A stretch of 37,268 nucleotides of DNA, from positions 1 to 37,268 of the IMG/VR virus record IMGVR_UViG_3300031857_000583, one strand, 5' to 3'. The notes under the pieces were generated by a model. It made no database searches. It was not told the DNA's origin and saw only the letters and a list, made by a program, of their open reading frames with translations. The translations under genes were made by a program, and so were the position numbers. The stretch is from a virus. This document shows, piece by piece, positions 1 through 37,268 of the stretch (positions are counted from its first letter, which is position 1; the number at the start of each line of letters is the position of its first letter).

Positions 1-78
1 GACTTGATTCATTATGGGAACTATACCGGCAGACCGGTAACCTTCACAGAACTCAAGAAACGGCAGGGTGGGAAGTGA
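1..78 (+). CDS. HNH endonuclease, 3' end only (second copy of the gene at 36945)
   Basis: The first 78 bases encode the last 25 residues of the HNH endonuclease, ending in GGK and a TGA stop. They duplicate the 3' end of the full gene at the right edge through the terminal repeat. This is not a separate gene. Confidence 0.9.
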   Translation, partial: DLIHYGNYTGRPVTFTELKKRQGGK

Positions 79-93
79 AATATCTTCTCACCC

Positions 94-123
94 TTGACTA
101 AACACAAATTTATTACTTATAAT
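94..123 (+). promoter_or_regulatory. Sigma-70-type promoter for the leaderless gene at 130
   Basis: TTGACT (94-99), an 18-base spacer and a perfect TATAAT (118-123). The next ATG in frame begins at 130, seven bases past the end of the -10 box, where transcription should start, so the mRNA would have no leader. The sequence overlapping the -10, TACTTAT at 114-120, equals one arm of the operator seen at the 23-28 kb promoters; the second arm is absent here. Confidence 0.8.
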
Positions 124-129
124 CTACAC

Positions 130-351
130 ATGGATTCCAAATCACTTGAAAGATTTAACTTTATCTTATCTAAACCTATTAACGCACTATCACAAGATGA
201 AATCTCCTTCTTAAAAGCAAGGAGAGATGCACTAAACCCTATTCAAAGAGAGTTTTATGCAGAAGTTTTAGGTGAATCCGTAGTTGTTCCGGTTGTAGAA
301 GAAGAATCTTCCGAACCAAAAAAGACTACAAGAAAAAAAGTAACAAAATAA
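130..351 (+). CDS. Small acidic-then-basic protein upstream of scaffold, unknown function
   Basis: 73 residues, not recognised. The body is predicted helical (SLERFNFILSKPINALSQDE), followed by an acidic patch (EEESSEP) and a lysine/arginine tail (KKTTRKKVTK). A TTG start at 94 is open in the same frame, but that TTG is the -35 box of a strong promoter and would give an untranscribed start, so ATG 130 is preferred. There is no Shine-Dalgarno sequence; the start fits a leaderless mRNA. Its place directly before scaffold and capsid suggests a head-assembly or minor virion role, which is inference only. Confidence 0.7.
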   Translation: MDSKSLERFNFILSKPINALSQDEISFLKARRDALNPIQREFYAEVLGESVVVPVVEEESSEPKKTTRKKVTK

Positions 352-356
352 CTAAC

Positions 357-371
357 TCCGGTTACGCCGGA
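357..371 (+). other. Short intercistronic hairpin
   Basis: TCCGG / CCGGA around a TTACG loop, five bases after the stop of the first gene and 17 bases before the scaffold ATG. There is no T-run, so it is not a classical terminator. It may affect mRNA stability or be chance. Confidence 0.35.
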
Positions 372-388
372 ACTGTTGAAAGGAAATT

Positions 389-1180
389 ATGGACAATAGA
401 AATAGAGAGTTTGATTTGTCATCTATAGACGAACCAATAGTAGAAAATGAAACACAAATTGAAAACAACAACGAAGAATATTCAGAAGAAAATTCTGAAG
501 ATTTGGAAAGTAATTTTGATAATAATCAAGCAAACATTACTAATATCCCAAGCAATAATCAAAGACCTGAAGAAGAAATAGACTACAAAGACAAGTTTGT
601 TGAATCTACAAGAGAAGCATCAGCACTATATTTCAAAAATCAGAAGTTAAATCAAGTTATTGAAGAAGCAGCAAACATTGCTGAACCTACACTTGATGAA
701 ATGAGAGAGTATGCAAGAACAAAAAAAGCAGATTATGACGATTTAGATGAGTTTTCTCAAAATGTTTTAATGACTAACTACATCAATGAGAAAAGATTTG
801 AAAAAATACTTAATGTCGCACAGGAATCAAAGCAAATTGACGCTTGGGCAACCAAAGTAGATTCATTTATTGAAGATGCAGTTGATAATTCTAAATACCC
901 ATCACTTAATTCACTTGGAGCAGACTTCAAAAAGTTTGCTATGAAGGAATCAAGAAGGGGAGTAGATTTAGATGACCTTGTTGCATCCTTCTTATTCAGT
1001 GCCGAAAGAAGCATTAAACAAGCACCAAAGAAGTCAGTTCTTTTATCCGGTGGTAATTCTACTGCAGCACCAATTAAGTCTGCAGGTATAAGTGATGCAC
1101 AAGCAGCATTTATTAGAGAAAACGACCCTAAAGAATACAGACGACTAATTAAATCCGGTCAAATTAACATAGAATTATAG
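389..1180 (+). CDS. Probable capsid scaffolding protein
   Basis: 263 residues. The first 65 residues are extremely acidic and Asn-rich (runs such as NNNEEYSEENSEDLE). The middle is helical and charged, and the C-terminus (about 215-263) has an AAFIRENDPKEYRRL helix. Acidic, helical, low-complexity proteins coded directly before the major capsid protein are typically scaffolds that shape the procapsid and then leave. Start ATG 389 follows GAAAGGAAATT, a good ribosome site. Direct sequence identity to a named scaffold cannot be shown here; the call rests on composition, size and position. Confidence 0.7.
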   Translation: MDNRNREFDLSSIDEPIVENETQIENNNEEYSEENSEDLESNFDNNQANITNIPSNNQRPEEEIDYKDKFVESTREASALYFKNQKLNQVIEEAANIAEPTLDEMREYARTKKADYDDLDEFSQNVLMTNYINEKRFEKILNVAQESKQIDAWATKVDSFIEDAVDNSKYPSLNSLGADFKKFAMKESRRGVDLDDLVASFLFSAERSIKQAPKKSVLLSGGNSTAAPIKSAGISDAQAAFIRENDPKEYRRLIKSGQINIEL

Positions 1181-1186
1181 AATTAC

Positions 1187-1216
1187 TTGACATTAAATAA
1201 GATGTTCAATTATTAT
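1187..1216 (+). promoter_or_regulatory. Promoter for the major capsid gene
   Basis: Perfect TTGACA (1187-1192), an 18-base spacer and TATTAT (1211-1216), in the 124-base gap before the capsid gene. A leader of about 80 bases with a GAAAGG ribosome site follows. A dedicated promoter would allow strong capsid expression independent of upstream read-through. Confidence 0.65.
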
Positions 1217-1304
1217 TGAAATAGTAATTCAAACTAACCCTGCATAACAGGACAGTTTAATTGAATTTAGAAAATAAGTATAAATTTAATTGAAAGGTAT
1301 TGTT

Positions 1305-2438
1305 ATGGCAACATATCCAAACAAACTTATAGAAGCATTTGCATCACAAGCATTAAAAGTGTTCTATATGAAATCTGTTTCAGATGCTATTACAAACAGC
1401 GATTACGAAGGTCAAATTAAAGATACTTCATCAATCCTTAATGTTTTAACATTTGGAAAACTATCTGCTCAAAACTACACCGGTGCTGATATGACTGCAC
1501 AAGATTTAACAGAATCTAATGCACAGTTAATCACAGACCAAAAAAAGTATTTCTATTTCAAGGTTAAAGATTGGGACACATTTAGGTCTTATATCAAAAA
1601 TCCTGAAAACACAATCGTTGAACAAGTAGGAAACGAAATTAAAAAAGTCGTTGATACTTTTGTTCTAGGATTTGTTTCTGATGTTGCTGCAGGAAACAGA
1701 ATCGGAACTGATTACACAACCGGAACTGTAGAAATTGCTGCTACAACAGGTGCAGTTACAGGAACAGGAACAACCTTTACTTCTGCAATGGTAGGAAAAG
1801 GATTCAAAGCAGCAGGACAATCAAAATGGTATAGAGTTAAAACTTTTACTGATGCAACACATATCGTAATTGAAAATGATGTTGATGATTTAGGTTTTGC
1901 TGACCCATTTACAGGAGCACCTGTAACAGTTGGTGGTTATGACGGTGGAGCAATCGCTGCAGGAGCAACCTACATTGTTCAAGCAAATACTGCTTTAACT
2001 GTAACTAAATCCACAATTTTCCAATACATGACACAAGCAGCAGCAACTTTAACAAATGCTGAAATTCCTTACGACAACAGATTCATGGTAGTCCCTGCTG
2101 ACATTGCTGCTTTAATTAGACAAGCACCTGAATTTATTTCTCAAGGAACTGAATCCGGTAGAACAGCAGTTCTAAACGGTATGTTAAGTGGTCAATTCGC
2201 AGGATTCAATGTCTATGAAGTTTCAGACGACAGAATCACAGGAAACGCTACTGACGGATACAGATGTCTAGGTGGTCATAAATCTGCAATCTGTTTTGCT
2301 ATGGGACTTGTAAGAAATCAAGTTGAGCAAGACATCATTGGTAACTTCGGTAAAGCATATAAATCTTTATATGTTTATGGAGCAAAAGTTGCTGATGAAA
2401 GAAGAAAAGCATTGGTAGAATTATTTATCAAAGCATAA
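1305..2438 (+). CDS. Major capsid protein
   Basis: 377 residues. Recognised by position after the scaffold and by overall pattern: a helical N-terminal arm (MATYPNKLIEAFASQALKVF), a long helix with KKVVDTFVLGFVSDVAAG, and a C-terminal domain with ALIRQAPEF, an FNVYEVSDDR strand and a closing segment ending ERRKALVELF. This fits an HK97-fold shell protein. Residues about 135-230 are Thr/Gly-rich (TGTGTTF, MVGKGF) and look like a beta-rich insertion domain. ATG 1305 is chosen because GAAAGGT lies 8 bases upstream; the TTG at 1290 would sit inside that ribosome site. Confidence 0.85.
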   Translation: MATYPNKLIEAFASQALKVFYMKSVSDAITNSDYEGQIKDTSSILNVLTFGKLSAQNYTGADMTAQDLTESNAQLITDQKKYFYFKVKDWDTFRSYIKNPENTIVEQVGNEIKKVVDTFVLGFVSDVAAGNRIGTDYTTGTVEIAATTGAVTGTGTTFTSAMVGKGFKAAGQSKWYRVKTFTDATHIVIENDVDDLGFADPFTGAPVTVGGYDGGAIAAGATYIVQANTALTVTKSTIFQYMTQAAATLTNAEIPYDNRFMVVPADIAALIRQAPEFISQGTESGRTAVLNGMLSGQFAGFNVYEVSDDRITGNATDGYRCLGGHKSAICFAMGLVRNQVEQDIIGNFGKAYKSLYVYGAKVADERRKALVELFIKA

Positions 2439-2450
2439 CTTCTCGCTAAC

Positions 2451-2480
2451 CTGCCACTCCTATACTGTATGGAGTGGTGG
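2451..2480 (+). other. Hairpin after the major capsid gene
   Basis: CCACTCC (2454-2460) pairs with GGAGTGG (2471-2477) around a 10-base loop, and three further pairs including GU wobbles extend it to 2451-2480. No T-run follows, so it is unlikely to be an intrinsic terminator. It may protect the capsid mRNA 3' end or attenuate transcription into the next gene. Confidence 0.55.
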
Positions 2481-2519
2481 GTAGCACCAATCGTATTTAA
2501 GAATTTTAGAAGGGTATAA

Positions 2520-3068
2520 ATGGCAACATTTACTTGGTATTTACAAGGAACATCACCAACAACCATTGACGCTACTGACTATGTTCAGTTTGCTGCAGCA
2601 ACATTTAATTCACCAATAACCGTTGGTTCTTTTAATGATACAACTCATGTTGAAACATCAGTTGGTGGAGATAAATCTTCCGGTAATACTCCTAAAAATT
2701 CTAAATACCTAACATCTTCTACAGTTTCTATCAGTGGTGGTGCTTCGCAGAACTTAAACACAGTTACAACTGCAAACTCACCATTAAAAATTAACTTTTC
2801 ACATGGAACTTCAGTTCAAACTACTGCAGCAGTTTTCTATGCTTATGATGGAACAACTACAACAGCAGTGCCAACTGAAATTACTTATTACGCAGCAGAA
2901 CAAGGAGATTCAACTTGGACAGCAGCAGAAGGAAGTGCAGCAGCAGTTTCATTAAATGACCAAGCAGCATCTACTTCACACGATTTCTATATCCTAACAA
3001 GTGCTTCACCTGACACAGTAGGTCTTAAAACAGCATTTAGATTAAGAATAGAATTAACATATTTCTAA
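2520..3068 (+). CDS. Small virion structural protein, possible capsid decoration protein
   Basis: 182 residues, rich in Thr, Ser and Ala, with almost no charged stretches and a predicted all-beta character (for example STVSISGGASQNLNTVTT and FRLRIELTYF at the end). Such composition is common for decoration proteins or minor tail and head beta-sandwich proteins. It follows the capsid gene with an 81-base gap that holds a hairpin. Start ATG 2520 is preceded by AGAAGGGTATAA, a clear ribosome site. No family is recognised; the structural assignment is inference from composition and neighbours. Confidence 0.5.
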   Translation: MATFTWYLQGTSPTTIDATDYVQFAAATFNSPITVGSFNDTTHVETSVGGDKSSGNTPKNSKYLTSSTVSISGGASQNLNTVTTANSPLKINFSHGTSVQTTAAVFYAYDGTTTTAVPTEITYYAAEQGDSTWTAAEGSAAAVSLNDQAASTSHDFYILTSASPDTVGLKTAFRLRIELTYF

Positions 3069-3119
3069 ATTAGTAGGCGAGTAACGACTACAACTTAAAT
3101 TAAAAATAGGCAAAAGACT

Positions 3120-3536
3120 ATGGAACACAATGTTAAATGGCAAGTATCATTAAATAACGGTGAAACCTTATATGAAGGTAAAGGTAACTTTATTGAAGTA
3201 GAGGGCGAACTATCAGCATGGAACAAGATGATTCAGTATGTAACTGAAAACAATCTTGAAATCACATCATTATCTTTATACACAAATTCCGGACAAAGAT
3301 GGAACTTACCTTCAAAAGGTGGGAATCCAAAGTTTAGAGCATTTGATATTGCTCAAAAACCATTTAAGTTGCAACTTGAAAGAGTTCAAGGCATGGATTG
3401 GGATGACCAAAACAATCCGGATATTTATACAACTATCAATGCTTTTTATGATTATGAAGGAGTAATCTACAAACTGTCCATTTGGGTTGATGAAAAAAAC
3501 ACCAATAACACTTGGACTTTATTTACTAAACAGTAA
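3120..3536 (+). CDS. Hypothetical protein in the structural cluster
   Basis: 138 residues, not recognised. Mixed alpha/beta with several Trp (VKWQVSLNNGE, RWNLPSKGG, GMDWDDQ, NTWTLF). It lies between a decoration-like protein and the large fibre. Its stop codon overlaps the fibre start (TAATG), so the two are probably translationally coupled. A role in the fibre or tail-tip pathway is plausible from position only. Confidence 0.5.
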   Translation: MEHNVKWQVSLNNGETLYEGKGNFIEVEGELSAWNKMIQYVTENNLEITSLSLYTNSGQRWNLPSKGGNPKFRAFDIAQKPFKLQLERVQGMDWDDQNNPDIYTTINAFYDYEGVIYKLSIWVDEKNTNNTWTLFTKQ

Positions 3537-6292
3537 TGGCAGACCAAAAGTTATCGGCATTAACAGCAGCATCAAACGCAGCAGAATCAGATGATTTATA
3601 CCTTGTTACTGATACTACTACTTCACCTACTTCAAAGAAAATAAGTTTTAATAATCTACAGACTTCATTTACAAACATATCGCTTGATTCAGCACAATTT
3701 GATGTAACAAACACCACTTTACCGGTAGAAGGTCAAGTTGCTTACAACGCAACTGACGCTAACCTTAAACTTGGTCTTGCCGGTGGTAATGTTCAAGTTG
3801 CTTTAGGTCAGGAGTTAGTCCTACCAAAAAGAGTTAGAAACGAAAGTGGAACTACAATGACAAAAGGAACTATTGTTTATATTTCCGGAGTTAATGGAAA
3901 CACCCCACTTATATCAAGAGCATTAGCATCATCAGATGCAACATCTGCATTTACAATCGGATTTGTTGCCGAAGATATATCAAATAATGCTAACGGTTGG
4001 GTTGTAACAAATGGTGTTATTTCAGGTCTTAATTTATCTTCATACACTGCCGGACAAACTTTATATTTATCAGGAACAACTGCAGGAGAATTTACATCAA
4101 CTAAACCATCAGCACCAATTCACATGGTAAGAGTTGGAATAGTTACTAAAGCAACAGCAAGTGGAGAACTAATTGTTGTTATACAAAATGGTTTTGAACT
4201 TGAAGAACTACATAATGTTTCTATAGTTGGTGTTGGTAACGGAGATTTAATACAATACGAATCATCTACAAGTTTATGGAAAAATGTTCCATTAAACACA
4301 ATTAACGGTGCTTATCTAAAATTAGATTTATCTAATATCCCACTTACAGGAACAAACCTAACATTTGATGGGGCATCTAACAAAGTTATTGATGTTAATA
4401 GAAGCACAGTAACAGTTGGTAGAAGTTTAGATATAAAAGCAGGTGCAGCAATACAAAATGGAACAAACCTTGCCGGTGGAAATTTGATTTTAAGGTCAGG
4501 AGTAGCGACAGGAAGTGGAAGTTCTGACATACAGTTTTGGACTACAACTGCCGGTTCATCAGGAACTGTAGATAGATTACAAACACAAAAAATGGTTATC
4601 AAAGGTTCAGGTAGAGTAGGTATTGGAAATTTGAATCCAACATATACTTTAGATGTTACCGGTGCAGGAAGATTTACAGGTTCATTACAAGCATTAAATG
4701 TAGCAGGAACTAACACCGGAGATAACTCACAAGCATTTTATGGAAACGGTGCTGATGGAATTATTTACATGGATGGTTCTAATTACAATGTCCCTTACAT
4801 GACTTTTAATGGAACTGATACTTACACATTAACAAGAGATATTTATGCCGAAGCACTTGTGTTATATCAATCAATAATTTTAGAAACAGCAGGATATAGA
4901 ATTTTTTGTAGAGATATTTTTCAATGTTATGGAACAGTTAGAAATAATGGTGGAAATGCTTCCGGTGCTACAGCAGGAACAGGTGCTACAGGTGGATTCT
5001 TCAAAGCAGGTGGAGCAGGTGCTGCCGGACTTGGAACAGGTTCTGCCGGTGCTAATGGAACTGCACAAGCAACACCTACAGCAAACACATGGGTAGGTGG
5101 ATTAGGTGGTAGGGGTGGTGCAGGTAGAGCAAGTGCTGCTACTTTTGAAGGTGGCATGATTACAACTACAAACTTAACTACACCTGCAAATTCAGATGGT
5201 GGAAGTCATATCACTTCAAACATTGTTAATTACTTAAATAAATTCGTAAATATTGGTGGAGCAAACCAACAAATGACTCCTTCAGTCGGTGGTGGTTCAG
5301 GTGCTAAATCAGCAACAGGAACTACTGCTACTTCCGGTGGTGGGGGTGGTGGTGGTGGAGTTGTTTTCGTTGCTGCTCCAAGTATAGATGGTGGTGGTTT
5401 AATTCAAGCAAATGGTGGTAATGGTGGCAATGCTTCAGGGACAGGTGGTTCATTTGGTGGTGGAGGTGGTGGTGGGGGTGGAATTGTAGTTTTATTATCT
5501 AAATTAAATGACACCGGAGTAGTTTATCCAACTGCACTTGGTGGGGCAGGTGGGTCGCCGGTTACAGGAACAAACGGAACTTATACAGTTGCAGTAGCAA
5601 ACGGAACAGCAACATCTACAACTACAGCATTAAACATTACACCAACAACACCTTTATCTAAAGGAAATATGTATATTGTTACTGTTCATTTACAAAAAAC
5701 AGGTGGAATTGGAACTTTATCTGTTAATTCAGTATATGGATACAATTTGAATTGGCAATTTGTAAATTCAGTTGATTTTAATACTACTGCATCTCCAACA
5801 AGAAGAATTGAAGTTTGGTATGCTTGGTATGATGCAACATTTACAGACCCTGATATTGCAGGTGATGAAAGCATAAGAATAGATTTATCTGAAGCACCAA
5901 CTGCTTCAAGAGTAATAGTAGATGAACTTCAAAATGTGGATTTAGGGACTATTGCGAACAATACTAATACAAACGCAGTAGATTCTGCTTTAACATTGTC
6001 AGTTACTTTAGGAACTGCACCAAGTGCCGGAAACACAGTTTATTCAGTATTTGGTAAAAGTAATAACATTGCTGCAGCAGCAGGTGCAGGTAACACTATA
6101 ATCAATAACCAATACACAGCAGCACCACCACTTGTTTCAGAAGTTTCAACAGCACAAACAACAAATGCTATTTCTCACGCAACTACAGCAGCAGCAATAG
6201 GTGGAATTAGTTTTGAAATAAATAAACCACCAACAGATGCTTCTAATGGTGGTGATGGATGGGATGGAAAGGTAATAAGATTGTATGGATAA
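3536..6292 (+). CDS. Tail fibre / adhesin with poly-glycine domain
   Basis: 918 residues. The N-terminus (KLSALTAASNAAESDDLYLV, then TTSPTSKKISFNNLQ) is the arrangement typical of the virion-attachment end of phage fibres. Around residue 365 is a GIGNLNPTYTLDVTG segment, also common in fibres. Residues about 475-675 are glycine-rich, with runs of eight to nine consecutive glycines separated by VVFVAAPSI and IVVLLSK strands. This resembles the poly-glycine II helical bundles of known phage adhesins. The C-terminal 200 residues are beta-rich. The start overlaps the previous stop as TAATG. Likely host-recognition protein. Confidence 0.75.
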   Translation: MADQKLSALTAASNAAESDDLYLVTDTTTSPTSKKISFNNLQTSFTNISLDSAQFDVTNTTLPVEGQVAYNATDANLKLGLAGGNVQVALGQELVLPKRVRNESGTTMTKGTIVYISGVNGNTPLISRALASSDATSAFTIGFVAEDISNNANGWVVTNGVISGLNLSSYTAGQTLYLSGTTAGEFTSTKPSAPIHMVRVGIVTKATASGELIVVIQNGFELEELHNVSIVGVGNGDLIQYESSTSLWKNVPLNTINGAYLKLDLSNIPLTGTNLTFDGASNKVIDVNRSTVTVGRSLDIKAGAAIQNGTNLAGGNLILRSGVATGSGSSDIQFWTTTAGSSGTVDRLQTQKMVIKGSGRVGIGNLNPTYTLDVTGAGRFTGSLQALNVAGTNTGDNSQAFYGNGADGIIYMDGSNYNVPYMTFNGTDTYTLTRDIYAEALVLYQSIILETAGYRIFCRDIFQCYGTVRNNGGNASGATAGTGATGGFFKAGGAGAAGLGTGSAGANGTAQATPTANTWVGGLGGRGGAGRASAATFEGGMITTTNLTTPANSDGGSHITSNIVNYLNKFVNIGGANQQMTPSVGGGSGAKSATGTTATSGGGGGGGGVVFVAAPSIDGGGLIQANGGNGGNASGTGGSFGGGGGGGGGIVVLLSKLNDTGVVYPTALGGAGGSPVTGTNGTYTVAVANGTATSTTTALNITPTTPLSKGNMYIVTVHLQKTGGIGTLSVNSVYGYNLNWQFVNSVDFNTTASPTRRIEVWYAWYDATFTDPDIAGDESIRIDLSEAPTASRVIVDELQNVDLGTIANNTNTNAVDSALTLSVTLGTAPSAGNTVYSVFGKSNNIAAAAGAGNTIINNQYTAAPPLVSEVSTAQTTNAISHATTAAAIGGISFEINKPPTDASNGGDGWDGKVIRLYG

Positions 6293-6494
6293 CGCAACTA
6301 AATGGGCAAATATTAAAAGCATGAGAAATCATTTATTATGTAATACTGATTGGTGTGTTTTACCTGATTCTCCTTTATCTGCAGAACTTTTAGATGCAGT
6401 TAAAATTTATAGACAAAAGTTAAGGGATATAACAAAAGATTTTGAAAATCCTGATGATGTCATTTTTCCTGATAATCCTTTAATAGGGGGTTAA
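6285..6494 (+). CDS. Tail fibre assembly chaperone-like protein
   Basis: 69 residues. The pattern of an Arg then LL, then D-W, P-D-S-P-L, a YRQKLRDI-like segment and a proline-rich end (here MRNHLLCNTDWCVLPDSPLS, IYRQKLRDI, FPDNP) matches the small phage tail-fibre chaperone family seen next to fibre genes in many phages. It overlaps the end of the fibre gene by 8 bases and precedes a second fibre, so it probably helps fold or trimerise one of them. Family recognition is by motif only. Confidence 0.6.
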   Translation: MDNATKWANIKSMRNHLLCNTDWCVLPDSPLSAELLDAVKIYRQKLRDITKDFENPDDVIFPDNPLIGG

Positions 6495-6495
6495 A

Positions 6496-9114
6496 GTGGA
6501 AATAATTTTTTGCTTACTGCTTGAAAACGGTTCAAACTTTTTACTTGAAACCGGAGATAAACTTCAACTTGAAAATTATGTAGGTTCTGAAAGAAATGTC
6601 CGAATAGTCGGTCAAGATTCTGCATCTGATGAAAGAAACGCCAAACTTTATGGTGGTGTTATTGATACCAATGACAGACCGGCAAAAGTAACCGGTAAAG
6701 ATACGGCATCAGATAATCGCCCTGCAAAATTATCCGGACAGCAATTTGATAACGATTCACGACCTGCAAACATCACCGGTAAAGATTCTGCTTCAAATAC
6801 AAGAGATTCACGAATTACAGGTAAAGACCAAAATCAAAATGAAAGAGCAGGAAGAATATGGGGTAAAGCACTTGATAATGCTTCAAGACCGGCAAAAATG
6901 CTTGGTGTATATCCATTTGAAGATGATGATGTAAATGCCAAATTAACAGGTAAAGCAGTTGCTGATGACTCAAGATACGCAAAACTTACAGGGCAACAAT
7001 TAGATAATAACGACAGACCGGCAAAAATATCCGGTAAAGAAACTTTATCTAACGACAGACCGGCAAAACTAACAGGACAATTAACAGATAATAATGAAGT
7101 CGGTGCAAAAATTACCGGTGGAATTTTAGAAAACAATTCAAGGGGTGCAAGACTTTCCGGACTTCTCGCAACAGATAGATATGCTAAATTAACCGGAACT
7201 AAAGACAGTGTTATCTATTTATGGACAGGTAATGCATCATCCTTACCTACAGGATACACAAGAGTTACTGAACTTGATGGTTATTTTCCAAGAGTTATTG
7301 CTAATGGCGACACAATGTTGGCAACAGGTGGTAATGCTACCCACTCTCACACATCCCCAAGTCATAACCACAATCTTGATAATCACACTCACCAATTTAC
7401 ATTACCTGCAGGAACAGGTGGTTCTACACCTGCCGGTGGAACAAATAATCAGCAAGGTAATCAAAGAGAACACACTCATGGAACAACAACTACCGGTGGT
7501 ATTGATGCAGTTGGCGTTTCTCAAGTTTCAGTAACTTACTCAACTGAATCAAATAACCCACCGTTTTATGAAGTTATATTTATTACAAATAAAACTAACA
7601 CTTATGCCGGTATTCCAAACGGTGCTATAGCGTTATCCAAATCTACTTTAGGAAGTTTAACTCTTGCTAATGGAGCAAACGGAACACCAAATTTACAACA
7701 AAGATTTATTAGGGGTGCTGCTTCCGGACAACAACCAAATACTACAGGTGGTTCTTCAACTAATTCACACACTATAAATCACAACCACAGTGTTTCCCAC
7801 ACTCATCTTGGAACAACAACTGCACAAGGAACATTAAGAAGGGATAACAATACTGCCGGAAATTTAACAAGATTTACACACACTCACTTCGTTATTGTAA
7901 ATTCAACTGCACAAACTGCAGATACAAATTCAGGAATAGGTTCTCAAGCAGAAACAGTTGTTCCACCTTACACAGATATTTTAATAGGGCAAAATTTAAC
8001 AGGTATTCCACAAAAGATTCGTGGAAGTTTAGGTTTATACATTGGAGATATAAATAATCTACCGGTCGGTTTTGCTTTATACACAAAACTTGGAACATTT
8101 ATCAGGGGTTCTAATGCTACAGGTGGAACAGGGGGTTCTTCAACTCACACCCACGCAGCACAATCTCACTATCACGAACTATCTGCACACAATCACATTG
8201 TTCCACAGCAAGGTCATGTCGGAGATACAAGAGATTCTTCAGGTAACTATGCAATGGCAAATGATTCTACAGTTCATGCTCAAACAATAACAACTGATGT
8301 TGATGCAAACCTTGCTTACTCAACAACCACTGCAGATTCAGCAAACCACATACCGGTTTATAGAAATGTTGCCATCATTGAATACATTGGCGACCCTGCA
8401 AATGCAGAACAAAAAGCAAAAATCAGGGGTATTGATTCTGCAACAGCAAACAGAGCAGCAAAAATTACAGGTAAATTATCAGACCAAGCAGAAAGAAGTG
8501 CGAAATTAACAGGTAAAGCACTTGATAACAATACAAGGGGAGCAAGAGTTACCGGTGTTGATACTGCAAACAACGAACGAAATGCAAAATTAACAGGTAA
8601 ATCTTTATCTGATGTTGAAAGAAACGCAAACATTTGGGGTAAAGACATTGCAAACGGTAATGCCAACGCAAAACTTACCGGAAGTGGTTACGAAGTAGCG
8701 ATAAGAAGGGCAAGACTAACCGGTGTAATCTCCTACAACATCTTATATGTCTATCAGGGAACAGTATTTAACGGACTATATGCTGATGTAACAACCAATT
8801 ACACTGCAGAATATCTTGCTCAAAATAATATCTACGGCACATCTTATACAGGTAACGGAAATACTTATACCTATATCTACACAGATAGAAATAGCACCTA
8901 TAATACAAAATATGCAGCAGTCGGAAATACAAACACTAATTTATACACTGATAGAAATACTATCTTCGGCACTACAATTACTGCTACAGGTAGTAGTTAT
9001 AATTCTAAATATACTGTCAGGGGTAGCACAAGCACTACAAAATATACTGAAAGGGGGACTTTAGAAAATACCGATTATTCAAATAGGGGAACGACCTATA
9101 TTGATTATTTATAA
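6496..9114 (+). CDS. Tail fibre with 14-residue repeats and three His-rich collar-type domains
   Basis: 872 residues, GTG start after AGGGGG. Residues 32-234 are about 15 tandem copies of a 14-residue repeat, consensus xRPAKLTGKxxxxx. Residues about 236-636 hold three related domains with HxH clusters (HSHTSPSHNHN, HTINHNHSVSHTH, HTHAAQSHYHE) and the approach LPTGYTRVTELDGYFPR. Such clusters in phage tail-collar/fibre tips bind metal and stabilise trimers. Residues 638-743 carry eight more 14-residue repeats. The last 125 residues are Tyr/Thr-rich with repeated YTDRN or YTxRG units. Most likely a trimeric receptor-binding fibre; the binding target is unknown. Confidence 0.75.
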   Translation: MEIIFCLLLENGSNFLLETGDKLQLENYVGSERNVRIVGQDSASDERNAKLYGGVIDTNDRPAKVTGKDTASDNRPAKLSGQQFDNDSRPANITGKDSASNTRDSRITGKDQNQNERAGRIWGKALDNASRPAKMLGVYPFEDDDVNAKLTGKAVADDSRYAKLTGQQLDNNDRPAKISGKETLSNDRPAKLTGQLTDNNEVGAKITGGILENNSRGARLSGLLATDRYAKLTGTKDSVIYLWTGNASSLPTGYTRVTELDGYFPRVIANGDTMLATGGNATHSHTSPSHNHNLDNHTHQFTLPAGTGGSTPAGGTNNQQGNQREHTHGTTTTGGIDAVGVSQVSVTYSTESNNPPFYEVIFITNKTNTYAGIPNGAIALSKSTLGSLTLANGANGTPNLQQRFIRGAASGQQPNTTGGSSTNSHTINHNHSVSHTHLGTTTAQGTLRRDNNTAGNLTRFTHTHFVIVNSTAQTADTNSGIGSQAETVVPPYTDILIGQNLTGIPQKIRGSLGLYIGDINNLPVGFALYTKLGTFIRGSNATGGTGGSSTHTHAAQSHYHELSAHNHIVPQQGHVGDTRDSSGNYAMANDSTVHAQTITTDVDANLAYSTTTADSANHIPVYRNVAIIEYIGDPANAEQKAKIRGIDSATANRAAKITGKLSDQAERSAKLTGKALDNNTRGARVTGVDTANNERNAKLTGKSLSDVERNANIWGKDIANGNANAKLTGSGYEVAIRRARLTGVISYNILYVYQGTVFNGLYADVTTNYTAEYLAQNNIYGTSYTGNGNTYTYIYTDRNSTYNTKYAAVGNTNTNLYTDRNTIFGTTITATGSSYNSKYTVRGSTSTTKYTERGTLENTDYSNRGTTYIDYL
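6589..7197 (+). repeat. Array of ~15 coding repeats, period 42 bases (14 residues)
   Basis: The encoded octets, in order, run ERNVRIVG, ERNAKLYG, DRPAKVTG, NRPAKLSG, SRPANITG, TRDSRITG and so on to DRYAKLTG. Nearly all are spaced 14 residues apart; one unit is a residue longer and the last interval is shorter. The protein pattern is conserved while the DNA is diverged, so the array is old rather than a recent slippage product. Confidence 0.85.
8407..8724 (+). repeat. Second array of 14-residue coding repeats (8 copies)
   Basis: The same repeat type as in the N-terminal array reappears after the three His-rich domains: EQKAKIRG, NRAAKITG, ERSAKLTG, TRGARVTG, ERNAKLTG, ERNANIWG, ANAKLTG, IRRARLTG. 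The two arrays flank the receptor-type domains. Confidence 0.8.
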
Positions 9115-9130
9115 AGAAAGAAAGTAAAAT
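9101..9130 (+). promoter_or_regulatory. Candidate promoter for the leaderless tail gene at 9137
   Basis: TTGATT (9101-9106), 18 bases, TAAAAT (9125-9130); the ATG starts seven bases past the -10, the same geometry as at 130, 12357, 23373 and 33017. The boxes are weaker matches, and the sequence is AT-rich with an AAAGAAAG purine run that could act as a ribosome site instead. Confidence 0.4.
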
Positions 9131-9136
9131 AAAACT

Positions 9137-10579
9137 ATGGATTCATTTTTAATTAACAAATTTGCCGGTGGAATATCAGATTACGAAGATAGGGGAATAT
9201 CCGGTGCATTTAAGTTTGGACAAAACATAGATGTTAGAAAAAGAAGGGATTCTTTAACTTGCAATCAAGCAGTTGTAGATGACCTTGTTCATGGAACTTT
9301 TACTTCAAGAGCAAGATTTATTGTAGGTGCTTCAGATGGAAACACTTATTTTTTTACCAACGATAAAATTTACAAAAGAACTTCCGGTGGAACTTACACT
9401 TTAGAATTTACAGATGTTGATGGTGGAATTATTGGTGCTTCCGAGTGGGTAAATAATGCCGGAGATACATTTATTTATTGGGCAACATCTACAAAACTAC
9501 ACAGAAAAAGAATCATTGGAACAGGATATACCAATACAGGTTGGGGTGATGCTGACGCTACAGTTAATGGACAAACTTATCCTAAAACAAACCTAACAGC
9601 ATCTGATTGGCATGTTATGAAACAAGTTAATGGGGTATTACTAATTGGCAACAAAAATACTCTTGCTCAAGTAGGTTATGACGATTCATATACAAACAAT
9701 GCACTACAACTTATTCCTTCTAACATTGCTAAAACATTAGTTGAATCAGGAACAAATGTAAGAGTTGGTGCTAATAGAATTGATACAGCAATGCAATCCA
9801 ATATCTTTTTATGGGATGGGGTTTCACAAAATTGGAACGATAAAATGCAATTACCTTTTTCAAATATCAATGCAATGGTTGAGTCTGAAGTTGGAATTAT
9901 GCAGTATGGTTCTGAAGGTGGTCTATATTTCTATTCTGATTCTTCTAAACTACCGGTTACAAGATTTCCAAGTGGTGGTCAATGCGACCCTGATGGAGTA
10001 GAAGTTTCTGATGGAATCGCATATTTTGGGGTTTATGGTAATGGAAGCAAATCCGGAATCTACTCATACGGAAGAAGATGGAAAAACGCTGACTTTATCT
10101 TAACTTGCGAATATCAATTTACTTGTGATGAAATCAATGCACTTAAAAAGATTGGTAATACTTTATATTTCACTTACAAGTTTGGTTCTAATTACGGTGT
10201 TAAAAAGATAGATTTATCAAACAAAGCAATCGGAACTTATCAATCATTAGACCTTAAAACACCTGTTACTTATCAAGCACCGGTCAATTTTGAAACTGCA
10301 GTTATAAATTTAATGCCACTTCCGGCATCAACAAACATTGAAGTTTGGAGAAGAATAGACAAGATTGAAACAGCAACACCGACAACAGGGGTTACTGCTG
10401 ATGGTTGGTATAGATGTAATACCGTTGATGGTTCAACAAACTTTTCTACTACAGGTGGAACTGAAGCAGTATTTTTAATTGGAGATAAAGGAAAGATTAT
10501 TGAGTTGCAAATAATACTTAATCCAACAGGAAACACCACTCCTGAAGTGTTAAATGCACAAGTAATGTTTAGCAGATAA
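9137..10579 (+). CDS. Tail hub / stabilisation protein, beta-propeller-like
   Basis: 480 residues. The start (FLINKFAGGISDYEDRGISGAFKFGQNIDVRK, residues 4-35) resembles the opening of podovirus tail-hub or head-completion proteins that begin with a GG(I/L) segment followed by an N-(I/V)-D-(V/I)-R motif. The rest shows repeated short strands with aromatic turns (TYFFTNDKIYKRT, GLYFYSDSSKLP, TLYFTYKFG) as in beta-propellers. Position between fibres and the adaptor supports a role as the tail nozzle that holds the fibres. The exact family is inferred; its stop overlaps the next start as TAATG. Confidence 0.55.
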   Translation: MDSFLINKFAGGISDYEDRGISGAFKFGQNIDVRKRRDSLTCNQAVVDDLVHGTFTSRARFIVGASDGNTYFFTNDKIYKRTSGGTYTLEFTDVDGGIIGASEWVNNAGDTFIYWATSTKLHRKRIIGTGYTNTGWGDADATVNGQTYPKTNLTASDWHVMKQVNGVLLIGNKNTLAQVGYDDSYTNNALQLIPSNIAKTLVESGTNVRVGANRIDTAMQSNIFLWDGVSQNWNDKMQLPFSNINAMVESEVGIMQYGSEGGLYFYSDSSKLPVTRFPSGGQCDPDGVEVSDGIAYFGVYGNGSKSGIYSYGRRWKNADFILTCEYQFTCDEINALKKIGNTLYFTYKFGSNYGVKKIDLSNKAIGTYQSLDLKTPVTYQAPVNFETAVINLMPLPASTNIEVWRRIDKIETATPTTGVTADGWYRCNTVDGSTNFSTTGGTEAVFLIGDKGKIIELQIILNPTGNTTPEVLNAQVMFSR

Positions 10580-11940
10580 TGGCAATCTATTACCCTGAAA
10601 CTATAGACTCACAAGAAATATATGGAACTTATGCTGAAGAAACCACATCTAATGCAGGTTCAGGAACTGTTAAATCATCAAGTTCTTCATCATCTTCTTC
10701 ACAGCAAAACAATACACAACCAACAACTACATATCCACCTAAAGTAATACCGGTTATCTTGCCACAAGTTCCTACAGCAAACGATACAATAGGACACTCA
10801 ATCAATACAAAAACTAACAAGATTCTTGGTGCTTATACATTTGGAAAAGTAGGTTCATTACAAATAGGTGAATACGCAAACGGAACAAGTGGGGATATAA
10901 GAATTACACCGGATGGAATCACAGCAAGAAATGCAAGTGGAACAAATACATTTGTAATAGACGGTCAAACCGGTGATGCTGAATTTTTTGGAACTATTAA
11001 AGCAGGTTCATTAGTTGTAGGTTATGTTGCATCTGTCGGTGGAACTTACACAACTGCTTCTGCAACTGCTGCTAAAGTAATGTTACTTCCGGATGCCAAC
11101 ACAGGAATAGTTGCTTATGCTCAAGATGGTGCGACAGTTGTTTTCAAAGTTTGGGTTGCAGGAACTGATGTTGGTGATGTTCAAATTGGAAATTATACAG
11201 GTGGTAATGGTGCGTTGTGGGACAACAGTGCCGGAACTTTCTTCTTGAAAGGAAACTTTACAGCAGGAAACATTACAGGAGTTAGCATTTCAGGTAATAC
11301 TATATCCGGTAACACTATATCCGGTGGAACTATATCAGGAACTACAATTACAGGTTCAAGTATAAATACAGGAACTTCCGGTTCAAGAGTTATGATGGAT
11401 ACTAACGGAGATAATATTCAATTTTATAATTCAAGTGGAACTGAAGGTTTAAGAGTTACATTACAAGGTTCAACTCTTGGTGTTGTTAGGGCATTAAATG
11501 GTAGAAGTTTAGGTTTGCAATCAGATTCAGGCACAGTTCAATTTGCAAGAAATTCTAATGGGGACAATTTATCTCAAATAAATTTTGGTAATGCAAATTT
11601 AGGTCAAATGGGAAATATATCAACATCAGGAACTATATCCGGTGGAACTATATCCGGTTCTCATACAGGGTCTTTTTCAGGAAATTTATCAGGAAGTGTT
11701 TCAGGTGGAACAATATCAGGAACACAATTAACTATGTCAGAGTGGGGTTCGTTTGGTGGAGATGTAGATATGAACGGAAATAGCGTAAGAGAAATTGATG
11801 CGTTAAACTTTAATCCAAGAAGTTCAACTCCTTCAGATGCAGGAAGTTGGGGTCAGTGGGCACACAGTTCAGGTGGAACTTATCAAATGAGAGTAAGATT
11901 AAATGGGGCAAATTATTCACAAAATTTGTCAAATGCTTAA
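10579..11940 (+). CDS. Tail fibre with Ser-rich linker and ISG-type repeats
   Basis: 453 residues. After about 30 residues comes a run of nine serines and a Gln/Thr/Pro linker, then beta-rich fibre sequence. Residues about 235-265 contain the short repeats ISGNTISGNTISGGTISG, and a second set lies near residues 350-390, as in beta-helical or triple-beta fibre shafts. The C-terminus (SSTPSDAGSWGQWAH, then YQMRVRLNG) resembles a fibre tip. Translationally coupled to the hub protein by a TAATG overlap. Probably an accessory fibre or spike. Confidence 0.65.
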   Translation: MAIYYPETIDSQEIYGTYAEETTSNAGSGTVKSSSSSSSSSQQNNTQPTTTYPPKVIPVILPQVPTANDTIGHSINTKTNKILGAYTFGKVGSLQIGEYANGTSGDIRITPDGITARNASGTNTFVIDGQTGDAEFFGTIKAGSLVVGYVASVGGTYTTASATAAKVMLLPDANTGIVAYAQDGATVVFKVWVAGTDVGDVQIGNYTGGNGALWDNSAGTFFLKGNFTAGNITGVSISGNTISGNTISGGTISGTTITGSSINTGTSGSRVMMDTNGDNIQFYNSSGTEGLRVTLQGSTLGVVRALNGRSLGLQSDSGTVQFARNSNGDNLSQINFGNANLGQMGNISTSGTISGGTISGSHTGSFSGNLSGSVSGGTISGTQLTMSEWGSFGGDVDMNGNSVREIDALNFNPRSSTPSDAGSWGQWAHSSGGTYQMRVRLNGANYSQNLSNA

Positions 11941-11941
11941 T

Positions 11942-12316
11942 ATGAAAACAATAGACGAATTAAAAAAAGATAAAAACCCAAAAATAATAGATGCAACAAA
12001 ATTATTCAAAACAGATGGAACAGTTGATGAAGAACTTCTTGATATGTTGGTTCAAGAAAAACCAATAGTTCCTACACCAAGAGATGATGAACGATTCAAA
12101 TACTTTTCTATTAAGGAAAACAGAGATAGATACGAAGTATTTCCTGATAGATTACCAACAAGAAATTTATTACCACAACCAATAGATGCTCACGAAATGA
12201 TTGGCACATTTGAAACTAACCACACAATTTATCTAACTATTGCTAATGCTTATAACAAAGCAATGGAAAAAATTGAATCTTTAGAAGCAAGAATAAAAGA
12301 ACTTGAAAATAAGTAA
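11942..12316 (+). CDS. Hypothetical protein with C-terminal coiled coil
   Basis: 124 residues, not recognised. The N-terminal half is charged (TIDELKKDKNPKIIDATKL); the end is a short coiled coil (AYNKAMEKIESLEARIKELENK minus its edges). ATG 11942 is one base after the stop of the fibre gene and is preferred; an in-frame ATG at 11903 would overlap the fibre by 38 bases. Position after a fibre suggests fibre assembly or attachment. Confidence 0.55.
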   Translation: MKTIDELKKDKNPKIIDATKLFKTDGTVDEELLDMLVQEKPIVPTPRDDERFKYFSIKENRDRYEVFPDRLPTRNLLPQPIDAHEMIGTFETNHTIYLTIANAYNKAMEKIESLEARIKELENK

Positions 12317-12320
12317 GATA

Positions 12321-12350
12321 TGGACAATTTATAAATTCTTAATTTATACT
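12321..12350 (+). promoter_or_regulatory. Promoter for the leaderless gene at 12357
   Basis: TGGACA (12321-12326), 18-base spacer, TATACT (12345-12350), then exactly six bases before ATG 12357. The geometry is the same as at the 94-123 promoter. No ribosome site lies between promoter and ATG. Confidence 0.6.
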
Positions 12351-12356
12351 TGAATC

Positions 12357-12566
12357 ATGGAAAATATTTCGTCAAATAACCCAAAAATAGATGAATTTTT
12401 ACAAAAATTTTCAGATTTATTAAAAGAATATAATGTAACTCCTGAAGTTCAATTAACTTTTCCGGATTACAAAAATTTACCTACTGAAGTTCAACTTGCT
12501 TTAGTAGTTATAAATAAACACAATAATCAATTTACATTAAATTTTAAGGAACAAGATGCGAACTAG
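12357..12566 (+). CDS. Small hypothetical protein, leaderless start
   Basis: 69 residues, not recognised. Helical N-terminus (KIDEFLQKFSDLLKEYN) followed by two similar TPEVQLTFPDYKNLP / PTEVQLALVV segments that look like an internal near-repeat. The last 11 bases overlap the adaptor gene, so it may couple translation of that gene. There is no Shine-Dalgarno; the upstream promoter predicts transcription starting at the ATG. Confidence 0.55.
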   Translation: MENISSNNPKIDEFLQKFSDLLKEYNVTPEVQLTFPDYKNLPTEVQLALVVINKHNNQFTLNFKEQDAN

Positions 12567-13257
12567 AGCAGACATGGAAGCAGAATTATTGGCAAGACTT
12601 CAAGTGGCAAATAACTCCACTATGTTTCCGGCAGCAAGACTAACTCAACTTGTTAAAGATGCTTACATTTGGGCAACTACTAAATGGATTTGGACAGACC
12701 TTGTTAATGGTAAATATACATCTACCGTTGCTGCTTCTGAATATTACGACTATCCGGAAGATTTTAGGTCAAATACTATTATGAGATTAACCGTTGATAA
12801 TGTTTCTTATGAAAGAAAAGCATTTGAAGATTATCTTGCTTACAAGGAAAGAAACCCTTCTGACCAATTCAAAATGTTTGCTTCATACGGAAGATATTAC
12901 TTTATCCACCCAACTCCACAATCTAATGGAACTAATAACATTACAGTATGGGGTGCATTAAAAGCAGATGCTTTAACTAACTCAAACTCAATTACAATTT
13001 TTACTGATAACAAAGAAGAAGGTAATGAAGCATTAGTTAGAAAAGCATTATCAGTAGCACTTGTTAGAATTGATAAGAATTTATCAGTTGCCGAAGAACA
13101 AGCAGCAAACGATATTTTAAGTAAATTAAATTTTGATGAACTTGCAGCAACTCAACGCGACCAAAGAATCCAACATCCTAAATTCCTTGTTCCGGATTTT
13201 TATGCAGGAAGATACAAGACAAGTTATGGTAATTTTAATTTTGAGGACATTTTATAA
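12556..13257 (+). CDS. Head-to-tail adaptor protein (podovirus gp4-like)
   Basis: 233 residues. An N-terminal helical pair (RADMEAELLARLQVANNS, RLTQLVKDAYIWATTKWIW), a YDYPEDFR turn, a strand region with YFIHPTPQSNG and a helical end fit the small adaptor that plugs the portal and carries the tail in podoviruses. The W-x-W and DYPEDFR features are seen in this adaptor group. Genes on both sides are tail and internal virion proteins. Assignment is by pattern recognition; a siphovirus head-completion protein is the main alternative. Confidence 0.6.
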   Translation: MRTRADMEAELLARLQVANNSTMFPAARLTQLVKDAYIWATTKWIWTDLVNGKYTSTVAASEYYDYPEDFRSNTIMRLTVDNVSYERKAFEDYLAYKERNPSDQFKMFASYGRYYFIHPTPQSNGTNNITVWGALKADALTNSNSITIFTDNKEEGNEALVRKALSVALVRIDKNLSVAEEQAANDILSKLNFDELAATQRDQRIQHPKFLVPDFYAGRYKTSYGNFNFEDIL

Positions 13258-14297
13258 TGGCAGACGCAAAGAGTTTTAGGACAAAAGAATTATCAAAAAT
13301 GAGTGTTGATGAACTAAAGAAGTTCGTCAAAGATGTTCAAGGTGCAGGTATTAAAGGTTCTAAAGAAGTTGATAAAGCAATCAACCTTCTTAAAGTTCAA
13401 CAACCTGAAAGATACGGTGCTAAAACAGTAGCATCTGCAAAGACATCACTTCAAACTCAATCGTCTATTCCAACACTACAAAAATTAGGTATTGCCGTTC
13501 CTGATTGGAAACAACAACAAGCATCATTAGGTTCTGCAGTTGGTGCTGCAGGAGTTGCTTCTACAGGAACTTCAGGACTTACATCAGGTTTATCTTCAGG
13601 TATGACTTCAGGAATTTCTTCTTCTAATCCTTATCAGACACCTGAAATACAATCAGCACAAAAAGAAATTGACACTATTACTGCTGCAAAAAACAAAGCA
13701 AACGATTTAATTAACGATAACCCTTTTTATTCTGAAGCAACAAGAGTTGGAAAGATTGCTAAATTAAATGAAAAATATAATGCTGACCTAACACTTGCTC
13801 AAAACAAACTAACTACAGCACAAACCAATGCCCAAAATGCTTACAAGGTGCAGCAAGATGCACTTGCAAACAACAGAGAAATATTTAAGACTTATGTTTC
13901 TACCGGTGCTTTAGCAGGTGCTACAGAAGCAGAATTACAGACAATTTCTAAAGCAACCGGATACCCAATCGGAATTATTAGGGGTGCTATAACTCAAATT
14001 AAATTAGACCAAGCGTCAAAAAATAAACCTAAAGAATTATCTTCATCCGAAAAAATTATTGCATTAAATCAATCAACTACAGCAGCGTTTCAAGGCATGA
14101 AAACAAACCCACAAACAGGCAAACTTGAAAAAGTTTTAGGTGATGACCAATACGCTTCTCCTGAAGATTGGAAACGAGCAAGACAAGGATATATGGCAAA
14201 AGGTGGTTCATTAAAAGATTTTAATGATGAATTTTGGATATATGTTAATCCTGATATAAAAGAATTATATGGAATTTCAGGAAAGTATTTTGATTAA
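13257..14297 (+). CDS. Internal virion / DNA-ejection protein candidate
   Basis: 346 residues. Mostly helical with a Gly/Ser/Thr/Ala flexible centre (about residues 95-125, SGLTSGLSSGMTSGISSSN) and a following coiled coil (KNKANDLINDNPFYSEATR on to AQNKLTTAQTNAQNAYKVQ). The C-terminus has ASPEDWKRARQGYMAKGG and EFWIYVNPD. It is the first of three consecutive large helical proteins placed where podoviruses encode ejection proteins. Start overlaps the adaptor stop as TAATG. Function is inferred from position and composition. Confidence 0.55.
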   Translation: MADAKSFRTKELSKMSVDELKKFVKDVQGAGIKGSKEVDKAINLLKVQQPERYGAKTVASAKTSLQTQSSIPTLQKLGIAVPDWKQQQASLGSAVGAAGVASTGTSGLTSGLSSGMTSGISSSNPYQTPEIQSAQKEIDTITAAKNKANDLINDNPFYSEATRVGKIAKLNEKYNADLTLAQNKLTTAQTNAQNAYKVQQDALANNREIFKTYVSTGALAGATEAELQTISKATGYPIGIIRGAITQIKLDQASKNKPKELSSSEKIIALNQSTTAAFQGMKTNPQTGKLEKVLGDDQYASPEDWKRARQGYMAKGGSLKDFNDEFWIYVNPDIKELYGISGKYFD

Positions 14298-14300
14298 GTT

Positions 14301-17300
14301 ATGACAGAGTGGGACAAACTAGTTTCAAATCAACCACAACCTACAACAACTCCAAAACCTACAGGAGTTCCTTCTAATCAACCTACACAAAATCAAGGTG
14401 AGTTTGATAAATTTTTTGAAGGAACAGGAATTGAACCAATAAAAAAAATAAGTCCAAAAATGACACCTGAACAATTTGGTGCAGCAGTAGGACAATCAGC
14501 AGCAGCAAATGTTCCACAAAAAGGTTTTCTTGAAAGTGCAGGTGATTGGTTAGGCAGTGCTTATAAAGGAGTTACATCTGCATTATTTGGCGAAGAACAA
14601 AATCAATTACAAGTAAAACAGGAAGAAATAGAACCAATCAAAAAAGAAGCAGAACGACTTAAAATAAGTATTCAAACAAATAAAAAAAATTTAGACCAAG
14701 AAAAAGTAGATTGGTATAACACTCAAATTGATAAATTTAACGATAAAGAAAAACAATTTATCAAAGATATGAGAGTTGATAATGTTGATAACCTTGAATC
14801 AAAACTTCTGAACGAAGTTTCAAAAAGAGAAACTTCATATTCTGAATTAGGTGGTGTAAGTAGGTCAAAGTTTTATCAAGAATTAGAAGCAAAAAGAAAA
14901 GATTTCAAAAATAGAAAAGAAATATTAGATATTTCAGAAAATAAAATTAAAGAAGTTACCGGAGAAAAACAAGCAAATAAAGGTTTTTTAGGTCAGATAA
15001 CTAATTGGGAAAATTGGAAACAAGAACTTGCAGTATTAAATCCATTATCAGTTTTAGATGGATTAACTGAAACAGAAGAACAAAAAAAAGTTAATGACAT
15101 ATTACAAAGAATAGCAAAAAACGAACCGGTTACACAAGCAGAAAGAGAACTTGCAGATTCTTTTTTAGCAGATGAATTAAATCAGTTAGTAGATAGGGGT
15201 ATTGGAACTCAAATTGCAAATGGTGTTGCCGTTACAACAGTATTTTTTATTGATGGTATTGCAACTTCTGCTATTGCTACACCGATTGGTGCTGCAGGTA
15301 AAAAACTAATACAAGGAACTAAACTTTATGGTAGGGCATCAAAATTTGTTAAAGGTGTAAAAATAGTAGGTGATGGTATTAACATTGCACTTAAAGTAGA
15401 AAAGAAAATCCCTGATAGATTAAAAAAAGAAGTTGTAAAAGAAACAGCACAAAATTTTGTTAAATTAAATCTTACAGGTCAGTTAGGTCTTGGTTCTTAC
15501 GCAAGACTTGATAGAGCAACTGCTGATTACATGTCCCCATCTATTGATTACGAAAATTGGTTAAAATCAGAAGGTAAAGATGGCGACATCTTAAATTATG
15601 TTAAAGGTGGAGATAACGAAATAGATGCTGCAAAAAAAGCAAGATTAGTTCAATTCGTTGAATCTTCATCCGAATCAGTTGGTTTTATTGTAGATGAACC
15701 CCTTAAATTCATGCAAAAGGCATTTGTTGGTAAGTGGTTAGCAAAAAGGGGAATCAATCCAAACGACACAGATGCAGTTCAAAAAGCACTTAAAACAGTA
15801 GGTATTAACTCAATTATTGCTGAAATTGGCGAAGAAGAATTTGGAGAACCATTTACTGCTTGGATTGAAGGCAGAACTTATAACGCACCATTTTTAACTC
15901 CGGAAGGAAACGAAAGATTACTTGTTTCCGGACTATCTATTGCTGCATTTAAGGGTCTTGCAAACATACCAAGTGCTTCAAAGAGAATCTTACTTGACCC
16001 TAAAGAAAAGAAAGTTGTAGCAAATGTTAATATTCCAAGCACTCCACCTACTAAACAAGACCTACAAGCAACTGCATCAGCACCGGTAGTAACTCCTTCT
16101 AAAGCAATTACAGGTCTTGCAGAAGATGTTTCACCACAAGTAAGACAAGCATTTGCACCTACTACAACTACAACTGAAGGGTTTGTTCAAGCACCACCTA
16201 TTCAACCAATGGTTACTCCGGAACAACCTGTTACAACTCCACAGGTTACCCCTACAACCACTCCGGAAACTAAACCAACAGTTACACCAACTCCTACAGA
16301 AACTCCTGCTAAAAAGACAATTAAACAGGTTAAAAAGGAAACTAAACCTGCAACTAAAGAACTACAAAGATTAAATACAGTTAAACAAGCAGCAATAGAT
16401 TTAGCAAATAAACAACAGGTGGGTGAAACACAAAAACAACAGACCATCAAAGGAATTGGTATGGAGTATTCAGCAATTCAAAGGGGTCTTGAAGGCAAAC
16501 CTACAAGCAAAGAATTTTCTAATGAACAAAAGAGATTGAACTCAATGTATGTTGGAAAACCGGTAACTTACGAAGGCAAACCTGCAACTGTTGTTGCTAA
16601 TCCATTTGGTAATGTAAAGATTAAAACTCAAGATGGAAGAACTATCACTGTTGAAAGAGCAAAGGTTCAAGCAAAAGAAGCAACACAGCAAGAAGTTTTA
16701 GATTCTATAAAGCAAAATGCAGTTAAGAATCTTGAAGGTAAAGAGCAAATCTATCAGGAAAGAAAACAAGTTAAAGAAGAAGCACCTAAAAAGAAACTTG
16801 GTGAGAAGAAGGTTGAAAAAAAAGCAGAAGTAAAACCTACTAAAAAAATTGCTGAAAAAAAGGAAATTACCAAAAAACCTAAAACTAAAAAAGAAAAATC
16901 TGAAGAAAGAGTTAAACTAACTAAAGAAAGCATACTTAAATACTTAAAAGAAAAAGGAAGGGTTAAATACAGAGAACAAAACGCTTCGGATTTTTTCCCT
17001 GCTGACAATTACAGGTTTGACAGGATTGTTAAAAATACTAAAGCAAAGCAAACCCTTAAAGATAGATATACAGATTTAGTAGAAATTGCTTCTAATTTAC
17101 CTAATGACGCACAGATAAGCAGAATCCTATTAAGGTTAGATGCTTTAATAATTTCTATAAATGATGGGATATCTGAATCACAAGCAATAACAAGAGCAGA
17201 CAAAATAATCACAACTTACGGTAAATATAAATACAAAAAATTATACAAATACCTTAAAGGTAGGGATGCAAAATTTAGAACAGGTTTAACCGAATTTCCT

Positions 17301-20300
17301 GATAAAAATTTTGATGTTCTAAAAAGTAAGTTTTTTGAAATAAAAGATTTTATTGGCAAAGAATTTTTAACTAAAGGAAACATTGAAAATATTCTTAAAA
17401 AATCAGGTGGAAGTGGTGTAACTGAATTTGAAAAAAACATAATCCAAGATGTATTAGATATGGATTTTGCAAATGAGAAAAACATAAACATTGAAGATTT
17501 AAGAAAAGCAGTTATTACAAGGTTTTTACCATTAGATATTGTTGAGTTACGAAGTAATGATTTTGAATTTACAGATTCAGGTATAGGTGAATTAGGTTTA
17601 GATGGAGAAAATATTACACTCGCATTTAACTCAACATTTGCACACAATTTACAAGGTGATGGTTACCACATTGAAGATAGGCACATAAAATCAAGTATAG
17701 GAAAAATGGGTGGTAAGTATGGAAATGGGATTTTTGGACATGTCAGGTTAGTAATAGTTGATAACGAAGATGGAACAAAAAGTGCTTACATAGTTGAAAT
17801 TCAATCCGACCCATTTCAAAAAGCAAGAAACAAAGAAACAGGTCAGTGGTATATCGGAACAAAAGCAGAATATACCGAAGCATTAAGAAATAAAGAAGAA
17901 GCAGAAGGAGAAATTGCTGCTTCCGAATCATACATAAAACAAATGAAATTGGACATTGCAGGTCTTGATGTCTTTTATGAAGGAGAAATTAAAAAAGTAA
18001 AAGATTTAATTGATAACTATATTCCAAGCAAATTAAATGAACTTACTGAAGAAGAAAGACAAGGTGAAAAAGGAAAAGAATTATATTTAACTTTAGAAAG
18101 AGCAAAAAAAGAATTACAAAGACAAGAAGAAAAAGTTCAAATTAAATATTCAGAAACAGAGATTGAAAGAGCAAACATTAGAATTGAAGAACAAAAGAAA
18201 AGAATAGAAAAATTAAATAAGGAAATTCCAAAACTTGAAAAAAAAGCAGAATCCAAAGAAGAAAAAGCATTTTTTGCATACAAAGATGATTGGTATAAAC
18301 GACTTATTAAAGAAACAATAAGACATTTGGCAGTTAATTATGATGTAAAAGATATAAGTTTTGCACAACCTGCTACAGCAGCAACTGTTGAAGGTCATTA
18401 CAATATTTACGATTTCCCACCTTACGAGAAAAATTTTAATAGAAATATAGAAGAAGTTGAAATTGGTGATGAACTTACTCTTGATTCAGATAGGAGAAAT
18501 AACTACACAGTTGTTAAAGTTGAAAATGAAGATAGTGATGGTAATGAATTGTATAAAAAAACCTTTTATGCAGTTAAAAATGACGATTTAATGAAACTAA
18601 CTTATGACGAAGCACGAAAAGAAATAGAAGATGAATTTTGGTATGAAGATTACGAACAACCTTATAAATATGAAATAGAACCCTTTTTTGATGTTCAGAC
18701 AGTTGATGATGTTGCAGATATTCTTGAAACAGAAAATATTGCAAACGATTACTACGATTATCTTCAATCAGAAAACAACGCTGCAAGAGTAAGAGCAGAA
18801 ATTAAAAGAAATAAAGAAGAAACTGATAATAAAATAAATAACCTAAATAAAAAAATTGATAGATATGAAAAAACTCTTAAACTACTAACTCCTGAAAATA
18901 TAAAAAAGTTTAATCTACATATAGACCTAATGAAGGGTGTTCCATACCCTTATGGTTTTACTTCAATAAAAGATGAAGAAAGAAAAAATTTTGTTGAACT
19001 TATAGCAAGTAACACAAGTGATGCTACAGGTTACGAAAGAGCATCTATAGATTCTGAACTTCAAAGGATGATATTTCAGGGGCAAACTTATGCTTCTTGG
19101 AAAGAAGATGCTGAACAAAAAGTTACTATCTATGATGTAAATGACATGGTAGATAAAATGAAAAATTTTATTACTGACCGATTAGAAAGCGAAAAAGAAG
19201 AAAGAAGTGATTTAGTAAGTGATTCAAAGCGATACGAACAAAGACAAGAAGATTTAGTAAAAATGTATTCTCAAAAATTTGAGAAAGGATTTTCAAAACA
19301 AAAACTTGATAAATTGCCAATTAAATTAAAAGAAAATTTAGAAAGCAGTGCTGATAGAAGCATGTTCAGAAATGCAGGAACTTTAAGATTAGATTACAAA
19401 TTAAGAGAGTTTCTAAAAGAAGTTGTTGCAAAAAACAAAGGCACAGACAAATTTGATTTAGACAAATTCAAAGAAAAATATTTAGAAAAACAAGATTTAG
19501 ATATTGAATATGAGTTAATGAACAAATATGGGGACAGGAGTGTATTTTATGACCCTAATGCCAATATGTTTTACATAAACGAAGGTGATTCAAATGACAT
19601 GGAAGAATTAGCACAACCTGATTACTACCCAATGATGAGAGATGGGAAAACCCCAAACATAAAAGGAATTAAAAACAGAGATGAAGAAGAAGGCACAAGA
19701 TTAGCAGGAGTAACAATATTTTACGACACAAAAATTAGAAATTTCTTAAAATCTTTAAGAAAAGGAAATTTAGAAGAATCTATAGATGGAGATTTTTATT
19801 ATTGGACAACCCAAGTTACTGAAGAAGATAAACAAAAATTTTATGCTTACAGGTTAAGAGATGACATGGAAAAACTTGGTTATTCCATTACTCCACAACA
19901 AGAAAAAGAAATTATTAAATTATCAAAGATGATTTTCGGTGATGCAAATGTTCAATTTGTGCAACAAATTATTGCTAATAACAAAGCACTTGGTTTTCAT
20001 TACAAAGACATGATTACTATTTTAAGTGGTCAAGCAAGTCCTACCGACACCTTTTTACATGAAGCAGTTCATAGATACATAGATGTGTTTATGACAACTA
20101 ACGAAAAAATAGATTTATTTATGGAAGCATCTGAAAGGTATAAATCTACTGATTTTGCATACATAGAAGAAATGGTTGCAGAAGATTTTATAAGATACGC
20201 AAACGCAAGAATTGCAAAAAGAAGGTCTTTTGTTGGTAGATTAAAAGAATTTTTTGAAAAGTTATTTAATAGAACTCAAAGTTATATTGATAATAAAGAT

Positions 20301-21077
20301 GCAGTTGATAAGTTGTTTAACGATATTATTAGTGGTAAAGCAAAAAAAATAAAAGCAGAAAGAGAACAAGCAAAGAAAAAAACCACAAAACTTGGTCAGA
20401 AGAAAGCAGCACAAGCACCACCGGAGAAAAAGAAACTTGGTGCTAAAAAGATGCCAAAAGTAGAAGCACCTGCTGAAACAGTTGGTGGTGGTAGGGTCAA
20501 AAAATCAAGATTCATGGAAAGATTAAACGAACAACTGCTAGGAACTAATCCGGAAGCATTTGGATTTAACGAAGCAGATGGAACATATAACCAAGCAAAC
20601 CTTGATAGAGAGTCAGAAAAGGCAATCAACTTTATAGAAGCAGACCCTATGAGAGCATTAAACATTGCACTTGGTAATGAATCAGCACCTGCCGGATACC
20701 TTGAAAACACTATTGAAGTAGCAGTAGCATTAAGACTTAAACAACTTGGTAATTTAGATTTATACAAGCAGGTCTTGGTTAGAAACTCCCTAAAGAACAC
20801 AAGAAGGGGTCAAGAGATTGCATCTTTAAGGGGTCAATTTAACGATAACAGTGCAGAAAACTATATTAAAAGAGCATTAGATGCAAGACTTAACAGATTA
20901 GGCGATAAATTTGCCGGTGGATTAGGCGAAAGAGCAATAATGTTAGGACTTAAAAAGTCAAATAAAAAAGAAGTATTTGAAAGAATACAAAAAGAGAAAG
21001 TAGAATTAAAGAAGGTTATCAAAGATGCCAAAAAAATTAAATCGGCACAAGACATCATTGATAGTTTAAGGTGTTAA
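14301..21077 (+). CDS. Giant polyvalent internal virion protein with zincin protease motif
   Basis: 2258 residues, the largest gene. Order: charged helices (1-290); a hydrophobic stretch (about 300-345, VAVTTVFFIDGIATSAIAT) and a GEEEFGEPF segment near 515 that may act at membranes; a Pro/Thr-rich linker (about 575-675); an SH3-like strand set (about 750-790, VGKPVTYEGKPATVV); a Lys-rich stretch; a FGHVRLVIVD...YIVEIQSD module (EIQSD at 1166-1170); long coiled coils; WYKRLIKETIRHLA and LAGVTIFYDTKIRNFLKSL blocks; and a zinc-metallopeptidase motif HEAVH at 1920-1924 with E1961 as possible third ligand. The EIQSD and FYD blocks recur in phage polyvalent proteins, giant polypeptides injected with the DNA. 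Expected to be ejected into the host; the cleavage target is unknown. Confidence 0.7.
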   Translation: MTEWDKLVSNQPQPTTTPKPTGVPSNQPTQNQGEFDKFFEGTGIEPIKKISPKMTPEQFGAAVGQSAAANVPQKGFLESAGDWLGSAYKGVTSALFGEEQNQLQVKQEEIEPIKKEAERLKISIQTNKKNLDQEKVDWYNTQIDKFNDKEKQFIKDMRVDNVDNLESKLLNEVSKRETSYSELGGVSRSKFYQELEAKRKDFKNRKEILDISENKIKEVTGEKQANKGFLGQITNWENWKQELAVLNPLSVLDGLTETEEQKKVNDILQRIAKNEPVTQAERELADSFLADELNQLVDRGIGTQIANGVAVTTVFFIDGIATSAIATPIGAAGKKLIQGTKLYGRASKFVKGVKIVGDGINIALKVEKKIPDRLKKEVVKETAQNFVKLNLTGQLGLGSYARLDRATADYMSPSIDYENWLKSEGKDGDILNYVKGGDNEIDAAKKARLVQFVESSSESVGFIVDEPLKFMQKAFVGKWLAKRGINPNDTDAVQKALKTVGINSIIAEIGEEEFGEPFTAWIEGRTYNAPFLTPEGNERLLVSGLSIAAFKGLANIPSASKRILLDPKEKKVVANVNIPSTPPTKQDLQATASAPVVTPSKAITGLAEDVSPQVRQAFAPTTTTTEGFVQAPPIQPMVTPEQPVTTPQVTPTTTPETKPTVTPTPTETPAKKTIKQVKKETKPATKELQRLNTVKQAAIDLANKQQVGETQKQQTIKGIGMEYSAIQRGLEGKPTSKEFSNEQKRLNSMYVGKPVTYEGKPATVVANPFGNVKIKTQDGRTITVERAKVQAKEATQQEVLDSIKQNAVKNLEGKEQIYQERKQVKEEAPKKKLGEKKVEKKAEVKPTKKIAEKKEITKKPKTKKEKSEERVKLTKESILKYLKEKGRVKYREQNASDFFPADNYRFDRIVKNTKAKQTLKDRYTDLVEIASNLPNDAQISRILLRLDALIISINDGISESQAITRADKIITTYGKYKYKKLYKYLKGRDAKFRTGLTEFPDKNFDVLKSKFFEIKDFIGKEFLTKGNIENILKKSGGSGVTEFEKNIIQDVLDMDFANEKNINIEDLRKAVITRFLPLDIVELRSNDFEFTDSGIGELGLDGENITLAFNSTFAHNLQGDGYHIEDRHIKSSIGKMGGKYGNGIFGHVRLVIVDNEDGTKSAYIVEIQSDPFQKARNKETGQWYIGTKAEYTEALRNKEEAEGEIAASESYIKQMKLDIAGLDVFYEGEIKKVKDLIDNYIPSKLNELTEEERQGEKGKELYLTLERAKKELQRQEEKVQIKYSETEIERANIRIEEQKKRIEKLNKEIPKLEKKAESKEEKAFFAYKDDWYKRLIKETIRHLAVNYDVKDISFAQPATAATVEGHYNIYDFPPYEKNFNRNIEEVEIGDELTLDSDRRNNYTVVKVENEDSDGNELYKKTFYAVKNDDLMKLTYDEARKEIEDEFWYEDYEQPYKYEIEPFFDVQTVDDVADILETENIANDYYDYLQSENNAARVRAEIKRNKEETDNKINNLNKKIDRYEKTLKLLTPENIKKFNLHIDLMKGVPYPYGFTSIKDEERKNFVELIASNTSDATGYERASIDSELQRMIFQGQTYASWKEDAEQKVTIYDVNDMVDKMKNFITDRLESEKEERSDLVSDSKRYEQRQEDLVKMYSQKFEKGFSKQKLDKLPIKLKENLESSADRSMFRNAGTLRLDYKLREFLKEVVAKNKGTDKFDLDKFKEKYLEKQDLDIEYELMNKYGDRSVFYDPNANMFYINEGDSNDMEELAQPDYYPMMRDGKTPNIKGIKNRDEEEGTRLAGVTIFYDTKIRNFLKSLRKGNLEESIDGDFYYWTTQVTEEDKQKFYAYRLRDDMEKLGYSITPQQEKEIIKLSKMIFGDANVQFVQQIIANNKALGFHYKDMITILSGQASPTDTFLHEAVHRYIDVFMTTNEKIDLFMEASERYKSTDFAYIEEMVAEDFIRYANARIAKRRSFVGRLKEFFEKLFNRTQSYIDNKDAVDKLFNDIISGKAKKIKAEREQAKKKTTKLGQKKAAQAPPEKKKLGAKKMPKVEAPAETVGGGRVKKSRFMERLNEQLLGTNPEAFGFNEADGTYNQANLDRESEKAINFIEADPMRALNIALGNESAPAGYLENTIEVAVALRLKQLGNLDLYKQVLVRNSLKNTRRGQEIASLRGQFNDNSAENYIKRALDARLNRLGDKFAGGLGERAIMLGLKKSNKKEVFERIQKEKVELKKVIKDAKKIKSAQDIIDSLRC

Positions 21078-21079
21078 TT

Positions 21080-23335
21080 ATGGCAGCATTTTGTTTAACT
21101 AAAGACATAGCAGACAAGTTAAAAGCAGCAGCAATCAAAGGCGATATAAATATTGCTGAAATGTATGAGATGACTTCAAGTCAGAGAAGGGCATTGTTTG
21201 GTAAATATGTTGATTCCGATACAGCAAGACAAGTAAATGCCGGATTTGAATCAGCAATGATTTCAACCCAAGCAGATGCACTATCTAAATGGGCAGAGAG
21301 AACCTTCAAAGGTAAAGCAAATGAATCAAAGAGAAAAGATGTTGCAGCAAAAGTTAAATCTTTAGAGAAAACCGGAGTTCTTACCCCACAAGGTGAAGAT
21401 GCTTTTTTGGATGACCTTGCAGCAACAAAGTTAGGTGCAACCGTTACTGCTGAAGAAGTAAGTAAGATTGTAGAACTTGCTAACAAAATGGAAGCATCTG
21501 CAGACCAAAGAAACGAATTAGGACTCCCAACCCTTGAATACTTTAAGGCAAAAAGAGAAATGGAAGATTACCTTGCCGGAATTGAACCATCTTCAAATCT
21601 TAAAGTTCTATCTTCTACAATCGGTAGGGGAACAATGCTTCTTAACTTCAAATCAACCCTATTAAATATTGAATCCAACACCATCCAAGCATTTCTACAA
21701 GCAGCAGAAAGAAGATTTGAAACAAGAAGAATCGGTGGAGTTAATAACCAAATTGGCAAACAATACAGAGATTATGTTCTTAAAGTTTGGAACGAAACCG
21801 GATTTGATGTTTCAAGACTACGAACTTTAGACGACGAAGGTAAAGTTTTAGGAGAAGAAAAGGTTACATCACAAGGTAAAGGTGCAATAAGAGCATTAGG
21901 TAGATTCTACGAAGATATAGTTTTTAAGAAAATGATGGGAACACCGGATGTTATCTTCTCATCCCTTGCATTTGCTGATTCGGCAAACTTAACATCAACT
22001 ATGTTAGCAAGAGCAGAAGGTCTTACCGGTGAAAAGTTAGTTACAAGAGCAGGTGAAATATTTAGAGATGCTACAAGAATAGACCCACAAACCCCACAAG
22101 GTAAGAAGGTTAGAGAACAAGCAATCGCTGATGCTGAAGTTGCTACCTACACTAATAAATCAGCATATTCCGACCTTGCATTAGGTATTAGAACAGCATT
22201 AAATGCCGTTCAACCTGACCTACGATTAGGCGACCAACTATTACCGTTTGTTAAAACCCCTGCCAATGTTGTAGCAATGGGTATTGAATCATCCGGTATT
22301 TTGTTACCGTTTCAGTTGTCCATTGATACCGTTAAATTTGTTAATGACATCAGAAAAGGTGATTCTATATCTGATGCAAGACTCAATAACTTCAAAGGTT
22401 ATATGAGAAAGTTCGTCAGAGCAGGTTTTGGTATGTCCCTTGCTTACATACTTGCTGAAGCATTTGAACCTGAAGATTTTATTGGAGAATATCCAACCAC
22501 TACAAAGGAACAAGAATTATTAAGACTGCAAAAAGCATCCCCAAATTCAGTTAGGATTGGGGATAAGTGGATAAGTTTAGATTACTTCGGAGTTTTAGGA
22601 ACTCCATTTATAGGTATGATGTATGCCAAGAAATACGGAGAAGGACAAGCAGACCAAATTATTTATAACTATTATTTAGGTTCAGGCAGACAAGTTCTTA
22701 AAATCCCTTCACTTGATGTTGTTGGTTCATTAAAAGACATAATAGAAAAACAAAGATTTGGAGAAGCAGAAACAGTTACAGAAGGACTACAAAAGGCAGC
22801 ACAGGACTTTTTAACAGCAAGAACAATACCTTCAATTATTTATGATGTAGCAAAAGCAACTGACCAATACGAAAGAGAAGTAAAACCTAATGACCCTTAT
22901 CAATCCTTCCAATCAAGATTGCCATTTTTAAGACAGCAGTTACCACCTAAAATCAATGTTTTAGGAGAAACAGTTGAAACTGAATCAGCACTATCCCAAC
23001 TATTATTTGGTTCAAGAGTCAAATCAGTTAATACCAATCCGGTAGTTGAAGAATATACAAGACTTGCCGGAACAGGTAATTTACCTGCCATTTCAGATTA
23101 CGAGAGAACCAACGAGAGATACAAACAATTAAAAGAACAAGTTGGAGAAGCAAAGTTTCAAGAAGTTAAAAGATTTTTTGGAACTAACATGAACATTAGA
23201 ACTTCTAAACTAATAGCATCTGCAAGATATAAGAGATTGTCAGATGAAGATAAAGCAAAGGAAATCAACAAAATTAAACAAGACCTTCTTGAAGAAACTT
23301 TAAGAAAATTCAGATATAAAAAACCTAAAAAGTAA
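21080..23335 (+). CDS. Internal virion / ejection protein, polyvalent-protein C-terminal type
   Basis: 751 residues from ATG 21080, chosen because AAGGTG precedes it; GTG 21071 is also open but overlaps that site. Mostly helical. An N-terminal zone (to about 165) is rich in Lys and Ala, a middle zone has LLNFKSTLLNIESNTIQAFL, and around residue 390 is LLPFVKTPANVV, a PF-(K/R)-TP-x-N block that recurs near the C-terminus of phage polyvalent proteins. Hydrophobic helices follow (GFGMSLAYILAEAF). It looks like the continuation of the giant protein's architecture in a separate gene, suggesting that the two act together during ejection. Confidence 0.6.
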   Translation: MAAFCLTKDIADKLKAAAIKGDINIAEMYEMTSSQRRALFGKYVDSDTARQVNAGFESAMISTQADALSKWAERTFKGKANESKRKDVAAKVKSLEKTGVLTPQGEDAFLDDLAATKLGATVTAEEVSKIVELANKMEASADQRNELGLPTLEYFKAKREMEDYLAGIEPSSNLKVLSSTIGRGTMLLNFKSTLLNIESNTIQAFLQAAERRFETRRIGGVNNQIGKQYRDYVLKVWNETGFDVSRLRTLDDEGKVLGEEKVTSQGKGAIRALGRFYEDIVFKKMMGTPDVIFSSLAFADSANLTSTMLARAEGLTGEKLVTRAGEIFRDATRIDPQTPQGKKVREQAIADAEVATYTNKSAYSDLALGIRTALNAVQPDLRLGDQLLPFVKTPANVVAMGIESSGILLPFQLSIDTVKFVNDIRKGDSISDARLNNFKGYMRKFVRAGFGMSLAYILAEAFEPEDFIGEYPTTTKEQELLRLQKASPNSVRIGDKWISLDYFGVLGTPFIGMMYAKKYGEGQADQIIYNYYLGSGRQVLKIPSLDVVGSLKDIIEKQRFGEAETVTEGLQKAAQDFLTARTIPSIIYDVAKATDQYEREVKPNDPYQSFQSRLPFLRQQLPPKINVLGETVETESALSQLLFGSRVKSVNTNPVVEEYTRLAGTGNLPAISDYERTNERYKQLKEQVGEAKFQEVKRFFGTNMNIRTSKLIASARYKRLSDEDKAKEINKIKQDLLEETLRKFRYKKPKK

Positions 23336-23338
23336 TCC

Positions 23339-23379
23339 TTGACCACACTAAACTTACTGATATAATATGAGTATGAGTA
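23339..23379 (+). promoter_or_regulatory. Promoter P4 with TACTNAT-N11-ATNAGTA operator
   Basis: TTGACC (23339-23344), 16 bases, perfect TATAAT (23361-23366). Operator arms TACTGAT (23355-23361) and ATGAGTA (23373-23379) are separated by 11 bases and overlap the -10 box, transcription start and start codon. The same palindrome with the same spacing occurs at 25461, 27222 and 27752. A bound regulator would block polymerase directly. Confidence 0.7.
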
Positions 23380-23546
23380 ATAATGAATTTAACATACCAA
23401 CAGCAAAGTGCAAAAGATGCACTCATGAGTGGATGCCAAGAAGGAAGGTTGTAACTATTTGCCCAAAGTGTAAATCACCTTATTGGAATCAAGATAAAAA
23501 GTTAATAAAAAAAGAGAAGTTCGTTAGTTCGGTTCTACAAAAGTAA
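23373..23546 (+). CDS. Small zinc-ribbon protein, candidate regulator
   Basis: 57 residues from ATG 23373 (59 if the ATG at 23367 is used). Four cysteines in two pairs, C13-x2-C16 and C30-P-K-C33, with THEWMPRRK between them and a Lys-rich tail. This is a compact zinc ribbon like those in DNA- or RNA-binding proteins. ATG 23373 is seven bases past the -10 box, matching the other leaderless starts, so the upstream ATG is probably within the promoter. It is the first gene of the early/middle region and its start codon lies inside the shared operator, so it could be the regulator of that operator and repress itself. That is inference. Confidence 0.65.
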   Translation: MSNNEFNIPTAKCKRCTHEWMPRRKVVTICPKCKSPYWNQDKKLIKKEKFVSSVLQK

Positions 23547-23578
23547 AAAGTATTAAATTGCATTAGAAAGGTAATCCT

Positions 23579-24301
23579 ATGCAAAAATTGTATAAAAAAC
23601 TTGCATTGGTGCAGCAAGAATTAAAAGCACCTAAATCACAGTTTAATAAGTTTGGTAACTATAACTATAGAAACCAAGAAGATATTTTAGAAGCAGTAAA
23701 ACCATTACTTGCTAAAAACAATCTAACTTTAATTATTTCAGACGAAATCGCAATGTTTGGTTATAACAGCACCGGTAGATGGTATGTCAAAGCAACTGCT
23801 ACTTTAATTGATTCCGAATCCGGAGAACAGATTTCAAATACAGCATTAGCAAGAGAAGAAGAAATTAAAAGGGGTATGGATGGTAGTCAAATCACCGGTG
23901 CTGCATCTTCTTATGCAAGAAAATATGCCCTTAACGGTTTATTCCTAATAGATGACACCAAAGATTCAGATTATACAAACGGTATTGACCCAACTCTCTC
24001 GTCAAAACCTACACCTGCAGTTAAACCTACAGTTGTTGCAACTCCTAAAGTAGAAGTTGAGCAACCAAAACCTGCAGTAACTACAGGAAATAATGTTCCT
24101 AACCCTGCTTTTAAGTGTAGTAAATGTAGCAAAGCAATTACAACTGCTGAAAAAGTCTATTCCAAGTTGCAATACGGTCAAGAATTATGCAGAGATTGTC
24201 AAAAAACTTCAACAAAGATAGAAAAGAAAAAAATAGAAACACCAAAGACTGAAGAAAATGAAGTTTGGGATTCAATTTTGCAAGAAGGAGAGTGGCACTA
24301 A
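23579..24301 (+). CDS. erf: ERF-family single-strand DNA annealing recombinase
   Basis: 240 residues. The N-terminal 125 residues match the ERF family: KLALVQQELKAPKSQFNKFG, NYNYRNQEDILEAVKPLL, and the signature GSQITGAASSYARKYALNG (about 101-120) followed by FLIDDTKDSD. ERF proteins anneal complementary DNA strands, often to circularise phage genomes. The C-terminal third adds a Pro/Lys linker and a zinc ribbon with C180-x2-C183 and C204-x2-C207, less usual for ERF and likely an extra DNA-binding unit. Ribosome site AAAGGTAATCCT precedes ATG 23579. The next gene overlaps it (TAATG). Confidence 0.85.
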   Translation: MQKLYKKLALVQQELKAPKSQFNKFGNYNYRNQEDILEAVKPLLAKNNLTLIISDEIAMFGYNSTGRWYVKATATLIDSESGEQISNTALAREEEIKRGMDGSQITGAASSYARKYALNGLFLIDDTKDSDYTNGIDPTLSSKPTPAVKPTVVATPKVEVEQPKPAVTTGNNVPNPAFKCSKCSKAITTAEKVYSKLQYGQELCRDCQKTSTKIEKKKIETPKTEENEVWDSILQEGEWH

Positions 24302-24549
24302 TGTTTAACGAAGAAAACTTACACTCACTATTCAGAGATACTTCAAGATGGGGTATGGCAGTAGCACAAGGAACTAACTGCGTATGGGTTATTAGAAGGC
24401 ATAATTGGGATGATGATGATAATTCTGATTTCAGATTTACTATTGACCAAGATATTCACACACTTTACGAACGAGTATTCCCAAAGGTAACTGCCAAACA
24501 AGACCTTATAGAGTTTCTAAAGGTAGTTAATTTATGGGAGAACAAATAA
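24301..24549 (+). CDS. Hypothetical small protein
   Basis: 82 residues, not recognised. Contains RWGMAVAQGTNCVWVIRRHNW followed by four consecutive Asp. ATG 24301 shares its first base with the ERF stop codon and has GGAGAG ten bases upstream, so it is probably translated together with ERF; a TTG at 24265 lies inside ERF and is unlikely. Possible recombination accessory by position. Confidence 0.6.
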   Translation: MFNEENLHSLFRDTSRWGMAVAQGTNCVWVIRRHNWDDDDNSDFRFTIDQDIHTLYERVFPKVTAKQDLIEFLKVVNLWENK

Positions 24550-24980
24550 TGAATCAGAACATACAAGATGTCAGACAAAGACTTCTTAACATTGCGATTA
24601 GAGTAAATTACGACCGAGTATTAAACGAAGATTATGAACCTAATCCGGAATATCCAAACCTAACAGTTCATAAGGGGTTTATATTAGACATCTATATTCC
24701 AACAGTTCTTGTAGGGTCTTACAGAAGGTTAAATCTAAAAAAATCAGATGAAAAACCACTTAAAGAATTTCAAAGATTGCAAGTTGAAATTAGATACCTA
24801 AATGAAAACAGTAAATACATTGTTAAAACAGGTAAGTTTCACATGCATCACGATTGGAAGAACGAAATGACACAAGCAGAATTTGAAATGTGGTTATACA
24901 AAGTAGAACAACTTGTTAAGAATCACACAAACACTGACCCAAAGTATTTTTCTCAAATAGAAAGGGGTATTAAATTTTAG
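24549..24980 (+). CDS. Hypothetical protein
   Basis: 143 residues, not recognised. Mixed alpha/beta: QDVRQRLLNIAIRVN, then strands (YPNLTVHKGFILDIYIP), a KFHMHHDWKNEM segment and a helical end. ATG 24549 overlaps the previous stop (TAATG) with GGGAG upstream; an in-frame ATG at 24534 is the alternative. Part of the ERF transcription unit. Confidence 0.6.
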   Translation: MNQNIQDVRQRLLNIAIRVNYDRVLNEDYEPNPEYPNLTVHKGFILDIYIPTVLVGSYRRLNLKKSDEKPLKEFQRLQVEIRYLNENSKYIVKTGKFHMHHDWKNEMTQAEFEMWLYKVEQLVKNHTNTDPKYFSQIERGIKF

Positions 24981-24981
24981 T

Positions 24982-25290
24982 ATGAAAAACAACACAGTTA
25001 ATATCATGATAAGAAACAAAGACGAATCAGTAGAGCAAATAAAATTAAAAGAAAAGGTAGTTCTATCTTGTTGTCTTGCATCTCTTATTGCAATGGAACA
25101 CGAAATTGAATCTAAAGGTCATAGTGTTAAAGAAGAAGAAGATATAAAAGAAATGCTAACAATGAAAGAAATGCTGAAAGAAGTTTCGGCATACACTTGG
25201 CAAAGAATAGAATTACTTGATGAATTAAGTGTATTTCCACTAAATTACAACGATTTAACTAACCCTAAAGAAAATGAATCAAACTCTTAA
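24982..25290 (+). CDS. Hypothetical helical protein
   Basis: 102 residues, not recognised. A short beta start (NTVNIMIRNKDES) then long charged helices (KEEEDIKEMLTMKEMLKEVS). One base separates it from the preceding gene, and its end overlaps the membrane protein at 25274, so it belongs to the same operon. The GGGG purine run about 15 bases upstream is a weak ribosome site. Confidence 0.55.
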   Translation: MKNNTVNIMIRNKDESVEQIKLKEKVVLSCCLASLIAMEHEIESKGHSVKEEEDIKEMLTMKEMLKEVSAYTWQRIELLDELSVFPLNYNDLTNPKENESNS

Positions 25291-25438
25291 AACTACCTTG
25301 TTATACATCCTAGAAGCAATCCTAATCGGTTTTTTAATCGTTTATGGATTGTTTCTCCTGCAGGTTATGATTGATGCCGTAGATGGCAAATCTTACGAGT
25401 GTAGCAACAGTGGGTTCTATGAAGATTCTGATTGCTAA
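25274..25438 (+). CDS. Small single-pass membrane protein
   Basis: 54 residues. A short polar N-terminus, one strong transmembrane helix (residues about 9-33: LLYILEAILIGFLIVYGLFL and on), and an acidic C-terminal tail with two cysteines (YECSNSGF, SDC at the end). It overlaps the previous gene by 17 bases. Ribosome site AAAG at 25267-25270. Small one-helix proteins in phages can be holins, antiholins or superinfection-exclusion factors; the sequence does not decide. The two tail cysteines might form a disulphide if the tail is outside the cytoplasm. Confidence 0.6.
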   Translation: MNQTLKTTLLYILEAILIGFLIVYGLFLLQVMIDAVDGKSYECSNSGFYEDSDC

Positions 25439-25446
25439 CTTGTCTA

Positions 25447-25485
25447 TTGACATACAAACTTACTTATGATAATATACAATAAGTA
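25447..25485 (+). promoter_or_regulatory. Promoter P5 with TACTNAT-N11-ATNAGTA operator
   Basis: Perfect TTGACA (25447-25452), 17 bases, TAATAT (25470-25475). Operator arms TACTTAT (25461-25467) and ATAAGTA (25479-25485), 11 bases apart, are centred on the -10 box. A 20-base stretch (25457-25476) is identical to promoter P6 at 27218-27237. A leader with AGGAAGG precedes ATG 25509. Confidence 0.75.
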
Positions 25486-25508
25486 ATTAGTTAGGAAGGT
25501 AATCTCCT

Positions 25509-25739
25509 ATGCAACCAAAAGCACATAATGCAGAATCTTTAAGATTCACTGCTGATGTTCTAAATGACTTGCTTGGTCATATTAACTTCATCCAAGAAAC
25601 ATCAATCAAAAATGAAATTGATGCTTCCCAAATTGAAGTTCAAGCAAAAGTAATTAGTTCGTTTGAAACAGTAATCAAACTTGTTAAAACACAAGCAGAC
25701 TTACTTGAAACTACATTAAAGGAATCAAATGAAAACTAA
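25509..25739 (+). CDS. Hypothetical helical protein
   Basis: 76 residues, predicted fully helical (LRFTADVLNDLLGHINFIQ, QVEVQAKVIS-type heptads). Not recognised. First gene after promoter P5, ribosome site GGAAGGTAATCTCCT. Overlaps the next gene by 11 bases. Confidence 0.6.
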   Translation: MQPKAHNAESLRFTADVLNDLLGHINFIQETSIKNEIDASQIEVQAKVISSFETVIKLVKTQADLLETTLKESNEN

Positions 25740-26058
25740 AAACCCAAGAACAGATAAAACAGTATTTGAGTTCAAAGTAAATAAAGAAGAAAGCGTAATC
25801 TACGAAATTGATTACAATGCGTTAGTCAGAATAACTAACGAAGTATTTGATTGGGACTACATTGATGAAGTTATCAGAGAAATAGACAGAAACGAACCTA
25901 CTGAAGATAGAACTGTTGAATACTACACATGGTTCTTTTTAGAGCAAATTAAAGATGCTAAAAACAAATTTGGTGGTTTTACATTTGATGAAACTAACCT
26001 TCAGAGAAGATTGGAAATTAAGGCACACCTTGATATGTATGCCAAAAAATTAAGTTAA
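25729..26058 (+). CDS. Hypothetical protein
   Basis: 109 residues, not recognised. Acidic, alpha/beta: VFEFKVNKEESVIYEIDYNA, then DEVIREIDRNEPTEDR and a helical end. The start lies inside the preceding gene, with AAAGGAA upstream, so the two are co-translated. A strong hairpin follows its stop codon. Confidence 0.6.
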   Translation: MKTKNPRTDKTVFEFKVNKEESVIYEIDYNALVRITNEVFDWDYIDEVIREIDRNEPTEDRTVEYYTWFFLEQIKDAKNKFGGFTFDETNLQRRLEIKAHLDMYAKKLS

Positions 26059-26066
26059 TTAGTTAA

Positions 26067-26090
26067 GGTAGGGGGTTAAGTCCCCCTGCC
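26067..26090 (+). other. GC-rich intercistronic hairpin
   Basis: GGTAGGGGG (26067-26075) pairs over nine bases with CCCCCTGCC (26082-26090) around a TTAAGT loop, one T-G wobble included. It stands out in AT-rich DNA. There is no T-run after it, and the ribosome site of the next gene begins 4 bases downstream, so it may tune translation or mRNA processing between the two genes rather than end transcription. Confidence 0.65.
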
Positions 26091-26102
26091 CACAAGGAAA
26101 AC

Positions 26103-26453
26103 ATGGATTATATGGATTATAAAAAATTTATAGAAGAAAACATAATAGAAATTGACTGCTCACATAGGGGTGGAATTGTTAAAGTTGATGTTAGTTCTTT
26201 ATTCCCTAACATTGATAATGCAGTTGCAGGTGCTTCTCAAAACTATTTAGGTGGGGGGATGTTAGCAAAAGTAGAAGGTGGTAGAAACTTTAAGTTAGAA
26301 GATTTAACTCCGGAAGAACTTTCAGTTTATTTGGAGTTTTCAGAAGAAGTAAAAAGATTTTTGCATGAGCAAACAAGACATGCAGGAGATGAATACGAAG
26401 ATATGGACTACGAAACCAATCAAGGTATGCCATCTAAATATAAAGGATTATAA
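26103..26453 (+). CDS. Hypothetical protein
   Basis: 116 residues, not recognised. Contains IDCSHRGGIVKVDVSSLFPN, a GGGMLAKVEGGRNF glycine-rich turn and a charged helical end (SEEVKRFLHEQTRHAGDEYE). ATG 26103 has AAGGAAA upstream, directly after the GC-rich hairpin. Middle of a run of small early/middle genes. Confidence 0.55.
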   Translation: MDYMDYKKFIEENIIEIDCSHRGGIVKVDVSSLFPNIDNAVAGASQNYLGGGMLAKVEGGRNFKLEDLTPEELSVYLEFSEEVKRFLHEQTRHAGDEYEDMDYETNQGMPSKYKGL

Positions 26454-26455
26454 AT

Positions 26456-26698
26456 ATGAACGAAAAAACACTATTACACATGTTAAAAATTGCCAATTTG
26501 TTATATCCAAATGCTGAAGAAAGAAACAATCACATGGTTAGGGTATTACATAGTTATTATGGGGAAGGACTTCTTATTCCTAAAGATTGGGAACAACTTG
26601 GCGTTGAAGAACAAACAAGAAGATTAAAAGAAATAGTTAATTTTTTACAAGAATCTATTGCTGATTCAGAGAAAGGAAAAGATGAAAGAAGTAATTAA
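26456..26698 (+). CDS. Hypothetical helical protein
   Basis: 80 residues, helical (EKTLLHMLKIANLLYPNAE, QTRRLKEIVNFLQES). Not recognised. Two bases after the previous stop, ribosome site AAAGGA. The last 17 bases overlap the next gene. Confidence 0.55.
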   Translation: MNEKTLLHMLKIANLLYPNAEERNNHMVRVLHSYYGEGLLIPKDWEQLGVEEQTRRLKEIVNFLQESIADSEKGKDERSN

Positions 26699-26891
26699 AG
26701 AAGTTAATGGTGTTGAAGTTATTTTTGGTGAAAAGGTTTTGTTTATAAACGAACAAGAATACAAGTTTTATTATGCTTACTTTACAAACGATAATGAAGT
26801 TATAAAACATAAGGTTTGGAAATCAGAAGAATATTCAGAAGAAAAACTTGTTGAGTTTGTTGAACAATATAAAAATGAATCTATTAAATAA
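26682..26891 (+). CDS. Hypothetical small protein
   Basis: 69 residues, beta-rich (VIKEVNGVEVIFGEKVLFI, YKFYYAYFTND) with a helical end. ATG 26682 is chosen because GAGAAAGGA lies 4 bases upstream; the TTG at 26658 would overlap the previous gene more. Not recognised. Confidence 0.5.
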   Translation: MKEVIKEVNGVEVIFGEKVLFINEQEYKFYYAYFTNDNEVIKHKVWKSEEYSEEKLVEFVEQYKNESIK

Positions 26892-27219
26892 AGAACAATT
26901 TAATAACCTTCCTAAATCACAAGGTGATTACCTTCCGGAAGAAGAAACAGTAATCCATACTGCTTTATACATAGCAGAAAGTGGATGGACTTTTTACATT
27001 GCTGAATTTGATTCAGAAAAAGAAGAACTATTTGGTTTTGTTAATGGACTTGAACAAGAGTGGAGATACTACACACTTTACGAGTTAAACGAAATTATAG
27101 AAGGTGGTTGGCAAATGGTATTTGATACTTACTTCCAACCCCAAAAGTTTTCAGAACTAAAACCTACAATTAAACCTTTAATAGAACGAGATTCTGAAGG
27201 TAATATGATTGACATATAA
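26875..27219 (+). CDS. Hypothetical protein
   Basis: 114 residues, not recognised. Starts inside the previous gene at ATG 26875; an upstream TTG at 26848 is possible but less likely. Contains LPEEETVIHTALYIAESGW, FYIAEFDSEKEELFGFVNG and a Trp-rich centre (EQEWRYYTLYELNEIIEGG). The pattern EEETVIHTALYIA with later W and YYTL resembles small YodL-like or DUF-type phage proteins, but no firm family is claimed. Promoter P6 begins within its last 11 bases. Confidence 0.5.
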   Translation: MNLLNKEQFNNLPKSQGDYLPEEETVIHTALYIAESGWTFYIAEFDSEKEELFGFVNGLEQEWRYYTLYELNEIIEGGWQMVFDTYFQPQKFSELKPTIKPLIERDSEGNMIDI

Positions 27220-27246
27220 CTTACTTATGATAATATAGTTTAAGTA
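27209..27246 (+). promoter_or_regulatory. Promoter P6 with TACTNAT-N11-ATNAGTA operator
   Basis: Perfect TTGACA (27209-27214), 16 bases, TAATAT (27231-27236). Operator arms TACTTAT (27222-27228) and TTAAGTA (27240-27246), 11 bases apart, one mismatch, centred on the -10 box; read one base outward the palindrome is CTTACTTA / TAAGTAAG. The leader that follows (TAAGTAAGTAGTTAG, then GAAAGGTAATCT) is a diverged copy of the P5 leader. Confidence 0.75.
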
Positions 27247-27272
27247 AGTAGTTAGTTCATGAAAGGTAATCT

Positions 27273-27662
27273 ATGAACGAAATAAAAACAGTTAAAGTAT
27301 TAAATAGAGCAGATGCTTGGAAACAAGTAATGTCATTAAGAGCAAAAGGTAAAGCAGAATCAAACGGTGTTGCTAACACCTTAACAAGAGATGACCTAAA
27401 CACCATCTTGGCAACTGCTGACTTCTTCGGTGCTTCCGAATCAGAGATGGCACAGATTTGGTCTGACCTAGCATTTTGTAGATACAGAGTGTTTGATTGG
27501 TTAGCAATGGCGATTCATGGCAGATGTGCGTGTGATTCTGCAGTTAGGGTATTTGTATATTCCTTCTTAAAAGCAGACGGCGTTCCAAGTGCTTTTATAA
27601 GAGATTTACAAACTACCGATTACGATATTGATAGAAGTTGGGAATCAGTTATACTTGAATAA
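27273..27662 (+). CDS. Hypothetical protein expressed from its own promoter and terminator
   Basis: 129 residues, not recognised. Helical, with RADAWKQVMSLRAKGKA near the start and a Cys/Trp-containing core (DLAFCRYRVFDWLAMAIHGR, CACDS). It is the only gene between promoter P6 and the intrinsic terminator at 27686, so it forms a single-gene unit, which suggests a product needed at its own dose or time. Ribosome site GAAAGGT seven bases upstream. Confidence 0.6.
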   Translation: MNEIKTVKVLNRADAWKQVMSLRAKGKAESNGVANTLTRDDLNTILATADFFGASESEMAQIWSDLAFCRYRVFDWLAMAIHGRCACDSAVRVFVYSFLKADGVPSAFIRDLQTTDYDIDRSWESVILE

Positions 27663-27685
27663 TTGTTATTACTGTTCTTCCTTCC

Positions 27686-27717
27686 AAAGACCCTAGTTTG
27701 CCACTAGGGTCTTTTTT
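27686..27717 (+). terminator. Intrinsic (Rho-independent) terminator
   Basis: An 11-base perfect stem AAAGACCCTAG / CTAGGGTCTTT around a 7-base loop, ending in a six-T run (27712-27717). This is the clearest terminator in the window. It ends the P6 unit just before promoter P7. Confidence 0.9.
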
Positions 27718-27736
27718 ATTACCCAAAATTACCCCA

Positions 27737-27776
27737 TTGACATTACATCTTTACTCATACTAATATAATATAAGTA
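27737..27776 (+). promoter_or_regulatory. Promoter P7 with TACTNAT-N11-ATNAGTA operator
   Basis: Perfect TTGACA (27737-27742), then TAATAT at 27761-27766 (18 bases) overlapping TATAAT at 27764-27769. Operator arms TACTCAT (27752-27758) and ATAAGTA (27770-27776) are 11 bases apart and flank the -10. It drives the 38-residue peptide and the lytic transglycosylase. Confidence 0.7.
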
Positions 27777-27799
27777 GTTAGTTGAAAGGGACATAACAC

Positions 27800-27916
27800 A
27801 TGTTATACCTGCTTGACCTTACAATAAGGTTACAAAACGAAGGCAAGTTATTCTTGGCATCTATAACCGAGAAACTTCTTGCAGTTGCTATTTTTATAGG
27901 AGAAAGGAAAAAATAA
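27800..27916 (+). CDS. 38-residue hydrophobic peptide upstream of the transglycosylase
   Basis: ATG 27800 follows GAAAGGGA. The product is MLYLLDLTIRLQNEG..., with a second hydrophobic half (EKLLAVAIFIGERKK). It ends in TAATG, sharing a base with the transglycosylase start, so it can couple translation of that gene. It is too weakly hydrophobic for a certain transmembrane helix. It may be a leader peptide or a small lysis factor; no family is recognised. Confidence 0.55.
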   Translation: MLYLLDLTIRLQNEGKLFLASITEKLLAVAIFIGERKK

Positions 27917-28497
27917 TGGAAATCAAAGGAAATTTCAAAATGCCAAAAAAGAAACTCTTAACTCTTGCAAGAAAAAGACAAATCAAGATTGGCATTTATG
28001 TTGTGAGTATTATATCAGCAGTTTTACTTGGTGCATACGCTATGGATTCTGCCGTTAGATGGGGTGCAACTCATGAAGTTGTATATCAAACACCGGTAGA
28101 AGTTAAAGTCCAAGCACCGGTCGTTATTAAAGACAGACCACAAGTAGTTCAGATTGATGCAGTTATCTATGAAGTTAAACCGGAGTTCTATGCCGGACTA
28201 ACCGACACTGAAAAGAAAATTTGCGATACCTTCGGACTACATTGTAGAGAAGCGATTGCAGTTGCTAAAGCAGAGAGTGGTATGAGAGAAGGTGCGTTTA
28301 ATATCAATACAAACGACACCATAGATGTAGGATTGTTTCAAATCAATTCAATCCATTACAGCAAACAAGGTTGTTCATTAAAAGAAGTTTCAACTGTTGA
28401 AGGCAATATTAAATGTGCCAAACAGATTTATGATGCTTCCGGATGGAACGCTTGGGTTGCTTATAACAGTGGTGCTTACTTAAAATTCTTAAAGTAA
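27916..28497 (+). CDS. Membrane-anchored lytic transglycosylase (SLT / lysozyme-like)
   Basis: 193 residues. A basic N-terminus (KKKLLTLARKRQIK), one hydrophobic helix at about 22-41 (IGIYVVSIISAVLLGAYAM), a linker, then a lysozyme-like domain: AVAKAESGM with catalytic E120, DVGLFQIN at about 138-144, and WNAWVAYNSGAYLKF at the end. This enzyme class cuts peptidoglycan glycan strands. The helix is rich in Ala, Ser and Gly, so it could be a signal-anchor-release type that exports itself. It lies 7 kb from the CHAP endolysin. Controlled by promoter P7. Confidence 0.8.
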   Translation: MEIKGNFKMPKKKLLTLARKRQIKIGIYVVSIISAVLLGAYAMDSAVRWGATHEVVYQTPVEVKVQAPVVIKDRPQVVQIDAVIYEVKPEFYAGLTDTEKKICDTFGLHCREAIAVAKAESGMREGAFNINTNDTIDVGLFQINSIHYSKQGCSLKEVSTVEGNIKCAKQIYDASGWNAWVAYNSGAYLKFLK

Positions 28498-28513
28498 AGT
28501 GCTACAATACTGT

Positions 28514-28555
28514 TGCCGGAATTTTGTGATTCACCTCCTTTTTTCCGGCACTTTT
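28514..28555 (+). terminator. Probable terminator after the transglycosylase, with anti-SD-like loop
   Basis: TGCCGGAA (28514-28521) pairs with TTCCGGCA (28543-28550), followed by CTTTT. The loop is 21 bases and holds GATTCACCTCCTTTT, which closely resembles the 3' end of bacterial 16S rRNA (GGATCACCTCCTTT). The large loop makes it a weaker terminator than that at 27686. Confidence 0.6.
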
Positions 28556-28559
28556 AATT

Positions 28560-28593
28560 TACCCATTGAATACATTTATAAGTAAGGTATAAT
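28560..28593 (+). promoter_or_regulatory. Promoter P8 for the RNA at 28600
   Basis: TTGAAT (28566-28571), 16 bases, perfect TATAAT (28588-28593). A variant of the shared operator, TACCCAT-N11-ATAAGTA (28560-28584, one mismatch in the left arm), overlaps the -35 box. The predicted start, seven bases past the -10, is C28600, the first base of a hairpin. Confidence 0.6.
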
Positions 28594-28599
28594 TCTATT

Positions 28600-28690
28600 C
28601 AATCATCTTAATCCATGATTGTTAATTTTTTAGTCCTAATCCTATAAGTCCCACAGACTCCACAGGGTTAGGACTAAAAAGTTTCATTAA
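28600..28690 (+). ncRNA. Candidate structured RNA A (two hairpins)
   Basis: Hairpin 1: CAATCAT / ATGATTG (28600-28606 / 28615-28621), followed by a TTAATTTTTT run that could itself act as a weak terminator. Hairpin 2: a 17-base-pair stem with one wobble, 28627-28643 pairing with 28664-28680, and a 20-base loop with a small AGTC/GACT inner stem. The segment TATAAGTCCCAC (28643-28654), mostly in this loop, is perfectly complementary to GTGGGACTTATA at 32624-32635 in RNA B. No ORF covers this region. It may be an independent small RNA or the 5' leader of the gene at 28738; the 3' end cannot be fixed. Confidence 0.5.
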
Positions 28691-28737
28691 AAATTTAGTA
28701 AAAAAATATTCTTGCCGAAAAAAATAAAAAGCACGAT

Positions 28738-29211
28738 ATGACTTACTATGAACGACCGGATGATTCCGTAAATGAACAGAGAATTTTAGAGAAGGCGAAG
28801 CAATTATTTCCGTTCTTATCCAAATTTAATTTTGAATACAGACCGGACGGAATCACCGGTGCAATATATGATGCAAGAAGTATTGATACTGACGACAAAA
28901 TTCATATTGATATTAAAATCCTATACGACAAAAGAAATTATAAAAAAAATATAATCTCCACCGAAAAGTATGATTATATGGTCGCACGACCGGATAGAAG
29001 ATTCTTCTTTCTTGCATACTACCCAAACCAAAACAAAATGAGATTAAGACAGATTCATCAGCAAACTTGTGAATATGAACCTAACTTTACTTGGCGACAC
29101 AAAAGGGAATCTGAAAGACAGGGAAAAGATGTTTATAAATCAGATAGCATATATTACCTTGTAGGAAGATACGAAGATAGGTTTGTTGAAAAGTTTATAG
29201 AAAATTTATAG
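28738..29211 (+). CDS. Hypothetical protein, possible PD-(D/E)XK-type nuclease
   Basis: 157 residues. A helical N-terminus (NEQRILEKAKQLFPFL), then strands around IHIDIKILYD (D58-I-K60), a STEKYDYM segment, and FFFLAYYPNQNKMRL. The D-x-K strand followed by a K-Y-D-x-M helix and a hydrophobic strand resembles small phage nucleases of the PD-(D/E)XK superfamily, but the first acidic residue of the motif is not obvious. No clear ribosome site precedes ATG 28738; it lies about 58 bases after RNA A. Confidence 0.45.
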   Translation: MTYYERPDDSVNEQRILEKAKQLFPFLSKFNFEYRPDGITGAIYDARSIDTDDKIHIDIKILYDKRNYKKNIISTEKYDYMVARPDRRFFFLAYYPNQNKMRLRQIHQQTCEYEPNFTWRHKRESERQGKDVYKSDSIYYLVGRYEDRFVEKFIENL

Positions 29212-29230
29212 ACTTTATTGGCATAAGTAA

Positions 29231-29236
29231 TATAAT
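29231..29236 (+). promoter_or_regulatory. Possible -10 box upstream of 29244
   Basis: A perfect TATAAT eight bases before ATG 29244, directly preceded by ATAAGTA (29223-29229), one operator arm. There is no good -35 at 16-18 bases, so promoter activity is uncertain. Confidence 0.4.
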
Positions 29237-29243
29237 ATGGGTA

Positions 29244-29522
29244 ATGCTTACTAAAATGCCACCTGCAAATTTCTACGAGATAGCATCATACGAAGCACCT
29301 GCAGCACCTATTGCCGTTGGGGGTCTTATGATGATGAACGAAGTAGGAACAATGCTTGAAGATGAAGATATTGTTTTTGTAATGGGTTGGTCGCATGACG
29401 AGTGTTACATGCTTGTTAATAGACCCTACCAAGTCTTAACAGATATTGTGGATAAATCACGATTAAATGTGGATGAAGCATTAAAGAGTAGAGATTTTAA
29501 GACGGACATAATCAATGAATAA
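29244..29522 (+). CDS. Hypothetical protein
   Basis: 92 residues, not recognised. Starts MLTKMPPANFYEIASYEAP and has a GGLMMMNEVGTML stretch and a DDECYMLVNR-like segment (HDECYMLVNRPY). Possibly leaderless because the ATG is eight bases after TATAAT and there is no ribosome site. Overlaps the next gene by 8 bases. Confidence 0.5.
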   Translation: MLTKMPPANFYEIASYEAPAAPIAVGGLMMMNEVGTMLEDEDIVFVMGWSHDECYMLVNRPYQVLTDIVDKSRLNVDEALKSRDFKTDIINE

Positions 29523-29745
29523 AAAAATAGAAAATAAAACAAAAGAACTGATTCAGAAATACGCTGAATACAGGGGTGCTATAGATGAAAGAATCACCTA
29601 CGAAAACCTTCTTGAAGTATATTTAAGTGCTGATAGAAATGCAAAACAGGTTTATAAAAGAGAAATGGTCGCTTATATCAAAGCAGTTGATGAAGGCAAA
29701 CTTGAAAAAGGATTGCCGATTGTAGTCGCTGAATTGTCTAACTAA
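29515..29745 (+). CDS. Hypothetical helical protein
   Basis: 76 residues, all helical and highly charged (NKKIENKTKELIQKYAEYRG, YLSADRNAKQVYKREMVAYI). Not recognised. It overlaps the previous gene; its stop codon lies inside the foot of the three-way-junction RNA element that follows. Confidence 0.55.
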   Translation: MNKKIENKTKELIQKYAEYRGAIDERITYENLLEVYLSADRNAKQVYKREMVAYIKAVDEGKLEKGLPIVVAELSN

Positions 29746-29828
29746 TGGTGGGGTTCAAACCAAGTGCTTGGGCAGGAACTTGTCATAGCAGTTAAGATTA
29801 CCTAACTGTTGTTTGACCCTACCACTAG
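29742..29828 (+). ncRNA. Three-way-junction RNA element ahead of the terminase genes
   Basis: Stem 1: 29747-29760 (GGTGGGGTTCAAAC) pairs with 29811-29823 with one bulged T, and continues outward to 29742/29828 with one mismatch. Stem 2: CAAGT / ACTTG (29761-29765 / 29778-29782) with an inner CTT/AGG extension and GGGC loop. Stem 3: AGCAGTTA / TAACTGTT (29787-29794 / 29803-29810) with loop AGATTACC. Junction strands are 0, 4 (TCAT) and 0 bases. The 90-base gap it fills has no ORF, and the next gene has no visible ribosome site. It might be a cis-acting mRNA element, a packaging-related RNA or a binding site. Confidence 0.65.
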
Positions 29829-29835
29829 ATAGACA

Positions 29836-30090
29836 ATGTTAAAACCAAACCAAAAGCAAATTATGAGAATTGTTATGGATTGGTGCAGATACCATACTGA
29901 CCCAATCTCACAAATTGAAATTGCTATTCAGGCAAAAAGGACAATGCCCCTTCCAACACTCAAAGCAACATTGCTATCATTGATAAGAAAAAAGTATTTA
30001 AGAAAAGCAGTTAATGTAAAACCGATTGCTTATGTTAAGTTAAAGAATTTGGATTATTACGAATATGAAGAATACTACAATCAAAGATAA
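29836..30090 (+). CDS. Small winged-helix-like protein
   Basis: 84 residues. Pattern of a short helical DNA-binding domain: KQIMRIVMDWCRYHTDPISQ, then LPTLKATLLSLIRKKYLRKA with a helix-turn-recognition helix and a basic wing-like segment, then an aromatic tail (YYEYEEYYNQR). Not assigned to a family. It has no Shine-Dalgarno and follows the three-way junction by 7 bases. It overlaps the terminase small subunit gene by 26 bases. A role in regulation or packaging-site binding is possible by position. Confidence 0.5.
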   Translation: MLKPNQKQIMRIVMDWCRYHTDPISQIEIAIQAKRTMPLPTLKATLLSLIRKKYLRKAVNVKPIAYVKLKNLDYYEYEEYYNQR

Positions 30091-30583
30091 AATAGCATCA
30101 AGTAAAGGCAGACCTACTTCCCATGAAGTTAGATATAAAAGTGTTGGTAGAAAACCTATTATTACCCCTGAAGTTGTTGCGATTTTGGAAGAAGCATTTC
30201 TTATAGGTCATACTGACGCCGAAGCATGTTTAATTGCAAACATTGACCGTTCAACATTTTATAGATACATTGAGAAAAATCCGGAATTTGCTACAAGGAA
30301 GGAAGAATTAAAAGAGAATCAGTTCGCAATCGCAAGAAGAACGCTGATGAAGGGTGTTAAAGAGAATCCGGAATTGGCATTAAAATTCCTTGAGAGAAAG
30401 AAAAAAGCAGAGTTTGGGGTCAAGACCGAAGTTGATTTAACTACCGGTGGAAAACCTATTACAGGGTTTAATTATGTATTACCAAGTCAAGTTATAGAAG
30501 GGGAGATTGCAGATGAATCCAACACTGAAACCAACGCTGAAACAACACCAAGCATTTCAGATTCTGCAGGACAAACAAACTAA
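30065..30583 (+). CDS. terS: Terminase small subunit
   Basis: 172 residues. A helix-turn-helix lies at about residues 50-75 (HTDAEACLIANIDRSTFYRY), followed by a long helix (KEELKENQFAIARRTLMKG) and ALKFLERKKKAEFGVK, the typical layout of phage small terminases that bind the packaging site. The tail (QVIEGEIADESNTET) is acidic and may contact the large subunit. ATG 30065 lies in the previous gene without a clear ribosome site, so translation is probably coupled. The large subunit gene overlaps its end by 71 bases. Confidence 0.8.
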   Translation: MKNTTIKDKIASSKGRPTSHEVRYKSVGRKPIITPEVVAILEEAFLIGHTDAEACLIANIDRSTFYRYIEKNPEFATRKEELKENQFAIARRTLMKGVKENPELALKFLERKKKAEFGVKTEVDLTTGGKPITGFNYVLPSQVIEGEIADESNTETNAETTPSISDSAGQTN

Positions 30584-31958
30584 CTTCCTATTATTTGGTG
30601 GTGCTGCCGGTGGGGGTAAGTCATGGATTGGTTGCGAGTGGTTACTGACTAACTGCTACCTATATCCTAATACAAGGTGGTTTATAGCAAGAAAAGAGTT
30701 AAAAAGACTCATGGCATCCACTTATCAAACATGGGTTAAGGTTACAAGGCATCACAATATTCCGGCAAATGATTGGACATTAAATTCACAGATGCACTAT
30801 ATTCAATTTGCTAATGGTTCAAGAATTGACTTACTTGATGTCGCTTACCAACCTTCAGACCCTGAATACGAAAGACTTGGTTCTATTGAATTTACAGGTG
30901 GGTTTGGAGAAGAAGTAGGAGAGTGGGACTTCAAAGCATTTGATACCCTTAAATCAAGGATTGGTAGGCAATTAAACACAGAGTATGGACTAACTCCACC
31001 TAAATTCTTTTTAACATGTAACCCTACAAGGAATTGGGTCTATAAAGTCTTTTACGAACCATATAAGAACGGTAACCTTCCGGCAAACTATAAGTTCATC
31101 CAATCGTTATACAAAGATAATCCACACACAGCAGATATTTATGCACAACAACTTGAAACAATCAGTGATGCTACTTTAAGAGCAAGGTTAAGAGATGGAC
31201 TATGGGAATACACCACTGATGACTTGGCAATCTTTAACTATTCAGCAGTGTTAGACTTATTTACCAATCGCTTGGAAGATTCAAAAGATAAATATTTCAG
31301 TGCTGATATTGCAAGGTTTGGTTCAGACAAAATAGTCTATGGGGTATGGCGTGGCATGAACTTAATTAGATTAGAAGATAGAAACAAACAGTCTATTATG
31401 CAAACTGAAAATGATATTAGGGACATGCTTCATAAAGAGTTTATACCGTTCAAAAATGCCATTATAGACGAAGATGGAGTAGGGGGTGGGGTGTTAGACC
31501 ATTTGGAAGGAATTAACGGTTTTATGGGTGGTAGGAGTCCGTTATCCAAAAGTGAAGATGTGCGAACTAATATCACCAATGCACCGGCAAATTACATTAC
31601 CAAACCTAACTACAAGAACCTACGAAGTCAGTGTTACTTCCTTCTTGCTGACGCCGTTAATAACAGAAGGGTCAGTATTACAGCACCGGTCAGTGAAGAA
31701 GTTAAATATAAAATCATAGAAGAATTGATGCAAATAAAAAGAGTTGATACCGGCACTGATGCACCACTTCAAATCATACCCAAAGAAGATATAAAAGAAA
31801 ACATTGGAAGGTCGCCGGATTATGCTGATACTCTCATGATGCGTATGTATTTTGTAGCAGCAATCCCTGATACTTCGCATGACTTTTATATGCCACCTGC
31901 AGAGTATTTACAGCAAAAAGGAGTAACAAATCCATTTGGTGGAATTGGATGGAACTAA
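30513..31958 (+). CDS. terL: Terminase large subunit (packaging ATPase and nuclease)
   Basis: 481 residues. Walker A GAAGGGKS at 30-37; Walker B region FTGGFGEE at 127-134; coupling motif TCNP near 168. The C-terminal RNase-H-like nuclease has acidic residues at D265 (SADIARFGSDK), D319/D321 (IIDEDGVGGG) and D436/D439 (SPDYADTLMM). It packages DNA into the procapsid through the portal and cuts it. ATG 30513 is chosen because AAGGGGAG lies about 8 bases upstream; the TTG at 30507 sits too close to that site. The 71-base overlap with terS suggests coupling. Confidence 0.93.
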   Translation: MNPTLKPTLKQHQAFQILQDKQTNFLLFGGAAGGGKSWIGCEWLLTNCYLYPNTRWFIARKELKRLMASTYQTWVKVTRHHNIPANDWTLNSQMHYIQFANGSRIDLLDVAYQPSDPEYERLGSIEFTGGFGEEVGEWDFKAFDTLKSRIGRQLNTEYGLTPPKFFLTCNPTRNWVYKVFYEPYKNGNLPANYKFIQSLYKDNPHTADIYAQQLETISDATLRARLRDGLWEYTTDDLAIFNYSAVLDLFTNRLEDSKDKYFSADIARFGSDKIVYGVWRGMNLIRLEDRNKQSIMQTENDIRDMLHKEFIPFKNAIIDEDGVGGGVLDHLEGINGFMGGRSPLSKSEDVRTNITNAPANYITKPNYKNLRSQCYFLLADAVNNRRVSITAPVSEEVKYKIIEELMQIKRVDTGTDAPLQIIPKEDIKENIGRSPDYADTLMMRMYFVAAIPDTSHDFYMPPAEYLQQKGVTNPFGGIGWN

Positions 31959-31959
31959 T

Positions 31960-32589
31960 ATGGCACAACTAAACGCTAACATACCGTATATACAATGCTT
32001 TATCAGGAAGGAATACACCGGATACGAAGAACATCTTGAAGGATATATTTTTGGAGTTAAATCCATGCTTAATAGACCTATGCACTTTCATTTCTTATCA
32101 AGAATCGGTGCTATCTTTTGGAACATGCCAATAAGTGCATTTGCTCATAAAGAAGATTTTGACCCATTATCTGATGACGAACAAAAAAGATTATCACTTC
32201 TTCAGACTTGGGATTGCCAATCAAACAATATAGCAGTAACTACATTTGCTTTCCTACAAAACAAAAGGGTAGATGTTCATTGCAGAGATGGGGTTTGGAG
32301 AAGTGGAACTTATCTATTTACCATTGATGATTACGAAGGCGACCTAAACGAACTCAATGTAGGATATTCAAACGACCAAGATTCTAAATGCTATCAGTTT
32401 ATAGTGCTTGATGACGGTAACTTCTGCATCCCACCTAATAATCTTTTGAGATGGCATAATCCGGACTTTATAGTTCCTTATGACCAAACAAATGTGCCAA
32501 GACTCAAAGTATTCAAAGAACAACTAACAAGTGAAGATATTGATAGAAGTTATGGCAATTCCCCATATTTCTTTTACCAAGCATCTTGA
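31960..32589 (+). CDS. Conserved-looking hypothetical protein between terminase and portal
   Basis: 209 residues, not recognised. Contains paired aromatic/His segments (NRPMHFHFLSRIGAIFWNMP), DPLSDDEQKRLSLLQTWDCQ, a beta-rich centre (VDVHCRDGVWRSGTYLF) and an RWHNPDFIVPY segment. ATG 31960 is one base after the terL stop; the TTG at 31936 inside terL is unlikely. Its last four bases overlap the start of promoter P12. Position suggests a packaging or head role, without direct evidence. Confidence 0.6.
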   Translation: MAQLNANIPYIQCFIRKEYTGYEEHLEGYIFGVKSMLNRPMHFHFLSRIGAIFWNMPISAFAHKEDFDPLSDDEQKRLSLLQTWDCQSNNIAVTTFAFLQNKRVDVHCRDGVWRSGTYLFTIDDYEGDLNELNVGYSNDQDSKCYQFIVLDDGNFCIPPNNLLRWHNPDFIVPYDQTNVPRLKVFKEQLTSEDIDRSYGNSPYFFYQAS

Positions 32590-32613
32590 ACTTATATTTA
32601 GATTTAGTATTAT
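32586..32613 (+). promoter_or_regulatory. Promoter P12 for structured RNA B
   Basis: TTGAAC (32586-32591), 16 bases, TATTAT (32608-32613). The predicted start is at 32620-32621, exactly where the first hairpin of the non-coding region begins. Promoter P8 has the same layout (TTGAAT-16-TATAAT with start at a hairpin base). Confidence 0.5.
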
Positions 32614-32619
32614 TGATTT

Positions 32620-32900
32620 AGTCGTGGGACTTATAAGAAGTCGGAGTGCGACAATAAAGAAATTCTGATTCGCTATACTTGGGCATCAGGGACATACACT
32701 TAACGATTAGGCAAGAGAAATACCAAGAGCAAGGACATAATGGAGAAGGTGCATTGAACCTAACAGATTCTTCTCCCACTTACTAACCATGTAGGTCTGA
32801 TGTGATAGGTAATATAACTCCAAGAGAAAATGGAACACAGTTATATTTATATGAACCTAGTAATGGGGGATTATAGGGGGACTAACTCCCTTAAACACCT
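32620..32900 (+). ncRNA. Candidate structured RNA B in a 427-base non-coding gap
   Basis: The gap 32590-33016 holds no convincing gene. It has five foldable hairpins in order: 32621-32652 (GTCGTG/TGCGAC outer, GACTT/AAGTC inner); 32663-32691 (TTCTGAT/ATCAGGG with wobbles); 32742-32776 (GGAGAAG/CTTCTCC); 32806-32859 (AATATAACT/AGTTATATT, nine perfect pairs, with outer TAGGT/ACCTA); and 32875-32891 (AGGGGG/CTCCCT). GTGGGACTTATA in hairpin 1 (32624-32635) is perfectly complementary to the loop of RNA A at 28643-28654. No terminator with a T-run was seen, so the 3' end is a guess. The rest of the gap to 32980 is AT-rich without clear structure. Confidence 0.55.
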
Positions 32901-32981
32901 TAACACCACTTTACAACTTTAACCCAACCACTAACTTGAAGTAACAAATAAATTTACCAAAGATACTGCACAAATTACAAC

Positions 32982-33010
32982 TTGATAAAAATTAAATTGA
33001 TACATACAAT
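32982..33010 (+). promoter_or_regulatory. Promoter for the leaderless portal gene
   Basis: TTGATA (32982-32987), 17 bases, TACAAT (33005-33010), then six bases to ATG 33017. No ribosome site is present between. Same -10 to ATG distance as at 130, 9137, 12357 and 23373. Confidence 0.6.
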
Positions 33011-33016
33011 TTCATT

Positions 33017-34795
33017 ATGGACAAAGAATATAAACAGTTTGTTGATGCCGATATTGAATCAATCAAACAAGATAAACAATCGGCATTTAAGTTCAAAGAA
33101 AGAAGATTAGTAGATTGGGATGATAACTACCTTCTTTATAGGGACAAAGTAGTAACCAACAGACTTATTCAAAGACAATCGGTAAATGTGCCACTCATGA
33201 AGTATGCAATCAATACAATCATGAAGGACTTGAACGAAACCCCACAACTATATTTCAAGAATTTAGATAATAAAGAAGAACAAGAGATTTACTTCAATGA
33301 ATTTTGGAAGGAGTGTGCTGACAGAAATAACATAGACCAACTTGCTGAAGTTGATAGAAAACAAGCATTACTTTTTGGGCGAAGTTTTAAGAAGTTAAAT
33401 ATTGAATACGGCAAAATCACAATGGAAGTTATAGACCCAAGAGATATGCTCGTTGATAGATTTGTTAATCCGGTAAATTTTGACGGTGCAAGATTTATCA
33501 TGCAGACCGGAATCTACAGAACTTTAGAAGATATACTAAACAACGAAGAATATGATGAAAAAGGTAAAGAACAATTACGAATCCATTACGCAAATAAAGA
33601 CCAAACATTAGCACAAGACACAACTTACGAATACAACACTGATAGAGATAGAAGGTTTGCAACTATGGGAGTTATGGATGCTTATACTCCAACTGTTAGT
33701 GCTATGACTATTGAACTTAATGAAGTTTATAAATATGAGTATTGCGAAGAACACAAGAAAAACTTGATATTTGTTTATGTTGTAGCAGTCGCTGATTCTT
33801 CTTATTATAAGTTATACAAGGCAAGACTTTATGAGTTACTTGGAGAAACTGAAGATGATTTTTGGCACGACCATTTCCCTTATACTTCATGGGCAACTGA
33901 CATTGAAAGAACTGACTTTTGGTCAGACGGTGCAGGAGATGTTATTAGAACACCAAACAAGATTGTAAATTCATGGATGTCCCAACTTGTTGAGAACAGA
34001 CAACTCCGAAACTACGGCATGACTTACTACAATGCAACCAATCCTAACTTCGTTCCACAGACTTATACACCACAACCATTTGGATTCTATCCGGTTGCCG
34101 GTAATCCTAATGAAGTTATGATGCCGGTTGAGATTCCGGACTTATCTGAATCTTTAGATGAGATTCAATATGTTGTAGGACTTGCTGAAAAGGCAACAGC
34201 AGCAACAGCAACTCAACAAGGAGTAGTTGAAAAACAAGCAGTAACTTTAGGTGAAGTTCAATTAGCGTTAGCAAATGCTCAACAAAGAGTTGAATCAATT
34301 CAGAAGTTTATTGACCAAGATTGGAAAGATTTAGGTGAGAAATTTGCCAAATTAACTAAATCAGCAGTAGATTCACTTGTTCCGGTGCTTGTTACTAAAA
34401 ATGGTAAAAAGGGACTACAAATCTACACAAGAGAAATTACAACCAAAGATTTCAAAAACAAAATGGGTTACCAAGTTGAAGTCCAAATGCTTAAAGACAA
34501 GCAACAACAAGATATTGATAACATCCAAAAACTACAGGCAGCAGTTGGAATCATGCCAAATAACCAACCACTACAAGAAATTTATAAAAGACATCTATTA
34601 CAATTTGCCGGACTTACTCCGGAAGAAATATCACAGGTGGAAGAATTTGAAGAACAAGGTGCAGAACCTGAACCAACACTTGGTCTTGATACATCAAACG
34701 CTATAGAAGGGGAAATCATGCAGGAAGATATGCCACAAATGATGGCATTACCACAAGGCGAAATACCATCCATGCCGGATTTAACAGGAAGATAA
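33017..34795 (+). CDS. Portal protein
   Basis: 592 residues, the usual size of podovirus portals. Characteristic stretches: NVPLMKYAINTIMKDLNETP, QALLFGRSFKKLNIEYGKI, MEVIDPRDMLVDRFVNP and GARFIMQTGIYRTLEDI, then a wing region and long C-terminal helices (GEVQLALANAQQRVESIQKF) that form the crown, with an acidic, Met-rich tail. Twelve copies form the ring through which DNA enters and leaves the capsid. It has no Shine-Dalgarno and an upstream promoter that predicts a leaderless mRNA, unusual for an abundant structural gene. Confidence 0.9.
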   Translation: MDKEYKQFVDADIESIKQDKQSAFKFKERRLVDWDDNYLLYRDKVVTNRLIQRQSVNVPLMKYAINTIMKDLNETPQLYFKNLDNKEEQEIYFNEFWKECADRNNIDQLAEVDRKQALLFGRSFKKLNIEYGKITMEVIDPRDMLVDRFVNPVNFDGARFIMQTGIYRTLEDILNNEEYDEKGKEQLRIHYANKDQTLAQDTTYEYNTDRDRRFATMGVMDAYTPTVSAMTIELNEVYKYEYCEEHKKNLIFVYVVAVADSSYYKLYKARLYELLGETEDDFWHDHFPYTSWATDIERTDFWSDGAGDVIRTPNKIVNSWMSQLVENRQLRNYGMTYYNATNPNFVPQTYTPQPFGFYPVAGNPNEVMMPVEIPDLSESLDEIQYVVGLAEKATAATATQQGVVEKQAVTLGEVQLALANAQQRVESIQKFIDQDWKDLGEKFAKLTKSAVDSLVPVLVTKNGKKGLQIYTREITTKDFKNKMGYQVEVQMLKDKQQQDIDNIQKLQAAVGIMPNNQPLQEIYKRHLLQFAGLTPEEISQVEEFEEQGAEPEPTLGLDTSNAIEGEIMQEDMPQMMALPQGEIPSMPDLTGR

Positions 34796-34796
34796 T

Positions 34797-35111
34797 ATGT
34801 TTGGAATAGACCCTTCAAAATTAAATTATGATGAACTCAAAACTTATGAGAATCTTGTTGCCGGATACAAGTCCAAACAGATTGAAGTTTCAGACATCAG
34901 AAAATACATCACTAAACTAAAAGATGATATTGCTGAAACACTATGCAAAACTTCGGTCAAAGACGAAGAAAAGATAATCAATCTACAAGCAAGACTTGAA
35001 AACATGATTTTAATTGAGAAATTTTTAATTCAACCTGAACAAGCATATGAAGAAATTAAGAAAAGATTAGAACATTTAAGTAATAATTTAGAGAAAGGAA
35101 ATGTTTTATGA
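34797..35111 (+). CDS. Coiled-coil protein after portal
   Basis: 104 residues, almost entirely helical with heptads (DIRKYITKLKDDIAETL, KIINLQARLENMILIEKFL, EEIKKRLEHLSNNLEKG). Not recognised. One base after the portal stop and overlapping the next gene by ATGA, so part of the portal operon. It might be a minor head or ejection component. Confidence 0.6.
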   Translation: MFGIDPSKLNYDELKTYENLVAGYKSKQIEVSDIRKYITKLKDDIAETLCKTSVKDEEKIINLQARLENMILIEKFLIQPEQAYEEIKKRLEHLSNNLEKGNVL

Positions 35112-35287
35112 TGCCACAGTATGATGTAAATAAAAAAAGATTAGAGATGCTTAAAGATTTAGGCAAAAGAGCAGCACAAAAAGCAATAGAAACAATGAAA
35201 CCATCAACAAAAAAGATGGAAAAAATGAAACCACTTGAGAAAAAGATGCCAAAACAAATGATGAGAAGAAAAAGGATGATGGCATAG
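35108..35287 (+). CDS. 59-residue Met/Lys-rich basic peptide
   Basis: Starts in an ATGA overlap with the previous gene, preceded by GAAAGGAAATG. The product has 14 Lys, 5 Arg and 11 Met in 59 residues (for example KKMEKMKPLEKKMPK, then QMMRRKRMMA at the end). Such a composition suggests a nucleic-acid-packed virion peptide or a DNA-condensing protein. The composition is not explained by AT-rich bias alone, because Asn and Ile are scarce. No family is recognised. Confidence 0.65.
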   Translation: MMPQYDVNKKRLEMLKDLGKRAAQKAIETMKPSTKKMEKMKPLEKKMPKQMMRRKRMMA

Positions 35288-35299
35288 TCCATAAAATTT

Positions 35300-35488
35300 A
35301 TGAGTTTAGATATTCGTATGGCAAAGTTAGAAGAAAAAGTTGAAAACATCAAGGAAAACCTTGAAGATGTAGTCAAACACAGACTACCTTCTATTGAGAA
35401 AAAGTTAGACGGACTATCTAAATTTATTTACATTGGTATTGGTCTTGCTATGGCAATTCAAATTGCGATAAGTCATTTAGTTAAGTAA
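35300..35488 (+). CDS. XhlA-like lysis accessory protein (coiled coil plus membrane helix)
   Basis: 62 residues. Residues 5-40 form a charged coiled coil (RMAKLEEKVENIKENLEDVV) and residues about 42-58 a membrane helix (FIYIGIGLAMAIQIAISHL). This layout matches the small XhlA-type proteins that sit beside phage holins and endolysins. The endolysin gene begins 8 bases downstream. Function by layout and position; a holin role of its own is possible. Confidence 0.6.
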   Translation: MSLDIRMAKLEEKVENIKENLEDVVKHRLPSIEKKLDGLSKFIYIGIGLAMAIQIAISHLVK

Positions 35489-35496
35489 GGAAATAT

Positions 35497-36132
35497 ATGA
35501 AACCACAGGAATTTTTTGAAAAATATAACAACAAAAAAATAGATTATGATGGAAGATACGGAAATCAGTGTGTTGATAGTTTTAATCAATACTTGGTAGA
35601 AGTTCTTGGGATTACAAATCCAATTCAAATGTTTCCGGTAATGAGTGCTTATCAAATTTGGGACTACGGCAAGAATAATCCACACTTCACAAGAATAGAA
35701 AATACTCCTACAGGAGTTCCACAAGAAGGCGACATTATTATTTGGGCAAATGATAAGAATTTTCCTGATGGTCATGTTGCTATATTTCAAAGTGGTGATG
35801 TTAATACATTTACTTCATTTGACCAAAACTATCCAATGGGTTCGTTATGTCATTTTCAGACACATAACTATACAAATCCAAAAGTAATTGGATGGTTAAG
35901 ACCAAAGAAATTTGAAACTGAACCTACTCCAACTAAACCACCATTTATAGACCTTGTTCAGTTATGGACAAAACTTGATGGTTCAAAGACCTATGCTGCA
36001 GTATTGGGTATGTTTTTAACAATCTTGGCATATAACTTGGGATACATAACAGAAGAACAATTTAATATGTTTGATACCCTATTCTTGGCACTTATGGGAT
36101 TTAGTTTAAGGGATGCAATAAAGAAAAAATGA
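35497..36132 (+). CDS. CHAP endolysin fused to a holin-like C-terminal domain
   Basis: 211 residues. Residues 1-145 form a CHAP amidase/peptidase with C25 (YGNQCVDSFNQYL), H93 (DGHVAIFQSG) and N111 (FDQNYP) as likely catalytic set; it cuts peptidoglycan cross-links. A proline-rich hinge (TEPTPTKPP) leads to a C-terminal segment with two hydrophobic helices (about 166-183, AAVLGMFLTILAYNLGYI; 192-205, FDTLFLALMGFSL) and a basic end (RDAIKKK), the layout of a small hairpin holin. Ribosome site AAGGAAA. Overlaps the next gene by ATGA. Confidence 0.8.
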   Translation: MKPQEFFEKYNNKKIDYDGRYGNQCVDSFNQYLVEVLGITNPIQMFPVMSAYQIWDYGKNNPHFTRIENTPTGVPQEGDIIIWANDKNFPDGHVAIFQSGDVNTFTSFDQNYPMGSLCHFQTHNYTNPKVIGWLRPKKFETEPTPTKPPFIDLVQLWTKLDGSKTYAAVLGMFLTILAYNLGYITEEQFNMFDTLFLALMGFSLRDAIKKK

Positions 36133-36284
36133 AAACAATAAAAGAATTAAAATCAATGAAAAATAGTTTGGTTAAAAACATAGCACTTGCTAAAAGAAGG
36201 GGAACATCAAACCCTAAATCAAAATCAACAATAGCACCTAAAGAATTTGCGAAGTTAAAGACCTATGGAAAAAAGAAGAAATAA
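36129..36284 (+). CDS. 51-residue Lys-rich peptide
   Basis: Starts in the ATGA overlap with the endolysin stop. Sequence begins MKTIKELKSMKNSLVKNIAL and ends in four lysines; nearly one third of residues are Lys or Arg. The last 20 bases overlap the next gene in another frame. Together with its neighbours at 35108 and 36265 it forms a group of very basic small proteins around the lysis unit, possibly minor virion proteins. Not recognised. Confidence 0.6.
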   Translation: MKTIKELKSMKNSLVKNIALAKRRGTSNPKSKSTIAPKEFAKLKTYGKKKK

Positions 36285-36519
36285 ACCACAAGTTAAATTG
36301 TCTGTTGGTCGTGGTGAGAAATTACCGGTTTCTAAAGGTGCAGGACTAACAGCAAAAGGTCGTGCTAAATATAACAGAGAAACAGGTTCTAACTTAAAAC
36401 CACCTGCACCAAATCCAAAGACTAAAGCAGATGCTGCACGAAAGAAATCATTTTGTGCAAGAAGCAGGTCGTGGAAGGGTGAAAGGGGACTTGCTGCAAG
36501 ACGCAGATGGGATTGTTAA
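36265..36519 (+). CDS. Small conserved basic viral protein (DUF6321-like pattern)
   Basis: 84 residues. Carries GLTAKGRAKYNRETGSNLKP, then PNPKTKADAARKKSFCARS and RGLAARRRWDC at the end. The GLTAKGR-x-YNR-x-TGSNL and KSFCAR blocks are a recurring signature of small proteins in many tailed-phage and metagenomic viral genomes, which I recall as DUF6321; the name should be checked. Strongly basic, probably a virion or nucleic-acid-associated protein. Function unknown. Confidence 0.65.
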   Translation: MEKRRNKPQVKLSVGRGEKLPVSKGAGLTAKGRAKYNRETGSNLKPPAPNPKTKADAARKKSFCARSRSWKGERGLAARRRWDC

Positions 36520-36520
36520 T

Positions 36521-36549
36521 TTACTTTTTATAAATATCGCAGTTACAAT
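36521..36549 (+). promoter_or_regulatory. Weak candidate promoter before 36578
   Basis: TTACTT (36521-36526), 17 bases, TACAAT (36544-36549), in a 58-base gap after a stop codon. The -35 match is poor. It is followed by a strong AAGGAGAG ribosome site for the gene at 36578. Confidence 0.3.
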
Positions 36550-36577
36550 TAAATAGAGCATAGTAAGGAGAGAAGAT

Positions 36578-36793
36578 ATGCCGGAATACACTTTTCAGAT
36601 TGTGATTATTCTGATTCGTGGGTTAGATGAAATGTCTTTAGTAAGAGAATCGCATAGTTTGTATTCAACAGTAGTTATTGAAACGGTTTATCATCACGCT
36701 AAACCTTATCTTGACGAAGGATACACGCTACACAAGTTCTACTTACAAAACTTCAACTTCCTAAAAGGGGGACAGCATGAAGGTCATGGTTAG
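36578..36793 (+). CDS. Hypothetical small protein
   Basis: 71 residues, not recognised. Pattern YTFQIVIILIRGLDEMSLVR then ETVYHHAKPYLDEGYTLHKF: a strand-like start with an alpha/beta continuation. Ribosome site AAGGAGAG is the best in the window. Overlaps the next gene by 17 bases and precedes the HNH gene. Confidence 0.55.
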   Translation: MPEYTFQIVIILIRGLDEMSLVRESHSLYSTVVIETVYHHAKPYLDEGYTLHKFYLQNFNFLKGGQHEGHG

Positions 36794-36944
36794 GATGGTT
36801 AAGGATGGGATTGAAATCCGGATAGTTGCCACCTACCGGAGAGATGTCTATCAGGACTATATGTTTCAAGCAGCAGAAATGGCACAACCATTTTTTGCAC
36901 TTGGATACCATGTAGTTCATGCAAGTCTTTTGTGGGATGAGTAG
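36777..36944 (+). CDS. Hypothetical small protein upstream of HNH
   Basis: 55 residues. Starts MKVMVRMVKDGIEIRIVATY, with GGGGGAC-type purines eight bases upstream. Ends GYHVVHASLLWDE. The YQDYMFQAAEMAQPFFALGYHVVHA half parallels YSTVVIETVYHHAKPYLDEGYTLHK in the previous protein: both give a helix, an aromatic-P-(Y/F) pair, then LGY or EGY and a strand, so the two may be diverged duplicates. The stop codon abuts the HNH start. Confidence 0.55.
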   Translation: MKVMVRMVKDGIEIRIVATYRRDVYQDYMFQAAEMAQPFFALGYHVVHASLLWDE

Positions 36945-37205
36945 TTGGGACACTTACCTAAAGAAGTCCGGTATTCCATACTTGAAAGGGATGGTTTCCA
37001 ATGTAAATTTTGCAGTCGTGGTGGCAAGACTTCAGACTACATCTTGGAAGTCCATCACATTGTATGGAGAAGATTTGGGGGAACAGACCGACCGGACAAT
37101 TTGCTTACGGTTTGCCCCTATTGCCATGACTTGATTCATTATGGGAACTATACCGGCAGACCGGTAACCTTCACAGAACTCAAGAAACGGCAGGGTGGGA
37201 AGTGA
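36945..37205 (+). CDS. HNH endonuclease
   Basis: 86 residues. Zinc-binding pairs C20-x2-C23 and C57-x2-C60 frame the HNH core: E35-V-H37-H38, N52 and H61/H65. TTG 36945 is the first possible start, since an in-frame TAG lies directly before it. Phage HNH enzymes near the terminase often take part in packaging cleavage; a homing role is an alternative. The gene's end crosses into the terminal repeat. Translation is probably coupled to the preceding gene. Confidence 0.88.
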   Translation: MGHLPKEVRYSILERDGFQCKFCSRGGKTSDYILEVHHIVWRRFGGTDRPDNLLTVCPYCHDLIHYGNYTGRPVTFTELKKRQGGK

Positions 37206-37220
37206 AATATCTTCTCACCC

Positions 37221-37250
37221 TTGACTAAACACAAATTTATTACTTATAAT
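37221..37250 (+). promoter_or_regulatory. Right-end copy of the leaderless promoter
   Basis: TTGACT (37221-37226), 18 bases, TATAAT (37245-37250); second copy of the promoter at 94-123. Confidence 0.75.
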
Positions 37251-37256
37251 CTATAC

Positions 37257-37268
37257 ATGGATTCCAAA
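37257..37268 (+). CDS. First codons of the small gene (partial, duplicate of 130-351)
   Basis: ATG GAT TCC AAA, the first four codons of the gene complete at 130-351, cut by the window edge. Confidence 0.8.

Follow-up and report, generated by a model that had tools for sequence, protein, structure and literature searches.

Two non-coding regions flanking the packaging genes of a tailed phage carry complementary segments and matching promoter-like motifs

Two gaps between genes of a tailed phage, hereafter R1 and R2, contain short segments that are exact reverse complements of each other, which raises the question whether they represent RNAs recognizing one another or only an accidental match. 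The DNA analyzed is a virus record of 37,268 nt (37.3 kb), the whole of which we call the window. Its plus strand carries nearly all the long ORFs; it encodes a coat protein similar to the major head proteins of the P22 type, as well as an ERF-family recombinase and a lysozyme-like protein, and the closest named relatives of its terminase genes belong mostly to phages of Bacteroidota.

The comparison relies on IMG/VR relatives, of which L003 and L004 are near-identical copies of the window, while L005, L006 and L007/L008 represent three further sequence types. R2 was found in all of them (L003-L008), that is, in four sequence types including the window; R1 is covered by the window, its near-twin L004 and L008 only, corresponding to two independent R1 variants in the collections searched. 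L008, a distant relative, is a 38-kb contig, 21.8 kb of which were used for the promoter and complement searches. A pattern scan of genome contigs for R2 gave no match, a scan with the protein encoded directly after R2 retrieved no relatives, and no report of an R2-like RNA was found in the literature searched, the coverage of which was partial. Other candidates were set aside: a contig (L011) retrieved by scanning for GGGGG..GGGGGACTAAC turned out on inspection to be an unrelated, GC-richer phage with a chance match; the cultured phages phi10:1, 11b, P12002L and Versailles, which match in terL, lack a comparable gap behind that gene; R2 is absent from dozens of other phages harboring homologues of gene 31960; and in L076, a more distant relative (66% identity in terL), the place of R1 is taken by a large gap that lacks the core of the complementary segment, and the contig ends before R2.

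Gene layout and promoter-like motifs

The features of the locus are reported in Table 1. The R1 gap (28498-28737), located behind the lysozyme gene, has no ORF of at least 50 codons starting in it on the plus strand, and the only ORF of the R2 gap (32590-33016, 427 nt) is a mechanical one of 53 codons on the minus strand; with this one qualification, the absence of ORFs from both regions, asserted in an earlier note on this DNA, holds.

Table 1. Features of the R1/R2 locus (positions in the window).
Feature	Position	Strand	Remarks
Promoter-like motif upstream of R1, TTGAAT-16-TATAAT	28566-28593	+	28-mer identical in L008
R1, predicted 5' leader of the transcript into gene 28738 and packaging genes	28600-28737	+	ORF-less gap; promoter-like motif just upstream; predicted start about 28600
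R1 hairpin	28624-28683	+	arms 28624-28643 / 28664-28683; inverted repeat, 20 nt, 90% complementary
R1 pairing segment (putative), TATAAGTCCCAC	28643-28654	+	core TAAGTCCCA (28645-28653) kept in L008
First gene behind R1 (gene 28738)	28738-29211	+	L008 has a homologue with 42% identity, also behind R1
Terminase small subunit, between R1 and R2	30065-30583	+	PHROG 4102, E 7e-16
Terminase large subunit (terL), between R1 and R2	30507-31958	+	PHROG 2, E 3.8e-31
Gene 31960, directly before R2	31960-32589	+	PHROG 3704, annotated "ferredoxin"
Promoter-like motif upstream of R2, TTGAAC-16-TATTAT	32586-32613	+	in window, L003, L004, L005, L006, L007, L008
R2 structured RNA (predicted)	32620-32890	+	start predicted near 32620; last conserved motif GGGGGACTAAC (32876-32886); alignments with covarying stems
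R2 hairpin 1	32621-32652	+	outer stem GTCGT/GCGAC, inner stem GACTT/AAGTC
R2 pairing segment (putative), 16-mer GTGGGACTTATAAGAA	32624-32639	+	contains 32624-32635, exact complement of 28643-28654
Gene directly after R2, portal by position (gene 33017)	33017-34795	+	592 aa, no family match

PHROG and Pfam searches with gene 28738 gave no match. Gene 33017 is read as a putative portal gene because phi10:1 and 11b have theirs in this position, downstream of terL. Gene 31960 is unusually conserved for a phage gene, with 72-81% identity in dozens of phages whose flanking genes are quite different.

The neighborhood holds further structured sequence. A third candidate structured non-coding RNA (29743-29838, z -2.8) precedes the gene for the terminase small subunit. 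Its interior CCAAGTGCTTGGGCAGGAACTTGTCATAGCAGTTAAGATTACCTAACTG recurs unchanged in L008, where the long closing stem differs and is largely still paired; at the equivalent place, L076 shows a short stem-loop containing GGGCAGGA. The large non-coding region of L076 at the R1 position (4800-5340 of that contig) is predicted to be strongly structured, the minus strand (z -6.7) exceeding the plus strand (z -4.9), and has no Rfam match.

R1 and R2 are preceded by motifs of one form. The pattern TTGAAN-16-TATNAT, defined post hoc from the two upstream regions and then counted, has exactly two sites in the window, directly upstream of R1 and R2, and exactly two in the 21.8 kb of L008, at the syntenic places; it is missing from the opposite strand of both sequences, the expectation under an order-2 Markov model being 0.23 per strand. 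In L006 the end of gene 31960 is in a different coding frame, yet TCTTGAA is retained. A general scan of the region for sigma-70-type sites found them no more numerous than in shuffles, so that the argument for promoters rests on the position and exclusivity of the motifs. These matching motifs support the idea that R1 and R2 might each be transcribed from a start of their own and, since they lie directly upstream, the transcripts are predicted to begin at the hairpins. No intrinsic-terminator-like site was detected by scan between 27900 and 33400. A possible further promoter (TTGATA-17-TACAAT, 32982-33010) ends 6 bases before the start codon of the portal-position gene, and TACAATTT is invariant in the relatives.

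Structure and complementarity of the two regions

The R1 hairpin is strongly predicted (z -5.7 for 28580-28737). The earlier note described a 17-bp hairpin with the complementary segment mostly in its loop: the arms measure 20 nt, and the location is essentially right, 11 of the 12 bases lying in the apical region, part of which is possibly folded into a mini-stem of 4 bp. Between the window and L008, the promoter-like motif and the final portion of the leader can be aligned, the hairpin cannot; indeed, L008 carries at this place a different hairpin of completely other sequence.

R2 as a whole (427 nt) is not unusually stable (z -0.05), and an Rfam search gave no match at the gathering score and chance-level matches only at E <= 10. 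In the alignments of the relatives, several R2 stems besides hairpin 1 carry changes on both sides. Within hairpin 1, two pairs of the outer stem are changed on both sides in L008 and still paired, and two pairs of the inner stem are broken in L006, with the 5' side unchanged; this covariation is modest, being equalled by 35 of 500 shuffles. The longest run invariant over the four sequence types is the 16-mer GTGGGACTTATAAGAA, followed by GGGGGACTAAC. The alteration in L006 of the partner of GACTT, with the 16-mer intact, implies that the latter is conserved beyond the need of an intramolecular partner.

As the earlier note had stated, TATAAGTCCCAC (28643-28654, plus strand) is the exact reverse complement of GTGGGACTTATA (32624-32635), which does sit in the first hairpin of R2; neither has a further perfect copy on either strand of the window. 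Copies with two mismatches are common (9 matches in all vs. 2.75 expected). If one mismatch is allowed, the inverted pair extends to 15 nt (28640-28654 / 32624-32638), and GACT at 28656-28659 faces AGTC at 32620-32623, adding four pairs beyond a 1-nt bulge, in agreement with the flanking match that had also been pointed out. The coincidence had been judged unlikely but not impossible, and a figure can be put on it: 37 of 2000 dinucleotide-shuffled pairs of the R1 and R2 gaps reach a perfect complement of at least 12 nt. The 12-nt match alone is therefore suggestive only, weak evidence for this pair of gaps, and needs outside support. A second possible contact, between TTAGTCC of R1 and the GGACTAA that R2 has near 32880, was dropped, as it involves chance-level 7-mers and is absent in L008. 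A putative resemblance of TAAGTCCC to a well-known stretch of 16S rRNA was likewise set aside, 8-mer matches being expected by chance.

Such support comes from the way in which the segments have been retained. The longest perfect sense complement of the R2 16-mer occurs at one place in the window, the R1 leader (12 nt), and the same search in the 21.8 kb of L008 also leads to one place, again the R1 leader (9 nt, or 10 with a G-U pair). Ranking by helix energy on the sense strand, with G-U allowed, puts the R1 site first both in the window (-17.6 vs. -12.7 kcal/mol) and in L008 (-13.9 vs. -12.7 kcal/mol), and the only sense copy of TAAGTCCCA in the whole 38-kb L008 contig is the one in R1. A match of at least 9 nt to the R2 complement was obtained with 63 of 20,000 shuffled L008 leaders and, when both strands of L008 are counted, in 0.75% of its 87-nt windows.

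The earlier note had proposed to look for covariance between the two regions, and had regarded a change in one segment without the other as speaking against pairing. The complementarity is kept in L008 as a core of 9-10 nt, and compensatory changes are absent among the two independent R1 variants, the R2 side being invariant. Change has indeed been one-sided, three of the twelve R1 positions (1, 2 and 12) differing in L008, where position 2 becomes a G-U pair; the 9-nt core is still there. The suggested kissing-loop geometry is not sustained: the segment is in the R1 loop in the window only, the L008 core is placed at the foot of its hairpin and on the 3' side, and the R2 segment spans both stem and loop of hairpin 1. 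On the whole, the persistence of a 9-nt core in an otherwise unalignable L008 leader, complementary to the most conserved R2 segment, favors pairing over chance.

Energy calculations are compatible with an R1/R2 pairing and are no proof of it. Once the cost of opening the two sites has been deducted, the duplex energy amounts to -6.1 kcal/mol for the window and to -3.4 kcal/mol for L008 (-0.4 if the L008 hairpin 1 is taken alone). In co-folding without pseudoknots, a procedure that cannot represent loop-loop contacts, pairing is not favored in the window (equal or better results with 171 of 300 shuffled leaders) and only weakly favored in L008 (25 of 300).

What the two regions might be

The reading that we prefer, and to which we assign a probability of about 0.5, takes R1 and R2 to be the leader RNAs of two transcripts under common control, which pair through a contact of the R2 5' hairpin with the R1 leader. 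The complementarity and its conservation in L008, the two matching promoter-like motifs and some covarying R2 stems are visible in the sequences; transcription, pairing in the cell and a regulatory effect of either sign are inferred. R1 and R2 would be the 5' ends of two phage transcripts driven by two copies of one promoter type, the first serving the packaging operon, which runs from gene 28738 through terL to gene 31960, and the second serving R2, a structured RNA of about 270 nt or more placed before the portal-position gene. The segment GUGGGACUUAUAAGAA of the R2 5' hairpin would pair with UAAGUCCCA of the R1 leader, and this pairing might adapt the packaging-operon mRNA to the activity of the capsid operon, by way of stability, of attenuation or of translation, the mode of action being that of a phage antisense or leader-pairing RNA. 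More tentative, and doubtful as a whole, is the fuller picture in which two matched-promoter transcripts with complementary 5' ends allow a large new RNA, R2, to sense or tune the packaging mRNA, linking terminase supply to capsid production.

The match might instead be a coincidence, R1 being an ordinary 5' stabilizing hairpin leader and R2 having a job of its own (leader of the portal-position gene, or packaging RNA), with the 16-mer kept for the R2 fold or for a protein. The frequency of equally long matches among the shuffled gaps, the unrelated hairpin sequences of R1 in the window and L008, and the co-folding of the window without excess affinity all agree with this idea, which we consider possible, if rather unlikely; it leaves unexplained that the best complement of the most conserved R2 run is R1 in both the window and L008, that the 9-nt core is retained where its surroundings have been replaced, and that L006 changes the intramolecular partner of GACTT, the 16-mer remaining the same.

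Two other explanations accept that the segments are functional. R1 and R2, which belong to the same strand and the same gene run with no terminator-like site detected between them, might lie on one read-through transcript, where a long-range duplex would enclose the packaging genes in a loop of about 4 kb and serve RNase III-like processing or mRNA protection. The pairing strength would be equal in cis or in trans, whereas the promoter-like motif of R2 and the length of the L008 duplex (at 9-10 bp, short for cleavage by a double-strand RNase) make this arrangement improbable. Less likely again is an action at the DNA level, the alternative named in the earlier note, with TAAGTCCCA/TGGGACTTA as an operator for a phage regulator, in opposite orientations just downstream of two matching promoters. 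It would account for the single type of the two motifs, for the position of both sites, downstream of the predicted starts by no more than about 55 bp, and for a conservation of the R2 16-mer exceeding intramolecular pairing; however, the distances from the promoters are unequal (about +4 for R2, about +36 to +54 for R1), and the conserved orientation is exactly that needed for pairing, a single inherited orientation that is in itself weak evidence. If the two regions are indeed paired leaders, RNA would connect the DNA-packaging genes with those of the head in a little-known group of tailed phages; a new structured RNA family and a simple layout of two promoters would be involved.

Comparison with known systems

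Stabilizing hairpins at the 5' end are known in the leaders of phage and bacterial mRNAs. R1 resembles them in having a strong hairpin near the predicted start, with sequences that differ among relatives, and departs from them in carrying a conserved core complementary to R2; to our knowledge, such hairpins need no conserved core complementary to a second RNA.

The phi29 packaging RNA is a non-coding RNA that is bound to the portal, is needed for packaging and makes loop-loop contacts between copies of one RNA. R2 is likewise non-coding and close to the packaging and portal-position genes; unlike in phi29, its proposed contact is a leader and not another copy of R2. R2 showed no sequence match to phi29-type packaging RNAs and no match to the Rfam packaging-RNA families.

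A closer parallel might be the CI RNA of phage P4, a phage-encoded structured RNA that pairs with the leader sequences seqA and seqC and controls the downstream operon; it is processed from the regulated transcript itself and acts in immunity (PMC4825925). R2, too, is proposed to pair with a complementary leader of the same phage. Unlike the P4 RNA, it has a promoter-like motif of its own and lies about 4 kb downstream of R1, between the packaging and the portal-position genes, and neither a sequence relation to P4-type CI/seq RNAs nor an Rfam match was found. On the reading that we prefer, R1 and R2 would be functionally similar to the P4 CI RNA/seqA-seqC pair, without being members of its family.

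Follow-up and report, generated by a model that had tools for sequence, protein, structure and literature searches.

Evidence for a conserved structured RNA upstream of a phage portal gene, a candidate non-coding moron

Accessory phage genes have been catalogued mostly as proteins. The morons of lambdoid phages, extra transcription units with their own promoter that are inserted between genes adjacent in relatives, are known mainly as protein genes with a terminator, and the packaging RNA of phi29 is a phage RNA encoded near packaging functions. The element reported here, a predicted RNA of about 270 nt, lies 5' of the portal gene in IMG/VR record IMGVR_UViG_3300031857_000583, of which positions 1 to 37,268 (one strand) were analysed; this whole 37,268-nt stretch is called the window below. 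Like a lambdoid moron, the element separates two genes that adjoin each other in relatives, and it would be an extra transcription unit with a putative promoter of its own, but it has neither an ORF nor a recognised terminator. It shares with the phi29 packaging RNA a position beside packaging genes, but it matches no Rfam family and is missing in close relatives that have related motor genes.

According to PMC12286853, GOLLD and ROOL are phage-encoded structured RNAs of unknown function that are frequently located close to tRNA islands, with many of the GOLLD RNAs longer than 800 nt; the present element is likewise a structured phage RNA, whereas it measures only about 270 nt, belongs to a phage without tRNA genes and has no Rfam match. 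The OOP RNA of lambdoid phages is described as antisense to the cII gene (PMC12197685). If the lead at 28643 described below is right, the element would resemble it by pairing with an RNA from its own phage, with the difference that the possible target lies some 4 kb off and the complementarity is short. In the literature searched, represented mostly by titles and abstract openings, no RNA at a terminase-portal junction was described, and we put the element forward as a candidate for a new family of phage RNAs, one that Rfam does not contain and that would be carried as a non-coding moron.

The non-coding gap of 427 bases claimed by the first-pass annotation was confirmed at 32590-33016, and it was the largest of 11 gaps of more than 60 bases between ORFs taken as genes. 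The same annotation had placed it between terminase and portal, of which only the portal stood. The large terminase was located at 30507-31958 (PHROG_2, E 3.8e-31), and directly 5' of the gap there is a 217-aa ORF (31936-32589) matching PHROG_3704 (label ferredoxin, E 7.2e-41); in the relative L002 the RNA directly follows the terminase, with no PHROG_3704 gene between. In cyanophage and pelagiphage records the protein encoded by 31936-32589 is annotated as PurM / phosphoribosylaminoimidazole synthetase or as hypothetical, and both the ferredoxin and the PurM-type names look doubtful, because the ORF has no Pfam match. Downstream, the 592-aa product of 33017..34795 (+ strand) matched no PHROG or Pfam profile; its identification as the portal protein is supported by an AlphaFold model (mean pLDDT 72, built from a 21-sequence alignment), because the best PDB matches of this model by Foldseek were phage portals, with that of SU10 at the top (E 1.2e-14). 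A 141-base direct repeat with a single mismatch at the two ends of the record (1-141 and 37128-37268) suggests that the genome is complete, about 37.1 kb in size and either circular or terminally redundant. Nearly one fifth of this genome is taken up by a single ORF (14301-21077, 2258 residues) with no Pfam match.

Folding of the gap as a single sequence gave an energy equal to chance (-73.8, with shuffles averaging -73.5; z -0.05). The first-pass annotation had described the gap as packed with hairpins; the one with nine perfect pairs was found, its arms AATATAACT and AGTTATATT lying at 32811-32819 and 32839-32847, but the hairpin count alone was not significant. The evidence came from comparison of the window with six IMG/VR contigs carrying the region and a close portal relative, which together amounted to four distinct versions (window = L001 = L006; L002; L003; L004 = L005). 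Folding of the four with RNAalifold yielded -38.0 kcal/mol, against -16.0 (sd 3.6) for shuffles that preserve the conservation pattern of each column (z -6.1, 0/300), and when any single version was dropped the value was still reached by none of 150 shuffles. The reverse strand gave a far weaker signal (z -2.8, 2/300 shuffles), two 300-base stretches of the portal gene used as controls gave z values of -0.23 and +0.58, and the final 111 bases of the gap showed no structure signal in this comparison. Among 44 curated pairs, 94.9% of the cells were paired and 13 pairs carried compensatory changes, a number matched by 0/500 shuffles and counted on four distinct sequences, in the alignment from which the structure had itself been drawn.

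Open reading frames of at least 25 aa did not coincide among the four versions on either strand. Absence of covariation, or a conserved small ORF, had been named in the first-pass annotation as grounds for abandoning its reading; the 13 of 44 compensatory pairs and the RNAalifold z of -6.1 speak for covariation, and no small ORF was common to the four versions. The search against Rfam that it had proposed was also run: no family of Rfam 15 (4227 families, which we take to include GOLLD, ROOL, pRNA, introns, 6S and RNase P) matched at its curated score anywhere in the window, and between 32500 and 33100 just two matches appeared at E up to 10, both far under their curated scores. With no tRNA or tmRNA gene detected in the window by ARAGORN, its statement that the element is not a tRNA, group I intron, GOLLD or ROOL agrees with these searches. 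The gap very probably holds a genuine conserved structured RNA of about 270 nt on the + strand (32620..32890), comprising helices P1 to P6 and a G-rich 3' part.

The clearest helices are P1, P5 and P6. P1 (32621-32625 with 32648-32652, span 32621..32652, + strand as all the parts described here) was paired in 100% of the cells, with GTCG/CGAC replaced by TTGG/CCAA in L004, and encloses P1a (32628-32632 with 32638-32642), which is broken in L003. The motif GTGGGACTTATAAGAA (32624..32639), identical in the four distinct versions, is with 16 bases the longest invariant block; P1a fails as the reason for its conservation, because L003 keeps the motif with the P1a partner strand changed. P2 (32670-32673 with 32683-32686) is weak, with 81% of the cells paired and no compensatory change, and P3 (32699-32702 with 32708-32711) shows compensatory changes in 3 of its 4 pairs; the stretch comprising both (32670..32711) is the one in which the window and L002 differ most. 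P4, formed by GGAGAAGG with TCTTCTCC around a 19-base loop (32742..32776), was paired in 97% of the cells and has one both-sides change. In P5 (32778..32796), ACTTAC with GTAGGT gives way to CACTGT/ACAGTG among the versions, and 4 of the 6 pairs have compensatory changes. P6 (32811..32847), to which the nine-pair hairpin belongs, consists of a lower stem (32811-32818 with 32840-32847) and an upper stem (32819-32822 with 32831-32834) separated by a 5-base bulge on the 3' side, and was paired in 100% of the cells, with compensatory changes in 3 of 12 pairs. The G-rich 3' part GGGGGATTATAGGGGGACTAAC (32865..32886), in which GGGGGACTAAC is invariant in the alignment, has no well-kept pairing partner among the four versions. 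A helix placed within it by RNAalifold was dropped as poorly kept among the versions. A pairing between the two ends of the RNA, TTAGTC (5') with GACTAA (3'), was also dropped, being broken in L004 by eye.

A portal profile retrieved 75 loci, of which 6 were the carriers. For 67 of the 69 non-carriers (two omitted) the gene order upstream was tabulated, 3 of the 67 being without an upstream ORF in the available DNA. Four states of the junction were found: empty in L046 and L047, where terminase and portal are 35 bases apart with no RNA; gene only in L048, where the PHROG_3704 gene (90% identical) is followed by the portal 42 bases on, with no RNA; RNA only in L002; and both gene and RNA in the window, L003 and L004. 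Because these four states occur, the comparison indicates that the PHROG_3704 gene and the RNA have been gained or lost separately in one slot. The spacings of 35 and 42 bases also mean that, as with morons, the genes flanking the insert are adjacent in insert-free relatives; an intrinsic terminator of its own, another moron feature, was not found. Direct repeats of 74% identity flanking the cassette were dropped as a feature, being absent by eye from the other versions. The RNA is single-copy in the window genome.

The RNA has diverged more than the neighbouring portal gene. It was 64%, 85% and 76% identical between the window and L003, L002 and L004, respectively, against 92%, 98% and 87% for portal bases 1-600, and the linker between RNA and portal was poorly conserved (39-74% identity). 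The L002 RNA is moreover a mosaic: around 32651-32711 it is nearer L004, and around 32751-32791 it matches the window exactly. Such fast divergence with mosaicism would be less expected of a fixed packaging component than of a part under pressure to diversify or to be exchanged. Taken as a whole, the observations are best explained, by a modest balance of probability, by an accessory RNA gene, a 'non-coding moron' that would probably act in trans. If this is true, a quickly diverging RNA that comes and goes near packaging genes while its fold is kept would show that non-coding RNAs are traded like protein genes. This one is small enough for probing and deletion, and it offers a defined motif as well as a candidate target.

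Under the proposed mechanism the RNA would be transcribed as its own unit from a promoter at 32586..32613, its transcript would end within the C-rich linker, and what it acts on, in trans, would be either a second RNA or a factor of the host; action in trans is judged slightly the better bet. One form of this action would be pairing of GTGGGACTTATAAGAA with a leader hairpin in the transcript of gene 28738, altering the use of that transcript. The hairpin (28624..28683, + strand) presents at its loop TATAAGTCCCAC (28643-28654), which pairs with GTGGGACTTATAAGAA and lies 3' of a TTGAAT/TATAAT promoter-like site and 5' of gene 28738, itself without a profile match. Outside the RNA itself, the window contains no 12-base complement of the RNA other than TATAAGTCCCAC; the match is weak alone, because for the RNA as a whole chance would give about one of this length. 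In an energy scan of the window the 28643 site ranked first (-21.3 kcal/mol, with opposite-strand controls reaching -19.2). In G004, which carries the RNA in its L004 form and differs from the window beyond the promoter common to both, the corresponding stretch contains TAAGTCCCA, a 9-base complement (found in 236/20000 shuffles of the stretch), and the site ranked second among distinct sites (-15.8 vs -16.1, opposite-strand controls reaching -18.9). The invariant motif is partly paired in the predicted folds. No such site follows the homologous upstream gene in the RNA-less G006, but a different gene is found there too. The 28643 site is a candidate lead, which we regard as tentative and rather unlikely to prove the target.

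The RNA may instead be aimed at a host factor or host defence, as a decoy or inhibitor, and not at a phage transcript. Accessory spread, fast divergence and mosaic exchange all fit an arms race, but the 28643 complement would then be a coincidence; the odds are against this alternative.

Both promoter-like sites announced by the first-pass annotation, TTGAAC-16-TATTAT for the RNA (32586..32613, + strand, predicted start near 32620 at the foot of P1) and a separate one for the portal, TTGATA-17-TACAAT (32982..33010, + strand, 6-8 bases before the ATG), were present. All four versions share TTGAA, the 16-base spacing and TATTAT, with a spacer of varying sequence, and the hexamers are present in L002, which has no PHROG_3704 gene upstream. 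A promoter scan gave 3 sites vs 2.9 expected from shuffles, the RNA promoter site thus not being above chance. Before the portal, TTGxxx-17-TACAAT was found in all six sequences tested, including the RNA-less L047 and L048. No intrinsic terminator was found after the RNA, which is followed by a C-rich, G-poor linker (32887..32979, + strand; C:G 26:4, 25:9, 30:15 and 24:10 in the four versions). Factor-dependent termination in this linker is possible and would fit its excess of C over G, seen in each of the four versions; across the window, a C/G bias this extreme occurs in 126 of 37198 stretches. The RNA is likely to form its own transcription unit, and the earlier reading of an independent RNA gene, put there at roughly 280-380 nt, gains support from the covariation, the lack of a common ORF and the separate conserved promoter-like sites.

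Elsewhere in the window, TTGACA-18-TATTATTGA precedes the major head protein gene (1187-1220), is kept in the L003 contig and shares its -10 element with the RNA promoter. The early-region TTGAC/TATAAT-like promoters at 25447, 27209, 27737 and 23339 share motifs around -10, and at 27209 an inverted repeat made up of ACTTACTTA and TAAGTAAGT may be the operator of a repressor. Promoters of the Bacteroidota type were considered and dropped, the early promoters resembling TTGACA/TATAAT.

The location of the RNA directly 5' of the portal gene, on the same strand and with no terminator between, would also suit a cis-acting leader or attenuator, that is, a 5' untranslated region timing or limiting portal synthesis. 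This is improbable, because the portal has its own promoter, conserved even where the RNA is absent (L047 and L048); the intervening linker is poorly conserved, and relatives do without the RNA. A packaging RNA, or a DNA packaging site, that aids the packaging motor or flags the genome to the terminase was suggested by the terminase and portal neighbourhood, but we hold it to be very unlikely: the RNA is missing at the junction in L046 and L047 (66% terminase and 67% portal identity), models R1 and R2 detected no copy elsewhere in the L046-L048 records beyond weak matches, the structure signal favours the RNA + strand over the - strand, and no Rfam family matched. That there is no RNA at all, and that an AT-rich spacer owes its apparent structure to the small number of sequences (four distinct ones, with an ordinary single-sequence fold energy), is very unlikely against a signal seen in none of the shuffles and in neither portal control, several helices with compensatory changes, and long invariant blocks amid 64% identity.

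To the accessory RNA gene favoured here, searches for further carriers added none with confidence. Motif patterns run on viral contigs each recovered the 6 carriers, the remainder being attributed to chance for GTGGGACTTATAAGAA (11 stretches, 5 by chance), ACTCCRAGAGANAAYGGAA (8, 2 by chance), GGGACTTATAAGN{50,80}AAGAGAAA (8, 2 by chance) and CTGATGTNAN{6,22}ACTCCNAGAGA (11, 5 by chance), and consisting of 10 others among 16 stretches for CAGTN{14,40}GGGGN{3,9}GGGGGACTAAC. One of these 10, L157, resembled the G-rich 3' end alone (12.3 bits), which was taken as chance. On its minus strand, near 384-434, there is a perfect 11-base-pair hairpin followed by GTTAGGGGGGGACTAAC, similar to the 3' end of the RNA; this resemblance is probably a coincidence, because that same pattern had retrieved L157.

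In bacterial genomes, GGGACTTATAAGN{50,80}AAGAGAAA gave 16 stretches with no true match, and a terminase scan gave 20 stretches with no relative. The sequence model R1 found the 4 carriers given to it among 50 virus records, plus one 11-bit match taken as chance, and in two overlapping samples of 395 Bacteroidota genomes each it found 4 distinct matches of 20-22 bits (L145-L148), of which L146 and L147 fell inside ORFs and L148 was absent on repeat at E 0.1. The structured models R2 and R3 found none in 148 and 296 genomes, an empty result that is uninformative as it had no positive control. No match stood out in the sampled Bacteroidota genomes, which may be the wrong group of hosts.

A possible distant relative was found in the phage G043, whose terminase is 56% identical, as a full-length R2 match between the lysis and methyltransferase genes (L163:1402-1620, model match G043:C1:4972-5149; 27.2 bits, E 1.4e-5 for that record). 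The match is intergenic and has P4, P5, the CUGAU linker and P6 with its 3' bulge in the same order, with a P1-like stem upstream; such stems arise in 223/1000 shuffles. A match of 23.3 bits in an open frame of L125 sets the noise level against the 27.2 bits of L163, and a short motif common to L163 and the RNA occurred in 5/2000 shuffles, having been picked after inspection. L163 gave no match when the 5' domain of the RNA served as a sequence profile, Rfam gave none, and the L163 element was found nowhere else among the examined loci or phage or plasmid records beyond chance. Its 86.5 bits with R3 are circular, R3 having been built including L163; in 80 virus records, apart from the L003 record and this circular G043 match, R3 gave nothing above 17.8 bits.

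The chances that L163 is a distant relative of the window RNA appear about even. A broader proposal, in which the RNA would be a mobile non-coding moron of a class that moves between phages and sites, with a diverged copy by the methyltransferase gene in G043, and would regulate an unlinked transcript of its own phage through the 16-base motif and the leader hairpin, has a low probability in our estimate. In G043 the DNA methyltransferase gene itself (L169:5124-6758) is split in two ORFs around an HNH endonuclease ORF (5899-6426), an arrangement that resembles an intron or homing insertion.
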